Shown here in pieces: positions 1 through 64,000 of a stretch of 64,000 nt of DNA; position 1 is the first letter of the stretch; each line of letters starts with the position of its first letter. A program made the position numbers and the translations under genes. This DNA is from Sphingobacteriales bacterium TSM_CSM (GTDB lineage: Bacteria; Bacteroidota; Bacteroidia; Chitinophagales; UBA2359): contig MTCR01000143.1 in the NCBI GenBank assembly GCA_002212725.1, positions 1 through 64,000 on the forward strand. The letters run 5' to 3'. The notes beneath the pieces are model-generated. The model saw only the letters and a program-made list of their open reading frames with translations. It searched no databases and was not told the DNA's origin.

Positions 1-3000
1 TGCAATCGTAAAGGGCGGTTAATTCTTGCGGGTGGTTGAAACCGGTGGGGCAGCAAAGAACAGAGAGGGTAAGGGGATTGGTAGTTGTAGCTGCCGGATA
101 CGGGTATTCTGCCGGATATGCCCGAAGAACAGGGTGATGTGTGCCAACTTCGGCAACATCGGGAGTAAAACAAAATTCGCCCGTTTGTAAATTGTCAGAA
201 TTCATGAATATATGCTGCACAGCGTCAAATCTGTTTATTTGCACCACAATACCCCCGCTCTCAAAAACACCCCAATAGGAAACTTCATAGGGTATGCATA
301 CCTGACTGCCGGCACAAGTAGTTAATTGGTCGGAGATTTGGGGTAATGCCGTAAAAATGGGGTCCTGATTATCCGGCAAACTGCCGCCTCCTACCGGCAG
401 CGGGTCGCATTCTAACCCTTCAAGCGGGTTAAATGAAACAACCTGCCCTGTTTGTGGGTCGGTTATGGTTATGGTAAGATTTTTTATACCGGAAAACTGA
501 AACCCCGGCGTGATTACGTCATTCATTGTGGTGGTGATTGGAATGTCAAGATTGCTAATATATGTAATGCTGACAGTTGCACCCGGTATACAGTATATAT
601 AAATTGTCATCAGGAAGATGTAATTTCCATTTTCGTCAACAGAGCAGTCTGTTATATCATAATTATATGCAAACTCTGTGCAATCATACTCAAAGGAGAA
701 GCTGTTATCTGTACCGCTGTGGCTGTTATTCCACATTCCTGTTTCGGGGTTTCGGTAGGGTAAATCGGCAGCATTGATACAGGGAGGCAAATTAGTGGCA
801 GGCGGGTAATTTTGCATGGCTTCCAATGGGTTTCCTGCCATATCTGCGCCGGTAAAGCGAAGCCTGATAGTCCCCTCGCTTAATAAATCGGGAAGTATAT
901 TGCTAATGGCAAATATCCATTGGGTGTTATTTGTGCTTGTTGTGAGGTTACTTGCGTAGCCATAAGATATAACGTTTCCTAATTCATTTTCAAAACCCGC
1001 AAAATTGAGGGAGTTCATGGGTTCAGAGGCGGTAAGGGTTAAAACCAGTCCGCCGGCTAAATTAGTGCTTTGTTGCGGGCTAAGGGTTTGCAGACAAAGT
1101 TGGGTTTGGCTTTCGTTCCACTCCCAAACCTGGTGGGCTATGGTGTTGCCGGTGGCGGCATCGGTAATTTGTACCGATTGGATATAGGGGAGGTGGTTGT
1201 CGCACAGTTCGCTCTCAGGGCTGGTAGAGAGGCAGGCGGTGCAAAGTGGAGGTATAATACTTGCCCAGCAATTTAAACCAACCGCCTGCCATGCATCGCG
1301 AACAGCAATCAGTTCCGGGCTGCATACACCATCTATGGGCGGAAACAGCATATTGGCAGCAAGCGTGGTGGCTTGGCATAAATTTTCATAGCTGGGAACG
1401 TTGTTTATTAACGCCCTCAAAGTATCCAGACCTGCTATTAATACCATTTCTGCCGAATTTATGCCAAGCGGTTGCACGGTAATGTCATCGGTGCTAAAGT
1501 TTGCCCCTGTTCCACCCTCGCTGATAAGGTGAAACCATTTGACGATGATGCCCGCGTGATTGTAAATGTCGGCATCGTTTGGACTCCAGTGGTTTGCTGC
1601 ATCGTTGTAATAGAGAGCTTGGGATGGAAGGGTATTTTCGGGATGTGCCAAATCGCGCGGTAAGGTACTAACGGGGTTTATTACTACCTGATTGCCTATT
1701 GTCCAGTCAGTAGTGCCGTAAGCATAACGGCGTGCTAATACGCTGAAAATATCGCTTACCCCTTCGTGAATGGCCTTTACTTGTGGTTGGTGGGCATGAA
1801 CAGAGTCGCGATTAATATTGAACACATGTGACAATACAGCGTGTGCATACTCGTGAGAAACTACATCAGGCGAAACAAATGGGTTGAAATTTATATTGTC
1901 ACCATCGCCAAACAAAAAGACATTATAAAATGCAGAATATTGTGCTGATATATTGTTAGGTGCCGGCAGATGTGCCCATATTTCTAAACGCGATTTGTAA
2001 TCCATATTTTTATCTTTAAAATAATCTTTGGATAACTGCATAGCATAGTATAATGAATTAGAGATAGCATTTTTAACTGATACTATACTATCTGTATAAC
2101 AAAAAGTTACTTCCTGAAAATAAGCATCTCCATTAGGCAATACGGCGCTAACATCAAAAATATTAATAGTATCATTAGGTGAATAGGCAATTTCAGTTTG
2201 AGATACTATACGCGGCGATAATCTATAACGCACAGTATCGGCTAAATAGCAACTATCGGCATGAATTGTTTGGCATCCGTTGTAGAGTGTTGGCACTTCT
2301 AATAAGCGGTAATCTTCAAATGTACATACGGAATCAGTAGTACATAAGGAAGTACAATCAATTATATCGCTGTTGTTACCATTACACTTATAACAAACAT
2401 GCATCAAATCTGATGGCACATAACTATGAAATTGCCCGGATATTGCATTAACTATGTAGGTACCTGGTTTATCTCCTAATAAAAAACCGAAGGAATAAAA
2501 AATTTTGTTGTATTGAGGTAGGAGTCCGAAATTAGAAAAACGGAGCATTTGGGGTATTTTTTGTTCATGTAGCGAGTCAACTACACCGCGAAAGCGCAAT
2601 ACCACCCTCGCTGCTTCTACCTTACTTATCATACCTGTTGTGTCTATATTTAGGTTGGGGTAGTAAGTACCTGCAATACTGGTAACTCTATTATTTGAGT
2701 AGTTAAACTGAACTATATAATTTTCTACTTTAATGCCCTTATAGTATTGCTGATAACGTTCCGATTTTTTGCCTTTTGAATTATCTATACTGCCCACTTC
2801 GATAAAGCCTAAACTATCATGTTTACCCATTTCGGGCAAAAATGCATCTTTAATCAAGTCATCGGCATTTTTTGTAGTACAGTTGCCATTATCAACAAGC
2901 CGATACAAAAAGTAGTATGGATTGTTGCCGGTACTAAAATTATTTTCAGCAGGAGCAAAACAAAACTCGGCTAAATTGTCTTTTATTCTGTTAAGTTGGT

Positions 3001-3154
3001 CGCTACTTTGGGGTAGAGTCACTGGTGCCGTCTTTTGCTCAGTTTTCTGTTTGCCCTCTCGTTTTGCAAACCAACTTCCGCAGCCCAACATTGTGCCGGC
3101 GACAATAGCCAATACTAAAAACTGTATACGGGTTGATGTTAATAGTGTTTTCAT
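1..3154 (-). CDS. Thermolysin-like (M4) metallopeptidase, paralogue A, C-terminus beyond window
   Basis: At least 1051 codons are open from ATG at 3154 to the window edge, so this is the N-terminal part of a large secreted peptidase. Seen: a lipobox-like signal (TMLGCGSWFA); an FTP-type propeptide (YQQYYKGIKVEN, IDTTGMISKVEAARVVL); the zinc motif HEYAH (1841-1855, residue 434) followed by the Glu-bearing HEGVSDIFS; an M4 C-terminal half with WFHLISEGGTGA; an Ig-like domain with SEP and ADMAGN motifs; and CCPTGF near the edge, matching paralogue B. The family cleaves peptides at a zinc site. The motif that should carry thermolysin His231 reads IYNHAGI, so activity is uncertain. A T9SS tail is expected outside the window by homology with B. 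DNA at 1-466 differs from 4213-4678 at only about 15-20 positions. Only a possible -7 box (3246-3253, minus) is visible upstream. Confidence 0.85.
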   Translation of the reverse strand, partial: MKTLLTSTRIQFLVLAIVAGTMLGCGSWFAKREGKQKTEQKTAPVTLPQSSDQLNRIKDNLAEFCFAPAENNFSTGNNPYYFLYRLVDNGNCTTKNADDLIKDAFLPEMGKHDSLGFIEVGSIDNSKGKKSERYQQYYKGIKVENYIVQFNYSNNRVTSIAGTYYPNLNIDTTGMISKVEAARVVLRFRGVVDSLHEQKIPQMLRFSNFGLLPQYNKIFYSFGFLLGDKPGTYIVNAISGQFHSYVPSDLMHVCYKCNGNNSDIIDCTSLCTTDSVCTFEDYRLLEVPTLYNGCQTIHADSCYLADTVRYRLSPRIVSQTEIAYSPNDTINIFDVSAVLPNGDAYFQEVTFCYTDSIVSVKNAISNSLYYAMQLSKDYFKDKNMDYKSRLEIWAHLPAPNNISAQYSAFYNVFLFGDGDNINFNPFVSPDVVSHEYAHAVLSHVFNINRDSVHAHQPQVKAIHEGVSDIFSVLARRYAYGTTDWTIGNQVVINPVSTLPRDLAHPENTLPSQALYYNDAANHWSPNDADIYNHAGIIVKWFHLISEGGTGANFSTDDITVQPLGINSAEMVLIAGLDTLRALINNVPSYENLCQATTLAANMLFPPIDGVCSPELIAVRDAWQAVGLNCWASIIPPLCTACLSTSPESELCDNHLPYIQSVQITDAATGNTIAHQVWEWNESQTQLCLQTLSPQQSTNLAGGLVLTLTASEPMNSLNFAGFENELGNVISYGYASNLTTSTNNTQWIFAISNILPDLLSEGTIRLRFTGADMAGNPLEAMQNYPPATNLPPCINAADLPYRNPETGMWNNSHSGTDNSFSFEYDCTEFAYNYDITDCSVDENGNYIFLMTIYIYCIPGATVSITYISNLDIPITTTMNDVITPGFQFSGIKNLTITITDPQTGQVVSFNPLEGLECDPLPVGGGSLPDNQDPIFTALPQISDQLTTCAGSQVCIPYEVSYWGVFESGGIVVQINRFDAVQHIFMNSDNLQTGEFCFTPDVAEVGTHHPVLRAYPAEYPYPAATTTNPLTLSVLCCPTGFNHPQELTALYDC

Positions 3155-3380
3155 TTTAAGTGGTTTGTGTCTTTAAAAATAATGAAAGTTTTTTTTGGAT
3201 AGTAAATGCAATAAAGTTAAGGAAGATATCCTAACTGTAAACAGGCAAATATATATTGAGGGGGTATTGTGTATTTAACATTGCCATAACCAAGTTCATT
3301 TGTTGGCAGAGGAGATGTAATAACCGGCGTAATAATAAGTAATTTTGTTGATGTTGTTTCGGTTTCGGAATGTTGTTTTC

Positions 3381-3427
3381 AAAAAAAACAATATCCGGAA
3401 CTTCTTTGTCAAAAGAAACCCCGGATA
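3381..3427 (-). terminator. Intrinsic terminator after M4 paralogue B
   Basis: An inverted repeat 3392-3398/3421-3427 (TATCCGG/CCGGATA) encloses an inner TTCTTT/AAAGAA stem. On the minus strand it is followed by a T-run (3388-3381), just downstream of the stop of paralogue B at 3455. The rest of the 3155-3454 gap holds no gene. Confidence 0.7.
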
Positions 3428-3454
3428 CTGAATTGAGCAATAATTTGCCTTGCT

Positions 3455-6400
3455 TTAACCTATTTTAATAGCCACTCTCGTAATATACTGCTCGCACACA
3501 TACAGTACATAATAATAAACCCCCTGCGGCAAACCGGAAGGTGGGGAATGGGTCATGTTGTACTGCCCCTCGGCACGGAACTCCTGCTGAATGGGCGAGT
3601 CCACCAAAATGCCCTGACTGCTGAACATGGAAATGCTCACCTGCGCATCGTAGCCCACACGATAGGTAAGGGTAGTGCTGCCGCTAAATACCGTAGGGCT
3701 GACACTAAACTCATTGTCGGACAATACGCCGGCGTTGGGCGGGTAGTAAAGACTCAAATTGGCAGTATAAACCGTTTGGCAACCGGTCAGGTCGTCTGTA
3801 ATGGTAACGGTATAGCTTCCGCTGCAAAGCTGATTGCGCAAGGGGCTGTTGCAAGGCAACATCATTTCGCCGGGCGGCGGAATACAATCGCTCCAATAAT
3901 AGGTATAGCTGCCACTGCCGCCCGAAACGGACAAAGAAATCTGCCCGTTGCATTGGTCGCTGCTACAGGCGGCAATGCTGGGTTGAGAAGTGTGGGTTAC
4001 CTGCAAACCGGCATCATTTAAGTATATGCCGGTAACGGTTATGGCATCGGGTATTTGTATTATTTCATTATTAAATTCCAAGGTTAAATCATACACGCCC
4101 GCGCCCAAACAGGTAAGGGTGTGGTTGCTGTTTCCATTAACGGTAAAGTTTATACTGCAATTGTTGGTAAGGGCGGTAACGGTGGCTTCGGCGGGTTGGT
4201 ACAGGTTGCCGTTGCAATCGTACACGGCGGTTAGCTCTTGCGGGTGGTTGAAACCGGTGGGGCAGCAAAGAACAGAGAGGGTAAGGGGATTGGTAGTTGT
4301 AGCTGCCGGATACGGGTATTCTGCCGGATATGCCCGAAGAACAGGGTGATGTGTGCCAACTTCGGCAACATCGGGAGTAAAACAAAATTCACCCGTTTGT
4401 AAATTGCCAGAATTCATGAATATATGCTGCACAGCGTCAAATCTGTTTATTTGCACCACTATACCCCCACTCTCAAAAACGCCCCAATAGGAAACTTCAT
4501 AGGGTATGCATAGCTGACTGCCGGCACAAGTAGTTAATTGGTCGGAGATTTGGGGTAATGCCGTAAATATGGGATCCTGATTACCCGGCAAACTGCCGCC
4601 GCCTACCGGCAGCGGGTCGCATTCTAACCCTTCAAGCGGGTTAAATGAAACAACCTGCCCTGTTTGTGGGTCGGTTATGGTAACAAAAAGGGTTTGAATG
4701 CCTGATGTAAATTGAGTAGATGGTGTGACTAAATCATTATATGTGCCTGTGAATGTATTGCCAAAACTATTAGTATAAGTGTAGCTAAGAGTTGCTTCCG
4801 ATGTACAGTATATAAAATAGCTTATATAAAAGAGGTAATAACCATTTTCGTCAACAGTGCAATCTGTTATATCATAGTTATATGCAAGTTCTGTGCAAAC
4901 ATACTCAAAGGAGAATCTGTTATCCGTACCGCTGTGGCTGTTAGTCCACATTCCTGTTGCGGGGTTTCGGTAGGGTAAATCGGCAGCATTGATACAGGGA
5001 GGCGAATTAGTGGCAGGCGGGTAATTTTGCATGGCTTCCAATGGGTTGCCTGCCATATCTGCGCCGGTAAAGCGAAGCCTGATAGTCCCCTCGCTTAATA
5101 AATCGGGAAGTATATTGCTAATGGTAAATATCCATTGGGTGTTATTTGTGCTTGTTGTGAGGTTGCTTGCGTAGCCATAAGATATAACGTTTCCTAATTC
5201 ATTTTCAAAACCCGCAAAATTGAGGGAGTTCATGGGTTCAGAGGCGGTAAGGGTTAAAATCAGTCCGCCGGCTAAGTTAGTGCTTTGTTGCGGACTAAGG
5301 TCTTGCAGGCAAAGTTGGGTTTGGCTTTCGTTCCACTCCCAAGCCTGGTGGGCTATGGTGTTGCCGGTGGCGGCATCGGTAATTTGTACCGATTGAAGGT
5401 AGGGCAGGTGGTTGTCGCAGATGTCGGTGTCGGGTTCGGTTGGGGAGCAGGCGGTGCAAAGCGGCGGGGTAATACTTGCCCAACAATCTAATCCCACTGC
5501 CTGCCATGCATCTCGAACGGCTGTTAGTTGCGGGCTGCATACGCCGTCTGTGGGTGGATAGATGGCATTGGCAGCGAGTATAGTAGCCTGACAAAAGTCT
5601 TCGTAAGCAGGTACTGTAATAGTATCTGTAAATAACTTTTGCAAACCTGCTATCAGCACATTTTCTGCGGCATCTATACCAATTGGTTGCACGGCTATAT
5701 TGTCGGTAGCATAGTGTGCGCCTGTTCCGCCGTTGGTTATGAGGTAGAACCATTTTACTATGATGCCGGCATGGTTGTAGATATCTGCATCGTTTGAACT
5801 CCAATGATTAGCTGCGTCATTATAGTATAAAGCTTGGGGTTGTAGCGTATTTTCGGGGTGGGCTAAATCGCGGGGAAAAGTACCGGCAGGGGTTATTGCC
5901 ACTTGGTTGCCTATTGTCCAATCAACCGTACCAAAAGCATGACGACGGGCTAAAACACTGAAAATATCGCTTACTGCTTCGTGAATAGTTTTTACCTGGG
6001 GTTGATTTGTATGGACAGAGTCTCGATTAATGCTAAACACATGCGACAATACCGAGTGCGCATACTCATGGCAAACTACATCGGGCGAAGCAAACGGGTT
6101 GAAATTTAGATTATCTCCATCGCCGAATAAAAATATATCATCTATTGCAGAATACTGTGCTTCATTATTTTCGGGAATGGGCATATGCGCCCAAATTAAA
6201 TGCCGCTTTATGTCATCTATTTGCCGATTGCTGAAATAGTTTTTTGCCAGGTTCATGCCAAAAAACAAGGAAGCTGCAATAGCATTTTTAGTCGTTATAC
6301 TGTCTTTGTTGCAAAATCGCTCCTCTTGTAGCATCACAGAGCCGGCTGCTTCTACGCTTGCATCAAAGATATTGATGGTGTCATTATCCGTGATAACAAA

Positions 6401-7354
6401 TCCATCGGGTGGTACGAAACGAGGTGAAAGACGGTAGTACACAACATCATCTGTAAAACAACTGTCTATACGAATTGACTGACAATTATTGTAGAAAGTA
6501 GGCACTTCAAAAGGTAAGTTGTCTGTAAAATCAGCAGTACCGGATACTACATTACAAACATCAGTGGGGCATATAACTGCTTCGGTATTACCGGCTACAC
6601 ATTTGTGGCAAACGTTAGACCAATCGGGTTTTACATAACTGTGAAATTTCCCTGTAACGGCATTTACTATCCAAGTGCCTTTATCCGTACCCACGTAAAA
6701 CCGAAAAGAATAAAAAATCTTATTGTAACTTGGCAAGACTCCTATGTTCGAAAATCTAAGCATTGAGGGTATGACTCTGCTGTACAGACTGTCTGGAATG
6801 TTGCGCTGTTTCAACACCACCCTTGCCGCCTCTTCCTTACTTATCATGCCCGTGGTATCTATGTCAAGGTTGGGGTAGAAGGTGCCTACTAAGCGCATTA
6901 CTTTACCGTTTCTGAAGTTCAGCATAACTCGTGAATTTTCAACCGGAATGCCTTTGTAGTACTGCTTATATGTGTAATTTTCGTCCCATTGTTTGTTCCA
7001 TACCAGATTGTCTTTCCGTTCAAATGCAAGGCTATCTTCTATTCTAAACGGAAACAATTTATCTTTGCCAAACAAATCTTGCCATTTTGTGGCAATACAC
7101 TTTTGGTCACTTGTATCTAAAACATACAGAAAGTTGTAGGTTACCGTATTGTGGCTTCCTTCCAGCAATTTAGGACATAAGCCGGGGGGTTGATTTTGCA
7201 CAGTAATTGGCACATCAACAATTATCTTTTGCTCCGATTTACCTTTTTCCTCCCCCTGCCGTTTAGCAAACCAACTGCCGCAGCCCAACAGTGCGCCCGC
7301 AACCATACCTAAAACCAACACCTGAAAATATAAGGAATTTAATAACTTGCTCAT
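3455..7354 (-). CDS. Thermolysin-like (M4) metallopeptidase with T9SS tail, paralogue B
   Basis: A complete 1299-residue secreted zinc peptidase homologue. Order of parts: N-terminal hydrophobic segment ending in a lipobox-like ALLGC; FTP propeptide near residues 110-180 (YKQYYKGIPVEN, IDTTGMISKEEAARVVL); HEYAH at residue 429 (6056-6070) with downstream HEAVSDIFS supplying the third zinc ligand; M4 C-terminal half (WFYLITNGGTGA); one Ig-like domain with SEP and ADMAGN motifs; CCPTGF region; SprB-like repeat (SGSYTYYWSDC, GSYTVTITDDLTGC); and a C-terminal T9SS sorting domain (SPTVFSGSTTLTY to RVAIKIG). Full-length M4 enzymes with similar tails are common in Bacteroidota. The usual HxNSG catalytic motif is IYNHAGI, which puts Tyr at the His231 position. 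A clear promoter lies at 7480-7510 and a terminator at 3381-3427, so it is probably monocistronic. Confidence 0.9.
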   Translation of the reverse strand: MSKLLNSLYFQVLVLGMVAGALLGCGSWFAKRQGEEKGKSEQKIIVDVPITVQNQPPGLCPKLLEGSHNTVTYNFLYVLDTSDQKCIATKWQDLFGKDKLFPFRIEDSLAFERKDNLVWNKQWDENYTYKQYYKGIPVENSRVMLNFRNGKVMRLVGTFYPNLDIDTTGMISKEEAARVVLKQRNIPDSLYSRVIPSMLRFSNIGVLPSYNKIFYSFRFYVGTDKGTWIVNAVTGKFHSYVKPDWSNVCHKCVAGNTEAVICPTDVCNVVSGTADFTDNLPFEVPTFYNNCQSIRIDSCFTDDVVYYRLSPRFVPPDGFVITDNDTINIFDASVEAAGSVMLQEERFCNKDSITTKNAIAASLFFGMNLAKNYFSNRQIDDIKRHLIWAHMPIPENNEAQYSAIDDIFLFGDGDNLNFNPFASPDVVCHEYAHSVLSHVFSINRDSVHTNQPQVKTIHEAVSDIFSVLARRHAFGTVDWTIGNQVAITPAGTFPRDLAHPENTLQPQALYYNDAANHWSSNDADIYNHAGIIVKWFYLITNGGTGAHYATDNIAVQPIGIDAAENVLIAGLQKLFTDTITVPAYEDFCQATILAANAIYPPTDGVCSPQLTAVRDAWQAVGLDCWASITPPLCTACSPTEPDTDICDNHLPYLQSVQITDAATGNTIAHQAWEWNESQTQLCLQDLSPQQSTNLAGGLILTLTASEPMNSLNFAGFENELGNVISYGYASNLTTSTNNTQWIFTISNILPDLLSEGTIRLRFTGADMAGNPLEAMQNYPPATNSPPCINAADLPYRNPATGMWTNSHSGTDNRFSFEYVCTELAYNYDITDCTVDENGYYLFYISYFIYCTSEATLSYTYTNSFGNTFTGTYNDLVTPSTQFTSGIQTLFVTITDPQTGQVVSFNPLEGLECDPLPVGGGSLPGNQDPIFTALPQISDQLTTCAGSQLCIPYEVSYWGVFESGGIVVQINRFDAVQHIFMNSGNLQTGEFCFTPDVAEVGTHHPVLRAYPAEYPYPAATTTNPLTLSVLCCPTGFNHPQELTAVYDCNGNLYQPAEATVTALTNNCSINFTVNGNSNHTLTCLGAGVYDLTLEFNNEIIQIPDAITVTGIYLNDAGLQVTHTSQPSIAACSSDQCNGQISLSVSGGSGSYTYYWSDCIPPPGEMMLPCNSPLRNQLCSGSYTVTITDDLTGCQTVYTANLSLYYPPNAGVLSDNEFSVSPTVFSGSTTLTYRVGYDAQVSISMFSSQGILVDSPIQQEFRAEGQYNMTHSPPSGLPQGVYYYVLYVCEQYITRVAIKIG

Positions 7355-7516
7355 AATAAATTGTTTTTGCGTTTAAAAAAATGATGATAACTTATTTTTT
7401 ACCTCCCGAAACACAAAAACGCTACGGCGGATGCCTTACCCGCCGGCAGGCTGGAAATGCAAACAAAGGTTTATGTTTACAAATATACCGGTTTGGTTTT
7501 AATTTTACAAGTTTTT
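7352..7516 (-). repeat. Shared promoter-leader segment, copy 1
   Basis: About 165 bp from the start codon of paralogue B upstream is nearly identical to 13206-13370, which precedes the split paralogue C. It contains the promoter and a roughly 115-nt untranslated leader. Only scattered substitutions and one or two single-base indels separate the copies. Confidence 0.85.
7480..7510 (-). promoter_or_regulatory. Bacteroidota-type promoter for M4 paralogue B
   Basis: On the minus strand, TTG (7510-7508) is followed after 20 nt by TATATTTG (7487-7480). This matches the Bacteroidota -33/-7 consensus TTTG and TAnnTTTG with normal spacing. Transcription would begin near 7473, giving a leader of roughly 115-120 nt before the ATG at 7354. 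Confidence 0.65.
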
Positions 7517-7535
7517 TTGCGCAACAAATTTACCC

Positions 7536-7582
7536 AAAAAAGAAACAGCCGAAGGGGACGTTTCCTCCTTCGGCTGTTTCTT
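7536..7582 (-). terminator. Strong intrinsic terminator after M4 paralogue C
   Basis: A perfect 16-bp inverted repeat (7540-7555 with 7567-7582) encloses an 11-nt loop. On the minus strand it is followed by a T-run (7541-7536 region). It sits 27 nt past the stop of the C-terminal half of paralogue C. Confidence 0.85.
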
Positions 7583-7608
7583 GCAATGTAACGGTTGGTA
7601 TTATTGTT

Positions 7609-10600
7609 TTAATACACCTTTACCGCCACCCGTGTAAGCGGCTCTTCGCAAACATACAGCACATAAAAATAAATACCTTTCGGCAAGCCTGCCGGCGGGG
7701 AATGGGTCATGTTGTACTGCCCTTCGGCACGGAACTCCTGCTGAATGGGCGAGTCCACCAAAATACCTTGGCCATTGAACATAGAAATGCTCACTTGCGC
7801 ATCGTATCCTACCCGATAAGTAAGAGTAGTACTACCGCTAAATACCGTAGGGCTGACACTAAACTCATTGTCGGATAAAACGCCGGCGTTGGCAGGATAG
7901 TAAAGACTCACATTGGCAGTATAAACCGTTTCGCAACCGGTCATGTCGTCGGTAATGGTAACGGTATATGTTCCGGCACAAAGGTTGTTGCGTAAAGGAA
8001 TGTTGCAAGGCATCATTTCTTCGGGATCCGGAAAACAATCGCTCCATTGGTAACTATAATTGCCGCTTCCGCCTGAAACTGATAAAGAAATTTGTCCGTT
8101 GCATTGATCGCTGCTACAGGCGGCAAGACTTGGTTGGGCAGTGTGTGTTATTTCAAGATTGTCATCCACCAAATAGATGCCTGCAACCGTAATGGCATTT
8201 TCAAATTGATAAGTTTGATTGTTGAACGAAAGGGTGAGGTCATAAACTCCTTCGCCAAGATGACTGAGGGTGTGGTTAGTGCTGCCGTTCAGGGTAAAGT
8301 TGAGGTTGCAGCCGCCGGTGAGTGCGGTAACGGTAGCTTCTGCGGGTTGGTAGAGGTTGCCGTTGCAGTCGTAAACGGCTTGCAATTCTTGCGGATAGCC
8401 GAAACCGGTGGGGCAGCAGAGTACGGAGAGGGTGAGGTGATGTACCGATTTATTGCGTTCCGGTTGGTTATCGTAAGCAGTTAAAACAACATCATGTACA
8501 CCTATATCGGATTGTAAAGGGGTAAAACAAAATGTGCCGCTTGCTATGGGTCCATGAGAATAAATATTATGATAATCAAAATGAAGCGTTTCCGATTCAG
8601 CTTTTACCATGATTAGATCATCACTATCTTCAAAAGTATAGGGAATACAAATTTGTTCTGCATCAGAACAATCTTGTATGAATGGAACCGATACCAAGTT
8701 TGGTGCAAGAAAGTTCGTATTCGAAGGTGTATTAGTAGAAACTATAAAATCGCAAGTTACTGATTGTTGCCAGTTAGCACCGCTGTTGTCAGAAATTATA
8801 AATGTAGCTTCATAGCTGTTATCAGGTAAAATGGCATAAAGAACTACTGGATTTGGTGGAAATTGAATTTGTTGGAACGGAATACTATTGTCTTCACCTG
8901 CTAAACCTACAAAGGTTGCTGTCCCTTCATACCCAATGATAATGTTTAATGCCCATTCTCCGTCATCTAACGGGGAACAACTCATTTCTAATAAGGTATA
9001 GTTAAATCCGTTAGAGTCGAAACACCATATTGTGCCGCCGATAGATTGTTGGCAACCATTAGCATCGGTTACAAATATATCATAATACCCGCCGGGTAAT
9101 GGCTCAGTAAACTGTGCCTCAATAAAAGTATTGTTAGTTGTTTGGAGAGGTCCTGCAAGAACACTGTATGTAAATGGAGCAGTACCATTGGTCATTTCCC
9201 ATGTTATAGTTGCTACACCTGTATTTTGATTGCAGTTTTGAGCAATTTCTGAAATGGACATTGATCCAATACATTCTGAAGAGCTGTTTACTGTTATAGT
9301 TTGGAAGTAGGAAACCTCGTATCCCAGCACATTATTCCAAACTGTCAGGGTAATGGTTTTGGTTCCGGGCGAAGTCCACTGCACGGTATATTCTTGGAGG
9401 CTGATGTCTGTTAGGGGTGAAAGGGATGCCCCTTCGCCAAAATTCCACGAGTAGGTCAAGTCGCCGTCTATAGGCTCCGAAGACTGGTTGACAACGGTTA
9501 TGTCCGTATTCGTACAAAGGGCGGCGGAAACGGGGGCACCGCAGGGCATTTGAATCTCAAAACTGACAGTAAAACAATCTGTTACAGATGATCGGAAGCC
9601 TTCCTGATCTTGACAAAGGTTAATATTGAGCGTATGCAGCCGGTCGCTGTCGGGGCTTTCGGGTGGTTGCCAGTTTCCGGTTTCGGTTTTTTGGGGTATG
9701 TCGGCGGCATCGAAACAAACGGTTACGGGGTTGAAAGACGGGTAATCCGTCAAATTTTCAAGGCTGTTTCCGGCAAGGTCCGTACCCGAAAAAACCAAAG
9801 CATACACATCGGGTATAAGGAAAGGCGCATCGGTCAGCAGTTGTACGGAGCAGGTATATTCTGTTTGGTCTGTATCGGCATTGGTTGTTACCGAAAAATA
9901 GTCATCGGCGGCAAGCAGGTTTCCGTTGTAAAACAACCCGTCGAAAGAAAGGGTTTGCAGGGGTTCGGAGGCGGTAACTTGTAGGGTGATGCCATCGGAA
10001 AGGTCGGTAGATTGAGGGGCAGAAAGCATTTCGAGGCAGTATTGCCCGGCGGGTCCGTCATATTGCCAGCTTTGATGTGCAAGGGTTTCGGAGGTAGCGG
10101 GGTTTACAATCTGTACCGATTGAATATAAGGCAGGTGGTTGTCGCAGATGTCGGTGTCGGGCAAATCGGGGGAACAGGCATACAGGTTCATTTTATGAAT
10201 TTCATCGGTTCCTTGCGGTGCGGTAGTTGGCATCCAAGGTGCTGTGGGAGAAAATCGCTGCGGAAGATCGTTATAATTTAGACATGGAGGTGTGCCGGTA
10301 ACCATATTATGCATTGACAACAATTCGTTACCTGCCATATCATGCCCGCTGAAAACAAAGGCTACCACCTCTCCTGCAAGTACTAAAGAAGCATCTATGG
10401 TTATAGTGGCTGTCCAAATGGTGGGATTAGAAGTAGTGACGGCAGATGTAAAGCCTGTACTAATAAGACCTGCGCCGCTTGGTTTAAAGCCCAAAAAGGA
10501 AAAATCGGACAAAGGTTCGCTGCTTGTAACTTCAAGTTGAAATGTTTGCCCTGCGCCAACAATTAAACTTTGCGGTGCGGCGGCAACATCTGTTAAACAT

Positions 10601-11571
10601 AATTTGCCATTAACGGGGTTTATTTGCCAGTGTTTATGATATTTAATTGCGCCGCTACTGTTGGTAACTTTTAGCTCTTTAATGTAGGGTTTGGTTATAT
10701 CGCAGGTTGCCCATTCTGCTTGCCAGTTATCTATGCCTACCGCCCGCCATGCCTCCCGCACGGCAAGTGCTTCGGCAGAGCAAGCACCATACAACTGCCC
10801 TGCTACAGTAAGCGTAGCTCTTGCTATGCCTGGGTAGTTTTGGTTGTCAATATCATTCAGTCCCCATGAATCAAGATCGGTAATAATGGTAGTAAACACT
10901 TCAAGCAGTATTTTAGCTACTTTTTCAGCGCTTATTGCCGGCACGTTAAATGTAGTTCCCGAAGGTACATTCCTGCTCGGAGTAGAACTGGGATATGAGG
11001 CGCTAAATCCGTCATCAACCGTGCCTGTATATCCTGTTGCAAGCATGTAAAACCAGTAACTGAGTACATGCGAATTGGCGTAACGCAGCCCGTCGCTTGC
11101 TGTTGTGGCGGCATTCCAATATTGTCCGCCATAAGTAGTGGGGTTGCTATATAATTTGGGGGTGTTTAAAGCCCGTAGCGTACCAACGGATTCGCCTATG
11201 TTCCAGTCTAATTGCTTAATGGTACTCTGAACCATAATACCCATAATATCGCAAAAACTTTCTACAAGTGCGCCGTTTTCAATTGGTTCGTTATTACATA
11301 CTACATTAGCCCCCTTTGCATTGATGGCATGCGCGTATTCATGCGCCATTATGTCTAAATCTACCATAGGCAGCGATCCATTGCCATTACTCATTCTTAT
11401 CCGAATTTTATTATCGGATGCCAGACTTGTAAGATTGGTAGCGGCATTAAGTTCAAAATTATCTAACAAACATAACTCAATAAGCGGGTTGCCGGCGGTA
11501 AATTGGTTAACGCCCGAAGAAGGGGCGCTTGGAAGCGATAGATTGATGGGAGTGGGGGCAGCCGGCGGCAC
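7609..11571 (-). CDS. C-terminal part of split M4 metallopeptidase (paralogue C): catalytic, Ig-like, PKD and T9SS domains
   Basis: This frame holds the zinc site HEYAH (11329-11343), the third ligand region (LVESFCDIMG), the M4 C-terminal half (RYANSHVLSYWFYML), two Ig-like domains with SEP and D(L/M)AGN motifs, a PKD-like region (SWNFGEGASLSP), CCPTGF, a SprB-like repeat (SGNYSYQWSDC) and a T9SS tail ending LTRVAVKVY. The first plausible initiator here is a GTG inside the peptidase domain, with no signal peptide. The frame stays open upstream to 11613, so it is the continuation of the gene starting at 13208 after a -1 shift. Read together the product would be about 1866 residues. It is either a recently broken gene or one that needs frameshifting. 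The residue at the His231 position appears to be Tyr (RYANSH). Confidence 0.8.
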   Translation of the reverse strand: MPPAAPTPINLSLPSAPSSGVNQFTAGNPLIELCLLDNFELNAATNLTSLASDNKIRIRMSNGNGSLPMVDLDIMAHEYAHAINAKGANVVCNNEPIENGALVESFCDIMGIMVQSTIKQLDWNIGESVGTLRALNTPKLYSNPTTYGGQYWNAATTASDGLRYANSHVLSYWFYMLATGYTGTVDDGFSASYPSSTPSRNVPSGTTFNVPAISAEKVAKILLEVFTTIITDLDSWGLNDIDNQNYPGIARATLTVAGQLYGACSAEALAVREAWRAVGIDNWQAEWATCDITKPYIKELKVTNSSGAIKYHKHWQINPVNGKLCLTDVAAAPQSLIVGAGQTFQLEVTSSEPLSDFSFLGFKPSGAGLISTGFTSAVTTSNPTIWTATITIDASLVLAGEVVAFVFSGHDMAGNELLSMHNMVTGTPPCLNYNDLPQRFSPTAPWMPTTAPQGTDEIHKMNLYACSPDLPDTDICDNHLPYIQSVQIVNPATSETLAHQSWQYDGPAGQYCLEMLSAPQSTDLSDGITLQVTASEPLQTLSFDGLFYNGNLLAADDYFSVTTNADTDQTEYTCSVQLLTDAPFLIPDVYALVFSGTDLAGNSLENLTDYPSFNPVTVCFDAADIPQKTETGNWQPPESPDSDRLHTLNINLCQDQEGFRSSVTDCFTVSFEIQMPCGAPVSAALCTNTDITVVNQSSEPIDGDLTYSWNFGEGASLSPLTDISLQEYTVQWTSPGTKTITLTVWNNVLGYEVSYFQTITVNSSSECIGSMSISEIAQNCNQNTGVATITWEMTNGTAPFTYSVLAGPLQTTNNTFIEAQFTEPLPGGYYDIFVTDANGCQQSIGGTIWCFDSNGFNYTLLEMSCSPLDDGEWALNIIIGYEGTATFVGLAGEDNSIPFQQIQFPPNPVVLYAILPDNSYEATFIISDNSGANWQQSVTCDFIVSTNTPSNTNFLAPNLVSVPFIQDCSDAEQICIPYTFEDSDDLIMVKAESETLHFDYHNIYSHGPIASGTFCFTPLQSDIGVHDVVLTAYDNQPERNKSVHHLTLSVLCCPTGFGYPQELQAVYDCNGNLYQPAEATVTALTGGCNLNFTLNGSTNHTLSHLGEGVYDLTLSFNNQTYQFENAITVAGIYLVDDNLEITHTAQPSLAACSSDQCNGQISLSVSGGSGNYSYQWSDCFPDPEEMMPCNIPLRNNLCAGTYTVTITDDMTGCETVYTANVSLYYPANAGVLSDNEFSVSPTVFSGSTTLTYRVGYDAQVSISMFNGQGILVDSPIQQEFRAEGQYNMTHSPPAGLPKGIYFYVLYVCEEPLTRVAVKVY

Positions 11572-11588
11572 AGTAGTAAAGTAGCAAT

Positions 11589-13208
11589 TTATTGAACTTG
11601 GGTTGCTAAAAAATTATGAACGTGCTCTATAGCCCAATATGCTGCTTCAAGCATGGGTATTTCATTGGGGCAATCGGGGTAATTGAGCCGCAAATTTAGG
11701 ATGGTGTATTTTCCGTCTTTTTTAACCAATATGGCATAGTTGCCCGGCGGCAACAAATTGCCGTTGTTTAACTGTTCTGCCACATTAAAAGCAGTAGAAC
11801 CCGAAGGAAAAGGGTAATAAACATTGCCGCCAAATTGTGGGGTGGCAATGGGTTCGCTAATCATTACTTCGGCGTTGGCGGCACTGGTCATGTTTAACAC
11901 AATATTGCCAAATGAATAGCAGGTAACGGGGCTTAGGGCAGGCGTAACGGTAAAACCACCTTGCGTACCTATGGCTATAGCCTGCGGATAAGCGCAGCCG
12001 GTAGGGTTATGTATGATGGTTACGGTGTGCAAACCTGCGCTTAAACCCGATAGAACGGAACCGCTTGTTCCCGACAAAGCGCCGGTCATGGCATAGTTGT
12101 TGGCAAAACCGCCGGGCGGAGCAAAGGTAATTGTTGCCTGCCCGTCGGCAACGCCCCAAGCGCTGGGCAATATGCTGAAATTGAGTGATATGCCCGGAGG
12201 GGCTTCTGCGCCACCGTCAGACCACCAATAATACCGTTTTGAATTACTGATAAAGGTAAAGTTATCTGAATTGGCATAAGCCTCAATGCGATGTATAGCA
12301 TTGTCTTGTTTCAGATGGTACAATTTACAGTTGCCAAAATTGCAGGAACTCAGCCTTATTTGCTTCTCATCGGGATATTGGGTAAAATAAGGCAAATCGT
12401 TGTCATACCAGAGTGTTACAGGGTAATCCGGCTCATCGTCAACAGGGTTGCAGGGGGTGGTTATAAAATTACTGTTGTTAAAACTTTCTAGCCCTCTTAT
12501 ATTACCGGTTACAACGTCCACATACATATATTGGTCGCCTAAATTAACTTTGTGGCAGAGGTAAATATAATTGTTGGTACCCGGACGTAAGTAGTAGGCT
12601 AATTTAGTAACAGGTAGCTTTATTGGCGGAGTACGTTTCAAGTATCTAATATAATATTTAGTTGCAGAATCAATGGCTATCTCCGGGCTTACCTGTATAT
12701 TTTCGGGTTCGCCTTTGGGGTAATAGTAACCCACTCTTGCCCCTCTGCTACAACCGGTGCTATCTTTTTCAAATCCAACCAGACTATGGGCATCAATTCT
12801 TATGCCTTTGTAGTACATCCAGTAATGAGGGTAGCCTGTTATGTCTTTCCAGTATTCTACGGTAAAATCGGAAGGAATGCCAAAAAATTGTTTGAACTCA
12901 GGTTTTGTAAAGGCTGTTTCATAGGTTAGATCGGGTCTAAGTTTGCACTTGGCAGTATCAAAGTGAAAAATGCAAGTGCCAAGCGTATCACCTTTAAATG
13001 GCAATCTGCGAAACGAATACATAGTATAACACTCTTTTTTAACCAGCAAGGAGTCCAATGGAATGAGGCGGGTATTCGTGTTAGCGGTTTTTGCCGACGT
13101 CGAGTCTTTACGTTTACCGGCAAACCAACTGCCGCAGCCCAACAGCGCGCCGGCAACCATACTCAAAACCAATACCTGAAAATATAAAAAAAATGATAAC
13201 CTTCTCAT
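11589..13208 (-). CDS. N-terminal part of split M4 metallopeptidase (paralogue C): signal, propeptide and insert
   Basis: 539 residues beginning with a signal/lipobox region like paralogues A and B (ALLGCGSWFAGKR), then an FTP-like propeptide (YWMYYKGIRIDAHS) and a SprB-like insert (LSAGLHTVTIIHNPTGC) not seen in A or B. It ends in the first helix of the peptidase domain (EAAYWAIEHVHNF). The stop at 11591-11589 comes before the zinc site. Five codons upstream of the stop, the minus strand reads T TTT TTA in frame (11613-11607). Slipping back one base there continues into the frame below, and the restored HNFFSNP aligns with KNYFSNR of paralogue B. On its own this product cannot be a peptidase. 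Promoter: 13334-13364. Confidence 0.8.
   Translation of the reverse strand: MRRLSFFLYFQVLVLSMVAGALLGCGSWFAGKRKDSTSAKTANTNTRLIPLDSLLVKKECYTMYSFRRLPFKGDTLGTCIFHFDTAKCKLRPDLTYETAFTKPEFKQFFGIPSDFTVEYWKDITGYPHYWMYYKGIRIDAHSLVGFEKDSTGCSRGARVGYYYPKGEPENIQVSPEIAIDSATKYYIRYLKRTPPIKLPVTKLAYYLRPGTNNYIYLCHKVNLGDQYMYVDVVTGNIRGLESFNNSNFITTPCNPVDDEPDYPVTLWYDNDLPYFTQYPDEKQIRLSSCNFGNCKLYHLKQDNAIHRIEAYANSDNFTFISNSKRYYWWSDGGAEAPPGISLNFSILPSAWGVADGQATITFAPPGGFANNYAMTGALSGTSGSVLSGLSAGLHTVTIIHNPTGCAYPQAIAIGTQGGFTVTPALSPVTCYSFGNIVLNMTSAANAEVMISEPIATPQFGGNVYYPFPSGSTAFNVAEQLNNGNLLPPGNYAILVKKDGKYTILNLRLNYPDCPNEIPMLEAAYWAIEHVHNFLATQVQ
11607..11613 (-). other. Frame-change site: T TTT TTA heptamer in M4 paralogue C
   Basis: On the minus strand the zero-frame codons are AAT TTT TTA GCA. 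The heptamer T TTT TTA fits X XXY YYZ, the slippery pattern used for -1 frameshifting (the HIV-1 gag-pol site has the same bases). A -1 shift here joins the 539-residue N-terminal part to the peptidase and T9SS part without a stop. The alternative is loss of one T from an ancestral run of seven, in the cell or in the assembly. Confidence 0.6.
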
Positions 13209-13370
13209 AATAAATTGTTTTTGTGTTTAAAAAAATGATGATAACTTGTTTTTACCTCCCGAAACACAAAAAACGCTATGGCGGATGCCCTACTCGCCGG
13301 CAGGCTGGAAATGCAAACAAAGGTTTATGTTTACAAATATACCGGTTTGGTTTTAATTTTACAAGTTTTT
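13206..13370 (-). repeat. Shared promoter-leader segment, copy 2
   Basis: Near-identical to 7352-7516 and in the same orientation, in front of paralogue C. The remaining bases up to 13503 hold no gene. Confidence 0.85.
13334..13364 (-). promoter_or_regulatory. Bacteroidota-type promoter for M4 paralogue C
   Basis: On the minus strand, TTG (13364-13362), 20 nt, then TATATTTG (13341-13334). It is identical in layout and sequence to the promoter at 7480-7510. Confidence 0.65.
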
Positions 13371-13503
13371 ATAGAGGAGATGCCGTACTTTACCGGAAAA
13401 AAACAGATGCCATTGACGAAAGATTGCCGGCATTATATGGAATAATAATATATAGTTATTTAACTAAATTACAGACTATTGCTTGTTATTACGGCTCGCA
13501 TGT

Positions 13504-14310
13504 TTATGAAACAATAGGATAGTTTGAAATAAATAATTCGCTGCCGAGCTGGTTGGATGTTTGGGTTTGGTTTCTCATGCCGTACATCAGGTTCCATTCG
13601 GTTATATATGCAAAAGAAAACAATTCTTTAATAAAGGGCGAGTTATCGTAAGTAATGAGCCATTTGTGGGGGCAGTTTTTCATGGTTTGGGCAAAACGGG
13701 CATGGTCAAAAATTTTGTGGAGCGAGCCGTTTTTTCCGTACAGGGCAGATTGGGTTGCGCTGTAATAGGGCGGGTCTAAAAAAATAAACACGTTGTTTCC
13801 CGGTGCATTGGTAAGCAGGCTGTAATCGAGGTTAGAGATGGTTATGCCATTCATAATTTGGCTAAGTTGGTTTAGCCGGTGAATGCTGCTTTGGGTAAAG
13901 CGGTGGGTAAACGCCTGTTGCGAAAATCCGCCTGCTTCGGTAGTGCCCGAAAAAGTAATGCGGTTAAAAACAAAAAAAGCGGCGGCAGTTTGCAGGGGTG
14001 TAAGTTGCGGCATGGCATCGGTTAAAAACCGGTATAGTTGTTTACCATCGGTAAATTGCATTTTCCATTCGGTTACCTGTTGCACTACACTGTTCAGGTC
14101 TTGCTGAGCATATTGCCAGAAATGGAATAGTTGCGGGTAGAGGTCGTTTATCCAAAAGCGGCGCTGCGGGTACAACTGTTTCAGGTAAATAAATACCGAG
14201 CCTCCGCCCACAAACGGTTCGCGGTATTCTTCAAAAACCGGAATGAGCGGTGCTATTTGCGCCAGTGCGCGGCTTTTTCCGCCGGGGTATCTTAGGGGGC
14301 TTTTAAGCAT
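13504..14310 (-). CDS. Dam-family DNA N6-adenine methyltransferase (D12 class)
   Basis: 268 residues, normal for a Dam/DpnM-type enzyme that transfers a methyl group from S-adenosylmethionine to adenine N6 in duplex DNA. Visible motifs: the N-terminal RYPGGK (8-13), the SAM-binding FVGGGSVF (33-40), INDLYPQL near residue 54, and the catalytic DPPYY (179-183). No restriction endonuclease or mutH-like gene is adjacent, so it looks like an orphan methylase for regulation or protection. Its target site cannot be read from the sequence. It ends 18 nt after the DUF2804 gene upstream (start 14310 against stop 14329), so the two may be cotranscribed. Confidence 0.9.
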   Translation of the reverse strand: MLKSPLRYPGGKSRALAQIAPLIPVFEEYREPFVGGGSVFIYLKQLYPQRRFWINDLYPQLFHFWQYAQQDLNSVVQQVTEWKMQFTDGKQLYRFLTDAMPQLTPLQTAAAFFVFNRITFSGTTEAGGFSQQAFTHRFTQSSIHRLNQLSQIMNGITISNLDYSLLTNAPGNNVFIFLDPPYYSATQSALYGKNGSLHKIFDHARFAQTMKNCPHKWLITYDNSPFIKELFSFAYITEWNLMYGMRNQTQTSNQLGSELFISNYPIVS

Positions 14311-14328
14311 GAAACAACAAGTGGTTTA

Positions 14329-15384
14329 TCAGGCGCGGAGGTAAAACTGTTCGCCCATGCCAAAAAGTTGGTCAATGGCTATTTTATTGCCCGAATGGTG
14401 CTGAATATACCCGTTAAAAAAGCCGTAGGGGCCTTCGTAGCGGCTATGCAGCAGCAGCAGGTTTATGTTTACCGATGTATGTGCCACAGGGGTAAAACTC
14501 AAATCTACCATGCCGTACCGGTCTTTTATATACCAGGTGTTTTGCACGCCGTTTGGGCGTTGTACGGCAATGGGCGGCAGGGTGGTAATTTTACCGTTGT
14601 ACCAAAGGCAGTTTTCGTTGTACTGTTCGGGGTTAAGCGCCTGGTTGCGGGTAAGGTTAAAGCCCAGCAGTATGCCTTCGGGGGTATGCCCAAGTGCGGT
14701 TACCCAGTCGTAGCGCGTAGGATAAGGGTAATATCCCTTGTGGTCGTCAATAATCATGGCGCTGTTTTGGCGGTTAAACGGGGTGGCAACGCCGTCAAGG
14801 AGCAGGGTTCCTTGGGCGGGCATGAGGCATTTGTGGGTGTACATACCCCTGTTTTGGGCAAAAGGCAGTACCGACACCAGCGGTTCTGCTTCGGCTGCGG
14901 TATGGAAACCGGTAAAGTTGGCTTCGAGGTTGGGCAGGTCATCAAAATCTTTAATGCGGGCGGTTATTTCAAAGCGTTCCTGTTCCAGGTGGTTATGTAC
15001 GGCAAGGGTAAAATTGTTGCTTTGGTAGCCCGATTGGGTATTGTACAACCCTTGCGCCAACTGCAGCTGAAACGGAGCTACTTTTTTTTCGTACCGCCAT
15101 TTTTTGTTTTGCTCTTTGTCATACACAATAAACTGTACCAGCGCCATTTTTTTGGCGTTATAAATGGCCACCATAACAAAATAGCGACCGTTGGTAATCT
15201 GAAACGCCTGCCACTCCCGCAGTTGCAGGTTTTTTGCAAAGCGGGGCAGCGGCAGTGCATAGGGTTTTTGGGCGTTGAGCAGGTTTACCCGGGTAAACGG
15301 GGCGTTGTAGCAGCCAAAGTTAAAACGTCCGTTGGCGTTTACCACTTCGGCGGGCGGGGTTTGCAGTTTGCGGTTGTAGGTCAT
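14329..15384 (-). CDS. DUF2804 family protein
   Basis: 351 residues without signal peptide or membrane segment. The overall pattern fits DUF2804: N-terminal GRFNFGCYNAPF, a REWQAFQITNGRYF strand, a central DDHKGYYPYPTRYDWVTA and a GLLLGFNL-like segment (read here as GILLGFNLTRNQAL), with a C-terminal GYIQHHSGNKIAIDQLFG. The family is predicted to be a beta-rich fold of unknown function, with distant resemblance to lipocalin or carotenoid-hydratase-like folds. The next gene upstream stops 6 nt before it, so it may share that transcript. Confidence 0.7.
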   Translation of the reverse strand: MTYNRKLQTPPAEVVNANGRFNFGCYNAPFTRVNLLNAQKPYALPLPRFAKNLQLREWQAFQITNGRYFVMVAIYNAKKMALVQFIVYDKEQNKKWRYEKKVAPFQLQLAQGLYNTQSGYQSNNFTLAVHNHLEQERFEITARIKDFDDLPNLEANFTGFHTAAEAEPLVSVLPFAQNRGMYTHKCLMPAQGTLLLDGVATPFNRQNSAMIIDDHKGYYPYPTRYDWVTALGHTPEGILLGFNLTRNQALNPEQYNENCLWYNGKITTLPPIAVQRPNGVQNTWYIKDRYGMVDLSFTPVAHTSVNINLLLLHSRYEGPYGFFNGYIQHHSGNKIAIDQLFGMGEQFYLRA

Positions 15385-15390
15385 TGCTGG

Positions 15391-16944
15391 TTAAGGAATG
15401 GCTATTTTAAAGGTGGTTTTTTGCCCATTGGAGGAATAGATGGCGGCGGGGTATATGCCTTTGGGCAGTATGGGCAGCGTTACATAGCCGGTAAAACCGG
15501 GTGCAACGGTATATTGTGCGGTAATGCGCCCCAGCATATCGGCAACAAGCAGGGTGGCGGGGCGGTTGCCGGGGTTTTGCAACGCCAGCATTCGGGTGGC
15601 AGGTATATAAGCGCCTGCAACCGGTATTGGGTTGTTTTCGGGTGTGTCAAGTCCAATAATTACTTCGGCTGTGGCAAAAATCCATACATTGTGTGCGCCG
15701 TGCAGTGCCGGTTGCCGGTATCCGCCGCCGCTCAGGTCGCCGTCGGTAGAGTCGGTATAGCCGGCAACTACTAATTTTCCGTTGCTGTTTTGTAAAAGTG
15801 AGTTGCCAAAATCGTACTGCGAGCCGCCAAATCTTTGGGTCCAGATGATGCTGCCCGTGGTGCCGTTCAGTTTTATTAGGTTTACATCCCAAATATAGTT
15901 TGGCGGCGAAACGGTATGGTCATAGGTAATGCCCACAGCATAAACATGACCGGTTGCGGGGTCAATCAGCACATCGCGGCTGTTGTCCGATGCCGGGGCG
16001 CCAATAGTGCGTTGCCAAAGGAGCGCGCCCGTAGAATCAACGCGCACAATCCAAATATCGTCTTGCCCGAAATTTTCGGTAACGTCGCCGTCTTCCGATA
16101 TGGAATCGCCAATAAGGGCAGCCTCGCCGTTTGCGCCCAGGGCAACCGATTTACCACTGTCGCCAAAGGTGCCGCCGTAGGTTTTTTCCCAAAGCAGGTT
16201 GCCGTTGGTATCAAACTTCAGCAGCCACATATCTTTACCGCCGTGGTTAAAACTGATGTTGCCGTCTGTTGAAGAGGTAGAACCGATAACCACCAGTTGC
16301 TGCTTTTCGGCATCCAGCACTATGTCCGATGCGTTGTCGTTGCCGGTTCCGCCGTAGCTGCGTTTCCAGAGTACATCGCCTGCGGCCGACAGTTTTACCA
16401 GCCACAGGTCTTTGTAGCCCAGGTTTTCGGTAAAATCGCCATCGGCAGAGTCGGAGTAGCCGGCTACCAGAAAGTTGCCATCGGGTAATGCTATTACCGA
16501 GCGAAAAAAATCTTCGCCCGAGCCACCCAGCACCCTCGACCATTCAATTTCGCCGGCATCATTCAGTTTTACCACCCATGTGTCTATGCCGCCGTTGTTT
16601 TGCCCCACATCGCCATCTAACGACTGGCTGTAGCCGGTTACAATAAACCCGCCGCCGGGGGCAAGGGCAAGGTCAAAGGCTTCGTCCACACTGGAGCCGC
16701 CCAGCAGTTGTTGCCACACTACTTCATGGTCGGCATTGAGGCGCAGAATCATATAATCATAGTCAAATAAACCTCCGCTGTAACCGGCAACCACGTAGCC
16801 GCCATCGGGCAGTTCAACAATGGCTTCCGCCTGTTCGTCAAGGGCGGTTTCGCCATACACGGTTTGCCAGTCAATATAGGGTTGGGCTTTTGCCATGGCG
16901 CTAAGTGCTACCAGACACACAAAGGTTAAAAGGCGGTTCATCAT
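15391..16944 (-). CDS. Secreted beta-propeller (delta-60-like repeat) protein with T9SS tail
   Basis: About 517 residues from the internal start MMNRLLTFV at 16944. An upstream in-frame ATG at 16992 would put 16 residues before the signal peptide. A typical signal (LVALSAMAKA then QPYIDW) is followed by about seven repeats of the kind GGYVVAGYSGG...DYMILRLNADHEVVWQQ...GGS, each carrying a VTGYSQS- or VAGYSDS-like strand and a W-x(2)-tyrosine/phenylalanine-GG turn. This is a beta-propeller. The C-terminus is a T9SS type A sorting domain (LLVADMLGRITAQY, LPKGIYPAAIYSSNGQKTTFKIAIP). It is likely exported and surface-bound or released; the ligand is unknown. Confidence 0.8.
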   Translation of the reverse strand: MMNRLLTFVCLVALSAMAKAQPYIDWQTVYGETALDEQAEAIVELPDGGYVVAGYSGGLFDYDYMILRLNADHEVVWQQLLGGSSVDEAFDLALAPGGGFIVTGYSQSLDGDVGQNNGGIDTWVVKLNDAGEIEWSRVLGGSGEDFFRSVIALPDGNFLVAGYSDSADGDFTENLGYKDLWLVKLSAAGDVLWKRSYGGTGNDNASDIVLDAEKQQLVVIGSTSSTDGNISFNHGGKDMWLLKFDTNGNLLWEKTYGGTFGDSGKSVALGANGEAALIGDSISEDGDVTENFGQDDIWIVRVDSTGALLWQRTIGAPASDNSRDVLIDPATGHVYAVGITYDHTVSPPNYIWDVNLIKLNGTTGSIIWTQRFGGSQYDFGNSLLQNSNGKLVVAGYTDSTDGDLSGGGYRQPALHGAHNVWIFATAEVIIGLDTPENNPIPVAGAYIPATRMLALQNPGNRPATLLVADMLGRITAQYTVAPGFTGYVTLPILPKGIYPAAIYSSNGQKTTFKIAIP

Positions 16945-17125
16945 TGGGAAGGCGAGGGGTTTGGTTAAAATTTTAGAAGGGTAAAGGTACAAATTATTGT
17001 GCTACTGCGCTAACCTTTTAAAGGGGTTTATTAACCGGCTGCCGTATTATGTCGGACAGAGGACGACCGTTTTTATTCACCGAACTATGTTTAACGGCAT
17101 TGTAATTTTTACCGGTTTACCAAAC

Positions 17126-17167
17126 ATAAAAAATGCCCCCGCTTTTCTGGCAAGAAAAACAGGGGCA
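17126..17167 (-). terminator. Intrinsic terminator after the FG-GAP/UnbV gene
   Basis: An inverted repeat TGCCCC/GGGGCA (17134-17139, 17162-17167) with an inner TTTTCT/AGAAAA stem is followed on the minus strand by a T-run (17133-17127). It serves the gene ending at 17301. The remaining bases between 16945 and 17300 show no gene. Confidence 0.65.
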
Positions 17168-17300
17168 GAAAAATGCTATATTAAACTAAAATTGAAACCG
17201 GAAAAAGCCAAGCACAACATGCTAAAACTGTGTTGGGGTGTTTTGTTGCCTTGATTTTTGGAATATTACATTTTAATAAACCAATTTTGTTTACAAAGTT

Positions 17301-20300
17301 TTAATATTTTAACAATTTGCCAATGTAGGTGTTGTTGTTTTGGTCGGTTGCTTTAATAATAAAAAAGGTTCCGTTAAGGGTGGTAACATCCAGCATAAAG
17401 TTATTGCCGTTGTATGGAAATAACTGTTTTACCATAGCGCCGCTCGCATCGTAAATTGCAATATCTTTAATGGTTGCATAGTTTTTATACATAAAGTAAT
17501 GCGGGTCTATGGTAAGCAGGGTGGTACAGGCGGCAGGATTGGGATAAATATACAACTCATATGTTTTGGGTGCGGTGTGGTATTTTATGGTATTAAGCGT
17601 TGTATTGGTAATAACCGGGTCTTCGTAATCAAAAACAATGCTTGCGTTGTTTTTAATTTGTGTTCCGCCGCTTACCGTTTTGGCGGGCGAAACGGCATAA
17701 ATAAAAAAGCCGTGGCTTTCGGGTTCGTTGTTAGTACTGTCGGGCAGGTTAATGGCATCAAACACAACCCTTAGCAGGCTGTTTTCGGTTAAACTATACT
17801 CAAAATCGTGGCTGCTACTCAAAACTTTAAAGGTTGCGGGGTCTGCCTGTTCGGGCAGCGTGTTTTCAATTATTACCCGGTAAGCGGGGTAGGTTCCAAC
17901 ATTCTGAAATCTGATGGTATAGGTAAGTTCCTGTTCTTTGTCTATGAATCCGCCGGTTCCGGTTCCCATTGGGCTAACCAGAATATCGTTGGGGTCTATG
18001 GCACCTACCACCTCTCTTAACTCGCTGTAGGTGTTGTTGGAAGGTGAAAAATCGGAGCCGCTTGCCGCAATTTGGGTACTCACCTGCAGGTTTTGCCCCA
18101 CATAAGAGGAGAGCAATACCGAGTCAATGAGGGTAATAAATGCGCTATGCCCGGCTTTTACGCTGTCTATGTTCCAGGAATACGTGTTGGGTTGTGGTGT
18201 TTCAAAAGGCTTTGATGCGTCAGTAAGCATTACTTCGGGCGGATAGGTGAGGGTAATTTGTACATTATAGGCGGTAGAAGCGCCCAGATTTTTATAAGAT
18301 ACAATTGATTCGCCTTTAAACCCTCTGCGCCAGGCGGTGGTGGCAGTGGCAACCTCAAGGTCGTAATTGCCCGATGCGGCATATACCGGCACATTTGCCA
18401 CCTGGTTTTGGTTAAAGCCCGAAAGGGTAAAACTAACCGCGCAATTGCTTTGCCACATAGGGTTATATGTTGTTTCCAGGGTGTAAGTGCCGTTTTTAAG
18501 CCGAACGTGGTATTGCCCGTTTTGGTTGGTGGCCAGCAGTTTATTATCGGGCATTATGCGCAGGGTTACGGTGCTTACGGTCTGTTCGCCGGGGTTAAGT
18601 ATGCAGTTGTTGTTGGTATCGTTAAAAACCACCCCCTGTACCAGGTTGGCTTCTTCTTCGGTAATGGTGATGAACTGGTTGGCGCTAAGGTTGGCAATGC
18701 GTTGCACATAACCCGACGGCCAGTAAATTTCCACACTATCGGCAACAGAGGCACTGCCCAGCCCAAAATGCTGCCGCAGGCTGTTTTGGCTTCCAAACCC
18801 CGAAACAGGCAACACCTGCCGCATTTGCCATTTACCGGCTGCCTTTACTTTTATTGTAGTGCCAAGTGCAGAAAAATTGCTGACCAACCCCCGCAACTGA
18901 ATGTTGAGCCACTTGTTGCCATTGCCTTTGTTGCAGTATAGCCGGTCTTTTTGCCCGGCATGAAAAGCCAGTGCAAGGTCAATAAAACCGTCGCGGTTGC
19001 AGTCGGCCCAAGCCTGCCCAAAATTGTAGCCTATGTCGGTGGCAATTTCTTCATCGGTAATTTTGGTGAAGTTGCCGGTGCCATCGTTCAGGTACAGGAA
19101 ATTGGGTCCCTGGTCGTTGGTAACAAACAGGTCAAGGTCGGCATCGTTGTCAATATCCGTAAAATTAGCGCCGTGGCTGTGCCCGTAATCCTGCGAAACT
19201 ACCGAGTTGGTTACTTTTACAAAAGCGCCGCCGGTGTTTTTATATAAAGCGTTTTGCTGGTCAGAGGCATTGGCAACAAACAGGTCTGCCCAGCCGTCGT
19301 TGTCATAGTCGCCCCAGGCGGCGCCTACACTGTTGGCGGCATCGGCAGCCAAATCGCCGGCGGTTACATTTTCAAAGTTCATGCCGCCGGTGTTTCTGAA
19401 TAAAGAATTAGGCGTGTTGTTGCCGTTCGGAATAAATATATCAACCAGTCCGTCGTTGTTAAAATCGGCCAGAACAGGAGCGCCGGAGCGGTTGCTTTCC
19501 ATACAAACCGGCGAGTTTTCTATTCGGGTAAAGGTGCTGTTGCCATTGTTTCGGTATAGTTGGTGAAACCGCGTTTCAAAGTAATTGGTCAGTAACAGGT
19601 CAATAAACCCGTCGTTGTCAAAATCGGCCCAGGCTGCGCCATGAAAATACTGCGGGTTGGGGTCAATGCCCGAATTGGGAATGGGGGTAAAATTGCCGCC
19701 GCCGCTGTTTTGGTAGAGCATGGCAGGCAGTTGCGTGTCATTCACTATTAAAACATCCGGCAGTCCGTCGTTGTTAATATCGGACCAGGCGCTGCCGGTT
19801 GCAGGCGCAAGGTTGGCAGAAAAGCCGGCGCCGGTTATATTGGTAAAAGTGCCGTTACCATTGTTTCGGTACAACATGCCGGGGGTGGCGCCGCTTTTAT
19901 CGGTAAAAAAGATGTCTTCCCACCCATCGTTATTGTAATCTGTCCAGGCACAGTTCCAGCCCGAAATATTGGTAGCCGAGGGCAGTTGTGCACATTTATC
20001 CATAAATTGGTTGCTGTTGCAGGTGCTTACGGTAAGGGTTGCCACATTTGAGGTTATAAAAGCGCCGTTGGTTTCTGCAACCAGGCAGTCGTAGCCGGCG
20101 GCATCGGTTGCCATTACGTTGTTCAGTTGCAGGCTGCTTGAGGTAGCGCCGGCAATATTAACCCCGTTTTTTCGCCACTGATAGGTAAGGTTGCCGCCGT
20201 TGCCGGCCTGTGCGGTTATGGTAAAGGTGGCGTTGTTGCCCTGGCAGGCAGTTTGGCTTTGTGGCTGGGTAAGAATTTGCGGCGGGTTAATAGTGGCATT

Positions 20301-20744
20301 GCTGGAGCCGCTGTAGCTGCAAAACGATAACAACTCATTGGTTTGCGGGTTTACGAACTCAAGGGTAAAAGCGCCTGCCGGCGGAAGGTTTACGTTGTAA
20401 AAACAATATTTTACCGAAGTAGTACTGCCCGAAACAACCGGAACCGCTGCCGGCCCGGCCACCGCTGCCGATAAGGTGGTGCCAATCCAAATATTGCGTA
20501 TGGCCGGCGGCGCTGTTACCACACCCGGAAAAGCAAAGGTAATGTCGCCGGTTTTTGGAAGTCCGTTCATTTGTGTAGCATAGGGGGTGCCGGTAAAATT
20601 GGCAGCCATAGGCGTACCACTTACGCCGGGGCAATTGTTGGGTTGCCCGTTGCCATTGTTTCTTTTGGATATTACAGAGCAGTTTTGGGCAGCCAGAAAT
20701 GTACCTGCCAATAGCAACAACCCAAATAGCAGTAAATTTTTCAT
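17301..20744 (-). CDS. Secreted FG-GAP/VCBS repeat protein with Ig, ASPIC/UnbV and T9SS domains
   Basis: About 1147 residues from MKNLLLFGLLLLAG at 20744; the 65 codons upstream in frame do not look coding. Order: signal peptide (GTFLAAQ); an N-terminal beta region; an Ig-like domain (YQWRKNGVNIAGATSSSLQL); a long run of FG-GAP/VCBS repeats with calcium-type DxNxDGxxD loops (DYNNDGWEDIFF, DINNDGLPDVLI, DFDNDGFIDLLL, DYDNDGWADLFV, DIDNDADLDLFV, DCNRDGFIDLAL); an ASPIC/UnbV domain (RQHFGLGSASVADSVEIYWPSG is its core region); a SdrD/DUF11-like region; and a T9SS tail (YIYPNPAACTTLL to IGKLLKY). Such propellers bind calcium and act in adhesion or carbohydrate and protein binding at the surface. 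Confidence 0.85.
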   Translation of the reverse strand: MKNLLLFGLLLLAGTFLAAQNCSVISKRNNGNGQPNNCPGVSGTPMAANFTGTPYATQMNGLPKTGDITFAFPGVVTAPPAIRNIWIGTTLSAAVAGPAAVPVVSGSTTSVKYCFYNVNLPPAGAFTLEFVNPQTNELLSFCSYSGSSNATINPPQILTQPQSQTACQGNNATFTITAQAGNGGNLTYQWRKNGVNIAGATSSSLQLNNVMATDAAGYDCLVAETNGAFITSNVATLTVSTCNSNQFMDKCAQLPSATNISGWNCAWTDYNNDGWEDIFFTDKSGATPGMLYRNNGNGTFTNITGAGFSANLAPATGSAWSDINNDGLPDVLIVNDTQLPAMLYQNSGGGNFTPIPNSGIDPNPQYFHGAAWADFDNDGFIDLLLTNYFETRFHQLYRNNGNSTFTRIENSPVCMESNRSGAPVLADFNNDGLVDIFIPNGNNTPNSLFRNTGGMNFENVTAGDLAADAANSVGAAWGDYDNDGWADLFVANASDQQNALYKNTGGAFVKVTNSVVSQDYGHSHGANFTDIDNDADLDLFVTNDQGPNFLYLNDGTGNFTKITDEEIATDIGYNFGQAWADCNRDGFIDLALAFHAGQKDRLYCNKGNGNKWLNIQLRGLVSNFSALGTTIKVKAAGKWQMRQVLPVSGFGSQNSLRQHFGLGSASVADSVEIYWPSGYVQRIANLSANQFITITEEEANLVQGVVFNDTNNNCILNPGEQTVSTVTLRIMPDNKLLATNQNGQYHVRLKNGTYTLETTYNPMWQSNCAVSFTLSGFNQNQVANVPVYAASGNYDLEVATATTAWRRGFKGESIVSYKNLGASTAYNVQITLTYPPEVMLTDASKPFETPQPNTYSWNIDSVKAGHSAFITLIDSVLLSSYVGQNLQVSTQIAASGSDFSPSNNTYSELREVVGAIDPNDILVSPMGTGTGGFIDKEQELTYTIRFQNVGTYPAYRVIIENTLPEQADPATFKVLSSSHDFEYSLTENSLLRVVFDAINLPDSTNNEPESHGFFIYAVSPAKTVSGGTQIKNNASIVFDYEDPVITNTTLNTIKYHTAPKTYELYIYPNPAACTTLLTIDPHYFMYKNYATIKDIAIYDASGAMVKQLFPYNGNNFMLDVTTLNGTFFIIKATDQNNNTYIGKLLKY

Positions 20745-21574
20745 GTGGTATATCGGTTTTACTGCTATCCGGCAAGCAAAGCTCCAAAAATACAAAATTC
20801 TCATTATCAGGAAATTATAAACATTAATTTTCCAACTTTTTTCCAAATTCGGGAAAAAATTTCGCTTTTTTGGCAGTTTTGCCTCCTCTTTTGCAAACGG
20901 ACAATTGTAAACCACAGGAAACAAATAGTAAGCAACCATTTGGGGTAACTCTTCAGGTACTATCTGTAAATCCGGGCATTTTCTCTTGTTCCTTGCTCAT
21001 TTGAAGCATTGACCAAAGAGCAAAAAAACTTTGCGGAACTTTGCGGTAAAATGAATGGAATTTAGTGAAGAACATCACCAACAAAGGTACAACCTAAACA
21101 AGTACCCATTTGGGCAATAAAAACTGTTGGCAGCAAACCGGTACGCGTTATAAAAGCGGTAAAATACCCAAATAAACAAAAAGGGCAGGCAGTAAGCAAT
21201 TAAAGCCCGCCCGCAACATTGCCGTAAAACAAAAATGTAGCATGTATTAAAACCCCTGTTCTACCCCTTCCGTTCAACAGGTTCAGCCATTCCAAAAAGC
21301 CGGTTTTCCGGTGCAGCAGGCAGCCATACTAAGCCAAAAAACAAATATAAAAACCATTTTTTAACAGGCAATTGCTTGGTAAACCAATTTATTTTACCTA
21401 ACTTTACCCCAAATAAATTGTTCTGTTTGTGCGTTTTTAAACACCCAAAGAGGTAATTGTTGTATTAAATTTCAATTCCGGCACTAAACCCCCAAGGTGC
21501 TTTGCCAACATTTAAAAGCCTTAACAGGCAAGTGTTTTAGCTTGTTTTTTTTATTAGTTTTTTCAAATTAATTC
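20745..21574. other. Divergent intergenic region, about 830 bp
   Basis: It lies between two genes transcribed away from each other. It carries the dispersed repeat at 20956-21105. A possible -7 box (CAAAAATA on plus, 20785-20792) faces the minus-strand gene but lacks a good -33 partner. I see no open frame or RNA gene in the rest. Confidence 0.5.
20956..21105 (+). repeat. Dispersed repeat, copy 1 (about 150 bp)
   Basis: It begins GGTACTATCTG and ends CCTAAACAAGTAC. The reverse complement of 39091-39262 matches it over almost the whole length with a few indels; the AAGAACATCACCAACAAAGG stretch is identical in both. The ends are short imperfect inverted repeats (GTACT.../...AGTAC). It contains no reading frame. 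Confidence 0.75.
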
Positions 21575-23506
21575 ATGCTTTTTATGTTTAAGCCTGTTCA
21601 AAATATACTAACCCTCTTGTTTTATTGCATAATTGCCACCATTATACAACTGCCGCTTATGGCGCAGGTTACCCATACCGGCCCGGCGGCCGCCACCCCC
21701 AAAAAACAACCGGCAGATACCAGCAATACCCGCTACGGCGACGGAAAGCATACCACCTCCTCTATTAAAGCCGCAGGCAGCCAACAACCCGAGCCTGTAA
21801 CCCCTGCCGATGCTTCTAAATTTGATTACGGAGGCGGGATTGACCTGAACATACCCGAATCGGACGAAGAGCACGGCATGGAAATGCCCGATGCTCCGGC
21901 CCAAAACGAAGAGGAAACCCTGCCGGCAAACAAACCGGGCAACATCGGTTCAAAAGAAACCGCACCCCCTCAGCCAATTAATATGAACAACCAGGGTAAA
22001 GCATCGGCAATGCCTGCCACTGTAACAGCAGCGCCGGTAAAAGTGTATGAAACCTATAAGCGAGATATAATTAAAGAAAATAAATTGCTGCGAAGCCCTG
22101 TTGTTCTTTCATACCCTTTTGATACCAACAAAATTCCTGAATATACCGATGCCGAATATGCTGCGCGCCTCAAAAGCCTGCCAACCGTTATACCAATGGA
22201 TTATAACGAACTGGTAGGAAAATTCATAAAAATGTATGTGGTGCTTAAGCGCGACCAACTTACCCGGATGTTGCCCCGTACCGACCATTATTTCCGCATT
22301 TTTGAAGAAACGCTTGACCGCTACGGGTTGCCCATGGAACTGAAATATTTGCCCGTTATGGAGTCTGCTCTTATACCTCATGCCAAATCAGACAATGGGG
22401 CAGGCCTGTGGCAGTTGCCCTACGGAACTGCCCGAATGTACGGACTGGAGGCTAATTCTTTTATTGATGAGCGTTTTGACCCTGTTTTATCAACCGAGGC
22501 GGCAGTGCAGCATTTGCGCAATTTATACAGCAAATACCGCGACTGGCAAACGGTAATTGCTGCCTTTAACTGCGGCGAAGGAACGGTAAACAAGGCCATA
22601 AGAACCTCGGGCGGAAGAAAAAAATACAGCGAAATTGCACCTTTTTTGCCGGATGAAGCACAAAGTTATGTGCCCTTATATACGGCAGCAGTGTATGCCA
22701 TGAGCTATTATCCCGAACATAACCTGGTAAAGCACGACGCACCCTATAATTTTTATGCCACAGATACCATAAGGGTGCGCATACCCATAGATTTAAAGGA
22801 GGCAGCCACTTATATCGGCATGCCGCTGGAAGAACTGCAATTTTTAAACCCCGCGGTTAAACGCAATGTGGTGCCGCGTATGCCAAACGGTTTTCCTATT
22901 ACCTTGCCCGTTTCAAAAATTGATGATTTTGGCAGTTTTTTGGCCGGAAAAAGTGCCGCCAAAACTGAAATTATTATTAACAACGGCAATATTGAACAAC
23001 GGGTTAAACTGCCCGAAAGCAGTGTGTGGAACTTCCAAATGGATGAATATGGGCTTGAATATGCACCCGTAAAAATTGACGAAGGGCCAACCATTACCGT
23101 TAAATACACCGTAAAAGATGGCGATGTACTGGGCGTTATTGCCGAAAACTACGATTGTACCGTAGATGAACTGAAACGGTGGAACCGCCTGCCAAACAAC
23201 AAACTTACAACGGGGCAAATTCTGTCAATAAGGGTACCCAAGGCATACGAAAAGGTTTATAAAAATATTGAGGCACGCTATGAAGAAGAAAATGCCCAAC
23301 AATCTACCAATACAAATGGTGCCGAAAATGCCGCCTCCTCCGATGTGGTAGTGGCGCAATATATTTTTAAAGAAGACGACAGCCTGGCAAAAATTGCCCG
23401 GTCTTTTAACATTACCACCGAGCGCCTCATGAAATTCAATAACCTGAAAGTAGATATAGTAATGCCCGGTACAATACTTAAAATACCGGCGCCGGTTCAG
23501 AAGTAA
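21575..23506 (+). CDS. MltD-like membrane-bound lytic murein transglycosylase with two LysM domains
   Basis: 643 residues. The hydrophobic N-terminus (ILTLLFYCIIATIIQLPLMA) is a signal peptide; the start could also be ATG at 21584. A low-complexity Pro/Ala/Glu linker (35-150) leads to a helical domain and an SLT/GH23 catalytic domain: LPVMESALIPHAKS with catalytic Glu263, GAGLWQLPYGTARMYGL and AAFNCGEGTVNKA. Two LysM domains follow (about 508-552, YTVKDGDVLGVIAENYDCTV; about 591-643, YIFKEDDSLAKIARSFNITT). The enzyme cleaves the glycan strands of peptidoglycan to 1,6-anhydro products in the periplasm, with LysM holding the wall. Standard order for Bacteroidota MltD. It stands alone between divergent and convergent neighbours. 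Confidence 0.9.
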   Translation: MLFMFKPVQNILTLLFYCIIATIIQLPLMAQVTHTGPAAATPKKQPADTSNTRYGDGKHTTSSIKAAGSQQPEPVTPADASKFDYGGGIDLNIPESDEEHGMEMPDAPAQNEEETLPANKPGNIGSKETAPPQPINMNNQGKASAMPATVTAAPVKVYETYKRDIIKENKLLRSPVVLSYPFDTNKIPEYTDAEYAARLKSLPTVIPMDYNELVGKFIKMYVVLKRDQLTRMLPRTDHYFRIFEETLDRYGLPMELKYLPVMESALIPHAKSDNGAGLWQLPYGTARMYGLEANSFIDERFDPVLSTEAAVQHLRNLYSKYRDWQTVIAAFNCGEGTVNKAIRTSGGRKKYSEIAPFLPDEAQSYVPLYTAAVYAMSYYPEHNLVKHDAPYNFYATDTIRVRIPIDLKEAATYIGMPLEELQFLNPAVKRNVVPRMPNGFPITLPVSKIDDFGSFLAGKSAAKTEIIINNGNIEQRVKLPESSVWNFQMDEYGLEYAPVKIDEGPTITVKYTVKDGDVLGVIAENYDCTVDELKRWNRLPNNKLTTGQILSIRVPKAYEKVYKNIEARYEEENAQQSTNTNGAENAASSDVVVAQYIFKEDDSLAKIARSFNITTERLMKFNNLKVDIVMPGTILKIPAPVQK

Positions 23507-23566
23507 AACAAAACCGGGGGATGGATATTGACTACCCACCCCCCCGGTTGCCAAACAATAGCTTGC

Positions 23567-25441
23567 TTATTGTTGCATGAGTTGAATACTGCGGTTTATA
23601 AAGCGCGTAAGGTCGGGGCCTTTAAGCATGTTTTGCTGCAACAGCGCAAGGTCATACAGTTGCTGGGCAATGTCTGTTTGTTTTTCTTCATCTCCGGTAT
23701 TATTCACCAAGTTCAGCAGCGCCGGGTGGTTGGTGTTTAAAATTACGTTGTACATATCACCAAACATGGCATTTTCTTTGCCGCCGCTCAGGTTCGACAT
23801 GTCTTTCCAGCGCCGGATAAATTCGGGTCGGGTAATGAGTACCGGCGCATCATTGGGCGACAACGCCCTGAGCATAATGGTGGCCTCGTTTGGGTTAACC
23901 AGTTTCGTGTAAAGGTTTTTCAGGATTTCTTCCTGTCCTGCGTTCAGTACCGATTCGGGTTTTTCTTCCTTTTCAATCAGGTGGTTCAGGGTATCGGCAT
24001 CAACGCGTTTAAAGGCAATACCTTCGTTTTTGCTTTCTATATGCCCTATAAAATGCGGGTCCAGCAGGGTGTCAAATTTCAACACATCGTAACCGGCAGT
24101 TTTAGCCGCTTCTTCGTAGCTGTGCTGCTCGCCGGCGCCATTAGAGTAAAGGTAAACAATTTTGTTGTTTTTATCGGTTTGCAGGTCTTTTACCATTTCC
24201 TTATACTCATCGGGGGTAAAAAACCGGCCGTCTATGTTTTCAAAGAGGCAGAATTTTTGCGCCCTTTCGTTAAATTTATCATCGCTCAACATGCCGTATT
24301 TAATCAACACACCAATATCGCGCCATTTTTGCTCAAATCCGGTGCGGTCGGTTTTAAACATGTCTTCCAGTTTGTCGGCTACTTTTCGTGTAATGTATTT
24401 GTTAATAGATTTTACTTCGGGGTCGCTTTGCAGGTAGCTGCGCGAAACATTGAGCGGAATGTCGGGCGAGTCGATAACGCCATGCAACAGCATTAAAAAG
24501 TCGGGAACAATGTTTTCAACATGGTCTGTAACAAACACCTGGTTACAATACAGGTGAATGCGGTCTTTCCTTATTTCGTAATTGTTGTGTACCTGCGGAA
24601 AGTAAAGAATACCGGTAAGTTTAAAAGGGTAGTCAACGTTAAGGTGTATCCAGAACAGGGGTTCTTCTGCCATAGGATACAGGGTGTGGTAAAATTCCTT
24701 GTATTGTTCGGGGGTAATATCGGCAGGTTTGCGGTTCCAAAGGGGTTGGGTATCGTTTACAATGTTATCGGTTTCAACGGCTTCGGTTTCGCCTTCTTCG
24801 CCGCCTTCTTTGGGCAGGTATTGGGTTTTGGTGCCAAACTTAATTTCAACGGGTAAAAACCGGCAGTATTTTGAAAGCAACCCCTGTATGCGGTCTTTTT
24901 TCAGGTAATCGGCATGGTCTTTACCAATATGCAGCACAATATCGGTGCCGCGTTCGGTTTTTTGGTCGGTTTCGGCAATGCTGTATTCGGTGCTGCCCTC
25001 ACATACCCAATGTACGGCGGGCGCATCGGGCTGATGTGATTTGGTAATAATTTCCACCTTGTCTGCCACCATAAAGGCAGAATAAAAACCCAACCCAAAA
25101 TTTCCGATAATGGCGTTGGCGTTTTCGTATTTGGTTAAAAACTCGCGGGCACTCGAAAAAGCAATTTGGGTAATGTATCGCTCAACCTCCTGATAAGTCA
25201 TACCAATGCCTTTATCGCTAATGGTAAGCGTGCCGGCATCTTCATTTACCGCAACTTCTATGGTAAGATTGCCTAACTCGCCGCTCACCTCCCCGCGCGA
25301 CGACAGGGTTTTGAGTTTCTGCGTGGCATCTACGGCATTTGACACCAACTCGCGAAGAAAAATTTCCTGGTCAGAATAAAGAAATTTTTTAATTATTGGA
25401 AAAATGTCTTCGGTTTGAACACTAATGGTACCTTTTTGCAT
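23567..25441 (-). CDS. htpG: Molecular chaperone HtpG (Hsp90)
   Basis: 624 residues, the usual size of bacterial Hsp90. The GHKL ATPase motifs are all present: LRELVSNAVDA (Asn/Asp contacts), ISDKGIGMT, and the lid and GNFGLGFYSAFMVA loop. A middle domain (PLWNRKP, EPLFWIHLNVDYPFKLTGILYFP, SDVPLNVSR-like SPDIPLNVSRSYLQ) and a C-terminal dimerisation domain (LRALSPNDAPVL, NTNHPALLNLV) follow. It folds client proteins in the cytoplasm with ATP. The linker after the ATPase domain is short and acidic (EGGEEGETEAVETDN). It converges on the transglycosylase gene with a 60-bp gap. Confidence 0.97.
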   Translation of the reverse strand: MQKGTISVQTEDIFPIIKKFLYSDQEIFLRELVSNAVDATQKLKTLSSRGEVSGELGNLTIEVAVNEDAGTLTISDKGIGMTYQEVERYITQIAFSSAREFLTKYENANAIIGNFGLGFYSAFMVADKVEIITKSHQPDAPAVHWVCEGSTEYSIAETDQKTERGTDIVLHIGKDHADYLKKDRIQGLLSKYCRFLPVEIKFGTKTQYLPKEGGEEGETEAVETDNIVNDTQPLWNRKPADITPEQYKEFYHTLYPMAEEPLFWIHLNVDYPFKLTGILYFPQVHNNYEIRKDRIHLYCNQVFVTDHVENIVPDFLMLLHGVIDSPDIPLNVSRSYLQSDPEVKSINKYITRKVADKLEDMFKTDRTGFEQKWRDIGVLIKYGMLSDDKFNERAQKFCLFENIDGRFFTPDEYKEMVKDLQTDKNNKIVYLYSNGAGEQHSYEEAAKTAGYDVLKFDTLLDPHFIGHIESKNEGIAFKRVDADTLNHLIEKEEKPESVLNAGQEEILKNLYTKLVNPNEATIMLRALSPNDAPVLITRPEFIRRWKDMSNLSGGKENAMFGDMYNVILNTNHPALLNLVNNTGDEEKQTDIAQQLYDLALLQQNMLKGPDLTRFINRSIQLMQQ

Positions 25442-25852
25442 ATGCTTAAATTTTATGTTGCTGAAACTTTTTCTGAAAATTATACAGCCCGAATTTTTCC
25501 GGAACTATTGCGCACTGCCCACCAGCAGCAATGCTATAAACGCCGCGGCAGTACAACTGCTTTTTTGCATACCAAAAGCCATGCCACAGGACAAAATCTG
25601 CCTTTTTGTCTGCTTTTAGCCAATAAAAATGGCGGTGTGGCGCAAAAAATGGCAGCCAAAATGGCCGGTTTCAGTTTGCCGGAATTAAGTGTTGGGGTTC
25701 TTTTGCCACGTGGACATTGCACCTGCTCTACCCCTGCTGTTGCCGCCCGGTTTGGGTTATAAGCCTTTTTTGCCTGGTTGCAACATTGCTTATACCTGCG
25801 TTGTTATAAGCAGGAACAATTAATTTTTAAACATCATGCCGCTTTTGTGCTT
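25442..25852. other. Intergenic region without recognisable gene
   Basis: About 410 bp between divergent htpG and the barrel gene. Open frames here have no family resemblance. I see no hairpin or clear TAnnTTTG promoter. Confidence 0.4.
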
Positions 25853-26482
25853 ATGAAAACACCTGCCTTTTACCTCTTGCTTTTGCTGTTGTGTCCACTG
25901 TTTACCTTTGCCCAAACCTTTAAGGCCGGCATTGCCGGCGGGGTTAACTTTACCCAAATAGATGGCGATAATATTGGCGGATACAACAAATTTGGGGCAA
26001 ATGTAGGTTTTTTATCCGAAATTCCTTTTTCCGACCGATGGGCGGTAGGGTTAGAGTTGCTCTATACACAAAAAGGAAGCCGCGCTGTGGTAACGGCCAA
26101 CAATCTGAGCAATTTTAAAATTAACATGGATTATGCCGAAATACCCGTGCTGGTAAAGTATCATGACAAAAAAGGCGGGTTTAACTTTGGCGGCGGGTTT
26201 GCTTTGGGGCGCCTGGTGCGAACCCGCTATATAGAAGATGGTACCGATGCCACCGAGGCTTACTTTAATGGTGCCAACAAACCCAAACGGTGGGAGTGGA
26301 GCATTATAGCCGATGTTTCTTACATGATAACCCCGGTTTGGGGAATTAGCCTTCGGGGTGCTTACTCGCTGCTGCCCGTGCGGCAAGACCCCAACAGCCT
26401 GTTCCGAAATTCGGGGCAGTTTCACAACGTGCTAAGTGTGCGCACCATATTTATGTTCAGCGCCATTAATAAAAAAGATTAG
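25853..26482 (+). CDS. Outer membrane beta-barrel protein (PorT-like family)
   Basis: About 209 residues from ATG at 25853, the methionine that directly starts the signal peptide (MKTPAFYLLLLLLCPLFTFAQ); a longer frame from 25778 would precede it. The mature part starts FKAGIAGGVNFTQIDGD and shows alternating strands with GLELLYTQKGSR, IPVLVKY-like EIPVLVKYH, GFNFGGGFALG and a final SVRTIFMFS strand. This is the pattern of small eight-stranded Bacteroidota barrels of the PorT/OMP_b-brl_2 group. True PorT belongs to the T9SS, but this group is large, and no other por genes are nearby, so the role is open. Confidence 0.75.
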   Translation: MKTPAFYLLLLLLCPLFTFAQTFKAGIAGGVNFTQIDGDNIGGYNKFGANVGFLSEIPFSDRWAVGLELLYTQKGSRAVVTANNLSNFKINMDYAEIPVLVKYHDKKGGFNFGGGFALGRLVRTRYIEDGTDATEAYFNGANKPKRWEWSIIADVSYMITPVWGISLRGAYSLLPVRQDPNSLFRNSGQFHNVLSVRTIFMFSAINKKD

Positions 26483-26507
26483 TCCGCTGCTGCCAACTTG
26501 TGGGTTG

Positions 26508-28028
26508 TTATGATTGTTTGGCGTAATCGGGCAGCCGGTTTTGAACAAATTTTACCGATTGGGCAATATCGGTCTGCAACAGGCGGTCGGCAGTAATAAA
26601 CGGCGTGGTTTTGCGGTAATCTGCCAAAACTTGTTCAATAAGAGACGAACTTTTCAATTCGGGTTCCGATAATTTTTTTCTGAAATTGAGCGCCTGTGTG
26701 GCAGTAAGCAGCTCAATGGCTAAAATGCGCTCTAAATTTTCAACAATGCGGTAACATTTGGTGGCGGCATTGGCACCCATGCTCACATGGTCTTCCTGCC
26801 CGTTGGAGGAGGTAATAGAATCTACCGAAGCCGGGGTGCAAAGTTGTTTGTTTTGGCTTACCAATGCGGCAGCGGCATACTGCGGTATCATTAACCCCGA
26901 ATGCAGCCCCGGCTTGTTTACCAAAAATGCCGGCAGGTTGCGCTGCCCGCTTAACAGGGTAAAAGTGCGCCGTTCTGAAATGCTACCCAACTCAGACAAG
27001 GCAATGGCCAAAAAGTCGAGCGCCAGGGCAAGCGGCTGCCCATGAAAATTGCCGCCCGAAATAATAAGGTCATCATCGGGAAACAGCAACGGGTTATCGG
27101 TAACGGCATTTATTTCGCGGGTTATAATTTCCGATGCATAAGTAACGGCATCGGCCGATGCGCCATGCACCTGCGGCACACACCTGAAAGAGTAGGGGTC
27201 TTGCACATGTTTTTTGGGCTGCTTAATAATTTGGCTGCCCTTTAAAAATCGGCGCAGCCGGGCAGCAACGGTTATTTGCCCCTGCTGCTGCCTTATTTTG
27301 TGTACCAACGGGTGCAGGGGCGAGGAGTGTGCATCGTAGGCATCAAAAGAAATGGCGGCAATTAAATCGGCACAGGCGGTTAATTGGGCAGCCTTATTTG
27401 CACACCAAACCGCATAAGCACTCATAAACTGCGTACCGTTAATTAGCGCCAGCCCTTCTTTAGATTGCAGTTGCAGCGGTTGCCAGCCCAGTTGCTCCAA
27501 TACAGCGGCGGCAGGTTGTTTAACCCCGCCATAATACACCTCACCCCTGCCTATAAGCGGCAACGACAGGTGCGAAAGTGGCGCCAAATCGCCCGATGCG
27601 CCCAAAGAACCCTGCTCATAGATTACCGGCAGCAGGTGGTGGTTAAAAAAATCAGACAACCGCTGCACCGTTTGCAACTGCACCCCCGAATACCCGTAAG
27701 CCAGCGATTGTATTTTTAGCAACAACATCAGCCGCACTATTTGGGGCGGCACTTCGTTGCCCATGCCACAAGCATGAGATAAAAGCAGGTTGTTTTGCAA
27801 CTCGCGAAGGGCATTTTTTGAAATGGTAACGTTGTATAAGGAACCAAAGCCTGTATTTATGCCATAGTAGTTTTCTTCGGTATTGCTTAGTTTTTGGTCT
27901 AAATAGCTGCGGCAGGCAGTAATTTTATGGCAAACTTCGGGGCTAAGATGCAGTTGTGTGCCGGTTTCGGTGGCAAGGAGGCAGGCTTCCGCTATGCTAA
28001 GACGCGCAGTTGAAATGGTGTGTAACAT
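26508..28028 (-). CDS. hutH: Histidine ammonia-lyase family (aromatic amino acid lyase)
   Basis: About 506 residues from MLHTISTARLSIAEA at 28028. The MIO cofactor triad Ala-Ser-Gly sits in GSLGASGDLAPLSH, and YGINTGFGSLYN supplies the catalytic tyrosine loop; NGTQFMSAY, YSFRCVPQVHGA, ITDNPL-like AVTDNPLLF and SSNGQEDHVSMGANAA complete the family signature. The family removes ammonia from histidine (to urocanate), tyrosine or phenylalanine. Family placement is firm. Substrate is less so, because the Ser-His pair that marks many HutH enzymes aligns here with SKNALRELQ, without that His. No other hut gene is in the window. A -7 box TAACTTTG (28072-28065, minus) lies 37 nt upstream of the chosen start and supports it. 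Confidence 0.85.
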   Translation of the reverse strand: MLHTISTARLSIAEACLLATETGTQLHLSPEVCHKITACRSYLDQKLSNTEENYYGINTGFGSLYNVTISKNALRELQNNLLLSHACGMGNEVPPQIVRLMLLLKIQSLAYGYSGVQLQTVQRLSDFFNHHLLPVIYEQGSLGASGDLAPLSHLSLPLIGRGEVYYGGVKQPAAAVLEQLGWQPLQLQSKEGLALINGTQFMSAYAVWCANKAAQLTACADLIAAISFDAYDAHSSPLHPLVHKIRQQQGQITVAARLRRFLKGSQIIKQPKKHVQDPYSFRCVPQVHGASADAVTYASEIITREINAVTDNPLLFPDDDLIISGGNFHGQPLALALDFLAIALSELGSISERRTFTLLSGQRNLPAFLVNKPGLHSGLMIPQYAAAALVSQNKQLCTPASVDSITSSNGQEDHVSMGANAATKCYRIVENLERILAIELLTATQALNFRKKLSEPELKSSSLIEQVLADYRKTTPFITADRLLQTDIAQSVKFVQNRLPDYAKQS

Positions 28029-28194
28029 AAGAGGTTTGTATTTGCTTAATAAACCAATTTGGTGCAAAGTTAGCACTCTTTTGGCGGTTTACCGGTTAAA
28101 AAGAAAAGGCCGGGTAAACTCATTTTATGTCGTACTTGTTGTATAAAAGAACAAAAATAAAATCACCATTTTTTAGTCGAAAAAAAACAAACTT

Positions 28195-28827
28195 ATGTCA
28201 TTAAGATTAGGAGATCTTGCCCCCAATTTTAAAGCCCATACCACACAGGGCGAAATTGATTTTCATGAATGGCTGGGCAATTCGTGGGGCGTTTTGTTTT
28301 CGCACCCGGCCGACTTTACCCCCGTTTGTACCACTGAGTTAGGCAAAACTGCCCTGTTGAAAGGCGAGTTTGAAAAAAGAAATACCAAAGTAATTGCCGT
28401 TTCGGTTGATGACCTTGACTCGCACAAGCGATGGGTTCCTGATATTGAAGAGGTAAACCATGTGGCGGTAAACTTCCCGATTATTGCCGATGAAAACCGC
28501 CATGTTGCCGAATTGTACGACATGATTCACCCCAACGCCAGCGAAAAAGCCACTGTGCGCTCTGTGTTTATCATTGGGCCCGATAAAAAAGTGAAACTCA
28601 TGCTTACTTACCCGGCTTCTACAGGGCGCAACTTTCTCGAAATTTTGCGCGTACTCGACTCATTGCAGCTAACCGCCCACCACAGTGTTGCTACCCCGGT
28701 TGATTGGAAAAACGGCGAAGATGTGATTGTAACCCTTAATGTGCCTACCGAACAAATAAAAGAAAAATATGGCGTAGAGGCTAATATTAAAAAACCCTAC
28801 CTGCGCTACGTACCCCAGCCCGAATAA
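28195..28827 (+). CDS. Peroxiredoxin, 1-Cys Prx6 type
   Basis: 210 residues. The peroxidatic site PADFTPVCTTELG gives the P-x(3)-T-x(2)-C motif with Cys45. The Prx6-type C-terminal domain is present (TPVDWKNGEDVIVTLNVPTEQ), and no resolving cysteine is seen. It reduces hydrogen peroxide, alkyl hydroperoxides or peroxynitrite in the cytoplasm, with electrons from thiols. Single-gene unit with a terminator at 28854-28909; divergent from hutH. Confidence 0.93.
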   Translation: MSLRLGDLAPNFKAHTTQGEIDFHEWLGNSWGVLFSHPADFTPVCTTELGKTALLKGEFEKRNTKVIAVSVDDLDSHKRWVPDIEEVNHVAVNFPIIADENRHVAELYDMIHPNASEKATVRSVFIIGPDKKVKLMLTYPASTGRNFLEILRVLDSLQLTAHHSVATPVDWKNGEDVIVTLNVPTEQIKEKYGVEANIKKPYLRYVPQPE

Positions 28828-28853
28828 GCAACCGGCTTTGCCCCGGGCAAAAG

Positions 28854-28909
28854 AAAACGGCTGCCAAAATTGCAGAAATAAATACTGCAATATATAAGGC
28901 AGCCGTTTT
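28854..28909. terminator. Bidirectional intrinsic terminator
   Basis: A 12-bp inverted repeat (28854-28865, AAAACGGCTGCC, with 28898-28909) flanks an inner ATTGCAG/CTGCAAT hairpin. T-rich sequence follows on both strands. It lies between two convergent genes. Confidence 0.75.
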
Positions 28910-28926
28910 GTTTTAAATGAGGCTTT

Positions 28927-30384
28927 TTATTCGTTAATCAGGCGTATAGTGGTGGTGGTGCCTATCCAGCAGCCTATGTTATAGGATTGGCCGTTGGCAT
29001 AGCCGCGCATAAAGCCATCGCTGGTTTTGGGGTAATACTGCCGGTAGCGGTTTATTGACTGGGTTGCTTCGGCAGCAAAATCGGGGTCAATATCGCGGGC
29101 TTTTTCCCACATATCGGTAGCTGCCCAGGCAACTACCTGGCTATCCCAGCCGGTGCCGGGGCCGCAGAGTTTACCGCTCGATGCGTAAAGGTCGCCAATA
29201 AAAATGTAGGGTTTACCCCAGCCGGGGCGCAACTCGGCGGCTTTTTTGGCATATTTACGGGCTTGCGTGGCTGTAGAAACGGTAAGCGCATTGCTTTTAC
29301 GGCGTTCAAGACCGGCCATGAGCATATACAGCGAGGCTTGTTTTGCCCGGTCGGTTTCTAAGTTAATGGCTTCCTGCACGTATTTTTGGGCGGTGTTGTT
29401 ATCGCCTTTATCGGCATACATTTGGGCAAGCAGTTTGGCGCGCTGTGCGGTGGGTTCCAACTGGTATAGTTTCAAAAATACATCACTATACAGAGCATCT
29501 GCTTTACAGTTGGAGCGGCTAAGTTTGCCATACAGGGTTTTTACCAAATCGGCATCGTTGGAATTAGCCCTGAACTGCGCTTCGTAGGCATTTTTAATAT
29601 CGGCACAAGAGGCCGCCGCCGTAACGGTGGTAGTGGTGGTGGTTTGAAGTTTGGCGGCTGCGCCATCAAGCACTTCTTTTACCTGCCTGTACATATCGGC
29701 ATTTTCGGTATTGTTGTTCAGGTTGTAATCAATAATATCAGAAAGCATGTTGTATTGTTCCAGCACTTTTTCTTTACTTACCTTTTTTTGGTTGTATTGG
29801 CTCAGCCAATCGTTAAAATACGGAACCAGCAGAAAATAATCGGCTTCTTCCTGTTGTATGGCAACGGCATGTTTTACCAACTCCATGTATTTGGCTGTTT
29901 CCCATGGCCTGAAATTTTTAAGTTTTACCGCTTTCCAGGTGGTAACATCGCCCTCCTCGCCAAAATTGGCAATCCGTTGGTCGTAAATCATAAACATGGT
30001 ATCTACATACGCTTGTTTGGTAACCGAGTCTTTGGTCTGTTCGGCAAAGGTTTCGTACATGGTTACACCGTTGAGGTAGGTAGTTTTTCGGGCGGCGGGG
30101 GCGTTTTTATACACATAGCGCCAAAACGGAAGCGCATCGGCATACAGTTTTTGCTTGTAATATTCGCGGTAAAGCGAGTAATTTTTTACTGTTTCCACAC
30201 TGTCGGGTCCCCATTTTCCGGCATCGGTGCCAATTTGGGCATCGGCATCTAACTGCACTTTGGCGGTGTCTTTGGCGGGTTTGGGCGTTTGCTGTGTTTC
30301 TTTAGTGGTTTTTGAGCCGCAGGAGTTTAACAGGGCAACAAACAACAGCAAAACAAGGGCAATAAGCAAGGTGTACTGTTTCAT
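28927..30384 (-). CDS. TPR-repeat lipoprotein
   Basis: About 485 residues from MKQYTLLIALVLLL at 30384, with a lipobox LLNSC that predicts a lipid-anchored cysteine. The mature protein is helical with tetratricopeptide-like units (AKLLAQMYADKGDNNTAQKY, AQKYVQEAINLE, ARKYAKKAAELRPGWGKPYI is the clearest, then FIGDLYASSG). The pattern and length fit a Bacteroidota periplasmic or outer-membrane TPR protein with a conserved C-terminal VAWAATDMWEKARDIDP region. TPRs mediate protein contacts; the partner is not known. It stands alone, facing the peroxiredoxin terminator. Confidence 0.75.
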   Translation of the reverse strand: MKQYTLLIALVLLLFVALLNSCGSKTTKETQQTPKPAKDTAKVQLDADAQIGTDAGKWGPDSVETVKNYSLYREYYKQKLYADALPFWRYVYKNAPAARKTTYLNGVTMYETFAEQTKDSVTKQAYVDTMFMIYDQRIANFGEEGDVTTWKAVKLKNFRPWETAKYMELVKHAVAIQQEEADYFLLVPYFNDWLSQYNQKKVSKEKVLEQYNMLSDIIDYNLNNNTENADMYRQVKEVLDGAAAKLQTTTTTTVTAAASCADIKNAYEAQFRANSNDADLVKTLYGKLSRSNCKADALYSDVFLKLYQLEPTAQRAKLLAQMYADKGDNNTAQKYVQEAINLETDRAKQASLYMLMAGLERRKSNALTVSTATQARKYAKKAAELRPGWGKPYIFIGDLYASSGKLCGPGTGWDSQVVAWAATDMWEKARDIDPDFAAEATQSINRYRQYYPKTSDGFMRGYANGQSYNIGCWIGTTTTIRLINE

Positions 30385-30549
30385 AGAGCAAGGAGTTTTC
30401 AAATGTTGGGTTTATGAATGGCCGGAAAGTTAGAGATTAAATGAATACTGAGGTAAATTAGGGGTATATTTTGCAAGCCGCCTATGGTTTGCTGCTATAC
30501 GGCAGGTTTGACTCTTTGGTTGGGCTAAGGTTATAAGTTGCATGGTAAA

Positions 30550-31134
30550 TTATTGGTTGCCTGTTGGTTTAGGCGAAACGGCGGCTTGTTTGGGCAGTTT
30601 TACGGTGCCGGTAATTTTGCGCAGTTTGTAGCGGCTAAAGTCTTGTTCGGCTTCAAAACCGTTGGCAAAAATACTTTCGGTATCGGTGGTTACTTTTACA
30701 AATTTATCTGAAGTAATTTTTTTGGTTTTTTCGTTCCATATCAGTTCTTCTGTTTCTAATTTTTCATTTTTCACGGCGTTGTTCCATATTACGTTGTTGC
30801 GCACCACGGTTTCCTGTTTGCGCTCGTAGCGGATGCCGTAAAGCGCTGTCAGCGAACTGCTTACCTGCAAACTGTCGTTGTAAAAAGTAACGGTCAGCCC
30901 GTCGGGAAATTCCAGATACGGGTCATCGGTTTTATAGCGGTAAAGTATGGGAGCTTCCAGTTGCACCCTTACGTAGGCGGCATCGCTGTACAGCAAATTT
31001 ACGTTGTGTATGGTTTCTACAGTTGTTTCAAATTTACTGTTAATGTCATTTACTTCCGAAAGGCTGTTTTCACAACTGCTCAGGGCAAATGCCAGCCCGG
31101 TAAGGGCAAGAAGTATTGCGGGGGTTTTTATCAT
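30550..31134 (-). CDS. lptC: LPS export protein LptC
   Basis: 194 residues with a signal ending in the lipobox ALSSC, then the beta-jellyroll LptC fold: YVRVQLEAPILYRYKTDDPYL, FPDGLTVTFYND, LTALYGIRYERKQETVVRNNVIW and ELIWNEKTKKITSDKFVKV. LptC takes lipopolysaccharide from LptBFG and passes it to LptA across the periplasm; in Bacteroidota it is often a lipoprotein. Its ATG overlaps the TGA of the Big_5 gene upstream (ATGA at 31134-31131), so translation is probably coupled. No lptA or lptB is in view. Confidence 0.85.
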   Translation of the reverse strand: MIKTPAILLALTGLAFALSSCENSLSEVNDINSKFETTVETIHNVNLLYSDAAYVRVQLEAPILYRYKTDDPYLEFPDGLTVTFYNDSLQVSSSLTALYGIRYERKQETVVRNNVIWNNAVKNEKLETEELIWNEKTKKITSDKFVKVTTDTESIFANGFEAEQDFSRYKLRKITGTVKLPKQAAVSPKPTGNQ

Positions 31135-32753
31135 TGGGCAAGTTGTATTTCTACTTCGGTTTCCCAGTTTTCTTTAATGGTAATGCTGCTTTTTGGGGTA
31201 AACACCGGTTCGGGTTGCAGGCGTTTGTTGTAGTTGCCGGTATCCCAGTGTTGGTTTCGGTTAAGGTCTTGCGCCACCACTACTTTGTACTCGCCGGGTT
31301 TTAACAGGGGCATTTGTGCAATGGTTTCGGTTAAGGGCATTTGCCTGAGCAGTTTACCGGCGGTATCGTAGAGTTGCAGCAGGTAGGCGTTTGCGGCATT
31401 AAAGCCCAGCGTTTTTACAATAAGGGTGCCGTAGGTATCGGGCGCATACACGGCAAAGGCAATGCTTATTTCGTCGTTGGTTTGTCCTGAATAATCGGTA
31501 AGTGTGCTGTCGGGCAGCAGGAGGCGGTATTTTTTTTCGGGGTTCCAGTTATAGGATATGCTAAGGGTTCGCAGGTTTTTAACGGCAATTTTGCCTTTTA
31601 TATTTAGTTGCACGGTATCGTCCAGCACCTGTATTTTACCTGTATCGAGGCGGGCAATGGGGTGGTTAAATTTCACCCAAATATCGGCTCCGTAGTTAAT
31701 GTTTGAAACGCCCCTGCCGCCTTTGGCATTTGATATATATTTAACCGGCTGCAGGGTTTGCTCTCTTATGGTTTTGCGGAAAATGACCGTATCGAGCAGT
31801 GTGGTATCGGAGTAAACCAAAAAAGCCACGGGGTTTTGGTTGGGCAGGTTGCGGTACCAGAGGTGCAGCGTATCGTTTTGGTCTGATGTTTCGGTTAAAA
31901 ATTCGGCCTGTGCTTTTATTGAGTCGGGCAATTGCACCGAAACGCTGTTTTGTTGTTTGGAGAAATTGAGTTCAATATGGCCGTATTCTTTGTTTTTGCG
32001 CTCCATAATTTTGGGTTTATCCAACCCCTCGTCAAACAGGCGCAGGGTGGGGTTTGGAGGCACGGTATCGGTAAGGGTAATGGGTTGGTTGTTAAACGCC
32101 AGCGATTCATTAGGTAAATCGTAGTAATAATTGGCGTTTTTATCAATTAAAGCAAACAATTGGTAGGCAGTAGGCGCCAGGTTGCTCACCCTAAAGTTTC
32201 CCTGTTCATCGGAGCGGGTAATTTGAGCGGGTGGGGTGGTGGTAAACAGGGTATCGGCATTGCCGCTATACACGGCAACAAGGGCATCTTTTACCGGCTC
32301 GTTGTTGTGGGCATTCAGCAATTTACCGGCTATAAACAGCGAGTCGATATGGTTGCCGGTAGAAAACGCATACTCATAATTGGCAAGTGGGTTGCCCTCG
32401 GTAAGGTCTTGCAGGCTTTTACCAAAGTTAATGGTATAGGTGGTATTGGGCAACAGCGCCTGTTTAAATTTAACAGTAAGCGTTTTGCCCCGAAGCTTGA
32501 AATCGGGGCGTTCTTTCATAAAGGGCGAAATAAAAATTTCGGACTGCGGGTTGTTGAGTTGTATAAATTCATTAAACCTGATGGAAACCGATTTTGCCCC
32601 GAAATTGACCGTTCGGTTGGGCGGATTTACCGCAAGCGCTACGGGCGGGGTAGTGTCTTTTTCGCCTCCCGATGGCGATACCCTGTTGGCACAGCCCAGC
32701 CCAAACAGGCAGGTAAGCAGCAAAGCAAGCAATGTGGCGGCAAACGTGCGCAT
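31131..32753 (-). CDS. Big_5 (SbsA Ig-like) domain lipoprotein upstream of lptC
   Basis: 540 residues with a signal ending LFGLGC and SGGEKDTTPP just after it, the typical start of this Bacteroidota family. The N-terminal Ig-like Big_5 domain (SIRFNEFIQLNNPQSEIFISP, LPNTTYTINFGKSLQDLTEGN) is followed by a carboxypeptidase-regulatory-like segment (ARSDEQGNFRVSNLAP is read as ITRSDEQGNFRVSNLAPT) and further beta-rich repeats. Family members are predicted outer-membrane or surface lipoproteins of unknown role, often placed before lptC or peptidoglycan genes. The 4-bp overlap with lptC suggests a common envelope function. Confidence 0.75.
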   Translation of the reverse strand: MRTFAATLLALLLTCLFGLGCANRVSPSGGEKDTTPPVALAVNPPNRTVNFGAKSVSIRFNEFIQLNNPQSEIFISPFMKERPDFKLRGKTLTVKFKQALLPNTTYTINFGKSLQDLTEGNPLANYEYAFSTGNHIDSLFIAGKLLNAHNNEPVKDALVAVYSGNADTLFTTTPPAQITRSDEQGNFRVSNLAPTAYQLFALIDKNANYYYDLPNESLAFNNQPITLTDTVPPNPTLRLFDEGLDKPKIMERKNKEYGHIELNFSKQQNSVSVQLPDSIKAQAEFLTETSDQNDTLHLWYRNLPNQNPVAFLVYSDTTLLDTVIFRKTIREQTLQPVKYISNAKGGRGVSNINYGADIWVKFNHPIARLDTGKIQVLDDTVQLNIKGKIAVKNLRTLSISYNWNPEKKYRLLLPDSTLTDYSGQTNDEISIAFAVYAPDTYGTLIVKTLGFNAANAYLLQLYDTAGKLLRQMPLTETIAQMPLLKPGEYKVVVAQDLNRNQHWDTGNYNKRLQPEPVFTPKSSITIKENWETEVEIQLAQ

Positions 32754-33137
32754 GTGCAGGGCGGCGTGGTTATGGTTTGGGGGTTACAAACAAATCCTTG
32801 GTATGGCAACCGCTGCAAAAGTACGCAGTTTACCGCTAAGATGCTACGGTTTAAACACAAACAGTGGGACAAAGCGGGGCTTTTCGGGTAATACCATTAA
32901 AAATGTCCAATGCTTTTAGCAGGGGTGTGTTGCTGCTAAAAAACCATTTGCCGGGTGTTTTCCGGCGGTATTTTTTAAGATGCCAACACCTGTGACAGTA
33001 GTTGCCTGTTGTTTTTGGTTAATTCATAATGCCCGCATCTGTCCGGCGGTTTATTGCCCGCCTGTATTTTTGTTGCAACGGCATACTGCACCGGTGCCTT
33101 TGGCCGCACACCTGCGCACGGCAACGGGTTTTGGCGG
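32754..33137. other. Intergenic region with weak hairpin
   Basis: A 9-bp inverted repeat TTTTAGCAG/CTGCTAAAA (32914-32922, 32933-32941) may end transcription of the minus-strand gene stopping at 33138, although its T-tract is poor. TACTTTTG (32823-32816, minus) is a possible -7 box for the gene starting at 32753. No gene is seen. Confidence 0.35.
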
Positions 33138-34931
33138 TTACTCCAGTTGCAACAAAACTTCGCCGGTGGCGGGGCTATTCCATTGCACGGTAACAGTATT
33201 GGTTCCCTGCCCGGTTAGAATGGAGCCGCCGTTTACGGTCCAATTGTAGCTGCAATTGCCTTGTGGCGGCACGATATAGGTTTGCACCGTGCCGGCACAG
33301 GATAGCCCCGGCCCGCCCAGGGGCAGTGTAAGGCTATGTCCGTCTAACTGCCATTCGGGCAAAAACCCAATACCAAGGTGGGTAAGGGCGGTACAAGCCA
33401 CATCTACAATGCGCGGTGTTTGCGAGTAATCGTAACAGGTTTGTGCGCCGGCGGCGGTATTCCATACAGGGTCGCTGCCTTGTAAAACGGCAGTTATGGC
33501 ATTGGCAGAAGCATCGGCAAGGGTAGCGCCGCTGCCTTCGGTCATTTGCCAATAGGCCAACAGGTTGGCATAATTGGGGTGGGTATTGTTTACCGTGGCA
33601 CAAGCCCAGGCAGCCACGGTTTCGGGGGCAAGCACAGTATTCCAGACCCGAACTTCGGCAATGGCGCCGTTAAACCAAAACGGGTAGGCATGGGTGCCGT
33701 CTTGCGCAATGGTAAGCGGCAGCCCGCTGTTTATGTTTCCTACCGAACTCATAACGGCTTGGCCGGCAAGTTGGCCGTCCTGGTATATGTTTAGCAGCCC
33801 GTTACGGTCAAAGGTGGCGGTAAGGTGGTGCCAGTTGCCGTCGTTTATGGTACTGCCGGTAACATCAATTCGGTTGGTTCCGTCGGCAATATTTACTTTC
33901 CATTTGGTTTGGTCCGATGCGGGAGTAGAAATCACAAATCCGGCGTTTGCCCCGCTATCCCAATCTTTGTTTGAAATAAAAGCCGCATCGCCTGCCAACG
34001 TGGTATATTTTACCTTTATTTCTACAGAAAAATCCTGGCTGCTGCCAAATTCAAACAAGTTTCCGGGGTTTTGGGGGGTTACATATTGGTTGGTTCCGTT
34101 AAACAACAGGGCGGCGGGTATTGACTGGGTAACGGGGGTTTTGGCAATTTGGCGCGGGGTAAACTGTTGGTTGCTGGCAATAACAAAAATATTGCGCTCT
34201 TCTAACGAGGGGCCGCCATGCCCGCTCATGGTGCCGCCGTGGTCGGTAGAAACCAAAACAAGCCAGTTCTCATTGGCGTAAGACGGGCGGTTATAGAGCG
34301 CGGTTAAAATGTTGCCAATATAGGCATCGGTTACCTCAATACTGTTAATGTATTCGGGTACCGAAGGGTGAAACCCGTACAGGTGTCCGGCGTGGTCAAC
34401 ATCATCAAAATCTACAAACAGCACATCGGGGTCGGTGTTATTGAGCAGTTCTACTGCTTTGTTGGTAACTTCCAAATCGGTAGCATAGGTATATTCCTCG
34501 TCGCACAGGGTGTTAATGGTTGAATTGATAGGCCCCCAATGCACTACCGATGCCGTATGCAGCGCCGGATTTACCGTTTCGGCCCGCGCAATAAAATGCG
34601 GATATTGTGCATAGTTGGGGCTTAAAAAAGAGTTGTTGTAAACATTGTGTTTGTTTTCCCATACGCCGGTAAGCATACTGCTCCAGCCGGTGCCGCTCCA
34701 GGTGGGCTGATGCGTAAGGGCATCAAAAGAGTAAACGGCATGGGTTAGCAACTGGTCTGTATTGGGGGCATTGGCCTGTTGCAGGGCATCTTGCCGGCAG
34801 CCGTCTATGCCCAATATCAGCACCTTGCCCGTGCCCTGAGCCTGTAAACATACAGAACCGCTAATAATGATTAAACAAAAAAAGAAACAATAAAAACATT
34901 TTGCAATAAATTTACCCGAAACCCTGTTCAT
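33138..34931 (-). CDS. Secreted type I phosphodiesterase/alkaline phosphatase-superfamily protein with LamG and PKD-like domains
   Basis: 597 residues. Signal peptide (FFFCLIIISGSVCLQAQ). Phosphodiesterase/nucleotide pyrophosphatase domain from about residue 35: VLILGIDGCRQDAL (metal Asp), THQPTWSGTGWSSMLTG with the usual nucleophile Thr/Ser region, DVLFVDFDDVDHAGHLYGFHP (metal ligands D..H) and LVSTDHGGTMSGHGG (DHG metal motif). A LamG/concanavalin-A-like domain follows (FNGTNQYVTPQ, FSVEIKVKYTT, GNWHHLTATFDRNGLLNIYQDG). The C-terminus is a PKD-like segment (YNWTVNGGSILTGQGTNTV) that ends the protein with no T9SS tail. It likely hydrolyses phosphodiesters or related bonds outside the cytoplasm, with LamG binding glycans. 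Confidence 0.82.
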   Translation of the reverse strand: MNRVSGKFIAKCFYCFFFCLIIISGSVCLQAQGTGKVLILGIDGCRQDALQQANAPNTDQLLTHAVYSFDALTHQPTWSGTGWSSMLTGVWENKHNVYNNSFLSPNYAQYPHFIARAETVNPALHTASVVHWGPINSTINTLCDEEYTYATDLEVTNKAVELLNNTDPDVLFVDFDDVDHAGHLYGFHPSVPEYINSIEVTDAYIGNILTALYNRPSYANENWLVLVSTDHGGTMSGHGGPSLEERNIFVIASNQQFTPRQIAKTPVTQSIPAALLFNGTNQYVTPQNPGNLFEFGSSQDFSVEIKVKYTTLAGDAAFISNKDWDSGANAGFVISTPASDQTKWKVNIADGTNRIDVTGSTINDGNWHHLTATFDRNGLLNIYQDGQLAGQAVMSSVGNINSGLPLTIAQDGTHAYPFWFNGAIAEVRVWNTVLAPETVAAWACATVNNTHPNYANLLAYWQMTEGSGATLADASANAITAVLQGSDPVWNTAAGAQTCYDYSQTPRIVDVACTALTHLGIGFLPEWQLDGHSLTLPLGGPGLSCAGTVQTYIVPPQGNCSYNWTVNGGSILTGQGTNTVTVQWNSPATGEVLLQLE

Positions 34932-35248
34932 AATTCACCCTTTTATGCGCTGCAAACTATTTGCTTAACGGGGCACAATTTACCAACAATAAAGCAAAGT
35001 TGAGAACTGTTTTTTGTAAAATTGTGTTTTTTCCAGGGGTTACATTTGTAAAGCACGTCGTCTTGTTTAATCTTTTTGAAAGAAAATTCAACAAAGCTAA
35101 ACTATTACTTCTTTCCTATGTTCTTATACATGTAACCCACTGTTGTTGTTTACAACACATAGTGCGGCAATTGCAAAGTTTTTCTTGTTTATTTGCAGCA
35201 TCTGTTAATTTCCAAATTTTTTTTTACTCTTAACCCTAATCTGAACAA
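34932..35248. other. Divergent intergenic region before folE
   Basis: 317 bp, AT-rich. TACATTTG (35042-35049, plus) resembles a -7 box for folE, but the nearest TTG is only 16 nt upstream, so it is a weak candidate. No gene or hairpin is seen. Confidence 0.3.
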
Positions 35249-35974
35249 ATGAAAAAAGTAAACGGTACGCATGTTGCCAACGGAAGCAATCCCGCACAGG
35301 AGCATATTAAACACAGCAATCTTGATGTTGAACTGATAGAAAGCATGGGTGAAAGCCACCACCTTTCTTCTATAGATACGCCCATGCGCGAAGATGCTTT
35401 TGACCTGGACGATGAAACCAAAATTGCCCTTATTGAAGCCCATTTTACCGAAATCATGAACATTATGGGCTTAGACCTTACCGACGACAGCCTGCGCGGT
35501 ACGCCCTACCGAGTAGCCAAAATGTATGTAAAGGAAATGTTTAGCGGCTTAAACCCCGATAACAAACCTGCCGTAACGCTCTTTGAAAACAAGTATAACT
35601 ACCACGAAATGCTGGTTGAAAAAGACATTACCGTACATTCCAACTGCGAGCATCATTTTGTGCCCATTATAGGCAAGGCACATGTAGCTTATATACCACG
35701 CAAAAAAGTAATTGGGTTATCAAAAATAAACCGGTTGGTACAGTATTTCAGCAAGCGGCCGCAGGTGCAGGAGCGCCTTACCGTTCAAATTGCCAACGAG
35801 CTGCGCCATGTATTGCAAACCCCCGATGTGGCGGTAATTATAGAAGCCGACCACGCCTGTGTTATGATGCGCGGGGTGCAAGACCACAGCTCAAGCACCA
35901 TTACCGCCCAATATCTGGGTAAATTTGAAAAACCCGAAGTAAAAAGCGAGTTGCTGCGCCTGTTGGGCAAATAG
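35249..35974 (+). CDS. folE: GTP cyclohydrolase I
   Basis: 241 residues, against about 190-220 for the family; the extra length is a polar N-terminal extension of about 50 residues. The zinc ligands are visible as Cys133 and His136 in SNCEHHFVPI and Cys204 in DHACVMMRGV. SLRGTPYRVAKMY, KVIGLSKINRLVQYF and RPQVQERLTVQIA are family hallmarks. It converts GTP to 7,8-dihydroneopterin triphosphate, the first step of folate and tetrahydrobiopterin synthesis. The SDR gene begins 8 nt downstream, so the two probably form an operon. Confidence 0.96.
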   Translation: MKKVNGTHVANGSNPAQEHIKHSNLDVELIESMGESHHLSSIDTPMREDAFDLDDETKIALIEAHFTEIMNIMGLDLTDDSLRGTPYRVAKMYVKEMFSGLNPDNKPAVTLFENKYNYHEMLVEKDITVHSNCEHHFVPIIGKAHVAYIPRKKVIGLSKINRLVQYFSKRPQVQERLTVQIANELRHVLQTPDVAVIIEADHACVMMRGVQDHSSSTITAQYLGKFEKPEVKSELLRLLGK

Positions 35975-35981
35975 TGTTGCT

Positions 35982-36686
35982 ATGAATAACAAAAACATAC
36001 TTATTGTGGGGGCAAGTTCGGGTATAGGGCTTGCACTGGCAACACAGGTAAAACAAGCAGGGGCAAATTTGTTTACCGTTTCAAGAACAAGCAACGCCTT
36101 TCTAACCCGCGAAAGTGCGCAACACTGGGTTGCAGATGTTACCCAAAACGCGGTGTTTCAGCCGCTGCCCAATGAGTTGCACGGTGTTGTTTACTGCCCC
36201 GGCAGCATTACCCTTAAACCCTTTCACCGGCTTACCGACACCGAAATAAGGGCAGATTTTGAGCTGAATGTATGGGGTGCGGTAAAAGTATTACAGTCTG
36301 TTTACCCCAATTTAAAGCGCAGCGGGGGCAGTGTGGTATTGTTTAGTACCGTAGCAGCAGGTATGGGTATGGGTTACCATGCTTCTGTGGCCATGGCCAA
36401 AAGTGCCCTGGAGGGGTTGGCTAAATCGCTGGCTGCCGAGTGGGCAGCACACAACATAAGGGTAAATGTAATTGCTCCGTCGCTTACCGATACCCCTTTG
36501 GCAGCCTCCTTGCTTTCATCGCCCGAAAAACGGGAGGCGGCAGCTAAAAGACACCCGCTTGGCCGGGTAGGAATGCCCGAAGATATGGCCGCAGCAGCCG
36601 TGTTTTTGCTTTCCGGTGCATCGGGCTGGATAACCGGTCAGGTGCTGCATGTTGACGGCGGCATGTCATCGGTTAAAATGCTGTAG
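35982..36686 (+). CDS. Short-chain dehydrogenase/reductase (atypical active site)
   Basis: 234 residues with a Rossmann GASSGIG motif (10-16), a VYCPGSI segment in place of NNAG, a FSTVAAG serine strand and the C-terminal IRVNVIAPSLTDTPLA and ITGQVLHVDGG. The usual Y-x(3)-K is not there: the stretch reads YHASVAMAK, so aligning the Lys puts Val where the catalytic Tyr should be. A subgroup of SDRs with HASxAxAK shows the same change. It follows folE by 7 nt, so a role in pterin metabolism (for example a sepiapterin- or dihydropteridine-type reductase) is possible but only inferred. Confidence 0.85.
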   Translation: MNNKNILIVGASSGIGLALATQVKQAGANLFTVSRTSNAFLTRESAQHWVADVTQNAVFQPLPNELHGVVYCPGSITLKPFHRLTDTEIRADFELNVWGAVKVLQSVYPNLKRSGGSVVLFSTVAAGMGMGYHASVAMAKSALEGLAKSLAAEWAAHNIRVNVIAPSLTDTPLAASLLSSPEKREAAAKRHPLGRVGMPEDMAAAAVFLLSGASGWITGQVLHVDGGMSSVKML

Positions 36687-36697
36687 TTGGAGCCGGT

Positions 36698-37063
36698 ATG
36701 GCCCGAATGCAGAAAAGACAGCCGGCATACGGACAGTTAAAATCATTTTGTTTTACTGATATGGGGCAAAACAATACAACCTGTAACCATTTAACCAACC
36801 AAGACATTGACCGCATTATTGAAATGGCATGGGAAGACCGCACCCCTTTTGAAGCCATAAAAGAACAATACGGCCTGTCGGAAGCCATGGTTATAGCCCT
36901 TATGCGCCGCCAACTGAAACGAAGCAGTTTTAACCTTTGGCGCAAACGGGTAAACAGTGGCGTTAGCCACAAACATTTACGGCTGCGCAACCCCCGGATA
37001 AACCGGTTTAAATGTACCCGGCAGCGCGCCATTACCCTTAACAAAATAAGCAAAAGACCGTAG
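36698..37063 (+). CDS. TIGR03643 family protein
   Basis: 121 residues in the longest frame; ATG at 36761 (MGQNNTT) would give a 100-residue product that matches the family better. The core is [36 protein letters not shown] and [13 protein letters not shown], all typical of TIGR03643. It is a small helical, basic, likely nucleic-acid-binding protein of unknown role. In many genomes the family lies beside DUF2256 and cryptochrome/photolyase genes; DUF2256 is present here but no photolyase is in the window. Confidence 0.8.
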
Positions 37064-37064
37064 C

Positions 37065-37226
37065 ATGGCCAATACTGCTTACCACAAAGCCAATTTACCC
37101 CAAAAAATATGTGCAACCTGCAACCGGCCCTTTATGTGGCGCAAAAAATGGGAAACAGTTTGGAGCGAGGTAAAATATTGCAGCCAAAAATGCCGTATGC
37201 ATAAAAACAGGTCAACTGTCAGATAA
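37065..37226 (+). CDS. DUF2256 small zinc-ribbon-like protein
   Basis: 53 residues. ATG at 37065 follows the TIGR03643 stop by one base, which implies coupled expression. The protein has two CxxC-like pairs (Cys16/Cys19 in ICATCNRPF; Cys39/Cys43 in YCSQKC) around [14 protein letters not shown]. This is the full DUF2256 pattern. It probably binds one zinc ion. Function unknown; partner of the preceding gene by context. Confidence 0.8.
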
Positions 37227-37288
37227 CCATACGCCTTGCAGCAGAACCAGGCAGGTACTGAGTAATTGAACCTGTTTAATGGCTTCTG

Positions 37289-39031
37289 TTACTTTTCGGG
37301 TTCAAAATACACCTCGCGCAAAACACGGTACTCCATGGCATTTTGGGGCAGATTGCGCACGTAGGGCTGTAAGAGTCGCTGGTCTTTATCGTAGTAGAGA
37401 GGTAGAATGGCGGCATCGTCTAAGGCAACCTGGTCGGCTTTCAGATAAAGTTCGTTGCGTTTGGTTTCGTCGGTAGTGCGCAGTCCTTCTTCAAAAAGGC
37501 GGTCAAATTCTGGGTTTTTGTAGCGGGTGGTATTGAGGTAGGTTTTTTCGTTGGGGTTTTCGGGCAGAGTTCTGCTTGAAAGCAGGGAGAGGAAGTTTTC
37601 GGGGTCGGGGTAATCGGCAATCCATGCAAAGCGCCAGAAATCAACCTTAGCGCTTTCTACGGTTTCGAGGTGTTGAGGCCAGGGCATTTGCACAATTTTT
37701 ACCTGCACATTGAGGTTTTCCTGCAGCATTTTTTGCAGCACTTCGGCCACCTGTTCGTTGCGTTTTCCGCCGCTGTTAATTTGCAGGGTTATGGGGGGCA
37801 GTTCTTTGGCATTTGGGTAGCCGGCTTCTGCCAGCAATTGGCGGGCTTTTTCGGGGTTAAAGTCATAGCCGCGCAAAGCTTTGCTGTTGTATTTGGTAAA
37901 AGCCGGCGGCACAATGCCGTAAAAAGCCGGTACGGCAGCGCCTTTAATGGTATAGTCAACCAGTTTTTGGCGGTCAATGGCATAGCAAAAAGCCTGGCGC
38001 AGTTTTTTATTGTTAAAAATTTTACCACTATTTAAAAAGCCGTAATATTGAATGGTAAGCGAGGGCGTGGTTTGGTATATGAATTTGGCATACTCGCCTT
38101 TGAGGTTGCCGGAGGCATCTGCCACCTCATCGGCCACTTCCAGCGGAAGGCGGTATTTAAGGTCAAACTTGCCGTCTTTAAACTCGCGCAACCAGGTCAT
38201 TTCGTCTTTAATAAACATAACCTTAACCCCGTCTAAGTAGGGGAGTTGGTTGCCGTTTTTGTCTTTACCCCAGTAGTTGGGGTTGCGCAGCAGCACTACG
38301 GTTTCGTTTTCGCGCAGGGTTTTAAGGTAGAAGGGGCCGGTTCCAACGGTGTTTTGGCGCATTTCGGTGCCGTATTTTTCTACGGCTTCTTTGGGGTAAA
38401 TGTAACCAAACTGCATGGCCAACACATACAAAAAGCTGCTGAACGGTTTTTGGAGGGTAATTTGCAGGGTAGTGTCGTTTAGTACTTGTATGCCCTGCAC
38501 ACCACCTTCGGGCAGGGAGCCTTTACGGCTGCTTTCGTAGTAGGCATCGGCGCCGGCAATGCGGCCGCGCACAAAATCGTAGCCTTTGTTATTTACATCA
38601 TGTGCGCAAAGGCGGTCGAGGCAGTATTTTACATCTTGTACGGTCAATTCGCGCCCTTTGCCCTCTGCAAAGCAGGCATTATCATGAAATTTAACCCCTT
38701 TGCGAATGTTAAAGGTATAAACCGTAGCCGACGGGTCAATTGTCCATCGGGTTGCCAGAGAAGGCTCAACGCTTAAATCGGCTTGGTTAAGGCGCACCAG
38801 CCCTTCGTAAATTTGGTTGGCAATGCGGTGTCCAACCACTTCGCCAATATTAAGCGGGTAAAGTGTTTGGAAATATTCGGTTTCATTTACCTTAAAAGTG
38901 CCGCCGTAATAAACGTTACCCGGGGCTTCTTTAAAGTTGCCCGATGTAGAAGTGTTTTGGTTGCCGTTACCGCAGGCGGTAAGCAGTACAGCCACAAAGG
39001 CGGTAAAAAGGAGCAGAAAAAGATGGCGCAT
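37289..39031 (-). CDS. ABC transporter substrate-binding lipoprotein (family 5, peptide/solute type)
   Basis: About 580 residues from MRHLFLLLFTAFVAVLL at 39031, with lipobox LLTAC. The family-5 fold is clear: TLYPLNIGEVVGHRIANQIYEG near the start, the IRKGVKFHDN motif, a RQAFCYAIDRQKLVDYT segment, and AWIADYPDPENFLSLL towards the end. Proteins of this family bind oligopeptides, nickel or other solutes for an ABC importer. No permease or ATPase gene is adjacent, so the partner is elsewhere or it works alone. Its 3' end faces the DUF2256 gene. Confidence 0.9.
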   Translation of the reverse strand: MRHLFLLLFTAFVAVLLTACGNGNQNTSTSGNFKEAPGNVYYGGTFKVNETEYFQTLYPLNIGEVVGHRIANQIYEGLVRLNQADLSVEPSLATRWTIDPSATVYTFNIRKGVKFHDNACFAEGKGRELTVQDVKYCLDRLCAHDVNNKGYDFVRGRIAGADAYYESSRKGSLPEGGVQGIQVLNDTTLQITLQKPFSSFLYVLAMQFGYIYPKEAVEKYGTEMRQNTVGTGPFYLKTLRENETVVLLRNPNYWGKDKNGNQLPYLDGVKVMFIKDEMTWLREFKDGKFDLKYRLPLEVADEVADASGNLKGEYAKFIYQTTPSLTIQYYGFLNSGKIFNNKKLRQAFCYAIDRQKLVDYTIKGAAVPAFYGIVPPAFTKYNSKALRGYDFNPEKARQLLAEAGYPNAKELPPITLQINSGGKRNEQVAEVLQKMLQENLNVQVKIVQMPWPQHLETVESAKVDFWRFAWIADYPDPENFLSLLSSRTLPENPNEKTYLNTTRYKNPEFDRLFEEGLRTTDETKRNELYLKADQVALDDAAILPLYYDKDQRLLQPYVRNLPQNAMEYRVLREVYFEPEK

Positions 39032-39404
39032 GGATAGTTTTGGTTTAACTGGTAACAACACTCCAAAGAATGTTTATTTTTTGCTAATTTGTACTTATTT
39101 AGGTTGTACCTTTGTTGGTGATGTTCTTAACTGAATTCCTTTCACTTTACCGCAAAGAACGCAAAGTTTTGCGCAAAGTTCGGCAAAGTTTATTTTTACT
39201 CTTTGGTCAATACTTCAAATCAGTAAACAACAAGAAAAAATGCCGGAATTTGCAGATGGTACCTAAATAGTTACGCTAATTTTTGGCTAAGGTAAGGAGT
39301 ATTTTGGGTATTTTTACCCAATTTGTGCCCGTATTTAATCCTGTAGCGGTTTTATACACTGTAAACCCCCTTGAGCAGTAACCCCATAAAGCATTGTTAT
39401 TGTT
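39032..39404. other. Divergent intergenic region holding repeat copy 2
   Basis: About 370 bp between the SBP gene and the Ppx/GppA gene. Nearly half is the dispersed repeat 39091-39262. Nothing else recognisable is present. Confidence 0.5.
39091..39262 (-). repeat. Dispersed repeat, copy 2 (about 172 bp, inverted)
   Basis: Reverse-complement copy of 20956-21105. It starts GTACTTATTTAGG and ends CAGATGGTAC on plus. It is about 20 bp longer than copy 1 because of extra units in a motif of the type GCAAAGTT (TTTACCGCAAAGAACGCAAAG). It has short terminal inverted repeats and no coding potential. Confidence 0.75.
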
Positions 39405-40385
39405 ATGCAAAAAACAAAAAGAAGAACCATTGCCGTATTGGATTTAGGCACCAATACTTTCAGAATATTGCTGGCGCAGCCCCACGGCAAATATTTGTTT
39501 AAGGCGCTACACGAAGAAAAGGTGTATGTAAGGCTGGCCAAAACCGGCATTGATTACATAGGCGAGGCTGCCTACCGGCGGGCATTGGATGCCATGGAGC
39601 GATTTGAAAAAATTATTAATAAACAAAACGTTTCTGAGGTGTATGCTTTTGCTACCGAAGGCATGCGCCGGGCCTCTAACAGCGAGCAGTTAATTGCCGA
39701 GGTGAAAGACCGGTATGGCATTTCCATACGGCGCATTTCGGGCGATATGGAGGCTACCTTTATTTATCATGGCGTGCAGCAGGTGTTTGACCTTGGCACC
39801 CGCCCGCATTTGCTTATGGATATTGGCGGCGGCAGTACCGAGTTTATTATTGCCAATGCCACCCAAATTTTCTGGAAACAGAGTTTTGCCATTGGCGGCA
39901 CGGTGCTTAAACAGCAGTTTCACCAACAAGAACCCCTTAGCCCGCAAGATGTAACAACCCTCACCAATTATCTGGAACAAGTGTTGCAACCCTTTTGGAA
40001 GGCCGCCAAAAAGTATGCGCCTATTAACACTTTGGTGGGCACATCGGGCACATTCAGCAGCATTAACAAAATGGCGGCCGCCGCCGCTTCGCTTACCCTT
40101 TCGCCCGAACAACATATTTACCCCATTCAGCTTACTACCGCAAATGCCCTTGCAGAACACCTCTTGCACACCACGCTGGAAGAAAGACTGTCGGTTCCCG
40201 GCCTGGAACCCGAACGGGCCGAACTTATTTCGGTTGCCTTTATACTGGTGCAATTAGTGTTGCAACGGTTGCATATATCGCACCTGTTTTATTCTTCCTA
40301 TGCCATTAAAGAGGGTATTTTGTGGTATGTATTTAAACATCCCAAACTGATGGAAGACGAAGGCCTGAGTTTTCATACCGACTGA
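39405..40385 (+). CDS. Ppx/GppA phosphatase family protein
   Basis: 326 residues, a single Ppx/GppA actin-like ATPase domain without the C-terminal HD part of long exopolyphosphatases. Motifs: VLDLGTNTFRILLAQ (phosphate 1), YAFATEGMRRASNS, RISGDMEATFIYHGV, LLMDIGGGSTEFIIAN (phosphate 2) and GTSGTFSSINKMAA. The family splits inorganic polyphosphate or converts pppGpp to ppGpp. Short stand-alone forms like this one are common in Bacteroidota; which substrate is used cannot be told from sequence. Confidence 0.9.
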   Translation: MQKTKRRTIAVLDLGTNTFRILLAQPHGKYLFKALHEEKVYVRLAKTGIDYIGEAAYRRALDAMERFEKIINKQNVSEVYAFATEGMRRASNSEQLIAEVKDRYGISIRRISGDMEATFIYHGVQQVFDLGTRPHLLMDIGGGSTEFIIANATQIFWKQSFAIGGTVLKQQFHQQEPLSPQDVTTLTNYLEQVLQPFWKAAKKYAPINTLVGTSGTFSSINKMAAAAASLTLSPEQHIYPIQLTTANALAEHLLHTTLEERLSVPGLEPERAELISVAFILVQLVLQRLHISHLFYSSYAIKEGILWYVFKHPKLMEDEGLSFHTD

Positions 40386-40631
40386 TGGAACACAACCGGC
40401 AAATGTCTGCTTAAACACAACCTGTTGCCCGATGCCCAAAGGCGCAAAACGCCGGTCGGCAACAAATAAGTTGGAAGGGGTAAACCTTTTTACCTTTATA
40501 CTTTGTTAAACATTAACGTCTGCAAACAGCAGCGCATTAACTTTATACCCAATGTGCAAAAGAATTTTTAAACACATTGCACACCAATAAAGCGGTTAAT
40601 TTTTTGCCCCTGCCGGGGTTTAACTTTTACC

Positions 40632-41195
40632 ATGCAACTAACCCGAAAAACATTTTTCTTTCTTTCGTGCATTACCTTGTTTGGGTTTTCGCTCCTGGGA
40701 GTTGGTATTATCTGGCTGTTTTCGGCAACACCGCTCACAGAGTTGCTGCACCGAACCCCCATGCACTGGCAGTTGCTTTTTGGCACAGGTTACGGGCTTG
40801 CCTTCGGGCTGATAGCCCTTTCGGTGGTAGAATCGGAAGAACTGGAAGGTATTACCGATTACCTGAGCCAGATGATACAAAGTTCCAACCTCCGGCTTAT
40901 TGATGTACTGTTTGCATCGGTATGCGCCGGTATAGGCGAGGAAATCATGTTCAGGGGTGCCATTCAGCCGTTTTTGGGCATTTGGATTACCGCTATTATT
41001 TTTATTGCCATACACGGCTACCTCTCGCTCGAAGACTTGGGGGTGTTTTTTTACGGCGTGCTTATGGTGGTTATGAGCGCCGGCCTGGGTTACCTTACCA
41101 ACTGGCTGGGTATTGCCGCCGCTATGGCCGGACATGCCGTGTTTGATGTAGTAATATTTGTGCATTTGCTCCGATACCGGCAGCCTCAAACCTAA
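40632..41195 (+). CDS. CPBP family intramembrane metalloprotease
   Basis: 187 residues with about five membrane segments. The Abi/CPBP motifs are visible: GEEIMFRG (Glu103, Glu104, Arg108), FIAIHG (His128), and MAGHAVFDVV (His168, Asp172). In eukaryotes the fold processes CAAX proteins; in bacteria members serve in maturation or immunity of peptides, mostly untested. The acyltransferase gene begins 12 nt downstream. Confidence 0.88.
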   Translation: MQLTRKTFFFLSCITLFGFSLLGVGIIWLFSATPLTELLHRTPMHWQLLFGTGYGLAFGLIALSVVESEELEGITDYLSQMIQSSNLRLIDVLFASVCAGIGEEIMFRGAIQPFLGIWITAIIFIAIHGYLSLEDLGVFFYGVLMVVMSAGLGYLTNWLGIAAAMAGHAVFDVVIFVHLLRYRQPQT

Positions 41196-41206
41196 CTAAC
41201 CTCCAC

Positions 41207-42127
41207 ATGCAGCCCATACGCTACCTGCACAACCGCCAGATTGACCTTGAAAAATGGGATAATTGCATTGTAAATGCGGCAAATTGCCTGCCCTACGCCT
41301 TTAGCTGGTATCTTGATATTGTTTCGCCCGAATGGGAAGCACTGGTAGCCGGTAACTACGAAGCAGTAATGCCCCTTACCCGAAAAACCAAATATGCCAT
41401 TGCTTATTTACACAAACCTTTGTGGGCGCAGCAACTGGGTGTGTTTTCGGGGGGTTTGCCTACCGCTGCAACGGTAAACAATTTTCTGCACGCCATTCCG
41501 GACTGTTTCAGGCTGGTGCAATACACCCTCAACGAAGCCAACGGAACGCAAATAACCGCGCTTCCGTACATAGCGCGGGTAAACCACCTGCTGCCCCTTA
41601 ACCAACCCTACTCCCTGTTATACCGCGCCTTTAACCAAAATACCCGCCGAAGTCTTAAAAAAGCTTTTCAGCAACCCTACACCCTGCATACCCAAATTGC
41701 CCCTGCCGAAATTATTGCGCTGTACCGCAGCACGGCAGGTAAAAAACTGCCGCAGATACAACCGCAGCACTACCTGCAAATAGAACGCATTATGTACCAA
41801 AGTATGCACCATGGCGCAGGTGTCTTGTACGGCATATATAACCAGGCAAACCAACTGCACGCCGCCGCCTTTTTTTTGCACGCAGGCAGCCGAATTATTA
41901 ACCTGTTTCCGGCCACCTCAGACGAAGGGCGCACCGGCGGCGCCATGTTTTTGTTGCTCAACCACGTAATACAGCAACATGCCGGAACCCACACCCTGCT
42001 CGATTTTGAAGGATCCACAAGCCCTTCGGTATCGCAATTTTACCGCGGTTTTGGGGCAATGCCCGTTGCCTACTGCCAGGTGCAGCGCAACACCCTGCCC
42101 TTGCCCTTTAAGTGGTTAAAAAAATAA
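41207..42127 (+). CDS. GNAT/FemAB-like acyltransferase
   Basis: 306 residues, no signal or membrane segment. It looks like a double GNAT fold of the FemAB type: YAFSWYLDIVSPEWEALV near the start, RRSLKKAFQQ at the linker, GVLYGIYNQANQLHAAAFFL, then LDFEGSTSPSVSQFYRGFGA at the end. Related Bacteroidota proteins are annotated as GNAT family N-acetyltransferases. FemAB relatives add amino acids to peptidoglycan or other targets; the substrate here is not known. Start 12 nt after the CPBP protease; likely one transcript. Confidence 0.7.
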   Translation: MQPIRYLHNRQIDLEKWDNCIVNAANCLPYAFSWYLDIVSPEWEALVAGNYEAVMPLTRKTKYAIAYLHKPLWAQQLGVFSGGLPTAATVNNFLHAIPDCFRLVQYTLNEANGTQITALPYIARVNHLLPLNQPYSLLYRAFNQNTRRSLKKAFQQPYTLHTQIAPAEIIALYRSTAGKKLPQIQPQHYLQIERIMYQSMHHGAGVLYGIYNQANQLHAAAFFLHAGSRIINLFPATSDEGRTGGAMFLLLNHVIQQHAGTHTLLDFEGSTSPSVSQFYRGFGAMPVAYCQVQRNTLPLPFKWLKK

Positions 42128-42193
42128 AGCACCTTTGTATTTTGTAACCACCTTTGCAGTAATTTTAAGGCATTAAAACACTACACCAATTTT

Positions 42194-43000
42194 ATGCAAC
42201 CTCCTTTTACCTTGCAGGTGCGCACAACCCTTGCCGCCTGCAAAAAAACGGTTTCGTTTATTCAACACAACCGCCTGTGGCAAAATTTCGGGCAAATAAA
42301 ATGGATAGCCCGCATAGTAACCGCGGCAGGTATTTTGCTGGCGCTTCAATTTATTAAGGCATTTGAGTTCTGGAAATTTACCCCATTTAACCCCAATGCC
42401 CTTGCCAATGCCGGCGCCAACCTTTCTCATATTGGCAGCAACCTGTATCAACAGGTGGCAGATATGTATTCGGGTAGCTACAAATATATAGTACTCATTT
42501 GTATGCAGGCGCTTATCGGGCATTTTGGCGGAAAAACCTCATATATTTTAAGCAAAATACCCTATGAACCCACTTTTAAAAACTATTTGCACGACCAATG
42601 GCGCATTATAAAAGTGAGTGGCTTAAGCTGGGTAAGCGAAATTTTTTACGGCGCCATTGCCGGCGCTCTGTTGGGAATTGTGCAGCTAACCCTGCTTGAA
42701 CAACCGGTTAACCTGCTTATACAATGTTACCTGCTGGGTTTTACCATTGCCGATGTATATTGCGCCCACAACGGCATGAGCATTATGCAAAGCTACCGTT
42801 TTGTAAAAGGGTATGCGCCGGTTTTGGTTATTGTGGGCGCGGTTTATTACCTGCTGCTGTTAATACCGGTGGTGGGCGCCCCTGCAGGCGCCATTTTCTG
42901 CACCGTGGCGTTGCTGCTGACAATGAACCGCCTTGTTGCCCCTAATCCGGAGCTGCCAACCGCACCAATTACGCCAAATAACCTGCCCCATGAACAATAA
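42194..43000 (+). CDS. EI24-like multipass membrane protein
   Basis: 268 residues with about six hydrophobic segments (for example IARIVTAAGILLALQFIKAF, EIFYGAIAGALLGIVQLTLL and VLVIVGAVYYLLLLIPVVGA). The end (AHNGMSIMQSYRFVKGYAPV, IPVVGAPAGAIFCTVALLL) resembles the EI24/CysZ-like family, in which an Arg-rich loop precedes a P-V-x-G/N segment. The assignment is tentative. It overlaps the downstream methylase start by 11 nt. Confidence 0.5.
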   Translation: MQPPFTLQVRTTLAACKKTVSFIQHNRLWQNFGQIKWIARIVTAAGILLALQFIKAFEFWKFTPFNPNALANAGANLSHIGSNLYQQVADMYSGSYKYIVLICMQALIGHFGGKTSYILSKIPYEPTFKNYLHDQWRIIKVSGLSWVSEIFYGAIAGALLGIVQLTLLEQPVNLLIQCYLLGFTIADVYCAHNGMSIMQSYRFVKGYAPVLVIVGAVYYLLLLIPVVGAPAGAIFCTVALLLTMNRLVAPNPELPTAPITPNNLPHEQ

Positions 43001-43724
43001 TCCCCATGCCTCCAAAGGCAAACTGTACCTTATACCCAACCTGTTAGGGGGCAATAACCTGCAAACCATACCCGCTTATGTGCAGCAACTGGTACAGCAA
43101 ATTGAGGTATTTATTGTTGAAAACACCAAAGAAGCCCGCCGGTATCTGGTAAAACTGGGCATGAACAGCAACGGAAAATCGGTTAACCGGCTTACGTTTT
43201 TGGAACTGGATAAACATACTTCCGAAGACCGGTTTACGGCATACCTGCAGCCTGCCGATGATGGTAAAGATATTGGCCTTATTTCCGATGCAGGTTGCCC
43301 CGCCGTGGCCGACCCCGGCAGCCTTATTGTGCGCCGGGCACACGAAAAAAATATAGAAGTAGTACCTTTGGTGGGGCCTTCTTCCCTGTTGCTGGCGCTT
43401 ATGGCATCGGGGTTAAACGGGCAGCAGTTTGCCTTTTCGGGCTATTTGCCTATTGAATCGGCTAAAAAAACGCAGCACATCAAAAAATTGGAGCAACTGG
43501 TATGGCGCGAAAACCAAACCCAAATTTTTATTGAAACGCCTTACCGAAACCAAACGCTTTTTGCCGACATCCTTAAAACCTGCCACCCCGATTTGCGCTT
43601 GTGCGTAGCAGCCAACCTTACCCTGCCCGGACAATACATTGCAACTCACACCATTGGCAAATGGAAAAACCTGCCACCGCCCGAATTGCACAAAATTCCG
43701 GCAGTTTTTTTGATTGGAAAATAA
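42990..43724 (+). CDS. RsmI-like tetrapyrrole-methylase-family SAM methyltransferase
   Basis: About 244 residues from ATG at 42990 (MNNNPHASKGKLYLIPN), which overlaps the preceding gene by 11 nt; the longer frame from 42933 lies wholly inside that gene. Family marks: LYLIPNLLGG, IGLISDAGCPAVADPGS (SAM/16S rRNA methylase core), VVPLVGPSSLLLALMASGLNGQQFAFSGYLP and IFIETPYRNQ. RsmI 2'-O-methylates C1402 of 16S rRNA. This is the shorter Bacteroidota form, so the same target is inferred, not shown. Confidence 0.85.
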   Translation: MNNNPHASKGKLYLIPNLLGGNNLQTIPAYVQQLVQQIEVFIVENTKEARRYLVKLGMNSNGKSVNRLTFLELDKHTSEDRFTAYLQPADDGKDIGLISDAGCPAVADPGSLIVRRAHEKNIEVVPLVGPSSLLLALMASGLNGQQFAFSGYLPIESAKKTQHIKKLEQLVWRENQTQIFIETPYRNQTLFADILKTCHPDLRLCVAANLTLPGQYIATHTIGKWKNLPPPELHKIPAVFLIGK

Positions 43725-43737
43725 AAGAAACCGGCTA

Positions 43738-43782
43738 AACTATAAAAATAGTTGCAAAACTAAGAAAATAGTTGTAAGTTTG
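43738..43782 (+). promoter_or_regulatory. Promoter with tandem dyads before the BlaI-M56 operon (candidate BlaI operator)
   Basis: Two similar dyads, AACTATAAAAATAGTT (43738-43753, perfect 6-4-6 palindrome) and AACTAAGAAAATAGTT (43758-43773), sit 20 bp apart. TTG at 43752-43754 and TAAGTTTG at 43775-43782 form a Bacteroidota promoter with 20-nt spacing, so the dyads overlap the -33 element and spacer. Autorepression by the BlaI-type protein encoded next is likely by analogy. Confidence 0.6.
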
Positions 43783-43884
43783 CATCGGTTGATGCACTAC
43801 CGGCATTTAGTACAAGAGGGTCTGGCATTGCCGTTTAAACTTTTACAGTAATTAATTATGCGTTTTTACTCAACATTTTAACAA

Positions 43885-44253
43885 ATGAGCAAGTTATTAA
43901 CACCACTGGAGCTAAAGGTAATGAACATTTTGTGGAAACTGGAAAAGGCCTTTGTAAATGATATTCTGGAAGGCTGGAATGAAGAACCCAAACCGGCCTA
44001 CAACACCATATCCACCACCATTCGCATTCTGGAAGAAAAAGGATTTATAGCCCATAAAGCATTTGGGCGCACACACCGGTACTTTCCGGTAATTAACCAG
44101 CCCGATTACCAGAAAAACCTGGTGACCAATATTATTCAAAATGCGTTTTCGGGTTCGTTGTCTTCTTTGGTATCGGCCATTGTAGATAATGAGCAAATAA
44201 GCGATGCCGAAATAGCCGAAATACAGGAGCTTATAAACAAAAGCAGGCAGTAA
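43885..44253 (+). CDS. BlaI/MecI/CopY family transcriptional repressor
   Basis: 122 residues, normal for the family. The N-terminal winged helix is clear: LTPLELKVMNILWKLEKAFV, YNTISTTIRILEEKGFIAH and AFGRTHRYFPVI; a helical C-terminal dimerisation part follows. In beta-lactam and methicillin systems BlaI is cleaved after the M56 sensor is triggered. Here the M56 gene begins 29 nt downstream, and the promoter carries dyads. The controlled genes beyond the operon are unknown; no beta-lactamase is close by. Confidence 0.93.
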   Translation: MSKLLTPLELKVMNILWKLEKAFVNDILEGWNEEPKPAYNTISTTIRILEEKGFIAHKAFGRTHRYFPVINQPDYQKNLVTNIIQNAFSGSLSSLVSAIVDNEQISDAEIAEIQELINKSRQ

Positions 44254-44282
44254 ATTACTCTTACAGCACTTAACCAAAGGCA

Positions 44283-45470
44283 ATGTTTAGTTCCCTTACC
44301 CAATACATTGTTATTACCTACTTGCTTTCTTGCCTGGGAGTGAGTTTATACCTGTTATTTGCCAAGGTAAAACTAAACGCCTTGTTGCAGAAAGGGGCCT
44401 TGCTGGGTATAGTGGTTTTTAGCCTGGCGCTGCCGCCGGTGGTAGATAAATTTTCGAGCAGTTGGGAGGGCAGCAATTACCAACCTTGCCTGCACCAACA
44501 CCCCATACCCGAAGTACTGCTTACACAATACTGCCCCGAATCGGGACAGGAAATGGAAATGTGCATTGAAATTGCCAACAAGGCCGAGCATTTTTGCAGT
44601 TGCCCCCGCATTACACAAGAAAACCTGCTGCTGTACAAAGCCAACCCCACTTACGATTGGCTGTTGCAACACGAGCAGCCGCTTAAAAAAGTTTTTTTGG
44701 CGCTGGCTGTTTTACTGCTGGGTAGTTTGCTGCTTAAAACCGGTTACCTGTATTATGTAGTTATAACATCGGGCAAAAAAACCATTTACCGAAACAACAG
44801 CCGTTTTATTATCCTGTATCCGCCCGGCCAAATGTCGGTGTGTTCTTTCAGGCTGCACCGGAAATATATTGTTTGGCACCGGTACTTAGACCTGCTGCCC
44901 GCCGCCGAACAGGAAGCCGTTTTGTGGCACGAAATATCGCACCTGCAACAAAAAGATACCTGGTTTAAAATGTTGTTGCACCTGCTGCAACCTTTGTGGC
45001 TGCTAAACCCCGCCTACTATTTTGTGGTAAACGAACTGGAGCGCATTAACGAATTTATTGCCGATGAGTTTGCCGTATCTAAAACAGGTAATGCCCAATG
45101 GTATGCCACCCTGCTCTTAAAACTTAAAACGCAAAAGCAGTTGCCCCTGGCACATTCATTTGCCAATAAAAAAACTTCGCGCCTTAAACAGCGCGTGCAA
45201 TACCTGCTTGGCAGCCGCCGCCGGTCTTTTATACAATGGGCACTGACCCTGGCATTTACCACCCTGGCCGCCATTTCGCTTTCGGGTATGGCCTTTTATA
45301 CCATGCCCGATGTATCGGAACAGTTTGATAAAATAAAATTGTACCAGCAACTTAACCTCGAAAATAAAAAAACCGGTAAATCTGTTTTTTGTAAAAACTG
45401 CCTTACCAAAAATGCTTTTGAACAGCCTGTACCCTCCCAACCGGTTAATTCATGGGCGCCCAACTTTTAA
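44283..45470 (+). CDS. M56 family (BlaR1-like) membrane metallopeptidase without large sensor domain
   Basis: 395 residues. Four membrane segments are predicted: three near the N-terminus (YIVITYLLSCLGVSLYLLF, KGALLGIVVFSLALPPVVD, FLALAVLLLGSLLLKTGYLY) and one after the peptidase domain (ALTLAFTTLAAISLSGMAFY). The zinc motif HEISHLQQKDTW has His216/Glu217/His220, and NELERINEFIADEFAVSK adds the third ligand. BlaR1 ends in a penicillin-binding sensor; here only about 50 residues follow the last membrane segment. An internal or short periplasmic signal is therefore likely. Confidence 0.88.
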   Translation: MFSSLTQYIVITYLLSCLGVSLYLLFAKVKLNALLQKGALLGIVVFSLALPPVVDKFSSSWEGSNYQPCLHQHPIPEVLLTQYCPESGQEMEMCIEIANKAEHFCSCPRITQENLLLYKANPTYDWLLQHEQPLKKVFLALAVLLLGSLLLKTGYLYYVVITSGKKTIYRNNSRFIILYPPGQMSVCSFRLHRKYIVWHRYLDLLPAAEQEAVLWHEISHLQQKDTWFKMLLHLLQPLWLLNPAYYFVVNELERINEFIADEFAVSKTGNAQWYATLLLKLKTQKQLPLAHSFANKKTSRLKQRVQYLLGSRRRSFIQWALTLAFTTLAAISLSGMAFYTMPDVSEQFDKIKLYQQLNLENKKTGKSVFCKNCLTKNAFEQPVPSQPVNSWAPNF

Positions 45471-45813
45471 CTCCCCAACATACGGCAGATACCGGCGTTC
45501 CGGCTGTTGCTGGCGCTACTGCCCAACCAAACTCCAACCAACATACTACATCGGGCATTCAAAACACACACGCCGTTGCAGAAGAAGATAACAGCAACAG
45601 CGGGGTTTTTGCCGGTATGCTCCCTCCTTTATACGCTGCGCTGCCACCTTTTAACCGGCTCATTGGGTGTGGCGGGTAAAATTGCCCCTGCCCCCTGTTG
45701 CAGCCGTTTTTAGCCCGCAAATACCGGCATGGTTTTGGCGGGCGAATTTTATTGTATTTTAAATTGTTAAATGCAATTGTTGCGGCATTCTTCTTAACCC
45801 CAAAACTAACACA
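45471..45813. other. Intergenic region without convincing gene
   Basis: About 340 bp. A 75-codon frame starts inside the M56 gene (45452) and runs to 45679; its Ala/Thr/Gln-rich product matches nothing I know and is left unannotated. Confidence 0.4.
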
Positions 45814-46692
45814 ATGGTATCGAAACACAAACATTTTTTGAGGTTGCCGTTTTACCTTGCCTTGTTGGTACTGGCAGCCCTGGCAGCGCTTACCTACTAC
45901 CCTGCAGATACTGCAATGTGGCACAACTACGCCGCCTCTTTTAATTTTTCGGATATTTTTTGCGAATTTACCCGGCTGAACCATTTGGTGCGCGAACCGC
46001 TAAACACGCTTACCAACGTGCCCTACCTGTTTTTTGGAACGGTCATATTATCGGTTACTGCCCGAGATGCTTACCGCAAAAACCGCATCAGTAAGTTATA
46101 CAACAACTTGCTTATAAGGCATCCGGTTTATGGCTATGTGTTGGGCATTGTGCTGGTGTTTATCTTTATTTGCAGCACGTTTTTTCATGCTTCGCTCATT
46201 GCATTGGCACAACAGTTAGACATGGCCGGGGTAAATGCCCTGGTACTTTTTCCAATTGCCTACTCGGCACACCGCATATACAACTACTACCGTTTCAGGC
46301 AGACATACCTTACCCGCCGCGGTTTACCGGCGCTTTTTCTGGGTATTTTTTCTGTGGCAACTATTGTACTTACCCTGTTTAAATGGCAACTCAATGCCAT
46401 GGTAGTGGTGCCACTGTTGGTGGCATTATCGGGCATGTTAATTTTTGTTGCCGAAATGATGTGCCCCAATGTTACCAACAAACGCTGGCTGGCAATTGCT
46501 TTCGGGGCCATACTTATTGGCATGTTTTTTTACGTGCTGGACGACCATAAAATTGCCTGCCATGAGCACAGTATTTTTCAGCCTCATGCTATATGGCATT
46601 TGTTTGCGGCCGCAGGTGCTTTTGCCCTGTACCTGTATTTGCGCAGCGAAAACATGCGGCACAAATTTATGGAGTACCGCCTTCACCTTTAA
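45814..46692 (+). CDS. Alkaline-ceramidase-like (CREST superfamily) membrane hydrolase
   Basis: 292 residues with about seven membrane segments. The CREST signature is complete: Ser121-x(3)-His125 (CSTFFHAS), Asp136 (QLDMAG) and His258-x(3)-His262 (QPHAIWHL). DIFCEFTRLNHLVREPLNTLTNVPY at the start resembles the CE-rich N-terminal part of alkaline ceramidases. The family hydrolyses the amide bond of ceramides or related lipids using a zinc ion. Many Bacteroidota make sphingolipids, so a ceramide-type substrate is plausible but not shown. It converges on the minus-strand anchor-L gene with 31 bp between. Confidence 0.82.
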   Translation: MVSKHKHFLRLPFYLALLVLAALAALTYYPADTAMWHNYAASFNFSDIFCEFTRLNHLVREPLNTLTNVPYLFFGTVILSVTARDAYRKNRISKLYNNLLIRHPVYGYVLGIVLVFIFICSTFFHASLIALAQQLDMAGVNALVLFPIAYSAHRIYNYYRFRQTYLTRRGLPALFLGIFSVATIVLTLFKWQLNAMVVVPLLVALSGMLIFVAEMMCPNVTNKRWLAIAFGAILIGMFFYVLDDHKIACHEHSIFQPHAIWHLFAAAGAFALYLYLRSENMRHKFMEYRLHL

Positions 46693-46723
46693 AACAACAG
46701 CGCCACGGGTAGCAGCAAGGCGT

Positions 46724-48031
46724 TTACCGAACCATCAAACGCTGATGCCAGATGTTGCTTTCGTTGGTAAGGCGTGCTATGTAAAGCCCTTTTTGCAGGT
46801 GGCTCACGTCTATGGCAGCGCTTTGGGCAAGGGTTTGCTGTAATACCAACTGTCCGTTGGCATTAAACAACTGCAATTCAACACCGGGTGCATTTACCTT
46901 TACCTGCAAGGTGTTTGAAACCGGATTGGGGTATAACAGCACCGGTGCGCCCCCCGTTTGAACAGGTATTGCAGTGCTTCCAACGGTAATTTCCTGCGTA
47001 TAAACCGATGTACAGCAGTAGTTGGCGGCAGAAAGCCTTACCGTATAGGTTCCTGCTTCGGCAAAAGTATGTGGCGCCGGGTGCCGGGCGGTAGAGGTGG
47101 TGCCATCGCCAAAATCCCAAGCCCAGGAGGTGGCATAGCGCGTATCGTTTTCAAAAGCTACGGTATAGGAGCCATCGGTGGCAACAAAGTAGGCAAATTC
47201 GGTAACAGGGGGTAATTCGGGCCCGCCGCAAAGGCTTTCAATCCCAATAAAAACGCCTGAATCGAGAACGCCGTCCATAACATCGGCCACAACTAATTTA
47301 ACATGGTAAGTTTGCCCCGGAATTACATACATGGGCGCTGCCAGTACGGTGGTAAGCCCGTCGTACTGCACATAAGCGCTGTCGGCGTTGTAGGGTGCGG
47401 TGCTTCCATCGCCGTTGTTTACGTAATAGCCGGTATTGTCAATCATGTTTACGTTGTTAATGGCAACCGGTATATCGGTTCCCGGAACCAAGGCTATATT
47501 GGTGTTGGGTTCATAGCCGGGGCCGGATACAAAAAAGGCAAAAGCATCATTAAAACCCGAACCCACAAATTCTTCGTATTCTTCAGAACCAAACACATAC
47601 TCAAAGTACAGGGTGTCTTCATCTAAAGAGGTAACATCAAACTCCAGCACACAGGCATCATAAGTGCTAATGCCAAAGGTGCCCAAAGCGGCATTAATAT
47701 CTTCGTCGCCGGGGCCGTTGGCAAAAAAAGTAGCGCTGCCGCTATTATTGGGCCCCACTGCATTTTGAACATTGCCCGATGTGAGCAGTATGCCTGCATT
47801 TAACCCCACATTGCTGGCCGAGCCTTCAAAAAAGCCCATTTGGGCGGCAGTATCGTTGGCAATCCAACTAATGTTGGACACCTCAACACAGGTTCCGTTG
47901 AAAAAATCTTCTACCATTACATTGGGGTTAACACTGCCGTCAACAAATAATTGCGCCCGGACAACAGAGGTTGCAGATACAAGGATTGCCAATACTACTA
48001 CAGGTAAAAACAGGGGTACATGTATTTTCAT
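46724..48031 (-). CDS. Choice-of-anchor L domain protein with PKD and T9SS domains
   Basis: 435 residues. Signal peptide (VVVLAILVSATSVVRAQ). The choice-of-anchor L domain (about 40-270) shows FEGSASNVGLNAGILLTSG, NGPGDEDINAALG, CVLEFDVTSLDEDTLYFEYV and FGSEEYEEFVGSGFNDAFAF. A PKD domain follows (WAWDFGDGTTSTARHPAPHTF, EAGTYTVRLSAAN). The end is a T9SS type A tail (LLYPNPVSNTLQVKVN, HLQKGLYIARLTN, HQRLMVR). It is likely a surface-displayed or released binding protein; its ligand is not known. Confidence 0.88.
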   Translation of the reverse strand: MKIHVPLFLPVVVLAILVSATSVVRAQLFVDGSVNPNVMVEDFFNGTCVEVSNISWIANDTAAQMGFFEGSASNVGLNAGILLTSGNVQNAVGPNNSGSATFFANGPGDEDINAALGTFGISTYDACVLEFDVTSLDEDTLYFEYVFGSEEYEEFVGSGFNDAFAFFVSGPGYEPNTNIALVPGTDIPVAINNVNMIDNTGYYVNNGDGSTAPYNADSAYVQYDGLTTVLAAPMYVIPGQTYHVKLVVADVMDGVLDSGVFIGIESLCGGPELPPVTEFAYFVATDGSYTVAFENDTRYATSWAWDFGDGTTSTARHPAPHTFAEAGTYTVRLSAANYCCTSVYTQEITVGSTAIPVQTGGAPVLLYPNPVSNTLQVKVNAPGVELQLFNANGQLVLQQTLAQSAAIDVSHLQKGLYIARLTNESNIWHQRLMVR

Positions 48032-48155
48032 GGTAACTCAATTTTTTATGGGGGTTAAAAAGTTGGTGCTAATATAAACAAATTACAGCAGTATTGAGGT
48101 TGGGGGCTTTTTTTGGGCGGCAGTTTCAGCGGGTTATGTCGGGTAGCGGTCAAAT

Positions 48156-48215
48156 ATATAAGCGGGTACTGTATGCACAACCACAAACGGTTGTGCGTAC
48201 AGTACCCGCTTATAT
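48156..48215. repeat. Long near-perfect inverted repeat (27-bp stem, 6-nt loop)
   Basis: Bases 48156-48182 pair with 48189-48215 (arms begin ATATAAGCGGGTACTG and end CAGTACCCGCTTATAT). The only non-Watson-Crick position is one T-G wobble. The loop is ACAAAC. Neither strand has a following T-tract, so it is not a usual terminator. It lies between two minus-strand genes. Confidence 0.85.
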
Positions 48216-48360
48216 GCGGAAAATTGGGCAATAATGCGGTGCAATTGTGTTTTTGTAATGTGTAAAACATACATTACACACCATTTGCGGCAATTATGCT
48301 GCTTTTGGCTACCTGCTTATTATGAGCAAACAGGTTTTTTAAAAATATGTTGCCAACCGG

Positions 48361-48642
48361 TTATTGTTCGTTTTCACCCTCGCCGTTATGGGTATTGTGT
48401 TTACCCAATATTTCCAGGGCTTTATCTAAGATGGCAGTATCTTCGAGGTAAACAATGCCGCCGTTGGGGCCTTGTTCAAAATGCACACCTACCGATTCGC
48501 CGCTATCGTAGTGAGTGCCGCCAAAATAATTGCGCACTGTTTCTTCCGACAAATTAAGCGCTTCGGCAATTATGTGCATACTGCCATCGGGTAAACTGTC
48601 TTTGATTTTTCGCAACTCGTTAAAAGTTATTGTAGTGTGCAT
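48361..48642 (-). CDS. Small HTH-type DNA-binding protein
   Basis: 93 residues. The N-terminal half has a helix-turn-helix look (FNELRKIKDSLPDGSMHIIA, EALNLSEETVRNYFGG), followed by HYDSGESVGVHFEQGPNGG and a short helix. Proteins of this length and pattern are common and well conserved in Bacteroidota, annotated only as DNA-binding. No function beyond that can be given. It is a lone gene. Confidence 0.7.
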   Translation of the reverse strand: MHTTITFNELRKIKDSLPDGSMHIIAEALNLSEETVRNYFGGTHYDSGESVGVHFEQGPNGGIVYLEDTAILDKALEILGKHNTHNGEGENEQ

Positions 48643-48913
48643 AGCTTATATGGTTTTAATAATGTGAATAAAAGTTTGCTGAAATTAACGGCAACTTTAC
48701 CAAAGTTACAACATTATGGCCGTTTTTTTTTGATTTTTTTTGATTTTAATTGTAACGGCAATTTTTTTTCAGGTAAAAGTGTTTTGCGTATAACCTTTGT
48801 ACAAACTGTTTATAAAACGGAAACAGCAATTCGCATATTGAACAGGTGGCAGAAATTAGTACTTTTTAACTGTTGGCTTCCTTTTGCGTTGTGAATGGTG
48901 TTGTTTGAGTGTT

Positions 48914-50056
48914 TTACTGTTCGGTTTTTAATATGCTGACGGCGCCGGTGGTATTGTTGCTGTTCCAAAGCACCTCTATTTGCGGGGTACCTTGTCCGTT
49001 TATAATGGTACCGCCTGTTACCGTCCAAAAATAAGCAGCTCCATCGGTTGGCGCAACCCAATATATGCCGGAAGCGCCGGCGCAGGCATTTTCCTGCCCC
49101 CAAATTTCGGGTTGTTGTGTACATTGTGGCAGGTTAATAACCGTACAGGGCCCTGCGGTATAATAAGGAAAGTAATGCTGTTCAAGGTATTGGTTAAGCA
49201 CAATAGCCAGGCTGTCGGCAAAGGCAAGGCGTGCGGCGGTGGTAAAGCGTATGTTTGAGTTGCACTCCATTTGTACGCCATCTATGTTGCCGCCGTTGTA
49301 TGAACTGTGCCGTGCTGTATTATAGCCGCCGTTAAAATATGGCTCGCCCGTGAGCGGAAAAGGAATGCCGGCAGAAGGAACACAGGGATAACCTTTATTT
49401 TGAAGCAGTGTGCCCAAGGCAAAATCACCCCGAAGCAACTGTGCATGGGTTTGATTGGTAAGGTTGTTGTTAACCAGGTTTTTTATACTGCTGCCATTTA
49501 TATAGGTGTTGGTATTGAGCACACTGTCTGGCAATTGCAACTCGGCGGTGGTATGCAAGTAGCCCAGTTCAATTCTTTGAATGGTATGTCCATGTCCGTG
49601 CAAATCAATATATAACCCCTTGCCAAAATTGACTGCAACCTGTTGTTTTGCAGAGTCAATAAAACCCTGAAACTCATACCATGCCTGTTCGGCAATGGCA
49701 TTTCCATCGGCGGCTTCTTCTATGTTGCGGTTGGCGTCTAATTTTTTGCGGTGCAGCAGGTTTATAATTACATGCGGGAAGCAACCGGTTTGTGCAGTAA
49801 TGGCTGCGGCCAGTTCATTAGCCAGTTCAAGGGTGTAAGAATCTTTAACCAACACACATCCGGCGCAACTTCGGTCGGGTATGTTGGCTGGTTCCAGATA
49901 ACCGCCGTGCGGCGCCGAAATAATAATGGGTATGTTTCCGGCAATGTATTGTATGTAGCCGGTATTGCCATAATACGGGTTGCCCGGTAAAAAGGTTTGA
50001 GCAAAGGTGCAAACAGCGGCAAACAGCCATAAGAAGATTGAAAAAAAGTATTTCAT
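48914..50056 (-). CDS. Secreted N-formylglutamate amidohydrolase-like protein with PKD-like tail
   Basis: 380 residues with a signal (IFLWLFAAVCTFAQ). The fold of the N-formylglutamate amidohydrolase family is suggested by IPIIISAPHGGYLEP, LLHRKKLDANRNIEEA, GKGLYIDLHGHGHTIQRIELG and IDGVQMECNSNIRFT, which supply the His, Glu and Asp of a zinc site. The C-terminus is a PKD-like segment (AYFWTVTGGTIINGQGTPQI) like that of the phosphodiesterase at 33138; there is no T9SS tail. The true substrate of secreted members is unknown; peptide or amide cleavage is likely. A -7-like TATATTTG (50155-50148, minus) lies upstream. Confidence 0.78.
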   Translation of the reverse strand: MKYFFSIFLWLFAAVCTFAQTFLPGNPYYGNTGYIQYIAGNIPIIISAPHGGYLEPANIPDRSCAGCVLVKDSYTLELANELAAAITAQTGCFPHVIINLLHRKKLDANRNIEEAADGNAIAEQAWYEFQGFIDSAKQQVAVNFGKGLYIDLHGHGHTIQRIELGYLHTTAELQLPDSVLNTNTYINGSSIKNLVNNNLTNQTHAQLLRGDFALGTLLQNKGYPCVPSAGIPFPLTGEPYFNGGYNTARHSSYNGGNIDGVQMECNSNIRFTTAARLAFADSLAIVLNQYLEQHYFPYYTAGPCTVINLPQCTQQPEIWGQENACAGASGIYWVAPTDGAAYFWTVTGGTIINGQGTPQIEVLWNSNNTTGAVSILKTEQ

Positions 50057-50245
50057 AATGCTGTTTTAAGCGGTTGTAAACAACAGTAAGCAGCCCTGTG
50101 CCAATAGGTGCGGCGCTTTACTGGCAAAAGCCTGTAACTACAGGTTGCAAATATAAACGTGCCTGCGGTATTGTGCAGCAGTATCGGGCAACTTGTTGGT
50201 TATTATTTACAGGTTGCAATGCGTAACTTTGCCCAAAAATTATTT

Positions 50246-51082
50246 ATGAGTTGCAGATTTTTCGGGTTTTTGGTTTTGCTGCTTTTTGCAAGTGGCGTGT
50301 TACAGGCACAAAACACGGTTCCGCTAAGTGTAGGGATTACCGTTGGTGCAGCTAACTACAGCGGCGATTTGTCTTACCACGCCGTTGAGTTAAAGCAAAC
50401 CAAACCGGCATTGGGAGTAGCGGGCATGGTAGGTTTTAACCGGTTTTTATGGCTCCGGTTGTCGGGCATGTGGTTTACCCTTTCTGCTTCCGATGCCGAT
50501 GCCGGCGACCCTGTTCGCAATGCCCGGAATCTTAGTTTCAGGAGCAGAATTTGGGAGGGCAGCGCACAGGTTGTTTTTACCGTGCCGCTTGGCAGGCATT
50601 TTGCGCCCTACCTTTGCGGCGGTGTGGCGGTTTTTGGGTTTAACCCCAAGGCAAAATACCAGGGCGAATGGGTAGCGCTGCAACCCTTGGGAACCGAAGG
50701 ACAAGGATTGGGGCCGGCACAAATGCGCACCTACCGCCGCAGTTCGTGGGCGCTGCCTGCAGGTGCCGGGCTACGCGTGAAAAGTGGTAAACACCTGGAA
50801 TTTTTTGTAGAAGCCACCTACCGCAAAACTTTTACCGATTATATTGACGATGTAAGCGGCAATTATTACAGCCAAACCGAATTGCTGCAAAAGCGGGGCG
50901 AACTGGCCGCCGCCCTTGCCAACCGCTCTGCCGAGGTAATTGGCGAAAACAATCTTTTTCCGGCCGGCTCTGTACGGGGCAACCCCAAATACAATGATGG
51001 GTATTATTTACTTACCCTTACTGCAGCATGGCAATTGGGCAGCAGTCAAAGCAGCCGCATGGAGCGTTGCTACGGATTTTAA
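50246..51082 (+). CDS. DUF6089 family outer membrane beta-barrel protein
   Basis: About 278 residues from ATG at 50246 (MSCRFFGFLVLLLFASG with cleavage after LQAQ). ATG at 50219 is the other option, but it precedes a TAACTTTG -7 box (50224-50231), which would lie inside the coding part. Start 50246 would leave a very short leader. DUF6089 features: LSVGITVGAANYSGDL near the start, APYLCGGVAVFGFNPKA, LPAGAGLRVK and EATYRKTFTDYIDDVSGNYY towards the end. The family is a predicted outer-membrane barrel of unknown function in Bacteroidota. Confidence 0.78.
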   Translation: MSCRFFGFLVLLLFASGVLQAQNTVPLSVGITVGAANYSGDLSYHAVELKQTKPALGVAGMVGFNRFLWLRLSGMWFTLSASDADAGDPVRNARNLSFRSRIWEGSAQVVFTVPLGRHFAPYLCGGVAVFGFNPKAKYQGEWVALQPLGTEGQGLGPAQMRTYRRSSWALPAGAGLRVKSGKHLEFFVEATYRKTFTDYIDDVSGNYYSQTELLQKRGELAAALANRSAEVIGENNLFPAGSVRGNPKYNDGYYLLTLTAAWQLGSSQSSRMERCYGF

Positions 51083-51154
51083 GTGGTGGCAGAAGGGCGG
51101 CAATTACCTGTTTAAGAGGTGCTATTTTGCCACATATTGTATTTGCCTGCTTTC

Positions 51155-52009
51155 TTAGTTGTTTGCGGTGCCGGGTTGTTCTTGAGGCCGTGCTTGTTTA
51201 TGTTTAGGCTGTTTAAAGTGTTTACGCCCGGGAGGTGGCACACCGGCACTATCGTTGGGAGCAAACGGCCGTGGCCGGTTTTTAAAATGTGGGGGTGGTG
51301 GTGGCAGGCTATCGGGGGTATTGCTGTTCGAAAACCTTTTTTCGCGTTGTTGCTGCCTGAACTGGCGCAGGGTGGCGGAGTCTTTTGCCGTAAGGGTTTC
51401 ACCCTGTCTTTTTTTCCAGATAATTTCTTTAATGCTGTCGGGAGGCGGGGTAAAGTAGTGGTTTTGACGGCGCTGCTGCATTTTTTGTTGCCATCGGGCG
51501 CTGTCTTTGGCGGCAGGAACGGGTGGGTTACCCAATTCTTGTTGGGGTGGCAACAGAGGCAGGGTATCGGCTTTGCCGGCAGCATTGGGCTTTTGCGGGG
51601 GCGGTTTTTTAAAGGGCTGACGCATAAACCACCTGTTAAACGGAGGCAGTGTGCCTTGTTTTTGGCGTTCCTGCATTATTTTTCTCCGGGTTTCAATGCG
51701 GTTAAGCTGTTCGCCGTTTAATACGGGTTGAATTTCGGACAGGAGCGAATCTATGGTTTCCTGCAATATTTCTTTGTGTTGCAGGTTCAGCTCTTTTATT
51801 TCCGATGCGTATTTTTGAAGAACCGGCTCTAATTGTTGCCTTTGCTCTTCGGTAGGCGCAATGGTTTCCATGAGTTTTTGCATGGGTGTTTCGCGCAGCT
51901 GCTGCAGGTTGCTTACCTGCGACTGCACAAACCTGCCGGTGCTTAATACGCCCAACACAAAGCCTATAAGCAGGGTAAGAAGGAGTATGGCAGTAGATTT
52001 AATATTCAT
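51155..52009 (-). CDS. Membrane-anchored periplasmic sensor-like protein (Spy/CpxP/CnrX-like)
   Basis: About 284 residues from MNIKSTAILLLTLLIGFVLG at 52009 (longer frame from 52030 possible). One N-terminal membrane segment, then a helical LTXXQ-like part (IAPTEEQRQQLEPVLQKY, EILQETIDSLLSEIQPVLNG) and a Pro/Lys-rich, low-complexity C-terminal half (PPPHFKNRPRPFAPND). The first half fits periplasmic Spy/CpxP or CnrX-type sensors. It follows the anti-sigma-like and sigma genes with 33 nt between, which points to a sigma regulatory cassette. Confidence 0.6.
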   Translation of the reverse strand: MNIKSTAILLLTLLIGFVLGVLSTGRFVQSQVSNLQQLRETPMQKLMETIAPTEEQRQQLEPVLQKYASEIKELNLQHKEILQETIDSLLSEIQPVLNGEQLNRIETRRKIMQERQKQGTLPPFNRWFMRQPFKKPPPQKPNAAGKADTLPLLPPQQELGNPPVPAAKDSARWQQKMQQRRQNHYFTPPPDSIKEIIWKKRQGETLTAKDSATLRQFRQQQREKRFSNSNTPDSLPPPPPHFKNRPRPFAPNDSAGVPPPGRKHFKQPKHKQARPQEQPGTANN

Positions 52010-52042
52010 GGCAAAATCTGAGTATAGCAATAAAAAGGCAAT

Positions 52043-52471
52043 TTATAAATCAACGATGTAGTACAGTTCCACATCTTCGGGGTTTAAATTTTCTATGCCG
52101 GTAATGGCATTCAGCGACAATGATTGGTAGTTGAGGTAGGTAATGAACAATAACACCAAAATGGCAGCCACGCCCGAAAGCGCAATGCGGCGGAAAGTAA
52201 GGGTCAAAGCTGTGCCAAAATCTACCTGGCGGCTGTTGCCTTCTGTTTGCAGTTGGTTAATGGCATCCATTACGCGGTCTTCAAAACCCGGGTTAAAGTG
52301 GTATTGCTGCCCTGCCAACAAGGCGCGCATTTGCAGCATTTGCTGTTGTTGGATGCGCAGCGCTTCGTTATTTTCCAAAGCGGTTTGCAGTTGTTGTGCT
52401 TCGTGTGGCGACAATTCTGCATCTAATGAGCGGAGCAAGAGGTTATATAATTCGGGCGGTATGGGGTTCAT
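52043..52471 (-). CDS. Putative anti-sigma factor
   Basis: 142 residues. A helical N-terminal part (IPPELYNLLLRSLDAELSPH) and one membrane segment near residues 96-113 (IALSGVAAILVLLFITYL) precede a short acidic periplasmic end. Placement between an ECF sigma gene and a Spy/CnrX-like gene, and the single-pass layout, are typical of anti-sigma factors. No zinc motif (HxxxCxxC) is present, so this is from context. Confidence 0.6.
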   Translation of the reverse strand: MNPIPPELYNLLLRSLDAELSPHEAQQLQTALENNEALRIQQQQMLQMRALLAGQQYHFNPGFEDRVMDAINQLQTEGNSRQVDFGTALTLTFRRIALSGVAAILVLLFITYLNYQSLSLNAITGIENLNPEDVELYYIVDL

Positions 52472-52585
52472 GGTAAAAGTTGTTTCATGTAAGCAAATAA
52501 ACGGGTTAAGGTAAGTGGTTGTTTTCGGGTTATTTTTTGCGTGTTTTTCAGGTATGGGTTTCGGGGTGCAGTTATTCTGGCAAGT

Positions 52586-53179
52586 TTACCTTTGCAATTT
52601 GGTTAGCAGTTCTTTGAGTTTTTCCTGTGCTCTTGCCAGCCTCGAAAGCACCGTTCCGAGCGGAATATGGAGCAAATCGGCAGTTTCCTGGGTGGAGTAG
52701 CCCTCTACCAGCCGCAGCAGCACTACGCTTCTGAATTTGGGTTCCAGTTGTTGCAGGGCTTTTTGCACCAATTCGCGGGCTTCGTATTTTTCGGGTGTTT
52801 CATTGGCGTCGGCAATGGGCAATTCATATTCGTCGTCATTATTGTTGTTGTAGCTGTTGGCATTGTATGGTTTAGAAAGTAAGGAAAATACGGGGCGTTT
52901 TTTGCGTTTTTTCAGTTCGTTGAGCGACAGGTTAATGGCAATTCGGGTAAGGTATGTACCTACGGCGGCATCTCCCCTGAAATTATGCAGAGCGCGGTAA
53001 AAGCGCACAAAAGTTTCCTGCCCTACATCTTCTGCTTCGGTGCAATACCCCAACATGCCTATTACCGTTGTAGCCACTCGTTGCCTATACCGCGTTACCA
53101 GCATTTTAAAGGCTTGGTGGTCGCCGTTTCGGGCTTGTTCTACTAACTGCAAATCGGTATGGTGGCTGTGTTCCGTCAT
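52586..53179 (-). CDS. ECF-type RNA polymerase sigma factor
   Basis: 197 residues. Region 2 is clear (HQAFKMLVTRYRQRVATTVI, TEAEDVGQETFVRFYRAL, GTYLTRIAINLSLNELKKRK) and region 4 follows (LEPKFRSVVLLRLVEGYSTQ, LLHIPLGTVLSRLARAQEKL). It would direct RNA polymerase to a small stress regulon. An acidic, Asn-rich linker (NNNNDDEYELPIADANETPE) separates the regions. The two genes downstream are the likely anti-sigma factor and sensor. Confidence 0.93.
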   Translation of the reverse strand: MTEHSHHTDLQLVEQARNGDHQAFKMLVTRYRQRVATTVIGMLGYCTEAEDVGQETFVRFYRALHNFRGDAAVGTYLTRIAINLSLNELKKRKKRPVFSLLSKPYNANSYNNNNDDEYELPIADANETPEKYEARELVQKALQQLEPKFRSVVLLRLVEGYSTQETADLLHIPLGTVLSRLARAQEKLKELLTKLQR

Positions 53180-53251
53180 CGGCCATTGTTTGACAAGGAT
53201 GCTGGACGGGTTATTCCGCCGGGCAGGTAAAAAAGGATAATTTTCCTGTTT

Positions 53252-54661
53252 TTACACGTTGAGGTCAAAGGTTTCGCCCAGTTGCGGAATAGATACGTTT
53301 GAAAAATTGTGATTTTCGAGGGCTGTTTTAAATTTTTTCTGCACCTCATACTCGCCATGTACCAGAAAGAGGCGGTTTAGGCGGTTTCTGTCCTGGTTGT
53401 TCAGAAAATCTATCATTTCTTGTTGGTCGCCGTGTGCGCTAAAGGAGTCCATTTCGGCAATTTTGGCCTTTACCCGGCGTACTTCGCCAAAAATGCGCAC
53501 CGATTTTGCCCCGCTTTTAATTTCGCCGCCCAAGGTATAGGGCGCGCAGTAGCCCACAAAAAGAATGGTGTTTCGGGCGTTTTCTATATTGTGGTAGATA
53601 TGATGTTTTATTCGTCCGGCGTTGGCCATACCCGATGCGCTGATAATAATGGAAGGTTTTCGGTCGTAATTAAGCCGTTTAGAAGCCTCAACGGTGCGCA
53701 CATAGGTAAGTTGGTTAAACCCGAAGGGGTTGGGGTCAACGCGCATGTACTCGGTAATTTGTTTGTCAAAACATTCGGGGTGCATTTGAAAAACGTGGGT
53801 GGCATTGGTGGCCAGCGGGCTGTCAACATAAACGGGTATTTTGGGCAGTTGTCCTTGTTGCTGGAGGGCATCAAGCATATATACAATTTCCTGCGTTTTA
53901 CCCACGCTGAAAGCCGGTATAATTAATTTGCCTTTGTTTTTAATACAGGTTTCGGTAATAATTTGCAGCAGTTTTTCTTTTTCGTTGGGCGGGCTTTCGT
54001 GCAGGCGGTCGCCGTAGGTAGATTCACTAATCAGCACATCGCAGGGCAGCATAGGAATGGGGTCGTGCAAAATGGGGCGGTTTGGTCTGCCAATATCGCC
54101 GGTAAAACCCAGCATAACCGTTTTGTTTTTACCTGTTTTAATGCGCAACATAACACTGGCGCTGCCCAGAATATGGCCGTTGTCGCGCAGCAGCACTTCC
54201 ACATCGGGGTTAATGCGGTGCCAATGTTCGTAGCCAATGCCTACTACCTGCTCAAAACATTTGGTTACATCTTCCGACACATACAGGGGTTCGTTTACCT
54301 CCAGGTCTGAGCGGCCGGGCTGCTGGTTTGTAAATTCAACATCGCGCTCTTGTATAAGGGCGCTGTCCATGAGCATAATGGCGGCAAGGTCGCGGGTGGC
54401 ATGGGTGCAAATAATTTCGCCCTCGTATCCGTCCCGGGTAAGCATGGGCAGGCGGCCGCTGTGGTCAATATGTGCGTGCGATAGAATAACGCAGTTAATT
54501 TCGGCGGGGTTAAAAGGCCATTGGCGGTTAAAGTTGGCAAAAGCCTCCTCGTTTCCTTGGTACAACCCGCAATCGAGCAATATTTTATAACCGTTGTCTA
54601 AGGTAAGTAAATGCGAACTGCCGGTAACCTCGCGCGCTGCACCACAAAATTGAATGGTCAT
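53252..54661 (-). CDS. Beta-CASP MBL-fold RNA metallo-hydrolase
   Basis: 469 residues. The metallo-beta-lactamase motif HxHxDH is SHAHIDHSG (62-67); GATREVTGS-type start (here FCGAAREVTGSSHLL), LGFTGDIGRPN and SFSAHGDQQEM follow, with beta-CASP motifs (VYVDSPLATNAT, IIISASGMANAGRI, LFVGYCAPYTLGG). This layout is that of CPSF73-like exonucleases/endonucleases that cut RNA with two zinc ions. The exact target is not known. The sigma gene stops upstream are 72 nt away, likely separate. Confidence 0.92.
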   Translation of the reverse strand: MTIQFCGAAREVTGSSHLLTLDNGYKILLDCGLYQGNEEAFANFNRQWPFNPAEINCVILSHAHIDHSGRLPMLTRDGYEGEIICTHATRDLAAIMLMDSALIQERDVEFTNQQPGRSDLEVNEPLYVSEDVTKCFEQVVGIGYEHWHRINPDVEVLLRDNGHILGSASVMLRIKTGKNKTVMLGFTGDIGRPNRPILHDPIPMLPCDVLISESTYGDRLHESPPNEKEKLLQIITETCIKNKGKLIIPAFSVGKTQEIVYMLDALQQQGQLPKIPVYVDSPLATNATHVFQMHPECFDKQITEYMRVDPNPFGFNQLTYVRTVEASKRLNYDRKPSIIISASGMANAGRIKHHIYHNIENARNTILFVGYCAPYTLGGEIKSGAKSVRIFGEVRRVKAKIAEMDSFSAHGDQQEMIDFLNNQDRNRLNRLFLVHGEYEVQKKFKTALENHNFSNVSIPQLGETFDLNV

Positions 54662-55042
54662 GCCTTTTAAAATTTTAAGCAGGGTAAATGAACAATGCGC
54701 AAATATAAACTAAAACCCAATGACAAAGTGCCCTGCATAAAAAAAAGGCATCTCAAAGCAGGCGATTGTTGCTGATAAATCTAACCCGCCCCGCCGCCCG
54801 CGCAAGGCTGTGCCTCGTGAATAGCATAACAGCAAAGGCTTTGCCTTTCAAAAGCTTGCAGTAATGGTCGTAAAGCAATTTTTCACCCCACAAAAACACA
54901 AAAAACCTGATAACAATATTTAGGAAAAACAACCTTTCCTCACCTATGGCAGTACTGCCATTTTACTTCTTGCCACAACAACTCCCCTGTTGTTAAAACA
55001 TTGGATGTTTGCCAAACATCCAATGTTTGTGCTCAATAAATA
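54662..55042. other. Intergenic region with a short perfect hairpin
   Basis: About 380 bp, no gene seen. A perfect 15-bp hairpin (AAACATTGGATGTTT at 54996-55010, GCC loop, return arm 55014-55028) is present without a T-tract. Confidence 0.5.
54996..55028. repeat. Perfect 15-bp-stem hairpin
   Basis: Arms 54996-55010 and 55014-55028 with a 3-nt loop GCC. It is close to the 3' end of the decayed T9SS fragment (stop at 55045-55043) and might be its former terminator, but no T-run follows. Confidence 0.6.
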
Positions 55043-55295
55043 CTACCGCACCACCGCCACCTTGCCCCGCGCCAATACCATGCCGCCACCGTTGTTGCCG
55101 TTGTCGGAGTCCCCTCCGACAATACATAAAAATAGATGCCCGCCGGCAGGTGCGCCACCGATAGGGTATGGGTTGCAGAACTTGCGTTTGTTGAGCCTGC
55201 CGCGTTTGTTGAGCCTGTCGAAACAAGCGGGGTTTGCAATACCAACTGACCGGCGGGGGGGGAAAGGGAAAAAACTTTCCCCTTTGCCCCACCGA
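55043..55295 (-). pseudogene. Remnant of a T9SS C-terminal sorting domain, frame-disrupted
   Basis: Minus strand reads QLVLQTPLVSTG..., then THTLSVAHLPAGIYFYVLSEG, the typical late part of a T9SS tail. At a G-run (55114-55111) the frame must change by one base to read DSDNGNN...MVLARGKVAVVR and stop at 55045-55043, the typical end. Without it the frame runs on to 55033 with a Trp/Arg-rich junk end. A tandem 18-nt repeat (units starting GGCTCAACAAACGC) lies within. No upstream body of the gene is visible, so it is a fragment or the join of a deletion. A TTGTCGGAG/CTCCGACAA hairpin covers the frame-change site. Confidence 0.6.
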
Positions 55296-55571
55296 GTAAT
55301 CGGGACAAGCCCCCTCGGTGAGCTACGGTGTACGCATTATTTTCACAAAAAGGATTGACAAATGTAAATAATATTTGTGCAATCATTTTTTTAGTAATTT
55401 TGTTGCTAACCAAACAGCAGACTAATGCTGCAAGCCACTGCAAGCTGCTATCCTATCTGTTTTCAAGCCTAAAGCCTGCCCTATACACCCCCAAATATCC
55501 CTTTTTACATTTTTTTACACAAAAAAACACTAAAAGTGGCACATGAATTTGGTTTTATACAACAAAACACC
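55296..55571. other. Spacer before rplU
   Basis: AT-rich spacer without coding signal; it ends in the rplU promoter. Confidence 0.4.
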
Positions 55572-55579
55572 TACCTTTG
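55548..55579 (+). promoter_or_regulatory. Bacteroidota-type promoter for rplU-rpmA
   Basis: TTTG (55548-55551), 20 nt, then TACCTTTG (55572-55579). This is an exact match to the Bacteroidota -33/-7 consensus. The ATG of rplU is 24 nt downstream of the -7 box. Confidence 0.75.
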
Positions 55580-55603
55580 CACACCTAAAAAATTTTGACA
55601 CCA

Positions 55604-55912
55604 ATGTACGCAATAGTAGAAATAGCAGGCCAGCAATTTAAAGTAGAAGCAGGCAAAGAAATATTTGTACACCGTTTAGATGCCACCCCCGGCGCATCGG
55701 TTACGTTTGATAAGGTATTGCTTGCCGATGATAACGGCGCGGTAGAAGTAGGAAAACCTACTGTTGATGGCCGCAGCGTATCGGCAACAGTATTAGAGCA
55801 TGTGCAGGGCGATAAGGTAATTGTGTTTAAAAAGAAACGCCGCAAAGGTTACCGCGTTAAAAACGGACACCGCCAGCAGTTTACCAAAATCAAAATTGAC
55901 AGCATTGCCTAA
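55604..55912 (+). CDS. rplU: 50S ribosomal protein L21
   Basis: 102 residues from ATG at 55604 ([19 protein letters not shown]); an in-frame TTG at 55595 is not needed. The L21 signature is clear at the end ([29 protein letters not shown]). It binds 23S rRNA in the large subunit. It is followed after 60 nt by rpmA in the order usual for bacteria. Confidence 0.97.
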
Positions 55913-55972
55913 GTTTACCCTTTAAGGCAGCAAGCGTAAAATTATATTTAGCATTTGTAAAAATTTACCATC

Positions 55973-56236
55973 ATGGCACATAAAAAAGGGCAAGGTAGTT
56001 CAAAAAACGGCCGCGATTCCAAAAGTAAGCGGTTAGGCGTAAAATTGTACGGCGGGCAGGTTGCCAGACCGGGTAATATTATTGTGCGCCAGCGCGGCAC
56101 CCAATTTCACCCCGGTAAAGGCGTAGATATTGGCAAAGACCATACTATTTTTGCCGTTACCGACGGCATTATTAAGTTTGCCACCAAACGCGACAACCGC
56201 ACCTACATTAGCGTAGAACCTGTGGCAGAGGCTTAG
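55973..56236 (+). CDS. rpmA: 50S ribosomal protein L27
   Basis: 87 residues. [24 protein letters not shown] is the L27 N-terminus that reaches the peptidyl-transferase centre; it starts directly at Ala-His-Lys-Lys without the cleaved extension of Firmicutes. [15 protein letters not shown] and [12 protein letters not shown] follow. Cotranscribed with rplU; terminator at 56266-56304. Confidence 0.98.
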
Positions 56237-56265
56237 TTATTAACCCGCTTGGTTCTTTGTTTTCG

Positions 56266-56304
56266 CAACCCTTTCTGCATACCGGCAGAAAGGGTTGTTT
56301 GTTT
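56266..56304 (+). terminator. Intrinsic terminator of rplU-rpmA
   Basis: A 13-bp perfect stem CAACCCTTTCTGC/GCAGAAAGGGTTG (56266-56278, 56285-56297), 6-nt loop, then TTTGTTT. Confidence 0.85.
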
Positions 56305-56380
56305 ATACAAACAAGGGGTTGCCTTATTTAAAACAGGTGTATCGGGGTATTATTTTGTGTATTGGAGCCAATGCCATGTG

Positions 56381-57868
56381 TTAATCATATATTAGTCCAA
56401 AGGAAATAAAAAGCCCGCCCTTTCTGTCGTAGCGGTTAATGGAATATTCGAGGCTGAAAACTTTGTCGTAGAGGGTAAAAATATCAAAACCAATGCCTGT
56501 ACTGGCCAGCCACGCATTGTTAAGGGGGTTTTGAGGGTAATAGAAGTTGTCTTTTACATAAGCAGTTTCGGCATAGGTTTTAAGATAAACGGCAAAAGGA
56601 ATGGTTCTGAACTGGGTTAGCCTTTTAAACAGCGGGTTAATGAGTTTCAGTTTCAGCACTTCATATTTAAGGGCAGTACGCAGCATGGCGTAATGTTGCC
56701 CGTCAATGATGTAATACTCATAGCCGCGCAGGTTGTTGCCGCCAAATCCGAGTCCTTCCTGGTTAAAGTAGGGCTGTTGGGTTGGAAAGGATGTTTTAGC
56801 CCGAATGCTTGCCATGCCAAACCAATGCTTGCCAAACGGCTGATAGTGGGTAAATTTTGCGGCAACCCAAAGTTGGTTAATATCGCGGGTTTCGCCCCAG
56901 CCCGATTTTGCTGCCTGCAGCCAGAGGTAGTAGCCTTTAAGCGGATAGGCGGCAATATCGCGGTGGTCTTCGGTAAATTCATACCTGGCCTGCAAAAACT
57001 GCTGCCGGGTTTTTCCGTTCATAAAATAGTTGGGGTTAAGCTGTGCCAGCGTATCGGCAATGGTGTTGTAAAACCACGTAAGGTTAAGATAATGCGAGGT
57101 TCTTATGTTTGGTCGGCGGGTAAGCCCTATGCCGGCCTTAAACCTCATGCGCAGTATTTGCTCTTCATCTCTGTAAAATTGTTGTTTGTTGTTGAGGGTA
57201 AGGTATTGCACCTCGCGGTTGGTAATGTAAGAAATAAAGGGGTTAATGCCTGTTTTTCGCTGCCGGTCAATAAACGGAATAAGGTAGCTGAGTTCTACTT
57301 TTCGGGTAAAACCCAGTTGCACCAGCATTTTAAGCAATTCTTTGCGCCCCCGGAAATTATCATGCACAAATAAAAATCCATATTCGGTTCTTTTCAGGCT
57401 GCGCTTGTGGGTTACCCACCACTCGTTAAAATTGCGGTCGGCCAGTTCAAAAATAGGCGCCGGTAAAATGTACCAGCGTTCTTCAACTTCAATGGTAAAA
57501 GTTACCAGATTGCTGTGCTGTTCGCTTATTTTTATGGTAACATCATTAAACAGGCGGGTGTTGTAAATTTGGTTGCGGTTTCGCTCCAGCACGGTTTCAA
57601 GGGTAGCCATGGGCAGGGTATCGCCGGGCGCAAAATCCATTTCGCGCAGTATAATGGGTTTTTTGGTGAGTTTGTTGCCCTTTACCACCACATTTGCCAC
57701 TACTACATAACTGACGGCATCAGGTGCTGCAATGGTGACAGTATCTGGGTCGGTTAGTGTTTGAATTTCCGGTTCTGTTGCCTGCCCTGTTGCTGTCTGG
57801 CAACAACAAACAATGCCCGAAAAACAAGCCAGAAAAAGCAGCAGTTGAGGCACAAATTTACCTACCAT
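56381..57868 (-). CDS. BamA/TamA-like outer membrane protein (POTRA plus barrel)
   Basis: About 495 residues from MVGKFVPQLLLFLACFSG at 57868; the longer frame from 57934 adds 22 residues before the signal. A POTRA domain follows (VVVKGNKLTKKPIILREMDF, LERNRNQIYNTRLFNDVTIK, FTIEVEERWYILPAPIFE), then a barrel with YGFLFVHDNFRGRKELLKML, the R-G-[YF] element (GGNNLRGYEYYIIDGQHYAM) and a C-terminal GLIYD strand. One POTRA and a short barrel suggest a TamA-like or surface-antigen protein, not BamA itself. It may help assemble outer-membrane proteins or lipids. Confidence 0.82.
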   Translation of the reverse strand: MVGKFVPQLLLFLACFSGIVCCCQTATGQATEPEIQTLTDPDTVTIAAPDAVSYVVVANVVVKGNKLTKKPIILREMDFAPGDTLPMATLETVLERNRNQIYNTRLFNDVTIKISEQHSNLVTFTIEVEERWYILPAPIFELADRNFNEWWVTHKRSLKRTEYGFLFVHDNFRGRKELLKMLVQLGFTRKVELSYLIPFIDRQRKTGINPFISYITNREVQYLTLNNKQQFYRDEEQILRMRFKAGIGLTRRPNIRTSHYLNLTWFYNTIADTLAQLNPNYFMNGKTRQQFLQARYEFTEDHRDIAAYPLKGYYLWLQAAKSGWGETRDINQLWVAAKFTHYQPFGKHWFGMASIRAKTSFPTQQPYFNQEGLGFGGNNLRGYEYYIIDGQHYAMLRTALKYEVLKLKLINPLFKRLTQFRTIPFAVYLKTYAETAYVKDNFYYPQNPLNNAWLASTGIGFDIFTLYDKVFSLEYSINRYDRKGGLFISFGLIYD

Positions 57869-57952
57869 TGACCAATATACCCATTTACCGCCTCTGCCGT
57901 TGTTGAATTTGCTACCTGCCCGTTCCTGTTGCATCGGGCAAAAGCAGGGGCT

Positions 57953-58615
57953 TTAAATATTAAGGTAGTTCATCAGTTCATCGAGGCGCTCTTTAATGTC
58001 CTCTACGTAGTCGTTTTCCTGGAAGGAAGCCGTTACTTCGTAGTTATAGCGTTCAAAGGTAGCAATTATTGCGTTAAGGTCGGTAATATTAACTTTTATG
58101 GTTACTTCCAGCATTTCGGTATCGGGGTGGGTGGTAACGTACATGCTCAATACCCTTGCATTGTTGGTTTCAATAATTTGGGCAATTTGGGTAAGGCTGT
58201 AACTATAGGCGGGCATTTCCAGAATAATGATGCCGCCGGGTTCCTGTGCGGCGTTCATTTGCCCGAAGTATTCCAGCAGGTTTTCTAAGGTAATAAGTCC
58301 AAGGTAAGCGCGCTCATCGTCCAGCACGGCAATAGCGGTAAGGTGCTGCTCGTTCATTATCTTCAGCACTTCGTAAATATGGGCGCCTTGCAGTACAAAA
58401 GCGCTGTTATCTTCAAACGGGTAATCTTTAAGGGTTATACCCGGGTTGTTGTTGTCGAGCAGTTGGTTCTCCGATACCATTCCTTCATAACGGGTTCCGT
58501 TAACCACCGGCAGGTGTTGCAGGTGGAAGGTGTTCATCCACATAAGGGCTTTTCCGCAGGTATCGGTTGTTTTAAGCGGCGGAATGTTGTTTTTTATGAG
58601 GTTTCGGGCAATCAT
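57953..58615 (-). CDS. Tandem CBS-domain protein (AcuB-like)
   Basis: 220 residues. Two CBS domains (MIARNLIKNNIPPLKTTDTC, FHLQHLPVVNGTRYEGMVSE; VLQGAHIYEVLKIMNEQHLT, AIAVLDDERAYLGLITLENL) and an ACT-like C-terminal part (GIIILEMPAYSYSLTQIAQI). CBS pairs sense adenine nucleotides. Its ATG overlaps the stop of the hydrolase gene (ATGA at 58615-58612), so translation is coupled. Confidence 0.85.
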   Translation of the reverse strand: MIARNLIKNNIPPLKTTDTCGKALMWMNTFHLQHLPVVNGTRYEGMVSENQLLDNNNPGITLKDYPFEDNSAFVLQGAHIYEVLKIMNEQHLTAIAVLDDERAYLGLITLENLLEYFGQMNAAQEPGGIIILEMPAYSYSLTQIAQIIETNNARVLSMYVTTHPDTEMLEVTIKVNITDLNAIIATFERYNYEVTASFQENDYVEDIKERLDELMNYLNI

Positions 58616-59394
58616 ATGGTTAAGTTAATGGTATTTACGGCATTTTTTATCAAAAATTGCTCCAAAATGCGGTTAAATTGTGCGGGTTGCTCCATCATGG
58701 GTGCGTGCCCGCACTCGTCAATAAAATAAAGTTCGGAGTTGGGTATTAAACCGGCAAATTCATTTGCCACTTCGGGAGGGGTAATACGGTCTTGTTTTCC
58801 CCAGATAAGCAGGGCCGGAACGTTAATTTTGGGCAAATGGTTACCCATGTTGTTTCTGATGGCCGATTTTGCCACCGATACTACCCGAAGCGCTTTTTCG
58901 CGATTGGTTACAATGCTGTACACTTCATCTACCAGTTCTTTGGTAGCGGTTTCGGGTTTGTAAAAAGTATATTCGGTTTTTTGTTTTATAAATTCGTAGT
59001 TACCTCTTTTCGGAAAACTGTCGCCCATAGTGTTTTCATACAACCCCGAACTTCCGGTAAGAATGAGGGTATGCACTTTATGCATGTTTTGCAGGGTGTA
59101 AAGCAGGGCTATATGCCCGCCCAATGAGTTGCCCAACGCGTTTATGGTGTTGTAATTTTTGTAGTTTACAAAATCTTCAATATGGTGGGTAAGGTTGGCC
59201 AGGTTTACCTTTAGCAGCGGCAGTTCATAAATGGGCAACATGGGTATTACTACTTTGTAATCTTGCTTAAAGTAGTTTACCAAATCGGTAAAATTGCTCA
59301 ATGCACCAAAAAGCCCGTGCAGCAACAGCAGCACTTCGCCCTCGCCTTCTTCTATATAATGAAATTTGCCTTCGTGATGTACGTGAAAATTCAT
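58612..59394 (-). CDS. Alpha/beta hydrolase
   Basis: 260 residues. Alpha/beta-hydrolase features: LLLLHGLFGALSNF (oxyanion loop), nucleophile Ser90 in GNSLGG, LIWGKQDRITPPEV (acid) and DECGHAPMMEQP (His). No signal. The substrate is not known; relatives include haloperoxidase- and MhpC-type enzymes. It is the first gene of a pair with the CBS protein. Confidence 0.88.
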   Translation of the reverse strand: MNFHVHHEGKFHYIEEGEGEVLLLLHGLFGALSNFTDLVNYFKQDYKVVIPMLPIYELPLLKVNLANLTHHIEDFVNYKNYNTINALGNSLGGHIALLYTLQNMHKVHTLILTGSSGLYENTMGDSFPKRGNYEFIKQKTEYTFYKPETATKELVDEVYSIVTNREKALRVVSVAKSAIRNNMGNHLPKINVPALLIWGKQDRITPPEVANEFAGLIPNSELYFIDECGHAPMMEQPAQFNRILEQFLIKNAVNTINLTI

Positions 59395-59580
59395 GGTTTA
59401 TAATTTATTGTGGTTGGAGTAAAAAATGAACAGAAACAAGGGTTGCAATGTAAACAATATATTGGTTTGTATGTGCTTTGGAACGTTTTTTTTGGCTTTT
59501 TTTAATTGTACATGACGTTTTTGCAGGCTTAATAGTTGCCGGTGCGCGCAAAAGGGAACCGCAGCATAGCCAACCATTGG

Positions 59581-60162
59581 TTAATTAGACATAAGTTGCA
59601 GGCAATTGTTTAATATTTGCAACCCATGTTGGGTAAGCACCGATTCGGGGTGGAACTGCAACCCGAAAATTGGCAGGTGCGGGTGCGCCAGGGCCATTAC
59701 CTCGCCCTGCGGGGTACATGCGGTTACTTCTAAAGGTGTTTGCCCTAACTGCTGCAATACCAGCGAATGATACCGCATTACCGCTGTTTGTTGCGGTATA
59801 TTGCGAAACATGAGATGCCCGTTGTGCAACAAAGGAGAGAGATACCCATGCACCGGTTGCACCGCGCGCACTAATTTTGCCCCGAAAAACTGCCCTATTG
59901 CCTGATGCCCTAAGCAAATGCCCAACAGCGGTGTGCGGTTATGAAAATACTTTACCACCTGCGGGGTAATGCCGGCTTTTTCGGGCGTTTCGGGCCCGGG
60001 CGAAATAACTATGCCGGCAGGTTGCAGTGCTTCAATGCCGGCAATGGTCACGGCATCGTTTCTTATTACCCGGCACTCTTGCCCAAGTTGGGCAAAATAA
60101 TCGAGCAGGTTGTAGGTAAATGAGTCGTAATTGTCAATAATGAGCAGCAACGGGCAGGGCAA
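59581..60162 (-). CDS. trpG: Anthranilate/aminodeoxychorismate synthase glutamine amidotransferase subunit
   Basis: 193 residues, a class-I glutaminase. The triad is Cys83 (GICLGHQAIG) with His171 and Glu173 (LQFHPESVLT); IIDNYDSFTYNLLDYFAQLG and ISPGPETPEKAG are hallmarks of TrpG/PabA. It passes ammonia to TrpE or PabB for tryptophan or folate synthesis. The partner is not next to it, so the two roles (trpG and pabA) cannot be told apart; one protein often serves both. Confidence 0.92.
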   Translation of the reverse strand: MPCPLLLIIDNYDSFTYNLLDYFAQLGQECRVIRNDAVTIAGIEALQPAGIVISPGPETPEKAGITPQVVKYFHNRTPLLGICLGHQAIGQFFGAKLVRAVQPVHGYLSPLLHNGHLMFRNIPQQTAVMRYHSLVLQQLGQTPLEVTACTPQGEVMALAHPHLPIFGLQFHPESVLTQHGLQILNNCLQLMSN

Positions 60163-60227
60163 TAATTATACTACACTATCTTTTGCCATGTTAAACACAG
60201 CACAGGGCTTTTTGGTTGCAATGGCAC

Positions 60228-60275
60228 TAAAAAAAGAAAGGCAACCTCTCCTGCCTGCACAGAAAGGTTGCCTTT
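60228..60275 (-). terminator. Intrinsic terminator of the dockerin/cohesin T9SS gene
   Basis: An 11-bp inverted repeat AAAGGCAACCT/AGGTTGCCTTT (60237-60247, 60265-60275); on the minus strand a T-run follows (60235-60229). Confidence 0.8.
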
Positions 60276-60313
60276 GTATGTATTGCTTATTGCGGCAAAC
60301 TGCCGCGTGTGCG

Positions 60314-62332
60314 CTACCGAACTATCTGAACTTTTCGGGTTGTTACCGTGCCTTCGGTTTTAGCTTGCAGCAGGTACATGCCGGGTGTAAAATGGCGTGT
60401 GTTAATAGTGGTGGCGCTGTTGCCGGCTGCTGTGGTGGTGTACACGGGTTGCCCTTGCAGGTTAAACAGGGTAATTTGTGCTGCTGTGGCAGTGTTGGTA
60501 AACACGGTAAACCAATCGTTTGCCGGGTTGGGGTAGAGTGTAAGTGCATTGGTTCCGGCGGGGGTATTGGGTGCAAGGCCGGTGGCAATATCGGCAGAGG
60601 CGGTTTGCGTGTTGAGTTGTACCAATTGCCCTGCCGCATTTACCGTAGCCGCGTCCGAAGCCCAAATTTGCAGCAGCGGCGCTTCGCCCGACTGGTTTTT
60701 ACCGTCAATATTGTCTATTACAAAAAAGTGTACGGTTCCTATTTTACCATAGCCCGATACATCGGTTTGGTCGGTACGGGTATAGGCGGCATCGGTAAGG
60801 CCGCCGGGCAAGGTTTTGGCAAACGACAGGTTACCGGCGCTGCCCAACCACGAGCCTGCGTCATAACTGAAGCTCACCGATGCGGGGTCAACCATAGTGG
60901 TATCAAAGTTAAAGGTAAAGGCTATGCCATGAATATTGCTCACCATGGTTCCGGCTTCGCCCAGCATTACATCGGCGCTTACCCACGAGTCTTCTTCTAC
61001 AACGGGCGGAAGGTTGAAATACAACATCGGGGCATCTTCATCGGCATCTGCGCCGGTTTTTCCGTGGGTTAACCCGTAATTGACCGATACGGCCAGGGTA
61101 TCTTCGGCATTTATGGTTCCGTTGCCGTTGCAATCGGCGTATTTGGCGTTAAAGTACCCAATGGTGGTACCGCCGCCAAGGCTGTCGGGCCAGGAGCCAA
61201 GGTAGTTGCTCCAGTCATCGGCATATTGTCCAACCCAGTTCAGGCTGGCATCGGTGCGGGTGGGTCCGGTAAGGTCGTATCCCAGGCCAATGGCCAGTAC
61301 ATCGTAGTTATTGGCTATGCCGTTGTTGTCGGCATCGCCGGGCCAAACGCAGCCCCACAGGCAGGGCGTAACTATGGTAGTATCGGAGTCGGAGGGCATT
61401 ACATAAATGGTAACCATAGCCGAGTCGCAGTATTCGGGGGTGTTTCCGGTACAAATGTAGTAGCTAAAGTAATCAACGCCGGTAAAACCCGGGTTGGGGG
61501 TATAATACACTGCCACATCGCCCGGGGTAACGGTTCCGTTAGCGGGGTTGGTAATGCTTACAATGGTAAGCACAAGCGCCGGGTCCCAGGTATCGTTGCC
61601 CAAAATGTCAATAATAACCGGCTCACCTTCGGTGGTTGTGGCTACATCGTTATTGGCAATAGTGTACCCTCCCGGAATAATATCTTCAACAAACAGGTAA
61701 ACCGTTGCCGAAGAACAGTTGCCCAATGCATTGCAAATGGTGTAGGTAAAAAGGTCTTCGCCGCTAAAGCCGGGGTTGGGTGTGTAGGAGAAGGTGGTTC
61801 CCGATGCAATAAGCGTGCCGTTCATGGGCATGGAAGTGGCGGTAATGGTAACTATGCCCGATGTTACATCATTGCTCAAGGGCGAAAATACAGCCGTTGT
61901 GCCGGACATGAGTTGTACATAATCATTGTAAGCCACGGGGCCGGGCGGCGGGGCAATAGAATCGGTAACGATATACACCATGGCTGTATCGCAAACCGAA
62001 TTGCTATTGCAAACAACGTAGCAAAACTGGTCGTCTAAAATGGCGCCCATGTTGTAGTAGTAGGTAATGCCGCCGGCGGGGCTAACCTCTGCAACGCCGT
62101 AGCTGGGACCGCAGCCAATGCCTGCAATTAAAAGTCCGCTGTCGCTATAATCGTTGCTTAGTACGTCAATGGTTAAAAATGCCGAGTTGGCAAAAACATA
62201 ATCGTCAACAGCTACCAAAGTTGAGTCAGATTGTGCACGGGCTGTTTCATGCGTACCGGTGGTAAACAGGAGACCCAGCATAAGAGCAAGCACCATAAGC
62301 GCCTTTTGTGTAAATTTACTTACTGTTTTCAT
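60314..62332 (-). CDS. Secreted protein with tandem Ig-like, dockerin-like, cohesin-like and T9SS domains
   Basis: About 672 residues from MKTVSKFTQKALMVL at 62332 (longer frame from 62368 possible). Signal ends ETARAQ. Three Big_9/cadherin-like domains follow (DVLSNDYSDSGLL, FSPLSNDVTSGIV, IDILGNDTWDPAL; each with TYTxxPGFSGxDxFxYxIC). Then a dockerin-like pair of calcium loops (GDADNNGIANNYDVL; DCNGNGTINAEDTL) and a cohesin-like segment (GIAFTFNFDTTMVDPASVSF, GKIGTVHFFVID). The T9SS tail is LTLYPNPANDWFTVF to TTRKVQIVR. It is probably exported to the surface. Having both partner modules in one chain is unusual. Confidence 0.83.
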   Translation of the reverse strand: MKTVSKFTQKALMVLALMLGLLFTTGTHETARAQSDSTLVAVDDYVFANSAFLTIDVLSNDYSDSGLLIAGIGCGPSYGVAEVSPAGGITYYYNMGAILDDQFCYVVCNSNSVCDTAMVYIVTDSIAPPPGPVAYNDYVQLMSGTTAVFSPLSNDVTSGIVTITATSMPMNGTLIASGTTFSYTPNPGFSGEDLFTYTICNALGNCSSATVYLFVEDIIPGGYTIANNDVATTTEGEPVIIDILGNDTWDPALVLTIVSITNPANGTVTPGDVAVYYTPNPGFTGVDYFSYYICTGNTPEYCDSAMVTIYVMPSDSDTTIVTPCLWGCVWPGDADNNGIANNYDVLAIGLGYDLTGPTRTDASLNWVGQYADDWSNYLGSWPDSLGGGTTIGYFNAKYADCNGNGTINAEDTLAVSVNYGLTHGKTGADADEDAPMLYFNLPPVVEEDSWVSADVMLGEAGTMVSNIHGIAFTFNFDTTMVDPASVSFSYDAGSWLGSAGNLSFAKTLPGGLTDAAYTRTDQTDVSGYGKIGTVHFFVIDNIDGKNQSGEAPLLQIWASDAATVNAAGQLVQLNTQTASADIATGLAPNTPAGTNALTLYPNPANDWFTVFTNTATAAQITLFNLQGQPVYTTTAAGNSATTINTRHFTPGMYLLQAKTEGTVTTRKVQIVR

Positions 62333-62723
62333 GTCTGTTGTTTTGGCGTGATTAATTTGATGATACAAAAATCCGGCAACTTGGCCATACCGGCAAATAC
62401 ATTTTTCTGAAATTGTACCCTGAAATTAACCAAATTATCGTTCTAATTAATTGATTTTCAATGAATTGCAGTAGTTTTTTGTGCATTTAAAAATATTACT
62501 GCACACAACAGAAAAGGCAAAAAAGCGTTTATTAAGGGCAGTTTTACTTTAAAAGCGGGGTAAAACCCTGTTTTATTTGTTGTATGGTTTACACCGGCAG
62601 CCGCCCAACAACGTAGCATTACCCAAAAACCACTTCAGGAAAACTCAAAACGCATACCCGCCACTTTCTACCCACTACCTCCTACCTTCTACCAATTACC
62701 TTCTACCTTTTACCCACCACCCC
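62333..62723. other. Divergent intergenic region with CTACC-rich tract
   Basis: About 390 bp, AT-rich near the minus-strand gene. Next to the plus-strand start at 62724 is a pyrimidine-rich tract (62664-62722) of loosely repeated CTACCTTCTACC/TTACC units. No gene or clear promoter is seen. Confidence 0.5.
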
Positions 62724-64000
62724 ATGCCACCTGATTTGCCGCTTTCCAACAAAATTACGGCTATTTTGCAAACATTTAGCCCGCAAGAGCTTAAACAATT
62801 TAAGAAATGGCTGCAATCGCCGTTTCACAATGAGCAGGCTGTATTACCCCAACTGTTTGGGTTGCTGTACGCCGAGTTGAAAAAACAGGGCCGCATTGCT
62901 TCGGGTAAAGAACAGTTGTGGAAAAAGTTGCACATCGGGCAACCTTATTCCGATGTGCGTTTCAGGCGCTATTGTTCAGACCTTACGCGGCAGGCCGAAG
63001 CATTTCTTTCTTACCAAACCTATACCGCCAACCCCATGAACCCCGCCTTAGACCTGCTGCAAGCCCTTGCCAACCGCAAACTGAAGCCCCTCTACAATGC
63101 CACTTTTGACAATACGCAGCAACTGCAAACCCACCCGCAACCCCAAAGCGCTCAAACCCTGCACCACCAGTACCGCCTGCAACTTATGCGGCACCAACTG
63201 AAACAAGGCGCCGGCCGGCAGGGCAACTGGGATATTTTGGGCAACGCCCTGGAACGTTTGGACGAATACTACATTGCCGAAAAACTGAAATATTATTGCA
63301 ACTGGCTCAACTACAAAATGGTGTTGCAACCCGAACAGGAGCGCAGTTTTTGGTTCACCGACCACCTCATTACCTACCTTGCCCAACAACCGCCACCCCA
63401 ACTGCCCCCACTCATTGCCGTGTACTTAGCCATTGCCGCCACCCTTACCCACCCCGAACAGCACGACAACTACACCCACCTAAAAAAACTGCTGCAACAA
63501 CATGCCCACCTGTTTGACCACAACGAAGCCTGGACCATGTACGGCTATGCCCAGAATTTTTGCATACGGCAAATTAACAGCGGCAACAATACCTATTTAA
63601 CCGAACTCTTTGAACTGTATGCCGATGCCCTGCAACGCGGACTTATTTTTACCGATGGACAACTGTCGCCCTGGCATTATAAAAACATGGTGGTGGTAGC
63701 CCTGCGACTTAAAGCCTATAACTGGGCGCAACAGTTTATAGAGGAATACCGCCACCGCCTGCCTGCCCGATTTGCCCAAACCGCCTATATTTACAACAAA
63801 GCCAAACTGCATTTCCATAAGGCTGAATATGGCAAGGTAATAGAACTGCTGCGCGAAGTGGCATACCAGGATGTGTTTTACGAATTAGACTCTAAAGCCA
63901 TGTTGCTGAAAACCTACTACGAAACCGAAGAAACCGAAGCCCTGCTGTCTTTGCTGGCAAGTTTCCGAATTTTTCTGCGCCGCAAAAAAGGCATATCGGA
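62724..64000 (+). CDS. Hypothetical helical protein, C-terminus beyond window
   Basis: 425 codons are open from ATG at 62724 to the window edge. The product begins MPPDLPLSNKITAILQTFSP and continues LKQFKKWLQSPFHNEQAVLP. It is hydrophilic, rich in Leu/Gln/Tyr and predicted all-helical, with no signal or membrane segment. Leu/Tyr spacing suggests TPR-like helical repeats in the second half (AYIYNKAKLHFHKAEYGKVI). Related proteins without known role are seen in Saprospiria-like genomes. No function can be given. Confidence 0.7.
   Translation, partial: MPPDLPLSNKITAILQTFSPQELKQFKKWLQSPFHNEQAVLPQLFGLLYAELKKQGRIASGKEQLWKKLHIGQPYSDVRFRRYCSDLTRQAEAFLSYQTYTANPMNPALDLLQALANRKLKPLYNATFDNTQQLQTHPQPQSAQTLHHQYRLQLMRHQLKQGAGRQGNWDILGNALERLDEYYIAEKLKYYCNWLNYKMVLQPEQERSFWFTDHLITYLAQQPPPQLPPLIAVYLAIAATLTHPEQHDNYTHLKKLLQQHAHLFDHNEAWTMYGYAQNFCIRQINSGNNTYLTELFELYADALQRGLIFTDGQLSPWHYKNMVVVALRLKAYNWAQQFIEEYRHRLPARFAQTAYIYNKAKLHFHKAEYGKVIELLREVAYQDVFYELDSKAMLLKTYYETEETEALLSLLASFRIFLRRKKGIS

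Follow-up and report, generated by a model that had tools for sequence, protein, structure and literature searches.

The locus analyzed here raises the question of whether a gene for a very large M4-type metallopeptidase, in which the reading frame changes at a slippery heptamer, is translated by way of programmed -1 frameshifting or has simply been broken by the loss of a base from a homopolymer. The gene lies on the minus strand of the window (the whole stretch of 64,000 nucleotides that was analyzed), next to two related genes that served for comparison. The relevant features, with their window coordinates, are the following.

11589..13208, minus strand: upstream piece, 539 aa, with a lipobox-like leader (AGALLGC), a genus-specific N-terminal region, an SprB-like insert and the start of the M4 N-terminal domain
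11607..11613, minus strand: T_TTT_TTA heptamer (six-T run at 11613-11608) in zero-frame phase, the site of the frame change
7609..11607, minus strand: downstream piece, -1 frame, 1332 codons, with the M4 catalytic domain, Ig/PKD-like and SprB-repeat modules and a T9SS-like C-terminal tail
3455..7354, minus strand: paralogue B, intact in a single frame, 1299 aa
1..3330 (upper end approximate), minus strand: paralogue A, single frame, at least 1057 codons, running off the start of the window

Position of the frame change

The upstream open reading frame begins with an ATG at 13208 and comprises 539 codons up to a zero-frame TAA at 11591-11589. The heptamer TTTTTTA is located at offset 1595 of this frame (11613-11607), and its first base is the third position of a codon, so that TTT and TTA are zero-frame codons. 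In the -1 frame, a TAA starting at 11616, three bases before the heptamer, is followed by 1332 open codons down to 7609. Both frames are open together over just about 22-26 nt, an overlap that includes the T-run. This narrow interval and the alignment of HNF/FSN with the sequences of the paralogue and the homologues place the frame change in the T-run or immediately next to it. This agrees with the earlier note on this DNA, which placed the shift at the same run by aligning the restored HNFFSNP with KNYFSNR of paralogue B. Moreover, a Markov model that tracks the reading frame, for which the contig minus the split gene served as training data and which was not given the site, put the transition at 11605; ahead of the site the zero frame shows a positive coding signal, directly after it the -1 frame does, and the other frames are negative. 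Thus, the split, the stop codon and the long open -1 frame described in the earlier note are all confirmed. The rest of the 5.6 kb gene is open and has a normal coding signal, the pattern to be expected of a young or artefactual interruption.

Domains, paralogues and homologues of the split gene

The downstream piece contains the alpha-helical domain of M4 peptidases (Peptidase_M4_C, 69 bits against a cut-off of 24.4), and its HEYAH and ESFCD motifs align with the zinc site of thermolysin, with the HEXXH and ExxxD ligands present. The C-terminal tail matches Por_Secre_tail, the T9SS type A sorting domain, at 20.0 against a cut-off of 23, that is, just below threshold. Accordingly, the zinc site and T9SS tail claimed earlier are both recovered, with the caveats that the tail is sub-threshold and that the position of the catalytic His231 of thermolysin is occupied by Tyr. 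The same Tyr is found in paralogues A and B, in C152 and in C20 of the sister species G019, whereas the other order-level homologues that were aligned have His. In comparison with the thermolysin family M4 peptidases of Bacteroidetes that carry a T9SS tail, the split gene is alike in the zinc ligands, the Peptidase_M4_C match and the T9SS-like tail, and it differs in this Tyr, in the SprB-like insert within the N-terminal peptidase domain and in the interrupted frame. The combination of retained HEXXH and ExxxD with Tyr for His231 recurs in the M4-like genes of the genus (window 1-3330, 3455-7354 and 7609-11607, minus strand; L040, L036), and, judging from these residues, peptidase activity could possibly be altered or lost throughout this subfamily.

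In the upstream piece, the opening portion of the peptidase domain is represented by AAYWAIEHVHNF, which aligns with the homologue segments AHWALQQAWDYL and DAHWGAEKTYDF. The split falls inside the N-terminal domain of the peptidase, about 90 residues before HEXXH, so that neither piece is likely to be a natural protein by itself. The prediction that the upstream frame yields a short, secreted, propeptide-like product holds only in part: the leader is lipoprotein-like, the 539-aa product has no match to Pfam FTP, and it includes the SprB-like insert as well as the beginning of the peptidase domain. The insert itself (residues ~336-445; window 11870-12200, minus strand) interrupts the M4 peptidase domain in its N-terminal part, and similar sequences occur in many large surface proteins throughout the class. 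The co-occurrence of a lipobox-like LLGC leader (window 13208-13110 and 7354-7250) with a T9SS-like tail would be an unusual combination if both signals were used.

The designation of the split gene as a third paralogue, C, beside A and B applies to its ends better than to its core. The parts shared with A and B are mainly the leader and the C-terminal module; the M4 domain is closer to those of ordinary M4 peptidases from the order (42% with L048) than to those of the two paralogues (32-34%). Among the paralogues (window 3455-13208; L034-L041), similarity at the DNA level is seen in the first ~180 nt, encoding the AGALLGC leader, and in the last ~800 nt, encoding the C-terminal module, and the middle portions are unrelated or distant, as if cassettes had been exchanged between constant ends.

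With respect to the frame in relatives, the equivalent position is open in a single frame in all of the approximately 32 inspected M4 homologues that span it, namely A and B of the window, one gene from another part of the genome, one from the sister species and almost thirty from the order. In one homologue (L058), T_TTT_TTA stands in frame among the 110 codons that precede the zinc site and the frame is unbroken, which shows that an ordinary reading frame can accommodate the motif. The closest sequences, two copies of the N-terminal part in G019, the nearest relative, of the same genus (68-69% protein identity), are on contigs that both stop at about residue 231, before the site. No orthologue spanning the site was found among 3 genomes of the genus, 20 of the family, 398 of the order and 395 of the class, or among GTDB contigs, viral contigs searched by DNA pattern, and plasmids. 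Over the 232 comparable codons of the N-terminal part, dN/dS against one of the two G019 copies is 0.26, a signature of purifying selection which suggests that the gene was functional and under selection until recently. The two G019 copies (C58 and C132; L035 start, L034 end) end alike at the contig ends, with the last 150 nt near-identical, which suggests that a recent duplication or conversion event caused the assembly to break there.

Recoding, switching and other readings of the break

The seven bases at the break are, as the earlier note observed, identical to the slip site of HIV-1 gag-pol (U_UUU_UUA) and stand in the same phase to the zero frame. Such motifs are common in this genome. 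In-frame T_TTT_TTA occurs 17 times across 127 kb of coding sequence from this contig, twice in the split ORF itself, and in-frame X_XXY_YYZ heptamers of all kinds number 340, or 0.8% of codons; from this contig frequency, the chance of encountering one within the overlap of ~7 codons is about 5-6% (about one in eighteen). Furthermore, because both a homopolymer indel and recoding predict a run at the break, the coincidence does not discriminate between them, and the slippery heptamer by itself is weak evidence of programming.

Under programmed -1 frameshifting at T_TTT_TTA, most ribosomes would terminate after 539 aa and a fraction would re-pair in the -1 frame to produce the full surface peptidase. 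The correct phase of the heptamer, its placement in the frame overlap and the completely open downstream frame are all compatible with this mechanism, and a long branched hairpin can be drawn from about 7 nt past the motif under the rules used for bacterial candidates (PMC4066793). However, 22 of 80 random positions within the gene, taken as background, gave a hairpin at least as good as this one (134 nt, -23.9 kcal/mol), whose 0.18 kcal/mol per nt compares poorly with the published averages, which are 0.32 in gene clusters and 0.45 in IS3 elements (PMC4066793). A stem-loop, for which the earlier note proposed to look, did not emerge from comparison with shuffled sequences either: for downstream segments of 61, 81 and 101 nt and a 95-nt segment around the site, local folds were near or weaker than the shuffles (z of +1.7, +1.0, -0.3 and +0.6), so that, with pseudoknot-free folds, neither shuffles nor random positions revealed a stimulatory structure 4-10 nt downstream that was better than background. 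A Shine-Dalgarno-like element was likewise not found 6-17 nt upstream of the heptamer. The efficient slip motifs of E. coli favor H_HH.U_UU.Y, in which U-run heptamers end in a pyrimidine rather than A; U_UUU_UUA is outside these motifs and also outside the list, in the same study, of under-represented motifs with over 0.10% slip without a stimulator (PMC4066793). Among the homologues inspected there is also no conserved cluster of split genes, which the GeneTack approach requires (PMC3711429). In contrast to the HIV-1 site, then, the motif here was found without an adjacent stimulatory stem-loop, without conservation among the inspected homologues and in a genome where it is common. Given that some prokaryotic slip sites have no downstream structure (PMC4066793) and that the folds considered were pseudoknot-free, the null folding results lower the probability of programming without abolishing it; we consider programmed frameshifting distinctly unlikely. 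Its more specific variant, in which low-efficiency slippage without a strong stimulator would determine how much of a very large T9SS surface peptidase is made in this uncultured Bacteroidetes-type genus, appears very unlikely.

The same T-run could, conceivably, gain or lose a base at replication and thereby switch the surface peptidase on and off. The presence of a homopolymer at the break in a surface protein gene would fit such phase variation, secreted and surface genes being typical phase-variable loci (PMC3711429), but six Ts make a short run, below the survey minimum of 7 nt (PMC3711429), and the coding sequence of the contig contains 121 T-runs and 205 A-runs of at least six, some of 8-9, that are unbroken; we regard this scenario as highly improbable. 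Transcriptional slippage, by which the frame would be restored in part of the mRNA, would likewise account for the coincidence of homopolymer and frame change. A large proportion of bacterial genomes show evident selection against slippage once A/T runs reach about nine, and in some a run of eight is noted as productive (PMC1088944); a run of six falls below these lengths, which renders this mechanism extremely improbable. Finally, the two frames could be genuine separate genes, the second translated by coupling from a GTG at 11571, the first in-frame start of the downstream piece, only 18 nt past the upstream stop. Against this reading stand the location of the split within a single peptidase domain, the coding signal of the second frame, which begins at 11607, ahead of any start, and the composition of the second product, which would bear a T9SS-like tail and no signal peptide; its likelihood is negligible.

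A homopolymer indel as the probable cause

We therefore favor an ordinary frameshift through loss of a homopolymer base, whether by recent mutation or by consensus error, over a programmed HIV-like slip, with a probability of roughly 0.86. The ancestral state would have been a single continuous frame for a secreted M4-type metallopeptidase, from which one base of a short T homopolymer was probably lost; translation would now stop five codons past the run, and no full peptidase would be made. The break falls at an indel-prone site, the six-T run, and the preference of the earlier note for homopolymer loss is supported by the missing stimulator, the common heptamer, the single-frame homologues and the isolation of the break in the contig. 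In the GeneTack survey, singleton frameshifts with single-frame homologues were attributed to indel mutation or sequencing error (PMC3711429). The split gene, with one frame change at a site for which no conservation was seen in the inspected homologues, differs in no tested feature from this class of hypothetical pseudogenes or sequencing errors, and by the same criteria it belongs there and not with the conserved recoding clusters.

Mutation and consensus error are the same class of event, a homopolymer indel. A genuine, recent loss-of-function mutation, marking a young pseudogene, has about an even chance of being the cause, and an error in the assembled consensus is a serious though less probable possibility. 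The frame model detected no other unexplained frame break in 144 kb of the contig despite about 340 homopolymers of six or more in its coding sequence, which suggests that the assembly (178 contigs, 88% complete) is not generally ridden with indels and makes a real mutation somewhat more likely. In a multi-copy family, moreover, losing one member is cheap. A second candidate homopolymer break, at a G8 run (contig position 138304), was rejected: a nuclease/ATPase-like gene ends normally there and a new ATG follows, as in two adjacent genes. This run (L045:14291-14306; contig 138291-138306) is located at the extreme end of the large nuclease/ATPase-like gene, immediately ahead of the following start codon; the junction is ordinary, but the length of the run may possibly vary.

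As it stands, then, the split gene is most probably an ordinary frameshifted gene and in itself matters little. It does offer a warning: a frame break that lies next to a slippery heptamer says little in favor of recoding, since heptamers of this kind occur often and homopolymer indels will put breaks there in any case. Should the frameshift nevertheless be programmed, a T9SS substrate of cellular origin would be subject to recoding, which would be unusual.
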